20,281 nucleotides of DNA from a virus: positions 1 to 20,281 of the IMG/VR virus record IMGVR_UViG_3300046003_008172, one strand, 5' to 3'. A program made the translations under genes and the position numbers. A model generated the notes under the pieces. It searched no databases. It was not told the DNA's origin and saw only the letters and a program-made list of their open reading frames with translations. This document shows, piece after piece, positions 1 through 20,281 of the stretch; the first letter of the stretch is position 1; every line of letters starts with the position of its first letter.

Positions 1-551
1 TCTTCTGCCATTGTAATCTTTGCCTGAACCCAATCTTCAAATTGGTCTTCTTCTGAAATCATGTGGTAAAGTTTTTCTGCATTTGCAATAAGTGAAAGTA
101 GTTGACCTTTCAACATTCTTCCTTCGCCTTCTCCACAGTCGCAAGCACCATTGAGTTCATCATAACCTTCAAGAACTTTTGTTTCTGCCAAATAAACTGC
201 CTTTTCTGCAAGTTGTAACTTTTTAGAACTAGCACCTTCCTTCTTCAATTTATTTTGAAGATTGACTGCTTCGTATAAATCCTTGCTGGATTCTTTTAGT
301 TTCTTTTTAGCAGTTTGTTTTTCTATAGCTTTGTTTACTTCATTGATAAAGAACTCTTTCAAGTTTTCCATTTTATTCTCCGTAAAAGACTCTACTGGTC
401 TTGATTTAGTTTTACCACCACGTTTTCTTTTTCGTCTTCCTGCACAATGTGCTTTTTGACTGAAACCTTTTGCATTGGAACAGTCAATAGACTTTTTATA
501 CTTATTTGACCATTTCTCTAATATACTAATTACTTCTTTGTTTTCCAACAC
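1..551 (-). CDS. Phage protein of unknown function, partial (C-terminus beyond window)
   Basis: An open frame runs from a start near 551 off the left edge (183 codons visible) with no stop. I do not recognise a function. Near the N-terminus is a Cys-containing segment IDCSNAKGFSQKAHC (about residues 22-36), then a very basic stretch (RRKRKRGGKTK), then a Lys/Glu-rich, probably helical region, a CDCGEGEGR segment near residue 127, and at the visible end EDWVQAKITMAE. From memory, similar N-terminal and WVQAKIT-type segments occur in uncharacterised phage proteins; I could not check this. The start is GTG (549-551) or the adjacent in-frame TTG (546-548). An AGGAG ribosome site lies 4 nt before GTG and 7 nt before TTG, so spacing favours TTG. 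The gene follows the stop of its upstream neighbour by 7 bases, so the two are probably co-transcribed. Confidence 0.75.
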   Translation of the reverse strand, partial: MLENKEVISILEKWSNKYKKSIDCSNAKGFSQKAHCAGRRKRKRGGKTKSRPVESFTENKMENLKEFFINEVNKAIEKQTAKKKLKESSKDLYEAVNLQNKLKKEGASSKKLQLAEKAVYLAETKVLEGYDELNGACDCGEGEGRMLKGQLLSLIANAEKLYHMISEEDQFEDWVQAKITMAE

Positions 552-558
552 AAAACTC

Positions 559-900
559 CTATGTCAAATCCACACCAAGTAACTTGTCCATCTTTTCGGC
601 ATCATCGTCTTTTGTTGGTTCAAAGTCTTTTTGTGAAACTCTTGTATCTAAATCAACAAATGAATCAAGAAATGCGTCTTTTTTCTTTGGTACTAAAGAT
701 TTTTTATTCATAAGAGGTTCAACAACGGCAACATAGATTTCTTTTTCTTCATCTGAAATTGGTTGATTCAGTTTACGATGAAGTCTTGCAGTATCGGCCG
801 GATTCCAACTCGTTACACGATGACCGAATACGTCTTCCTTCATCATCTCTATGATGTAGTTTGCGTCTTGTATTTCTTTATAGTTGTATTTATTCTTCAT
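559..900 (-). CDS. Hypothetical phage protein, 113 aa
   Basis: I do not recognise a family. It is a small, charged, soluble protein with no signal peptide or membrane segment. The N-terminal half (NYKEIQDANYIIEMMKEDVFG, split by predicted helices) and the middle (ARLHRKLNQPISDEEKEIYVAV) look helical; the C-terminal third is rich in Asp and Lys and ends in DDDAEKMDKLLGVDLT, which resembles a flexible tail with a short terminal helix. It sits 11 bases after the Nudix gene and 7 bases before the partial gene at the left edge, in the same direction, so an operon is likely. No clear Shine-Dalgarno sequence precedes the ATG at 900. The reading frame, the spacing and the stop that overlaps the next ribosome site (TAGGAG) support it as a real gene. 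Function unknown. Confidence 0.7.
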   Translation of the reverse strand: MKNKYNYKEIQDANYIIEMMKEDVFGHRVTSWNPADTARLHRKLNQPISDEEKEIYVAVVEPLMNKKSLVPKKKDAFLDSFVDLDTRVSQKDFEPTKDDDAEKMDKLLGVDLT

Positions 901-911
901 ACATATAAGTA

Positions 912-1346
912 TTAAACTCTCGTAATAGCATCTAAAATTTGTGCAGAAATTGGCTCCGGTAAATTATCTTTTGAAAACCAATTTACATCTTCATGTTCCC
1001 AATCTATTCTAACAAAAAACTTCTTTGGAACTTTATAGAGAAATAAATAATAGATTCTATTATCTGCATAATATCTATCAATACAAATTAACTTTGATTC
1101 CAATGGAATTTTATGTGTTGTTTCTTCAAAAAATTCTCTTCTAGCACAGTCTTCTAATGATTCAAACTCATTTACATTCGATTCACCAGAAGGAACAGAC
1201 CATACTCCTGGTAAGAAATGGGCTTTTCTTGTTCTTTTCGTTAGTAAAAATAAACCATCCTTTGTCATAGTCAAGACACCAGCGGCAGCTGGTTTATAAA
1301 CTTGGGACAATTCCTCTGGTGTTAATATGTTTAGAGGAGTTGCCAT
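912..1346 (-). CDS. Nudix hydrolase (144 aa)
   Basis: Nudix-family hydrolase, a class of Mg-dependent enzymes that cleave nucleoside diphosphates linked to another group. The catalytic box is visible at about residues 54-76: Gly54, then Glu62, seven residues, and REFFEET (Arg70, Glu71, Glu74, Glu75). The spacing between the Gly and Glu62 is two residues longer than the textbook box, and Thr76 replaces the usual Gly. Before the box, LPGVWSVPSGE matches the typical Nudix entry strand, and VNWFSKDNLP near the C-terminus matches the usual closing segment. The length fits a single-domain Nudix enzyme. The substrate cannot be read from sequence: nucleotide sugars, oxidised dNTPs, NAD or capped RNA are all possible, and with a sugar-nucleotide module nearby a GDP- or UDP-sugar is one option. 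The start codon lacks a strong ribosome site. Confidence 0.88.
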   Translation of the reverse strand: MATPLNILTPEELSQVYKPAAAGVLTMTKDGLFLLTKRTRKAHFLPGVWSVPSGESNVNEFESLEDCARREFFEETTHKIPLESKLICIDRYYADNRIYYLFLYKVPKKFFVRIDWEHEDVNWFSKDNLPEPISAQILDAITRV

Positions 1347-1380
1347 TTTATACCGATGCCAACTTTTTAAAGTTAATCAA

Positions 1381-1572
1381 TTACTTCCCCTTATACGGAA
1401 ACATCTCATTTAATTTTTGGCGTCTCTTACTACAACCACAATCTTCTTTACCCATAGCTTGAGCAACTTCTTCTGCGAGTTTATCTATACCAAGAGCATT
1501 TGTAACCTTTGCAATAGTATCACCAAGACCTTGTGATTGTTGTGTTTCCTGTGTTTGTGTTTCTGTATTCAT
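1381..1572 (-). CDS. Small phage protein with C-terminal CGC motif, 63 aa
   Basis: Short protein with a Gln/Thr-rich N-terminal tail (residues 1-13), a predicted amphipathic helix region (GLGDTIAKVTNALGIDKLAEEVAQAMG), and a compact C-terminal motif EDCGCSKRRQKLNEMFPYKGK with Cys45 and Cys47. The GLGDTI...TxxxGI...DCGC.KR...LN..FPY pattern is one I associate with small uncharacterised proteins of T4-like environmental phages (recollection, not checked). The two cysteines could bind metal as a dimer or form a disulfide. A good ribosome site (AAGGTGA) precedes the ATG at 1572. It lies 19 bases after the Dps-like gene. No function is assigned. Confidence 0.75.
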   Translation of the reverse strand: MNTETQTQETQQSQGLGDTIAKVTNALGIDKLAEEVAQAMGKEDCGCSKRRQKLNEMFPYKGK

Positions 1573-1591
1573 ACATCACCTTTTTATTATT

Positions 1592-1948
1592 TTACTTCAA
1601 TGTAAGTAGATATTTCAATTTGTTGAATTCAGATACCATCTCGTCACGAATATTAAGGAGGTCTGTATCTGTTTGGGGATTTAATCCGTTTGAGAGAAGT
1701 AGGAGGTATGCAATTGTTTCGTCAATAAATGTCATACAATCCTTTTCATTACGATTGTAAACCTTCATTGGGAGTGCAGGAACACGGCCATACTTACCCA
1801 TCATTACTTCTACAAAGTTATCAATGAGTGGTGTAAGTGCATCATAAGCACCACCGTAAGCTTGATGTCTTGCATATGATGTTGTTTGCCAATGAAAGAA
1901 CTTCAATTGATTGTGAACTTCTATAAGTTTACTTGCTACTTCGTGCAT
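1592..1948 (-). CDS. Dps/ferritin-like small helical phage protein (DUF5856-like), 118 aa
   Basis: I take the ATG at 1948 as start because GGAG stands six bases before it; an upstream in-frame ATG at 1996 would add 16 residues without a ribosome site. The protein is helical. Its conserved core reads LKFFHWQTTSYARHQAYGGA followed by YDALTPLIDNFVE, so His19, Trp20, His28, Asp36, Asp43 and Glu47 fall in a pattern similar to the ferroxidase motif of Dps proteins (HW, later H, D..., D, E). The length is shorter than a standard Dps (about 150-170 aa). From memory it resembles the phage family DUF5856; I could not confirm this. Iron binding or DNA protection is inference from the motif only. It is the first gene after the 57-bp gap that ends the glycan module. 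Confidence 0.75.
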   Translation of the reverse strand: MHEVASKLIEVHNQLKFFHWQTTSYARHQAYGGAYDALTPLIDNFVEVMMGKYGRVPALPMKVYNRNEKDCMTFIDETIAYLLLLSNGLNPQTDTDLLNIRDEMVSEFNKLKYLLTLK

Positions 1949-2005
1949 TTTAATCTCCAATAATAATTGACTTGACTGTAAATATAAATATGACATTAAT
2001 TCAGA
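1949..2005 (-). other. 57-bp intergenic gap at the downstream border of the glycan module
   Basis: AT-rich, without a coding frame. On the transcribed strand it contains ATATTTAT ending 35 bases before the ATG of the Dps-like gene and GGAG as its ribosome site. A TATAAATA octamer is present on the opposite strand only (1983-1990). No GC-rich stem followed by T is present. A new promoter for the small-protein genes could lie here. Confidence 0.3.
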
Positions 2006-2842
2006 TTATTCATCTGATACAGCTCTTCCTATCATAGTTTCCCAATCTCTGTTTTTACGGACTATATTGTTGTAGTCAATCGATTCTTTTATCAAAGAAA
2101 GATTTATCCCATTATTTTCACCGAACTTTAAGAACGCAGACATATCTTTTGGAAAACAATGACCACCATAACCTCTATCTCCATCTGGTCCTGGTACTTT
2201 CCAATGACTTAATCCAAGCCGTTTATCTAATTTTGATATACCGACGATCTCATCATAATTGATACCAGCAGAAGAACAAACATCAAACAATTGATTTGCG
2301 AATACAACCTTAACGGATAGGAAACAGTTAGCAACGTACTTAACCATCTCCGCAACATCTGAACTTGTCTGTACTATTGGAATAAATGGAAATGCCCTTC
2401 TGAACATATCGGCCGTCTCTGTTAATCCATTATTACCACCCAAAACTATTCTATCTTGGTTAATGAAGTCCATTATAGCGTTTGCTTCTGTTAAAAACTC
2501 TGGATTAAAAATAAGATTTATATTCGGATATTTTTCTTGAAATAACTTACAAGTTCCTGGTGGTACTGTTGATTTCAATACAACAATTTTTCCATTACCC
2601 ATCTGATTGAGTTGAGAAAAAACAGAATCTACTATCTTTGTATCACATTCCCCCGACTTCTTCATCGGAGTTGGTAAACACACAAATATCAAATCGGTTT
2701 TATTATAAAGTTCTTCTAAACTATTTGTTGTGGATTTATCAGGAAGAATATCAAATGTTTCAATTTTAAAATGATTTTTCATTCCTTCTCTAACCGCACT
2801 ACCAACAAATCCTTGTCCAACTATTCCAATAACATTTACCAT
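2006..2842 (-). CDS. UDP-glucose/GDP-mannose dehydrogenase family protein, short form (278 aa)
   Basis: Enzymes of this family oxidise the C6 alcohol of a nucleotide sugar to a carboxylate with two NAD+ (UDP-glucose to UDP-glucuronate, or GDP-mannose to GDP-mannuronate). Visible: the N-terminal NAD-binding fold with GQGFVG (residues 9-14), KSTVPPGT, the FNPEFLTEANA segment, the central helix with Lys and Asn in MVKYVANCF, and the catalytic loop GDRGYGGHCFPKDM with Cys229. Thus the NAD-binding and central domains are complete. Normal members have 390-440 residues; this one ends about 50 residues after the catalytic Cys, so the C-terminal nucleotide-binding domain is essentially absent. The stop is clean and the neighbouring start is close, so this is a compact form rather than an obvious frameshift. 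It is the last gene of the glycan module and begins right after the epimerase stop (TGATATG). Confidence 0.9.
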   Translation of the reverse strand: MVNVIGIVGQGFVGSAVREGMKNHFKIETFDILPDKSTTNSLEELYNKTDLIFVCLPTPMKKSGECDTKIVDSVFSQLNQMGNGKIVVLKSTVPPGTCKLFQEKYPNINLIFNPEFLTEANAIMDFINQDRIVLGGNNGLTETADMFRRAFPFIPIVQTSSDVAEMVKYVANCFLSVKVVFANQLFDVCSSAGINYDEIVGISKLDKRLGLSHWKVPGPDGDRGYGGHCFPKDMSAFLKFGENNGINLSLIKESIDYNNIVRKNRDWETMIGRAVSDE

Positions 2843-2843
2843 A

Positions 2844-3839
2844 TCATTTCTTCCAAAATGAATAAATACCTTTATCTAATTCGTAGTTTTTCCAAATAAA
2901 TTGTTCTCGCATTGGTTGTTCTTTTGCCCATTCCCACATCTTTATTAATCCTTCTTCTAAAGAAGTTTTATCTTGATAGTCAAGAAGTTGTGATGACTTT
3001 TTCCAAGTTGGATGTGCATCCTTTACTTCATGTCTGGGTTCAAGTCGGATGAACTGCCCACCGATAACTTTTCGAAGTATTTCATTTGCTTCATTTATGG
3101 TATGGTATTTAGTTCCGCCAAGATTTATAATTTGATTTGAAGCATTTTCATTTACTGCGGCTTTCCATAGTGGTTCTAAACAATCATCAATGTAGCTAAA
3201 TGCTCTCGTTTGAGTACCATCACCGTAAATCGTCATTGGTTTGTTATTTAAATGTTGGTACATCCATATACCAAGAACGTTCCTATACTTATCCCAAATG
3301 TTTTGTTTAATACCATAAACATTATGTGGTCTGATGATACACCAATCCAATCCATGCTGTTCTCCTGCAATTTGAATATCTTGTTCACAGGCAAACTTTG
3401 CAACACCATATGGGTCAATTGGTGCTGGTTGATGTGACTCATCGAACGGAGGATTACCATGTCCATATACTGCCATAGTTGAAGTAAACACAAGACGTTT
3501 AATATCATATCGTATACAATTGTTTACTATGTTTGCGGTTGCAAGGAGATTATTAGTGTAATTGAAACATCTAATAAATGGAGACAATCCTTCTGCGGCA
3601 TAAGCGGCAAAGTGAAAAACATAATCAAACTTATGTGTTGAAAATATTTCACCCATCATTGTTGCATCTGTACAATCTGCTTTATAAAACAGACAGTCGG
3701 TGTGAACATTATCCAAATAGCCACCATCGAGATTATCAATACCAACAACTTGATATTCAGGTTTATTTTCTATAATCCAATCAGCGAGTCTTGCACCAAG
3801 AAGACCAGCTACTCCCGTAATCAATACTTTTTTATTCAT
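2844..3839 (-). CDS. NAD-dependent nucleotide-sugar epimerase/dehydratase (GalE-like extended SDR), 331 aa
   Basis: Extended short-chain dehydrogenase/reductase acting on a nucleotide sugar. The Rossmann motif GVAGLLG (residues 9-15), the FHFAAYAA segment, the catalytic Ser/Thr in FTSTMAVYG and the YGVAK pair (Tyr144, Lys148) are all present, and RPHNVYG plus GDGTQTRAFSYIDD are the usual substrate-domain signatures. This pattern fits UDP-sugar 4-epimerases and related enzymes; it does not look like GDP-fucose synthase (Fcl). With the neighbouring UDP-glucose dehydrogenase-like gene, a UDP-hexuronate 4-epimerase or UDP-GlcNAc/Glc 4-epimerase role is plausible but not decided. I chose the ATG at 3839 (GGGG ribosome site 7 bases upstream) instead of 3860; it overlaps the end of the upstream GT2 gene by 8 bases. 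Confidence 0.9.
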   Translation of the reverse strand: MNKKVLITGVAGLLGARLADWIIENKPEYQVVGIDNLDGGYLDNVHTDCLFYKADCTDATMMGEIFSTHKFDYVFHFAAYAAEGLSPFIRCFNYTNNLLATANIVNNCIRYDIKRLVFTSTMAVYGHGNPPFDESHQPAPIDPYGVAKFACEQDIQIAGEQHGLDWCIIRPHNVYGIKQNIWDKYRNVLGIWMYQHLNNKPMTIYGDGTQTRAFSYIDDCLEPLWKAAVNENASNQIINLGGTKYHTINEANEILRKVIGGQFIRLEPRHEVKDAHPTWKKSSQLLDYQDKTSLEEGLIKMWEWAKEQPMREQFIWKNYELDKGIYSFWKK

Positions 3840-4620
3840 ACTTAATCCCCATGACCTCATAATTTTTAGGTGAATGACTGTTGTCTATATTTCTTATCGG
3901 ATTGAATCCCCACTTAAATTTGAACGAGTCAGCGGCATCTCTTTCACTTTGAACAAATCTATCTCGTTCATTTCCGTTCTTTGTTGCCATACTTCCAAAA
4001 TGATAGAAGTTTAATTTTCTACTTCTTACAAACTTCAATCCAATCAATTCTAATTTCAAAAAGAAATCCCAATCACAAATAAATGGGGAATCATAAATCG
4101 TATCGAACCCACCAGATGCCATATAATACTTCTTTTGCATGAAGAATGGAAATATCTCACCGTCATTTGTAATTGATTCTTGTCTGTAATTTGGTTCTTC
4201 TTTTGTATAAGATTGGAAATCAAAATTATCTACTCCGCCGAAATCTTTGGTAACAAAATTAAATATGCTAGGATTTCTTTCTATTTGATTTGGTGTTATT
4301 ACAAGACGGTCTAATGAATCTTGTTCTAATAAAACATCCCAATCTTTTGGAAATACGTTATCGTCATTTACAATCAATATCCATTCGTTTGATGATTGAT
4401 ATACTCCAACATTTAGTGCATGTTGCATACCGGAATTAGTTTCAAGTTCAATAAATGAAACTTTATCCTCATATTTTTGAATTACAAACCTTGATTCTTC
4501 AGGATAACCATCGATAACAACAACTATTTCATTTTCATTTTTTGCATTTTCTAATGCAGAGTTTAGACAAACATCTAAACATTTTGGATTCCTATATGAA
4601 GGTATTACGACTGAAACCAA
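3832..4620 (-). CDS. Family 2 glycosyltransferase (GT-A), 262 aa, TTG start
   Basis: Transfers a sugar from a nucleotide donor to an unknown acceptor. The N-terminus reads VSVVIPSYRNPKCLDVCLNS, the standard GT2 opening, followed by IVVVIDGYPE, the LETNSGMQHALNVGV segment, and the metal-binding region VNDDNVFP (Asp86-Asp87). There is no membrane segment. Start choice: the conserved fold begins directly at the Leu coded by TTG at 4618-4620, preceded by GGAGG four bases upstream. The only in-frame ATG (4767) would add 49 non-conserved residues and overlap the previous gene by 163 bases, so I regard TTG as the start. This leaves a 16-base overlap with the upstream glycosyltransferase, typical of translational coupling. 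Confidence 0.85.
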   Translation of the reverse strand: MVSVVIPSYRNPKCLDVCLNSALENAKNENEIVVVIDGYPEESRFVIQKYEDKVSFIELETNSGMQHALNVGVYQSSNEWILIVNDDNVFPKDWDVLLEQDSLDRLVITPNQIERNPSIFNFVTKDFGGVDNFDFQSYTKEEPNYRQESITNDGEIFPFFMQKKYYMASGGFDTIYDSPFICDWDFFLKLELIGLKFVRSRKLNFYHFGSMATKNGNERDRFVQSERDAADSFKFKWGFNPIRNIDNSHSPKNYEVMGIKYE

Positions 4621-5321
4621 ACTTCCTCCCAATTTGTTAATGGAGATAACCAAGAAGTTTCTCCGTGTGTTGAATAACCAGGTATCGGTGTTAATAACGA
4701 CTTTCCTTTTTCTCGAAGTTCCATGAACATATCGAAATCTCTTGGATAATCTCCCATGTTCGTCCATCTTCGTAGTATATCTTCATCATCTTTCAATGTA
4801 GAAACTTTTGATGCAAATGTCATAGTCGTACTATTTGTTAACTTCCAATGACAAGAATTTGAAAGATATACTTTTGTAAGCTCTCCACCATCATCTTCTA
4901 TAAATTTGTTTCCTCCTCGACTAGATGGAATGTATTTATCAGGATGATCATACAAACTTACATAATCGCCACCGATTTCAAACCCTTCTAATAAAATCTT
5001 ATCAGAGGTTTGTTTATGAATATAGTCATTTTCTAGGAAATAAACAATATCATTTTCATCATATTTGAATGATTCATTTAGTGCGTAATTAAATGTACCA
5101 GCACCACTTCCTATTTGAGTGTGAGTTATGATATTTGATGTCACATATTTTTCTATCATCGATGTTGTCTGATTTGATAGATTGTCTCCGATAATGAGCC
5201 AATCGTATTTATCGGAAGGAAAAACTGATAGTGAGTTCTTCAAACAGTTTTCATTATTAATAAAAGATGGTTTTACTTTTCGGTAACCAGCATCAGATAT
5301 TCTGTAAATTATTTTAATCAT
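4605..5321 (-). CDS. Probable GT-A type glycosyltransferase, 238 aa
   Basis: I read this as a soluble GT-A fold glycosyltransferase, with less certainty than its neighbours. The N-terminal part (IIYRISDAGYRKVKPSF, then YDWLIIGDNLS) resembles a nucleotide-binding domain. VYFLENDYIHK near residues 93-103 supplies an acidic ExD-type motif (Glu97, Asp99) in the place where GT-A enzymes bind metal and nucleotide. Further conserved-looking blocks are YVSLYDHPDKY, CHWKLTNSTTMTF and the C-terminal PGYSTHGETSWLSPLTNWEE; His-containing C-terminal segments of this kind often complete the metal site. It lies between the GT10-like and GT2 genes. No ribosome site is evident before the ATG at 5321, which lies 8 bases after the upstream stop. 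Donor and acceptor are unknown. Confidence 0.78.
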   Translation of the reverse strand: MIKIIYRISDAGYRKVKPSFINNENCLKNSLSVFPSDKYDWLIIGDNLSNQTTSMIEKYVTSNIITHTQIGSGAGTFNYALNESFKYDENDIVYFLENDYIHKQTSDKILLEGFEIGGDYVSLYDHPDKYIPSSRGGNKFIEDDGGELTKVYLSNSCHWKLTNSTTMTFASKVSTLKDDEDILRRWTNMGDYPRDFDMFMELREKGKSLLTPIPGYSTHGETSWLSPLTNWEEVWFQS

Positions 5322-5329
5322 AGTGAAAT

Positions 5330-6202
5330 TTAAAAAAGTTTAGTTTCGATTAATTCTTTAATACCAAATTCCCAAAGCATATCGCCTAAACTAATATATT
5401 TCTTTGCCTCTTCGAAGTTATTAGTTACAGATTCAATTCTACTTAGATAAAATTCTTCATTTAGAGTATTAGATGATAACATCTCTATTAATTCATCTTG
5501 ATTCTTAAAAGTTACTATTCCATTCTTATCGAACATATCAAGATATGAAGTGTCATCAGATGTCCAGTATATTGGAATACATCCAGATAACATTGAATCT
5601 AATATTTTTTCTGAAAAGAATTTATCATCTTCATTTTCTATGACCAACTCAAATCTATAATCCTTCAATCCTATAGACTTATTATCAAAAGGAGGATTTA
5701 CATAATCGATAAATGATGTATCGAGAGTGTTTAATTTTTCTCTAATTGTATGGCGTAAAATATGACCAGGCATATATCTTTTACCGGAAACTATTGTTAC
5801 AATATTTTTAGTTTTAGGATATATCGACCATTGAGTTGGATGTATTAGTGTTCTTGCACCACCCGGAAACTTTTTAAATTTATGATTATCGTTTGTTTCT
5901 TTACCAAAATCATCATATGTACTGAATATCAAATCAAAATGTTGACGGTTATTTAAAACAAACTCATAATGCCAAGATGCCAAGACACGGGGTTCCACTA
6001 AAACGGCTATCTTATATTTTATATCTGTTCTTGTAATTTCTCGTATACATGGTGAATCCCAACAGTCTACCCATATCGCAATATCTTGCATCTGATTTGG
6101 AGTCCAATGTAAATACTTACTTGGAAAACACGGTAGTTCCTCAGCAACCTCTTTATCACCGTAATTCCCAGGATTACACATGAATGCATTTAATCTTTCC
6201 AT
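5330..6202 (-). CDS. GT10-like (alpha-1,3/4-fucosyltransferase family) glycosyltransferase, 290 aa
   Basis: GT10 enzymes move L-fucose, or related sugars, from a GDP donor. The hallmark is visible at residues 181-213: YRFELVIENEDDKFFSEKIL followed by DSMLSGCIPIYW, which matches the GT10 signature (Y.F.LaFENs......EK...a...G.vPvYWG) with Glu198-Lys199 as the EK pair. The N-terminal half (PNQMQDIAIWVDCW, then IAVLVEPRVLASWHYEF) matches the usual lead-in where a host protein would carry its acceptor domain. No membrane anchor is seen, unlike eukaryotic members. It directly follows gmd, four bases after its stop, with a GGAGG ribosome site, so a GDP-6-deoxyhexose donor made by Gmd is a sensible guess. 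No GDP-fucose synthase gene is seen, so the sugar could also be rhamnose- or perosamine-like. Confidence 0.83.
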   Translation of the reverse strand: MERLNAFMCNPGNYGDKEVAEELPCFPSKYLHWTPNQMQDIAIWVDCWDSPCIREITRTDIKYKIAVLVEPRVLASWHYEFVLNNRQHFDLIFSTYDDFGKETNDNHKFKKFPGGARTLIHPTQWSIYPKTKNIVTIVSGKRYMPGHILRHTIREKLNTLDTSFIDYVNPPFDNKSIGLKDYRFELVIENEDDKFFSEKILDSMLSGCIPIYWTSDDTSYLDMFDKNGIVTFKNQDELIEMLSSNTLNEEFYLSRIESVTNNFEEAKKYISLGDMLWEFGIKELIETKLF

Positions 6203-6205
6203 ATA

Positions 6206-7183
6206 TTATTCCTCCATCTTAAATATATTTATCCAGTGTTCAACCATTTCATCCATTAACATCTCAAATGTATATTCCGGATTCCATCCCATTTCAGTTC
6301 TTATACGTGATGAATCGCCTTTTAAATATGGGAGTTCTTCTGGTCTCAGGAACTTTTGATTTTGAATTACATGATCTTCGTAATTCAATTCTAATTTACT
6401 GAATACATACTTGCACATATCACGAACTGAACGAGTTTCTCCAGTTGCAACTACCCAATCACCTGGTTCATTTTGTTGAAGGATGAGATGCATAGCTCTG
6501 ACGTAATCCTTTGAGTGACCCCAATCGCGATACGCATCCAAGTTACCAAGTTCAAGTTTATCAGCAAGACCTAACTTAATTTGAACCGCCGTCTTTACAA
6601 CTTTGTTTGTTACAAAGTTTGAACCACGTCTTGGTGATTCATGATTGAAAAGTATTCCGTTACTAGCATGAAGTTTGTATGCGTGACGATAGTTACGAAC
6701 AATGTTGAAACCAAATACCTTTGAACAACCGTATGGTGATACGGGTTTCATTGGAGTTGTTTCTCTTTGATAACCATCTTCATCAACAGCACTTCCAAAC
6801 ATTTCTGAAGAACTAGCTTGATAGAATTTTGCATTAGGACAGGCACTTCGAAGTGATTCAAGGATATTTAATACACCAACTGCATTTGTTTGAACTGTGA
6901 ACTGTGGGATGTCATACGAAACACGAACATGGCTTTGTGCCGCAAGATTATAAATTTCATCAGGTTGTATTTCTCGAAGTAATCTTTCTAATCCTGATTG
7001 GTCAAGTAGATCTCCGTAATAAACAACAACATCTTTTGATAAATGGTCTATTCTACTTTGTTGGTGTTCTGATACGGAATTTCTTCTTACTATACCGTGG
7101 ACTTCGTAGCCAAGTGTAATCAAATGTTCTGCAAGATAACTTCCATCTTGACCACCAATTCCTGTAATAAATGCCTTCTTCAT
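6206..7183 (-). CDS. gmd: GDP-mannose 4,6-dehydratase
   Basis: Converts GDP-D-mannose to GDP-4-keto-6-deoxy-D-mannose, the branch point to GDP-fucose, GDP-rhamnose and GDP-perosamine. Extended SDR with GIGGQDGS (residues 8-15, the Gmd version of the NADP motif), the early HGIVRRNS segment, AAQSHVRVSYDIP, the catalytic set Ser125, Glu127, Tyr151 and Lys155 (ASSSEMFG and YGCSK), and the highly typical LFNHESPRRGSNFVT block. The C-terminal RPEELPYLKGDSSR and MGWNPEYTFEMLMDEMV close the usual 325-370-residue protein, so the gene looks complete. The start at 7183 follows the DegT-like stop by one base with AAGGA as ribosome site. No ManC or ManB gene is in the window, so GDP-mannose would have to come from the host or elsewhere in the genome. 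Confidence 0.96.
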   Translation of the reverse strand: MKKAFITGIGGQDGSYLAEHLITLGYEVHGIVRRNSVSEHQQSRIDHLSKDVVVYYGDLLDQSGLERLLREIQPDEIYNLAAQSHVRVSYDIPQFTVQTNAVGVLNILESLRSACPNAKFYQASSSEMFGSAVDEDGYQRETTPMKPVSPYGCSKVFGFNIVRNYRHAYKLHASNGILFNHESPRRGSNFVTNKVVKTAVQIKLGLADKLELGNLDAYRDWGHSKDYVRAMHLILQQNEPGDWVVATGETRSVRDMCKYVFSKLELNYEDHVIQNQKFLRPEELPYLKGDSSRIRTEMGWNPEYTFEMLMDEMVEHWINIFKMEE

Positions 7184-7184
7184 A

Positions 7185-7775
7185 TTATCCTTTCTTGAAT
7201 ATATCCATCTGTGTTAGATCAGGCCAATCAGTTACTATCCATTGTCTTGGAGTTGTTTCAATTGCCGTTGGTAATTTTTCTAATCCGAGTTTTGCAGTTT
7301 CTGGTGTCATATAATAATGATAACCGTATGATGAAACATTTTGTTCTCGCCAAGGTATCATCGGTAATCTACCATCATATGACATCTTCTTTATTTCTGT
7401 TGCTGCAATTTCGTCATCCAATAAAAGAATACCACCACGACCGAGTGAAAGATGTTTTTGATATTGGAAACTTATCCCCATCATTGTATTTGGTATGTAT
7501 GAATCTTTCTTCCAAAGAACTGCGGCATCAATAACTCTATTAGTTAGATGATAGTAGTTTACCCAATTCTCATCTCTCCATTCCAACTCTATCTTCATCT
7601 TGTTAGCCAGAAATGGAACCGAAAGATATGTTCTCTTTGGAACTGATATTTTACTTACGTTAAGATAACGAAGTGCAAGTTCTATACCGTGAGTGCAACT
7701 ATCCACTGCAACTGCAAACGGTGCACCAAAGAACGATGCGACTTCTTTTTCAAATTGTTGTACTACTTCAAACAT
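7185..7775 (-). CDS. Compact DegT/DnrJ/EryC1-type PLP aminotransferase, 196 aa
   Basis: The family aminates keto-sugar nucleotides (for example GDP-4-keto-6-deoxymannose to GDP-perosamine) using pyridoxal phosphate and glutamate. Recognisable blocks: FEKEVASFFGAPFAVAVDS then THGIELALRYL, the PLP-ring Asp in VIDAAVLW (Asp83), the Schiff-base Lys107 in SFQYQKHLSLGRGG, and YGYHYYMTPETAKLGLEKL. The full family has about 360-400 residues. Here the segment between the first strands and Asp83 is much shorter than normal, and the protein ends soon after the GLEKL block, so most of the small C-terminal domain is missing. All key PLP residues that I can place remain, and the frame is intact, so it may be an active minimal enzyme or a specialised relative. 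It begins one base before PhyH ends its stop region (AAGTAATATG) and ends one base before gmd, an arrangement suggesting a shared pathway. Confidence 0.83.
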   Translation of the reverse strand: MFEVVQQFEKEVASFFGAPFAVAVDSCTHGIELALRYLNVSKISVPKRTYLSVPFLANKMKIELEWRDENWVNYYHLTNRVIDAAVLWKKDSYIPNTMMGISFQYQKHLSLGRGGILLLDDEIAATEIKKMSYDGRLPMIPWREQNVSSYGYHYYMTPETAKLGLEKLPTAIETTPRQWIVTDWPDLTQMDIFKKG

Positions 7776-7776
7776 A

Positions 7777-8679
7777 TTACTTACCTTCTAGATATGTTTT
7801 GATGTTGTTAGTATCATTGCACCATTTCGTTGCATATTTTGCATTTGGAACATCACTAAACATCGGGTGATAGTAATGTTTACAATCACCAAAGAAATAA
7901 TGATTTGCCTGTGTCAATCTCGTTTTATTTAAATCAGTTACACCTTCAACGTTAGAACCACCGTGTAACATATTTGCTGCCCATATAAGTGCCTGTCCCT
8001 TTTTCATCTTAACGATGTAAGGTTCAACTCCACTATTATGTGTTAATCTTTCAATAAATAATTCATATTCTCTATATGTGACTGCTTCACCGTTTTCAAC
8101 TTCATCTGGGTGTGGTAATTTCAAATCATGATATTGATATATCGGCCACCTGTGACTTCCGGGGACAATTTTTAATGAACCGTTCGTTTCATCTACATCT
8201 TCAAATGCAACCCATACACCACACATCCACAATTCAGGAACTGTGTGAAAATGAATTGCATCACTATGAAGTGGTTGATTACTTCCTTTTATAAAATTAA
8301 TTGTTGAAAATGGAAAAGGCTCTTTTCCATAAAGTAGTTCAAGAGATTCTACTATTTTTGGATGTACGGTCAGTTTAGCAATTGGTAAGCTACGTTTCCA
8401 TTGCTCGAATATTCTTTTACTATCGGAATATGTAAAATGGTCTGCATGAAATACGGTAGACTCACTATCAAGTGCGTCGTACATATCATTCAGTATTGGT
8501 TGAATGTCATCATCAGTCAACCCCAAATCAATTATAGCGTATCCCTTTTCGTGAAAATCAGAACAGAACTTTTTTTGTTCTTCCGTTAAATCTAATTTTT
8601 CAAGTATAGAATAAAAGAATGGAGATTCTATCCACGGTATACTTAACGAATTTTTGTCTGTAAGATATTTGTTATTCAT
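7777..8679 (-). CDS. Phytanoyl-CoA dioxygenase (PhyH) family Fe(II)/2-oxoglutarate oxygenase, 300 aa
   Basis: Non-heme iron oxygenase that would hydroxylate a carbon centre using O2 and 2-oxoglutarate. The facial triad is visible: His138 and Asp140 in QPLHSDAIHFH and the distal His239 in MLHGGS, followed by Arg254 in KTRLTQ for 2-oxoglutarate. The N-terminal FHEKGYAIIDLGLTDDDI and the core GVWVAFEDVDETNGSLKIV then PGSHRWP are family-typical. The start is taken at 8679 because GGAG lies six bases upstream and overlaps the end of the acyltransferase gene; longer in-frame ATGs at 8691 and 8766 have no such support. The substrate is unknown. Within this cluster it could hydroxylate an acyl chain or a sugar, but phage PhyH proteins outside sugar clusters also exist. 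Confidence 0.92.
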   Translation of the reverse strand: MNNKYLTDKNSLSIPWIESPFFYSILEKLDLTEEQKKFCSDFHEKGYAIIDLGLTDDDIQPILNDMYDALDSESTVFHADHFTYSDSKRIFEQWKRSLPIAKLTVHPKIVESLELLYGKEPFPFSTINFIKGSNQPLHSDAIHFHTVPELWMCGVWVAFEDVDETNGSLKIVPGSHRWPIYQYHDLKLPHPDEVENGEAVTYREYELFIERLTHNSGVEPYIVKMKKGQALIWAANMLHGGSNVEGVTDLNKTRLTQANHYFFGDCKHYYHPMFSDVPNAKYATKWCNDTNNIKTYLEGK

Positions 8680-8680
8680 A

Positions 8681-9214
8681 TTATTCTCCATGAAGTAATT
8701 TATTTGCACTTTCAAGTATTCTTTCTTTTTCTCTAATCTTAATTGGTCTTGCGGGACAACCTGCATAAATCATCCACGGTTTTGTATCTTTTGTTACAAC
8801 TGAATTTGCACCAACGATGGTACCTTCTCTTAAAGTTACACCTGGCAATACTGTACAGTTTACACCAAGAGTTGCAAAGTCCTCAAAAATAATTGGTTTA
8901 TTTATAACCGTTCTGTGTTCAATAGGAACAACTGGAGATATTAACCCTTGTGAAAAGTCATCTGTTGCACAAACAATTCTTCCACCCGAACCAATATTTG
9001 TGAAGCTACCCATAGTTAATTTTGCAGGAGCACCTCCAATTATAGAAACACTTGGGGCAATATGAATGTAATCACCCATTATAAGTTGTGTTGAAATATA
9101 TGTCCACATATCTATTGCAATATGACTACCAATTTCAACCAGCTCCGGTCTTGATATTACACAGAGTTCGCTTATTCTGACATCGGAACCAACCCTTTTC
9201 AATTTATCTAACAT
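8681..9214 (-). CDS. Left-handed beta-helix (hexapeptide repeat) acyltransferase, 177 aa
   Basis: Transfers an acetyl or other acyl group from CoA or ACP, usually to a sugar amine or hydroxyl. Repeated hexapeptide turns appear throughout: VEIGSHIAID, LIMGDYIHIAPSVSIIGG, LTMGSFTNIGSGG, then IIFEDFATLGVNCTVLPGV, TIVGANSVVTKD and the closing AGCPARPIK that is typical of the NodL/LacA/maltose-acetyltransferase and sugar N-acyltransferase group. The start is the ATG at 9214 with GAGG just upstream, rather than the ATG at 9226 that lacks a ribosome site; it overlaps nothing but follows the KAS III stop (TGATATG). Since aminotransferase and ketoacyl synthase genes flank it, N-acylation of a 4-amino-6-deoxyhexose is a reasonable inference (compare PerB/WbdR for perosamine). 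Confidence 0.92.
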   Translation of the reverse strand: MLDKLKRVGSDVRISELCVISRPELVEIGSHIAIDMWTYISTQLIMGDYIHIAPSVSIIGGAPAKLTMGSFTNIGSGGRIVCATDDFSQGLISPVVPIEHRTVINKPIIFEDFATLGVNCTVLPGVTLREGTIVGANSVVTKDTKPWMIYAGCPARPIKIREKERILESANKLLHGE

Positions 9215-9215
9215 A

Positions 9216-10163
9216 TCAATCCTCATAATTTATTAGAATTGAACCCCATGTCCATCCTGAGCCTATTGCGGTGAAAAGAATCTTATCACCTTTTTTAATT
9301 TGACCGTCTTCTCTTGCCTCATGAAACGCAATTGGAACGGATGCACCTGCAATATTTGCGTACTTGTGCATAACAGTTTTAACTTTTTCCATAGGAAGTC
9401 CCACTTCCTGCGCGACTATCTTCAATATATTTATACTTGGTTGGTGTGGAATAAGTAAACTTATTTCTGAAACATCCATATTATTCTTTTTCAGAATTGA
9501 TTTAATAGATGGCGGTAAAACTTTAACTGCCTGTTCCCAAACTTCTTTTCCATTCATATTGAACTTTTTTCCATGTTCAAGAACGAATCCAGTCATACCA
9601 GTTCCATTTCCGTTTGCAAGTATCTCACTTGAAATCCAACCTCGTTCAGATTTACCAAGAACAACTGCACCAGCTCCGTCTCCAAAAAAGACACAATGTT
9701 TATGATTCCAATCTGTTATTTTTGAATAGGCTTCTGTTGCTATAATTAGTACATTGTTATACATACCAGAACTGATGAATGATGCACCCATAGTCATTGC
9801 GTATACAAATCCAGAGCAAACTGCATTTACATCAAATGATGGTACATTTTTTTCTATGTTTAATTTTTCGTGAATGATACAAGCAGTTGATGGAGAAATT
9901 TTTTCAGGACTTGATGTTGCAACAATAATTAAGTCTAAATCTTCTTTATCTATCCCTGCATCTTTCATTGCGTTTATTGCCGCTGAATATCCGAGAGTAG
10001 AAACGGTTTCTGATTCTGAAGCAACTCTTCTTTCTTCGATTCCAAGTTTTTCTTTTATCCACTCATCAGTTGTATCAATTCCATTTATTATAGAATTGTT
10101 CAAGAATATATTACTTGGTAATGCAACACCAGAACCTTTTATATTTACATTGTTGAATACCAC
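9216..10163 (-). CDS. 3-oxoacyl-ACP synthase III (FabH-like), 315 aa, GTG start
   Basis: KAS III enzymes condense an acyl-CoA with malonyl-ACP to give a short 3-oxoacyl-ACP. The full catalytic triad is present: Cys116 in NAVCSGF, His240 in LIPHQPS and Asn270 in YANIAGAS, the same spacing as in E. coli FabH (112, 244, 274). Other family blocks: TTDEWIKEKLGIEERRVA, FFGDGAGAVVLG, and the C-terminal FTAIGSGWTWGSILI. The length is normal. Start: GTG at 10161-10163 overlaps the cupin stop (TAGTG), and GGAG stands five bases before it. In bacterial glycan clusters such as the viosamine island of Pseudomonas syringae, a KAS III gene helps to make the acyl substituent of an amino sugar; a similar role fits here. 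It could alternatively affect host lipid synthesis. No acyl carrier protein gene is in the window. Confidence 0.94.
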   Translation of the reverse strand: MVFNNVNIKGSGVALPSNIFLNNSIINGIDTTDEWIKEKLGIEERRVASESETVSTLGYSAAINAMKDAGIDKEDLDLIIVATSSPEKISPSTACIIHEKLNIEKNVPSFDVNAVCSGFVYAMTMGASFISSGMYNNVLIIATEAYSKITDWNHKHCVFFGDGAGAVVLGKSERGWISSEILANGNGTGMTGFVLEHGKKFNMNGKEVWEQAVKVLPPSIKSILKKNNMDVSEISLLIPHQPSINILKIVAQEVGLPMEKVKTVMHKYANIAGASVPIAFHEAREDGQIKKGDKILFTAIGSGWTWGSILINYED

Positions 10164-10579
10164 TATGACTCCAAGAAAACTTTATCCAAAGATTGTCCTT
10201 CATATGGTCCGGTCTTATATTCATATACAAGAGTATCTTCTTCAAGTATTTTATAATTGTGACCACCTTCAAGTGTGAAACTGGCATCGCCCTCATTCAA
10301 AACAAATTTCTCTAAAACAGTATCGTCAAGGTCATAAAAAATTACCTCAACACTACCACGAATAATTACCCAGCTTTCCTGTGCGATAACATTTCGTGTT
10401 CTCTCTTTCCAAATATGTTTGTGTGGTTTAAATGTTTTTCCATTTTCCATCTGCAATATAGAACATTGAATAAATTGTGATTCGTCAATTATATCTTGTC
10501 TTCCTGATTTAAAATCATCTTTACGAACAACAATATGTAATATTTTTTCAGGGTCTATCTTTGAATAGATTTTTTTCAT
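10163..10579 (-). CDS. Cupin-fold protein of the polysaccharide-cluster type, 138 aa
   Basis: A single cupin beta-barrel. Metal-binding signature residues appear in GKTFKPHKHIW (two His) and a later His in EGGHNYKILEEDTLVYEYKT; between them lie ESWVIIRGSVEVIFYDLDD and FVLNEGDASF, the usual barrel strands. The combination ending YKTGPYEGQSLDK is one I associate with small cupins in capsule and O-antigen clusters, related in fold to WbuC and to the QdtA/FdtA keto-isomerases, but the match is from memory and the exact activity is open (isomerase, epimerase or binding protein). The ATG at 10579 shares a base with the stop of the 30-codon ORF upstream (TAATG), and its own TAG overlaps the GTG of the ketoacyl synthase gene, so the three are likely co-translated. 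Confidence 0.85.
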   Translation of the reverse strand: MKKIYSKIDPEKILHIVVRKDDFKSGRQDIIDESQFIQCSILQMENGKTFKPHKHIWKERTRNVIAQESWVIIRGSVEVIFYDLDDTVLEKFVLNEGDASFTLEGGHNYKILEEDTLVYEYKTGPYEGQSLDKVFLES

Positions 10580-10671
10580 TATAAAATCCTCTGTAATACA
10601 GTCATTCCATTTCCATTTTTACCTATTATTAATAATGAGCATTGATTTAAGATCTGTACATCATCTATCAT
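10579..10671 (-). CDS. Possible 30-aa small ORF
   Basis: The only 95-base gap inside the glycan module is filled by a 30-codon frame that encodes MIDDVQILNQCSLLIIGKNG then NGMTVLQRIL. Support is positional: an AAGG ribosome site eight bases before the ATG, a start three bases after the GT9-like stop, and a TAATG overlap with the cupin start. There is no recognisable domain; residues 6-16 are fairly hydrophobic. It could be a genuine micro-protein, a leader that couples translation to the cupin gene, or the N-terminal remnant of a lost gene. Confidence 0.5.
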   Translation of the reverse strand: MIDDVQILNQCSLLIIGKNGNGMTVLQRIL

Positions 10672-10674
10672 AAA

Positions 10675-11538
10675 TTAATCCTTAATTATTTCTTGTATTT
10701 GACTTACTACTGATTTGTCTGTAATATACGGATTTAATGTGACATGGGCAACATCATTGAAATAATATTTTGGTCCTAATTTTGGATCCTGATTTTTTTC
10801 TATTACTCCATTCCACCCATATAGTTGATGGACAAAATCACCAGTGATAATTGTTCTTGTTCCAACACCAGCTGCAATATTTGATAGCCCACCTTCTGAA
10901 CCAATGAAATAATCACAGTTCTTTATAACGGACGCAGTAAATGTTAATTCACTAACCGTATTTATGTCAGATGACATTTGATTATAACCATTTGGTTTTC
11001 CAACAGGAATTATTACCACATTATCAATTTTATTTAAAGAATCTATTATAAAAGATATATTTCTTCTTTTTCCACCATATCCTAAATTTGGAACATCTAT
11101 TCCTCTGATATATTCTTCTTCGGTAAATAAGAAACTTTTTTCTTCCCAATTTTGTTGGACTGCTATAGTTTTATAACCTCCGGCTTTATATTCGGAAAAT
11201 CCTTTTTCGATTAGTAAATCTAAAGCACGATTTGTATAGACCTCATACTCTGATGAAACATTTTCTATTTCACACATCTTTTGAAATTGTATTGTTGGTG
11301 TCTCTTTTCTATGTATCGGTTTTAGTTCATAAATTTTATCATAATTACCTATTAGTTCACCCGATATGAAAACATTATCAATGTAAGGATTATTAAATAT
11401 TAATTCAAACGGAGAAAGTATAGAGATTTGAAAATCAACAATACAATCTTTGCCATATTTTTCTTTAAGTTTTTTAGCAACAGATGTAGCAAATAAATTA
11501 TCGCCTATGAACCCTACTGTTTTTATTAGAATATTCAT
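10675..11538 (-). CDS. GT9/heptosyltransferase-like glycosyltransferase (GT-B), 287 aa
   Basis: The N-terminus MNILIKTVGFIGDNLFATSVAKKLKEKYG has the GT9 layout (first strand, then Gly-rich GD loop, then helix), as in ADP-heptose:LPS heptosyltransferases. The C-terminal half contains NVVIIPVGKPNG and CDYFIGSEGGLSNIAAGVGT (about residues 208-226), which is the family donor-binding signature (...D...G.dsG..HiAaa.g.p...). Glu-Gly-Gly replaces the common Asp-Ser-Gly. Length is a little below the usual 320-350. The ATG at 11538, with AAGGA eight bases upstream, is preferred over the one at 11559, which lies inside the upstream gene. Donor and acceptor are unknown; bacterial relatives act on lipopolysaccharide core, but GT9-like genes in phages may have other acceptors. 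Confidence 0.83.
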   Translation of the reverse strand: MNILIKTVGFIGDNLFATSVAKKLKEKYGKDCIVDFQISILSPFELIFNNPYIDNVFISGELIGNYDKIYELKPIHRKETPTIQFQKMCEIENVSSEYEVYTNRALDLLIEKGFSEYKAGGYKTIAVQQNWEEKSFLFTEEEYIRGIDVPNLGYGGKRRNISFIIDSLNKIDNVVIIPVGKPNGYNQMSSDINTVSELTFTASVIKNCDYFIGSEGGLSNIAAGVGTRTIITGDFVHQLYGWNGVIEKNQDPKLGPKYYFNDVAHVTLNPYITDKSVVSQIQEIIKD

Positions 11539-11539
11539 T

Positions 11540-12259
11540 TCATATTTCCTTATATTCAAAGTTTTTCACTTTCAACCATCTAACATTTTCCCCTGCTTCA
11601 AACTCCTCAACATCTGCCGATACATGATTATATCCGTACTGATAATTTTGTTTAATATGGTATAACATGGTGTGATTATTTATAAAATCTTTATCATTAT
11701 CATCTGGTTTACTGTCTTCGTGATAAAGTCCATAAAAAAGTCCTTCGTTATTTCTCTTCCATTCGCATCCAAATAGTTTTAATCTCTCTCGTGTATCGTC
11801 ATCTTCTTTACCCCAACCACGATAATATGGATTTAGACCTTTTATATCGTGAAATAAATCTTTGTGTAATACAAAAATTCCACCTGAATGATTTCCAACA
11901 TCAACGTGAAAATTTCTATAACCGGCAGGTATATCTAAAAAATCTCTTGGTTTATCATCTTTATCTAAAAAGATAACTTTACCCACCGGATATAATGGAG
12001 TCTTACTATTCGTGTGGTATGATTCCGGTCGTATTGAATCAGATGGATAATAGTCTACATCATGGAAAATTAATAGTTCACCATTTGAAATTGTACCAGC
12101 GATATTATACAGGGAGTTTTTTTGAAATTTATCTTCATCATCCTGTTCAACAACAATTATTTCATATTCTGTTTTATGAAATACAGATTCTAATTTTGGA
12201 AGAATCTTTGAAAGATGTTCTTCGCGATTTCGGTATGGTATTATTATTGAGTATTTCAT
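11540..12259 (-). CDS. GT7-like (beta-1,4-galactosyltransferase fold) glycosyltransferase, 239 aa
   Basis: Opens with SIIIPYRNREEHL (residues 4-16), then IVVEQDDEDKF, and LIFHDVDYYP with the metal-binding Asp67-Val-Asp69, all as in the GT7 family of beta-4-galactosyltransferases and the related chondroitin polymerase domain. The second hallmark follows: HSGGIFVLHKDLFHDIKGLN then YYRGWGKEDDDTRERL (Gly148-Trp149-Gly150, Glu152, Asp153-155), which binds donor and acceptor in that family. After it, GLYHEDSKPDD supplies a further His. No membrane anchor is present, unlike animal members. A Gal, GalNAc or similar transfer is expected from the family; the actual sugar is unknown. The ATG overlaps the previous stop in ATGA. 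Confidence 0.9.
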   Translation of the reverse strand: MKYSIIIPYRNREEHLSKILPKLESVFHKTEYEIIVVEQDDEDKFQKNSLYNIAGTISNGELLIFHDVDYYPSDSIRPESYHTNSKTPLYPVGKVIFLDKDDKPRDFLDIPAGYRNFHVDVGNHSGGIFVLHKDLFHDIKGLNPYYRGWGKEDDDTRERLKLFGCEWKRNNEGLFYGLYHEDSKPDDNDKDFINNHTMLYHIKQNYQYGYNHVSADVEEFEAGENVRWLKVKNFEYKEI

Positions 12260-13017
12260 AACCTATCGTATTGGTGAACAATTGAATATTCGTTTAAGGT
12301 TGATAAATCAAATTGAACCATACCATTTGCAACAACATGAAGATGAACTGCAAACTTATCTTTTAAATCTGTAAATACAACTTTATCTTTATGGGATGTT
12401 TGTATCAAATAATTGAAAGAGGTTTGGTCTGCAACAAGAGGTTTACCTATTGACATTAGATAAATGTCTGCGCATATGTCTTGAACTAATTTTGCATTAC
12501 CACCGAATACACCAACATTATAAACTTGATTTGAAATCAAAGAATGATAACCAATCATAGATAAATTGTTATACAGATGGCGTTCATTCCATTTATCATC
12601 TTCATATTTTATAACTTCACTCGATGCAATTATCTTATCGGACGGTATCTTGCTAAATGGGTCATCGTTAAAATATACATCTCGTACATCCGTAATCAGA
12701 ATTTTTTCATAATCATTCTCTGTCAAGTATTGCCATATATGATAAAATCTTATGTTATGAACTAGATTGTAAGACGATGATATTGTCATCTCTCCAGTGT
12801 GAGTTTGAAACTTATCCACTTCATTGTTATACGCATCATGAGTTGGAATTATCACATCCACATTTTTTGTTGATAAGTATTTTTTAAGTTCCTCATTTTC
12901 ATCGTTGTAAAGAAAGAGGACTCTTTTGATTTCAAAACCATCCGATGATTCAATCCATCGTTGAACATCACTTTGGGAATAATTCCCGCTTATGGCACCA
13001 ATTAGAAGATTTTTCAT
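12256..13017 (-). CDS. GT-A type glycosyltransferase with DxxD motif, 253 aa
   Basis: Probably a nucleotide-sugar transferase. ILITDVRDVYFNDDPF (Asp110, Asp113) is the metal/nucleotide-binding motif seen in GT-A enzymes of the type annotated as nucleotide-diphospho-sugar transferases. Later blocks VYNVGVFGGNAKLVQDI and LVADQTSFNYLI match the acceptor/donor loop of this group (...N.Gvf.g......DQ..fN.l...), and the C-terminal SIVHQYDRL is the kind of terminal His segment that often completes the metal site. The protein is soluble. There is no convincing ribosome site before the ATG at 13017, which follows the previous stop by one base, so it may rely on coupled translation. Donor and acceptor cannot be read from sequence. 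Confidence 0.83.
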   Translation of the reverse strand: MKNLLIGAISGNYSQSDVQRWIESSDGFEIKRVLFLYNDENEELKKYLSTKNVDVIIPTHDAYNNEVDKFQTHTGEMTISSSYNLVHNIRFYHIWQYLTENDYEKILITDVRDVYFNDDPFSKIPSDKIIASSEVIKYEDDKWNERHLYNNLSMIGYHSLISNQVYNVGVFGGNAKLVQDICADIYLMSIGKPLVADQTSFNYLIQTSHKDKVVFTDLKDKFAVHLHVVANGMVQFDLSTLNEYSIVHQYDRL

Positions 13018-13018
13018 A

Positions 13019-13645
13019 TTAAACTATTGTATCATAGAAATTATTTTGTTGTTCTTGTTTTTGGATTGTCTTGTTATGGAAAAGACAATAATCCTTATCT
13101 TCTGGAAGGAATGAATATTTTTCATATCCATCAATCTTTTCATGTACTTTATTCTTCCAAGATATTGATTCCTTGTTTCGATAAATTCTCATTTGCCAAT
13201 CTGGCCAATTTATTCTACCCCATTCATCATGTCTCCAACGCCAAGAATTTATGTGACGTTCCGTTATACCGTCAACAACATTCCATCTTGGAACAATTAA
13301 AAGATCTAAATCTGAATTTGATTCAAGAATAGTGTGGATATTTTCAAGTAGAAATCCAGAAGGTATCTCGTCGGCATCAATATTGAATATCCATTCTTTC
13401 GTACAATGACTTTTCAAGTTATTCTTGAATGATGCAAAATCATTGTTGAGTGGAAATTGTATAACCTTTAATATTGGTATTCTTTCTTGATATATCGAAC
13501 ATACCTTTCTAACTTCATCTGTTGAATTATTTTGGTCGAGTTGGATAACTACCTCGTCTGTGTCCTTTAAGTTTACACGAATCACATTCAGTAGTTTATC
13601 CAACTCTCTATCTTCATTGCAAGCGGTTATTGTATAAGAAATCAT
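13019..13645 (-). CDS. Family 2 glycosyltransferase (WaaE/KdtX-like), 208 aa
   Basis: The first residues ISYTITACNEDRELDKLLN and DTDEVVIQLDQNNSTDEVRK are a GT2 opening with nucleotide-binding Asp. The metal motif lies in FNIDADEIPSG (Asp90, Asp92, Glu93). WNVVDGITERH then WPDWQMRIYRN and the V-H-E-K block (NKVHEKIDGY) are typical of the WaaE/KdtX-like GT2 subgroup, in which the arrangement DADE...P..Q.R..R......g.vHE is conserved. Members include LPS-core glucosyltransferases. The length is slightly short but all motifs are there. The start overlaps the previous stop by four bases (ATGA). It is the third gene of the glycan module. Confidence 0.88.
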   Translation of the reverse strand: MISYTITACNEDRELDKLLNVIRVNLKDTDEVVIQLDQNNSTDEVRKVCSIYQERIPILKVIQFPLNNDFASFKNNLKSHCTKEWIFNIDADEIPSGFLLENIHTILESNSDLDLLIVPRWNVVDGITERHINSWRWRHDEWGRINWPDWQMRIYRNKESISWKNKVHEKIDGYEKYSFLPEDKDYCLFHNKTIQKQEQQNNFYDTIV

Positions 13646-14949
13646 TCCGTTTCAACTTTCTTTAAGGTTGGGAGTTTCTTTAATTGAGGCAAGTTAAGAG
13701 ACATCTTTTGTGCAAAATTAGGAAGATAGTTTGTAAGCATAGTATCAAACTTATTAACCATAGAATCGAATGACCAACGTGTTTCTATTTCATTAACAGA
13801 TTTCTTTGAGTTCGATAGATATGAATTATACTTCTTGTACACTTTTACAAGAGTCTCGGACGCATATTTGTAGTTTACACTAAACCAAGATGAACCTTCA
13901 TTTAAAACACCTTCCCAAACAGAACTCTTATGTATTGGCGTTAACTCTCCATCCAAATATGTGTGAAATGCTGGGTTTACAAAATCAACATGACCACTCC
14001 ATCCAGAAACAATAACTGGTTTTCCAGTTGTTATAAACTCTGCAATTGGTCTTCCATATCCTTCACCCTTTGTGAAAGAAACTAATGCCTTTACTTTATT
14101 ATGATTATAAAGTGTATTCATTTCATTATCTGTCAAATCACCATGAAGAAGATAGATGTTTGGGAGATTCTTCTTTTTTGTCATTTGCTTAATGAGTCTA
14201 ATCTTTTCAAGAGTTTTACTTCTATCTGTTATTGAAAACGCTCCACTTGAAGATTTCAGAATCAATGCAGGTGGATTTTCCGTATCTCCAAATGTTTCCA
14301 AGAATGTATAAATCAATCCAGAAACATCTTTTCGGTCTTGAGTAAAATCACCCTTTAACCAATGACCAACAAATAGATAACAAAATTCTTCTTTTATTGA
14401 ATTTAGAGTTTCTTCTATTTCAATCGAAGATGATAAGGTTCTATTGAAAATATCGGTTCTAACACCTTCATGTAGAATTTCAATTGGAACATTTATTTCA
14501 ACGTTACCAAGAGACTGACCTGTTGTTTTATCGCGTCTTTCGTACTTTGTTGACACAAAAACTTCTTTTGCGTGTTTTGATGGAACAATTACAAGGTTCA
14601 TTCTATTACAACCTTCTATCCATTCACCGGAACACATATCAGTTTCAACACCAGCAGTTATACCAATGTTGTACTTACCAACAGGTTGAAATTCATTTGG
14701 AATAGTGCATTGAACCCAAACATCTGGTTTTTCAGTTAGTCCAGGAATTACAGCATCGAGTATTTGTTTATGTTCTGGATTATTTTCATTAAGTGCATTC
14801 ATCGGAGTACCGCCCCAATTTATAGAAATAACCTTGATGTTGAACCTGTCCATTCTGAAAAGGGAAATCAAAAGGTCACGAGCGTGTTCTCCATAACCAC
14901 TTCGTGTAGAAACCGGACCACAGAATACTAAATTTGGTTTATTTGCCAT
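13642..14949 (-). CDS. GT4-type (GT-B) glycosyltransferase, 435 aa
   Basis: Retaining GT-B enzyme. The N-terminal acceptor-side domain begins with NLVFCGPVSTRSGYGEHARD, the glycine-rich first loop of the family. The C-terminal donor domain contains LYNHNKVKALVSFTKGEGYG and RPIAEFITTGKPVIVSG, that is the E-x7-E motif (Glu296, Glu304) that binds the nucleotide sugar, with Gly-Lys-Pro as in other phage and bacterial GT4 enzymes. No membrane segment is visible. It is preceded by GAGG five bases before its ATG and starts seven bases after the first GT4 gene. The two GT4 proteins share the general layout but differ strongly in sequence, so they are not a recent duplication. Substrates unknown. Confidence 0.9.
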   Translation of the reverse strand: MANKPNLVFCGPVSTRSGYGEHARDLLISLFRMDRFNIKVISINWGGTPMNALNENNPEHKQILDAVIPGLTEKPDVWVQCTIPNEFQPVGKYNIGITAGVETDMCSGEWIEGCNRMNLVIVPSKHAKEVFVSTKYERRDKTTGQSLGNVEINVPIEILHEGVRTDIFNRTLSSSIEIEETLNSIKEEFCYLFVGHWLKGDFTQDRKDVSGLIYTFLETFGDTENPPALILKSSSGAFSITDRSKTLEKIRLIKQMTKKKNLPNIYLLHGDLTDNEMNTLYNHNKVKALVSFTKGEGYGRPIAEFITTGKPVIVSGWSGHVDFVNPAFHTYLDGELTPIHKSSVWEGVLNEGSSWFSVNYKYASETLVKVYKKYNSYLSNSKKSVNEIETRWSFDSMVNKFDTMLTNYLPNFAQKMSLNLPQLKKLPTLKKVETE

Positions 14950-14956
14950 ATTATCC

Positions 14957-16357
14957 TCATGCTAAATGTAATTCAAAACGATTTCTTGGTTTCCAATTTT
15001 GGAAACAACCTTCAATGTTATCAACAACGCGTTGACACATATTGTCACGACTCATACCAACTTCAGGATTCTTGATAAATTCAACACCCTTTAGTCCGGC
15101 AGACTTTCTTTTTTCCTTTGGTGTTATAAACCATTCATATAGTGCATCACCAACTTCACGGAAATCAGCACGGTCATCAAAGATATATGGTGTTGGAACA
15201 GAACCTTGAAGTGAGATGTTTGATGGCCAAATTGGTTTTACCCATTCACCGTGTTGAAGATTTGACCATTCTTCTTTTCTATGAAGTGTCTTTACTTCAA
15301 TGTAATCATCTGCCGTAAAATACTTACCCGTCTTTGGATTGATGAAACCACATTGGTCTTGTAGACCACCTGTAACGTTCACGACGATTGGAGTTCCTGC
15401 TGAAATTGCTTCTGCCGTACCGAGACCAAATCCTTCGTTTGATGCCATGTTAACAACAACATCAGCGGCATTATACAGTACATTTAATCCTTGACTTGGT
15501 ATAACCTTATCGCTAAATGCAACTGGATAAGGACATAGTTCAGAGACCACAGCAGTTAAGTCAGTTCCATTTGGGTCTATTGGAGTGCCGTGCATTAAAA
15601 GAAGAGCATTGGTATCAGGATTTCCACCATTGTCCTTTATCTTATCACACATATGTTTATAGGCAAGGACAACATCACCTGGATGTTTTCTGTGAATATT
15701 TCTATTGTTCCAAAAAACAACAAATTTATCGGGATTATTACCACGAATCTTTTGAGATTCTGATACCAATTCATTCCATTGTTTATCGTCACTCTTGATT
15801 GGATAATACATATCGGTGTCTATACCATGTGGAACATACGTTACTCTACTAGAGTCAACATTTCCTTCGAATCTATTCAGAACTCGATAGTTAATTCCAT
15901 ATGTTTGTTTTGAAATTGACATCAACAAATCACAACTAGAATATGCCTCTTTGTTCCACATTGGGTCTGGAATGTCATCCCAAATATTTAGATACATCAG
16001 TGGGATTTCTGTTCTTATTTCATGCTCCATTGCATATAACCAGTCCCAAAATCTTGGGTCTGTAAAATGTAAAATGGCATCTGGTTTTTCAGTTAAAATT
16101 AACTGACGTAGAAAAATAGGGTCACCATATCCATCATTACAATAAATCTTTATAGATGCATCTTGAACACCCGTCATCTTTTTTGCATCTTCTGAAAGGT
16201 CAAGTACCTTTCCTTTTTCTGGATGATTGATAGCGGCACCAACTTGAACCCAATCATATTTGTGACACGTACCAATTACCATATCACGAGAGACAGTTGC
16301 AATACCACTCGTTAGACGTAAATCGTCTGATAGGAGGAGAATCTTTTTCTTTACCAT
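14957..16357 (-). CDS. GT4-type (GT-B) glycosyltransferase, 466 aa, first gene of the glycan module
   Basis: Retaining GT-B glycosyltransferase. It begins KKILLLSDDLRLTSGIATVS, the glycine-containing loop of the first Rossmann domain, and carries YVPHGIDTDMYYP at the domain link. The donor-binding motif is ASNEGFGLGTAEAISAGTP, with Glu308 and Glu316 in E-x7-E spacing, followed by IVVNVTGGLQDQCGF. The protein is longer than the average GT4 because of an insert with conserved Trp and Asp residues after the E-x7-E motif (about residues 340-400). The ATG at 16357 has AAGG six bases upstream and lies after a 57-bp gap that separates it from the IMPDH-like gene; a module promoter would be expected there, but I see no convincing consensus. 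Confidence 0.92.
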   Translation of the reverse strand: MVKKKILLLSDDLRLTSGIATVSRDMVIGTCHKYDWVQVGAAINHPEKGKVLDLSEDAKKMTGVQDASIKIYCNDGYGDPIFLRQLILTEKPDAILHFTDPRFWDWLYAMEHEIRTEIPLMYLNIWDDIPDPMWNKEAYSSCDLLMSISKQTYGINYRVLNRFEGNVDSSRVTYVPHGIDTDMYYPIKSDDKQWNELVSESQKIRGNNPDKFVVFWNNRNIHRKHPGDVVLAYKHMCDKIKDNGGNPDTNALLLMHGTPIDPNGTDLTAVVSELCPYPVAFSDKVIPSQGLNVLYNAADVVVNMASNEGFGLGTAEAISAGTPIVVNVTGGLQDQCGFINPKTGKYFTADDYIEVKTLHRKEEWSNLQHGEWVKPIWPSNISLQGSVPTPYIFDDRADFREVGDALYEWFITPKEKRKSAGLKGVEFIKNPEVGMSRDNMCQRVVDNIEGCFQNWKPRNRFELHLA

Positions 16358-16414
16358 ACAAAACCTTTAATTACGAAACTTCTTTTTAATAAATATCAAT
16401 ATACGAAAAAACGA
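16358..16414 (-). other. 57-bp intergenic gap at the upstream border of the glycan module
   Basis: Very AT-rich, no coding potential. On the transcribed strand it holds ATATTTAT ending 31 bases before the ATG of the GT4 gene and an AAAGG ribosome site. A T run (six T) follows the IMPDH-like stop but without a stem, so I do not call a terminator. It is a likely place for a promoter, but no -35/-10 pair with standard spacing is convincing. Confidence 0.3.
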
Positions 16415-17446
16415 TTACAATAACAAGTGTGGTTTTGCTTCAATCAAACCATTTTGTGTAATCAAAACGTGTTCGGAATTTACATGAAACTCTGTAATAT
16501 TTCTTGCATTTACATAAGACATTGAAGAACGAACGCCATCCTTGATGTCATTAATGATTCTCTCGACCTTACCCTTGTAAGGAATCAACTTTGAATTACC
16601 TTCCACGTTCTTTTCTTCCAAACCATGAACTTGTTTTACTTCGGCTGATGCAGAACCACGATACTTCTTGAAGAGTTGTTCGTTCGGCCACATTCCCATT
16701 CTTTGAATTTCACCGGGAGATTCACGAGTACCTGCGAGAAGTGAACCCAACATTACAGAGTCCGCACCAAGTGACAATGCCTTTGCAACATCACCTGTCA
16801 ATCTAATTCCGCCGTCTGCAATAACAGGAACATCGATTCCTGTTTCTTCTATACCAGCAATAGATTCAATAAGTGCGGTAACTTGTGGAATACCAACACC
16901 AGTTCTGATTCTTGTTTCACAAAGAGAACCATTACCGATACCAACTCGAATTGCATCTGCTCCCCACTCTGCCAGATTCCTTGCACCTTCACGAGTGGAA
17001 ACATTACCAGCAATCACATCAACATATTCAGGAAGATTTTCCTTACACCACTTGATTGCATCTTTTACTTGTTTTGTGTTACCGTGAGCAACATCAATAA
17101 GAAGAACTATCGCGCCGGCATTTGCAAGAGAAGCCGCACGTTCTTGATAATCTCCTGTTGCACCAATTGCTGCTGAAACAAGTTTCTCTTGTTCCTTTAC
17201 TTTCAAGACGTGTTTTACTTGTTCATCTATTTTCATGAAACGATGAATGATACCAACTCCACCGTGGTCTGCCATAGCAAGACACATCTTTGAATCTGAA
17301 ACTGTGTCCATCGGTGAAGAGACAAGTGGTGATCCAATAACATATCTCTTTGTGAATTTTGTTCTCAACTCACATTGACTCCGACTTTCTATTTCACTGT
17401 AAACCGGAGTGATTTGAATATCATCAAATGTATATGCGTACTTCAT
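16415..17446 (-). CDS. IMP dehydrogenase/GMP reductase family enzyme without CBS domains, 343 aa
   Basis: TIM-barrel enzyme of guanine-nucleotide metabolism (IMP to XMP with NAD+, or GMP to IMP with NADPH). Seen: the N-terminal YTFDDIQITP, SPMDTVSD, VGIIHRF, the NAD-side IDVAHGNT (Asp118), and the catalytic loop GIGNGSLCETRIRTGVGIPQ with Cys176. Downstream, IADGGIRLTGDVAKAL, VMLGSLLAGTRESPGE and KYRGSAS complete the IMP site, and LIPYKGKVERIINDI with GVRSSMSYV ends the barrel. Between HRF (residues 68-70) and the next barrel strand there are only about 20 residues, so the regulatory CBS pair is absent. AHG and LAGT-ESPGE look like IMPDH, while the flap EGNSKLIPYKG lacks the usual Arg-Tyr catalytic pair of IMPDH and recalls GMP reductase; I leave the direction open. 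ATG at 17446 (AGGG upstream) overlaps the nuclease stop in TAATG. Confidence 0.92.
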   Translation of the reverse strand: MKYAYTFDDIQITPVYSEIESRSQCELRTKFTKRYVIGSPLVSSPMDTVSDSKMCLAMADHGGVGIIHRFMKIDEQVKHVLKVKEQEKLVSAAIGATGDYQERAASLANAGAIVLLIDVAHGNTKQVKDAIKWCKENLPEYVDVIAGNVSTREGARNLAEWGADAIRVGIGNGSLCETRIRTGVGIPQVTALIESIAGIEETGIDVPVIADGGIRLTGDVAKALSLGADSVMLGSLLAGTRESPGEIQRMGMWPNEQLFKKYRGSASAEVKQVHGLEEKNVEGNSKLIPYKGKVERIINDIKDGVRSSMSYVNARNITEFHVNSEHVLITQNGLIEAKPHLLL

Positions 17447-18348
17447 TATTGAACCCTGTTTTTTATTGGACATAAATCATCTCTATCTTTGAACTCACAC
17501 CAACGGCAATTCTTTTTCTTTTCGCCTTCAATTGGTGGGTGGTAAATATCTGTTCTCTTATTACCTTCCGAATCAAATGCCGTTTCAACAAATGTTTGAA
17601 TCTCCTTCAGAATTTGAGTTTGTGAAACCTTACCATGAGAAGGAGCAAATCGTTGAACACGTTTTCTCATTGCTGCATATTCTGCGTTCTCATCAATCTT
17701 ACGTTTGAGAATAAGATATTCAATCTCAATATCGTCGGGATGAATATCATACTGTTTTGCATAGAACGTCTTGTATAGAACAAGTTGTGAAGTCTTTACT
17801 TTATCTGCCTTCGTGTACTTATTCCATCCACTTGTTGATGTTTTAAAATCGTAGATGTGAATCTTACCATTTCGTATATCTCTCATCACCAAGTCAAGGA
17901 AACCAACGAGTCGAACATTTGGATTTGATTCGAGTGGTACGATATTGATTGGCAATTCGATACCAACAAGTTCCCAACCCTTCTTCATAAAGAACTCTTC
18001 ACGATGTGCCTTGAACCAACGTATGATTTCAATACCATCCATAAGGTGTTCTTGCATTTCATCACGATGTGAGAAGTGCTCGTCATTGTTTTCAGTCAAT
18101 AACTTTTTGTACTCCACACCCATTTTTTCTTTTAGAAGGTCTTCGAGTGGAAGTTCGTTTGCTTCTTCAACGGTAGAACGATACAACATCTCTACATACA
18201 TCTGAAGAACTTCGTGCATTGCAGTTCCAAACACGAGAGCGATTGATGGAGAAGGAACGGAAACCTTATCAATGTAATTCAGTTTCCAACGATGAGGACA
18301 TCCCTTCCACATTTGATATTGTGAAAAGGAAATTCGTGAAGAGGACAT
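17446..18348 (-). CDS. PD-(D/E)XK nuclease of the RecB/Cas4/AddB type with probable Fe-S cluster, 300 aa
   Basis: Predicted Mg-dependent DNA exonuclease or endonuclease for replication, recombination or end processing. The motif order of the RecB-like family is present: SFSQYQMWKGCPHRWKLNY at the N-terminus, FGTAMHEVL (His45), GIELP (Glu131), GFLDLVM (Asp152), IYDFKTS (Asp167, Lys169), and QLVLYKTFY as the QxxxY helix. Cys17 and the C-terminal Cys281, Cys284 and Cys293 (CRWC, then C before PIKN) have the one-plus-three arrangement that holds a 4Fe-4S cluster in AddB, Dna2 and Cas4. The length agrees with stand-alone phage versions. It lies between the DUF1599-like gene (TAATG overlap) and the IMPDH-family gene. 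No helicase is fused, and no CRISPR array or other cas gene is present, so Cas4 in the adaptation sense is not implied. Confidence 0.92.
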   Translation of the reverse strand: MSSSRISFSQYQMWKGCPHRWKLNYIDKVSVPSPSIALVFGTAMHEVLQMYVEMLYRSTVEEANELPLEDLLKEKMGVEYKKLLTENNDEHFSHRDEMQEHLMDGIEIIRWFKAHREEFFMKKGWELVGIELPINIVPLESNPNVRLVGFLDLVMRDIRNGKIHIYDFKTSTSGWNKYTKADKVKTSQLVLYKTFYAKQYDIHPDDIEIEYLILKRKIDENAEYAAMRKRVQRFAPSHGKVSQTQILKEIQTFVETAFDSEGNKRTDIYHPPIEGEKKKNCRWCEFKDRDDLCPIKNRVQ

Positions 18349-18719
18349 TACTTACCCCACTTCCCGTTTTGAACGAGTTGTGCAATGATACCGTAAACTG
18401 AAATATCTTTGAATGTATCTTCGAGTGACTCACCGACCGCATCTTGTGAACCAAACATAATCATTTGCTTGTACCGATTGATTTTATCATTGAGACGGAA
18501 GAACAAACCTTGAAGTGACAACTTCCTATCTTGTTCTCTTTCAAGAGTTGTTCCTAATGAAATGTTATCCGGTCCGTAGTTCTTTTGTTTACGGCAGAAT
18601 AAAACATATTGGTCTCTTTGAATCTTCTTAAACTCATCAGTCATTGCTGGATATTTTTCTTCCATCTCACGAACGATTGGGTCTTCTTGTCTACCCAAGT
18701 CAATTTCTTTTATTGCCAT
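18348..18719 (-). CDS. DUF1599/Nmad1-like protein, 123 aa
   Basis: The protein resembles the DUF1599 family, also named nucleotide modification associated domain 1, which is found in phages and linked by context to modified-nucleotide metabolism. Visible blocks: QKNYGPDNIS (Asn47-Tyr48-Gly49, Asp51-Asn52), LSLQGLFFRLNDKINRYKQM (Arg75, Asp78-Lys79, Arg82), and SLEDTFKDISVYGIIAQ (acidic helix Glu100-Asp101, Asp105). The acidic and Arg/Lys residues on helices recall the all-alpha NTP pyrophosphatases (MazG/dUTPase type), so nucleotide binding is plausible. I chose the ATG at 18719, which has AGGA five bases upstream; a start at 18731 overlapping the gp62-like stop (ATGA) would add MRNK. The biochemical role is unproven. 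Confidence 0.78.
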   Translation of the reverse strand: MAIKEIDLGRQEDPIVREMEEKYPAMTDEFKKIQRDQYVLFCRKQKNYGPDNISLGTTLEREQDRKLSLQGLFFRLNDKINRYKQMIMFGSQDAVGESLEDTFKDISVYGIIAQLVQNGKWGK

Positions 18720-18727
18720 CTTGTTCC

Positions 18728-19180
18728 TCATTGTAATGTCTTTAGTTGTTTCTTGAATTTTTCTACGTCTTCTTTCTTGGTTCCATAAGATTCCAAAACA
18801 GAAACAAGTTCGTTTGGATTTATTCTTACAAGGTCTGTAATATATTCAAAAATTACTTTCTTACCAAGTTGATAATGTTGACAGAATAAATCTACAAATT
18901 GTGAATCTATATCTATCTTTTTCTTTTTCTTCGTGTACTTCAGATAGAATGTTGTCTTTGGTAGAATATCGTGAAGTAATTTGTAGTAATCTTTGGAAGT
19001 AAGGATGCCGTTACTATACTTTTGAAAGTCGTTCACGGCATCCGTTAGTTCCATTTCCATAGAAAACCAACGGGTGATGATAAAGTTATTCCACACCTTT
19101 TGGTCTTCTTCTGCAAGGGTTTCCCATTTGATTTTATCTTTGGTCACGCCCTTTATCAAATCGAACAGGGTCTTAGCCAT
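18728..19180 (-). CDS. 62: gp62-like clamp loader small subunit, 150 aa
   Basis: In T4, gp62 joins a gp44 tetramer to load the sliding clamp gp45 on DNA. Identification is partly by position (two genes after a gp44-like ATPase) and partly by sequence pattern: WNNFIITRWFSMEMELTDAV resembles the gp62 block around FMVENALSQFPE; then YYKLLHDILPKTTFYLKY parallels the segment with YLMAAVPRGKRY; and VDLFCQHYQLGKKVIFEYIT parallels LLAKRYQVNTNDAINY. T4 gp62 has 187 residues, so this one is shorter. I take MAKTLFDL at 19180 as start; it overlaps the zinc-ribbon stop by eight bases (ATGGCTAA), and a longer frame to 19285 would lie inside the upstream gene. A basic KKKKK patch follows the middle block. 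Confidence 0.78.
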   Translation of the reverse strand: MAKTLFDLIKGVTKDKIKWETLAEEDQKVWNNFIITRWFSMEMELTDAVNDFQKYSNGILTSKDYYKLLHDILPKTTFYLKYTKKKKKIDIDSQFVDLFCQHYQLGKKVIFEYITDLVRINPNELVSVLESYGTKKEDVEKFKKQLKTLQ

Positions 19181-19430
19181 TCTGACCAAACCCCGTTGGT
19201 AAAAATTCAGGATTGATATTTCCACACTCAAGACAGGCATATGTTTCAAGTGGAACGATTGCTTCTTTTCCTGTTGGTGAAACAAGAGCAGAAATCTTCT
19301 TAAAGAAGGTTACTGAATGAAAGAAGTGTCCACCACACTTATCACAAGTAATATCTTGTGCCTCGTTGAGGTTTACGTTTACACGTTGTTGTGGTTGTTC
19401 TGCACCACCCAAGTCAAATACATTGCTCAT
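19173..19430 (-). CDS. Small zinc-ribbon protein, 85 aa
   Basis: Unrecognised family. Four cysteines in two CxxC knuckles, Cys29/Cys32 (CDKC) and Cys66/Cys69 (CLEC, followed by GN), with 33 residues between them containing beta-type hydrophobic strands (HFFHSVTFFKKISALV, EAIVPLETYAC), give a classic zinc-ribbon layout. Such domains bind DNA, RNA or proteins, for example in transcription factors and RNA polymerase subunits. Residues 1-25 are polar and Gln/Asn-rich, without cysteines. It lies between the two clamp loader genes, one base after gp44-like and overlapping gp62-like; in T4 no such gene intervenes. The ribosome site AGGAAA overlaps the gp44-like stop. A role in replication or in clamp-coupled late transcription can be imagined but is not shown. 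Confidence 0.85.
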   Translation of the reverse strand: MSNVFDLGGAEQPQQRVNVNLNEAQDITCDKCGGHFFHSVTFFKKISALVSPTGKEAIVPLETYACLECGNINPEFLPTGFGQNG

Positions 19431-19431
19431 A

Positions 19432-20281
19432 TTATTTCCTTTGATCTATTTCCATAATTAGTTGAATAAACATTGCCATTGCATTAATTTCATGGTCTAC
19501 TACCATTGCATCTTTGTATTGTGATTCTGCGATAATAAGAATCGCAGTTGATACAAACCCATTCGCAAATTGTTCTACATTATCATACAGATAACGGAAT
19601 AGTGGATTGTAATCACGAATTGAGTTGTCAGCGAGAATCTGACGAATCTCTGTGTACTTTTCTTTCTTGTTCTTACTTGACTTTAGAATATCAACAATCG
19701 TTGAGTAAAAGTTATTTTGAACAAGAGTTGACTTATCGAGTTGCATCTTACCATCGAGAATACAACGTTGAACCGTATTCAGGACACGACGAATATCGGG
19801 ATAAGTCATATTGATAATTTGTGCTAAATCTTCCTTTGAGAACTCCACGCCTTCCGATTCAAGAATTCCCATCGTGTGAACTGCAACATCTTTCTTGGAC
19901 GGAGGAACGATGTTAAAGATTTGACACCGAGATTGAATAGGGTCAATAATCTTGTCCACATAATTACACGTTAGGATGAACCGTGTTGTTTTGCTAAACG
20001 TCTCCATGATATTACGGAGAGCCGCTTGTGCATTAGGAGTAAGGTAATCGGACTCATCGAGGATGATAATCTTCAAACCACCGAAACCGATTGACGATGC
20101 GAACTGCTTGATTTTGTCTCGGACGGTATCAATGGAGTTCTCATCGGAAGCATTTATGTAAATGTAATTGTCTTTTGAAACTGTGTTGGCTACAATCTTT
20201 GCAAGTGTTGTCTTACCACTACCGGCATCACCATAAAGAAGAAGGTGTGGAACATCACCTGATTGTAGGTATCGCTTGAAC
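19432..20281 (-). CDS. 44: gp44-like sliding-clamp loader ATPase (RFC small-subunit type), N-terminus beyond window
   Basis: AAA+ ATPase that opens and loads the sliding clamp for the phage replisome. The frame is open to the right edge; 282 residues are visible. Motifs (numbering from the first visible codon): HLLLYGDAGSGKTTLAK (Walker A, Lys23), NASDENSIDTVRDKI, KIIILDESDYLTPNAQAALR (Walker B, Asp75-Glu76), sensor 1 in FILTCNYVDKII, and the arginine-finger motif SRC in PIQSRCQIF. The C-terminal helical collar follows (LFRYLYDNVEQF). Walker B reads DESD, not DEAD. T4 gp44 has 319 residues, so some 35-40 N-terminal residues are missing. A TTG at 20076 is an internal codon, not the start, as the Walker A region lies upstream in the same frame. 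The stop is part of the next ribosome site. Confidence 0.95.
   Translation of the reverse strand, partial: FKRYLQSGDVPHLLLYGDAGSGKTTLAKIVANTVSKDNYIYINASDENSIDTVRDKIKQFASSIGFGGLKIIILDESDYLTPNAQAALRNIMETFSKTTRFILTCNYVDKIIDPIQSRCQIFNIVPPSKKDVAVHTMGILESEGVEFSKEDLAQIINMTYPDIRRVLNTVQRCILDGKMQLDKSTLVQNNFYSTIVDILKSSKNKKEKYTEIRQILADNSIRDYNPLFRYLYDNVEQFANGFVSTAILIIAESQYKDAMVVDHEINAMAMFIQLIMEIDQRK

Follow-up and report, generated by a model that had tools for sequence, protein, structure and literature searches.

The window analysed here spans a 20,281-base virus record and carries phage clamp-loader and exonuclease genes. On its minus strand, at 7185..7775, lies a gene for a half-size DegT-fold protein of 196 amino acids, recognized from its open reading frame, a match to Pfam PF01041, alignment, a structural model and its sequence. 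The first-pass annotation had placed such a protein here without naming a strand and had described the frame and ribosome sites as intact, and this was borne out: the frame runs from an ATG at 7775 to a TAA at 7187–7185, and a GAAGG ribosome-binding sequence (7784..7788, minus strand) stands 8 bases before the ATG. The codons of three residues discussed below, Asp83, Ser102, and Lys107, are at 7529–7527, 7472–7470, and 7457–7455, respectively. One base after the stop codon begins the gene for a GDP-mannose 4,6-dehydratase (GMD) of 325 amino acids (6206..7183, minus strand), with AAAGGA at 7193–7188; this protein scored 384 bits against Pfam GDP_Man_Dehyd and 388 bits against TIGR01472 gmd, just below the curated cut-off of 415. 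Downstream of the GMD, a glycosyltransferase-like protein (5330..6202, minus strand) gave weak Exostosin_GT47 and Glyco_transf_10 Pfam matches, both below their cut-offs.

The genes upstream are all on the same strand. A PhyH-type (Fe/2-oxoglutarate) oxygenase (7777..8766; Pfam PhyH, 74.4 bits) has its stop codon 1 base upstream of the half-size ATG, and its true start is probably the ATG at 8679, to judge from relatives of about 300 amino acids. It is preceded by a left-handed beta-helix (hexapeptide) acyltransferase of 181 amino acids (8681..9226; Pfam Hexapep, 32.1 bits, cut-off 27), which reached 58.6 bits with the NeuD/PglB/VioB model, under the cut-off of 160.8, and by a beta-ketoacyl-ACP synthase III-like protein of 315 amino acids (9216..10163; PRK09352, 337 bits, cut-off 249; TIGR00747 fabH, 317.8 bits, cut-off 292.1). 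This phage-borne synthase, in which Cys, His, and Asn residues that we take to be the FabH triad seem present by eye, shares a gene run with the acyltransferase and the PhyH protein, and its cluster co-occurred with 11 of 99 half-size members. Before the synthase lies a WbuC-family cupin of 138 amino acids (10163..10579; TIGR04366, 44.6 bits, cut-off 42). This cupin was strongly conserved, with a mean column identity of 65% over a 25-row alignment; assignment as a QdtA/FdtA-type ketoisomerase was unsupported, the protein being of the WbuC type, and no paper title on the reaction of WbuC cupins was found among the literature matches listed. Elsewhere in the window, a dehydrogenase-like frame (16415–17473, minus strand) matched phrog_9582 at 334 bits and looked IMP dehydrogenase-like by eye.

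Enzymes of fold type I that use pyridoxal 5'-phosphate (PLP) normally have two domains and 340–400 residues or more, and the full-length DegT frames compared here had 370–438 amino acids. Within one frame, two stretches of the window protein matched the Pfam DegT profile (60.9 bits against a cut-off of 19.8; E 1.7e-16), and half-size members generally, usually of 195–230 amino acids, matched it in two pieces at about 10–109 and 163–247. The homologues of about 200 amino acids for which the first-pass annotation had proposed a search were found by tblastn in 7 phage-collection records, each matching over at least 80% of the query. The seven are two metagenomic phages (one of 642 kb, 63% identity; one of 595 kb, 33%), a Synechococcus phage (50%), and four Flavobacterium phage immuto records (31%). 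Half-size proteins were also found in 30 viral contigs in a first scan, in at least 581 in a second, profile-based scan, and in 18 genome contigs, bacterial and one archaeal by title. Of 201 genomes sampled from the same family as the Prochlorococcus genome with locus L041, 3 matched, and of 199 sampled from the phylum to which the Marinimicrobia genome with locus L040 belongs, 7 matched, one of these 7 being a 314-amino-acid form together with a fragment at a contig end. One copy lies in a 1.93-Mb contig, with the order of cupin and GMD genes kept, by eye. The 124 half-size frames had 195–250 amino acids, except for one cut copy of 150. The dN/dS ratio between the window gene and the three closest of 11 relatives was 0.08–0.13; 10 of the 11 relative pairs fell at 0.05–0.19, and one pair was saturated. 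A tree of 62 rows and 190 columns, whose 35 full-length rows include at least three second copies of one gene, grouped all 26 half-size rows in one clade with an ultrafast bootstrap of 100. By these sequence comparisons, the half-size gene is a conserved family of single origin, mostly of 195–220 residues, and not a broken gene. No half-size DegT protein was found by title or abstract opening among the top-ranked literature matches.

Two unusual arrangements were seen among the half-size genes. In one viral record, an 872-amino-acid frame (L134:2492-5110, minus strand; record G016) has a half-size DegT protein of a divergent subfamily as its C-terminal part, preceded by glycosyltransferase-like and FkbM-like methyltransferase sequence, by eye. 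Two different half-size genes were present in each of locus L104 and viral records G009, G010, and G012; in L104, one belonged to the main subfamily and the other to the divergent subfamily.

The gene order cupin–tailoring enzyme–half-size protein–GMD recurred among 99 non-redundant half-size members in 98 loci, in counts that lean to the main subfamily, whose patterns found the loci. The GMD was the next gene in 74 of the 99, with a gap of at most 10 bases in 60; it was not the next gene in 25 (one without a next frame) and was not found in the fetched flank in 15. A WbuC-type cupin was nearby in 77 of the 99, immediately before the half-size gene in 3, and cupin and GMD were both present in 75. 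The first-pass annotation had suggested that the protein may need a partner and had named the cupin as an example; if there is a partner, the GMD is at least as good a candidate. The close coupling of the two genes suggests that their products may act together. Named from one or two annotated members of each cluster, the preceding genes encoded proteins of a methyltransferase cluster (24 of 99), hexapeptide (17), glycosyltransferase-like (9), PhyH (7), formyltransferase (4), and GNAT (4) proteins, and others seen one to three times; the preceding gene was methyl-, acyl-, acetyl-, or formyltransferase-like in 49 of the 99. Of the 17 genome loci, 10 had the GMD as the next gene and 11 had a cupin. 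Both were found, by title, in contigs of Marinimicrobia, Prochlorococcus, Altibacter, Chitinophagaceae, and Alphaproteobacteria, among others; the short contigs among these could be viral, and L047 is on a contig of 380 kb and L040 on one of 229 kb. In the divergent subfamily (8 of the 99), the GMD was never the next gene, a hexapeptide acyltransferase was next in 3 of the 8, and neither GMD nor cupin was seen at its five genome loci (L049–L053).

Because these loci had been chosen by the half-size gene itself, we fetched 80 viral loci (the best 80 of 461) by way of the cupin as a control. Of the 80, 70 carried the half-size gene; among the 68 that extended 3 kb or more downstream, 65 carried it and 59 had a GMD. 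Between cupin and GMD, the half-size gene was found in 60 of the 80 loci and a full-length DegT gene in none. One exception, L191, has a cupin, an SDR-like gene, and a GMD without a half-size gene, and a full-length DegT gene further upstream. The first-pass annotation had considered that a frameshift or assembly error might have removed the second half of the gene, to be recognized by full-length relatives with the same flanks. No such relative occupied that place in the control, and the same length, frame, and deletions recurred in many independent contigs and several phyla under low dN/dS. A decaying remnant or an artefact, for which the length of the protein alone speaks, is thus ruled out as far as these comparisons reach, and we give it practically no credence.

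Full-length DegT genes did occur elsewhere: in the fetched stretches of 24 of the 80 cupin-seeded loci (in 23 of the 24 cases upstream of the cupin) and of 14 of the 98 loci seeded by the half-size gene, and somewhere in 6 of the 22 virus or phage records, so that another transaminase is sometimes at hand. The upstream genes often encode about 380–396 amino acids (loci such as L203, L206, L229, and L238) and perhaps serve a second aminosugar. The presence of full-length DegT genes would suit a half-size protein that is active only in a heteromer whose other subunit is a full-length DegT aminotransferase from the host or the phage. Against this, no full-length gene was found in 56 of the 80, 84 of the 98, and 16 of the 22, respectively, figures taken from short loci and from records that may be fragments. 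Nor was a separate C-terminal half, as a split gene would leave, found among the matches listed for the 22 virus and phage records, none of which starts beyond profile position 168. We regard dependence on a full-length partner as very unlikely.

The structure of the window protein as a monomer, a check that the first-pass annotation had proposed, was predicted by AlphaFold2 from a 59-row alignment as one compact domain of high confidence (pLDDT 96.9, pTM 0.92). In a Foldseek search of the PDB, the first two rows were GDP-perosamine synthase, with E values of 5.7e-10 and 7.7e-10 and query TM scores of 0.69 and 0.71, respectively, and a profile search also placed perosamine synthetase first (E 1.4e-11). 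VIA-align gave Z scores of 17.4–19.6 and rmsd values of 2.0–2.9 over 183–194 of the 196 residues for the 50 matches listed, which were mostly sugar aminotransferases, and showed the fold type I large domain without its beta4 unit. Compared with the full-length protein of L040, the half-size protein lacks the arm of about 30–35 N-terminal residues, about 40 residues before Asp83, and about 100 C-terminal residues. The middle loss corresponds to the beta4-helix unit between the third strand and Asp83, so that the large domain is not the complete seven-stranded one: the shortening held in eight aligned half-size rows, and the stretch from Asp68 to Asp83 has 15 residues, versus 54 in L040. In the model, a three-residue strand at 74–76 may stand in for beta4. 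Most of the C-terminal small domain was absent by profile and by alignment, the profile matches ending at or before position 247 of 360. The first-pass annotation had noticed both the compression ahead of Asp83 and the loss of the C-terminal domain, and both are real. In place of the substrate-lining loop that the missing domain would supply, the protein probably uses its last residues, Trp/Tyr184-Pro-Asp-Leu. In a 14-sequence alignment, Trp184 fell on the W/Y of a W-K-P-M-H or H-Y loop (four longer rows checked), and the VIA-align ranges, which ended at residue 330 of 3dr4 and residue 357 of 6ewj, agree with this placing. A 135-sequence alignment split the C-terminal tail and did not place W/Y-P-D-L on that loop; because of this split, its rows for D183–F193 are not comparable with full-length proteins.

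For the active site, we used Spr1654 as the reference. In the passages of the Spr1654 study that treat cofactor and substrate contacts (PMC5936713), Lys199 forms the Schiff base, Asp170 contacts PLP N1, His173 contacts O3', Tyr84 lies on the PLP ring, Ser194 and Thr59 bind the phosphate, Glu205 and Gly206 make contact via water, His344-Tyr345 line the substrate, and Gly28 is one of two nucleotide-contact residues. Aligned with these residues, Asp83, Ser102, Lys107, Tyr50, and Thr28 of the half-size protein correspond to Asp170, Ser194, Lys199, Tyr84, and Thr59, respectively, and the VIA-align range (6ewj 29..357) leaves Gly28 without a counterpart in the half-size protein. Asp83 and Lys107, which the first-pass annotation had named as PLP ligands, are thus correctly placed, and both were invariant in the 99 non-redundant members, as were Ser102, Tyr50, Thr49, and Gly114; position 28 was Thr in 94 and Ser in 4. 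The catalytic Lys was kept in every half-size member, and His stood at that place in 9 of the 35 full-length rows (at least three of which are second copies of one gene). Three other positions were changed. The position that bonds to O3', three residues after the Asp, was Val in 90 of 99 and Leu in 5, versus His, Glu, Gln, Asp, or Cys in the full-length rows (His in Spr1654); the position of Glu205 was Arg in 87 and Lys in 12; and the Arg/Lys/His of the N-Y-R motif was Tyr in 98 of 99. The kept cofactor residues argue for a working PLP site, and the changed positions show that the protein is no simple miniature copy of its relatives. An Arg near the PLP phosphate could compensate for lost contacts.

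These three changes are also the reason why a loss of activity, which the first-pass annotation had considered, is conceivable. The protein might then be a GMD subunit or chaperone that keeps the pocket for folding or for holding PLP or a keto sugar, and the tight coupling to the GMD and the missing arm and C-terminal domain would fit such a role as well. However, invariant Lys107 and Asp83 would be needless for a mere scaffold, and the 8 divergent members keep both without the GMD as the next gene. We consider a non-catalytic role unlikely, though worth keeping in mind. The minimal enzyme, another of the options raised at first, is favored by the invariant catalytic residues, purifying selection, the predicted one-domain model, and the aminosugar-type neighborhood.

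A second form that is shortened in part was found in a genome of the Marinimicrobia phylum. This DegT protein of 314 amino acids (L151:3534-4475) is like the half-size protein in that the beta4 unit is gone at the same place and Tyr stands in N-Y-R, and is unlike it in that the C-terminal domain is kept, the second Pfam piece covering 158–359 of 360, and Gln stands three residues after the Asp. Pro stood at the Tyr50 position in the alignment. In the tree, it joined the half-size clade with a support of 93. Its neighbors are an FdtA (101.6 bits), a dTDP-glucose 4,6-dehydratase (RmlB; 356.8 bits, cut-off 365.1), and an RmlA (272 bits, cut-off 360.7), so that it stands where the aminotransferase of a dTDP-aminosugar pathway would. 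This comparison suggests a two-step shortening, the first step of which would not have ended aminotransferase function. Patterns derived from this sequence alone found no further 314-amino-acid form in viral contigs; of 245 genomes of its own phylum, 1 matched, namely its own, and of 146 genomes of the phylum of G050, none did, in a search without a positive control. The intermediate therefore rests on one contig. A candidate for a second intermediate, from marine virus AG-345-F15, proved to be a full-length DegT protein of about 397 amino acids with the beta4 unit. An unnamed viral model of 316 residues in BFVD (A0A5Q2W5Y7) gave a TM score of 0.87 on the query, above the listed PDB rows, and may be another intermediate-size form.

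The known enzyme closest to the half-size protein was GDP-perosamine synthase (RfbE/Per; PDB 3bn1, 3dr4, and 3dr7, Caulobacter), the first match by both profile and Foldseek. The substrate of this synthase is made by GMD, whose gene is also the commonest neighbor of the half-size gene. The two proteins share the aligned PLP Lys, Ser, and Thr, whereas the synthase is full length, with about 370 amino acids versus 196, and has the Asn-Tyr-Arg and Gly-Glu-Gly-Gly motifs that are changed in the half-size protein (profile alignment). The DegT sugar aminotransferases in general (ArnB, PseC, WlaRG, QdtB, and Spr1654; PF01041) have the same core fold and main cofactor residues; the half-size protein differs from them by the three missing pieces, by mostly Val at the O3' position, by Arg/Lys at the Glu205 position, and by Tyr in N-Y-R. 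Its scores against the NCBIfam equivalogs were far under their cut-offs (LegC 34.2 versus 420 bits, PseC 25 versus 423.5, and ArnB 15 versus 631). By homology, the half-size protein belongs within the DegT family; because it lacks two architectural features and one cofactor contact by which the known enzymes are defined, we call it a compact sister clade and not a perosamine synthase.

On the reading that we prefer and consider rather probable, the half-size protein is a compact single-domain protein with the DegT/DnrJ/EryC1/StrS fold, in which Lys107 would still hold PLP, and would work as a nucleotide-sugar aminotransferase on the GMD product. In the proposed pathway, the GMD would make GDP-4-keto-6-deoxy-D-mannose, the half-size enzyme, as a homodimer with active sites at the interface, would aminate this keto sugar to a perosamine-type product, and the tailoring enzyme, a methyl-, acyl-, acetyl-, or formyltransferase, would then modify the product before its transfer to a surface glycan. 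The tailoring genes could, as a counterpoint, act on hydroxyls and not on amines. An active PLP enzyme might also carry out a reaction other than transamination, for example sugar epimerisation, dehydration, or retro-aldol cleavage, in keeping with the substrate- and cofactor-contact residues that differ from the 35 full-length rows at several positions; by the residues listed, Arg/Lys at the Glu205 position and Tyr in N-Y-R occur in no full-length row. Besides transamination, this fold family is well known for one reaction, the 3-dehydration of ColD and E1, enzymes that share the fold (VIA-align lists E1, 3bb8) and in which His replaces the Lys. In E1 the residue at the catalytic place is His220, by the PDB title of an H220K mutant, whereas the half-size protein has Lys in 99 of 99, and the adjoining formyl- and acetyltransferase-like genes fit an amine product. 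We therefore regard a different reaction as improbable and retain the aminotransferase as our preferred reading.

In its broadest form, which we offer tentatively as a possibility deserving serious attention, our proposal is that this is the smallest self-sufficient family of fold-type-I PLP enzymes. It would have arisen by a two-step loss, first of the beta4 unit and then of the arm and small domain, its active site rebuilt around a conserved Arg/Lys close to the PLP phosphate, with a short C-terminal tail taking over from a whole domain. The enzyme would act jointly with the coupled GMD on a keto sugar that is unstable, and phages would have spread it among aquatic bacteria. A conserved protein of 196 residues that retains the Lys of the Schiff base, the Asp at N1, the aromatic residue on the ring, and the two side chains at the phosphate would show how far the fold can be reduced, and one small protein makes this question testable. 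The results also suggest that modified aminosugars are made by phages of aquatic habitats, very large ones and a cyanophage among them, and they warn against taking every short DegT match in metagenomes for a fragment.
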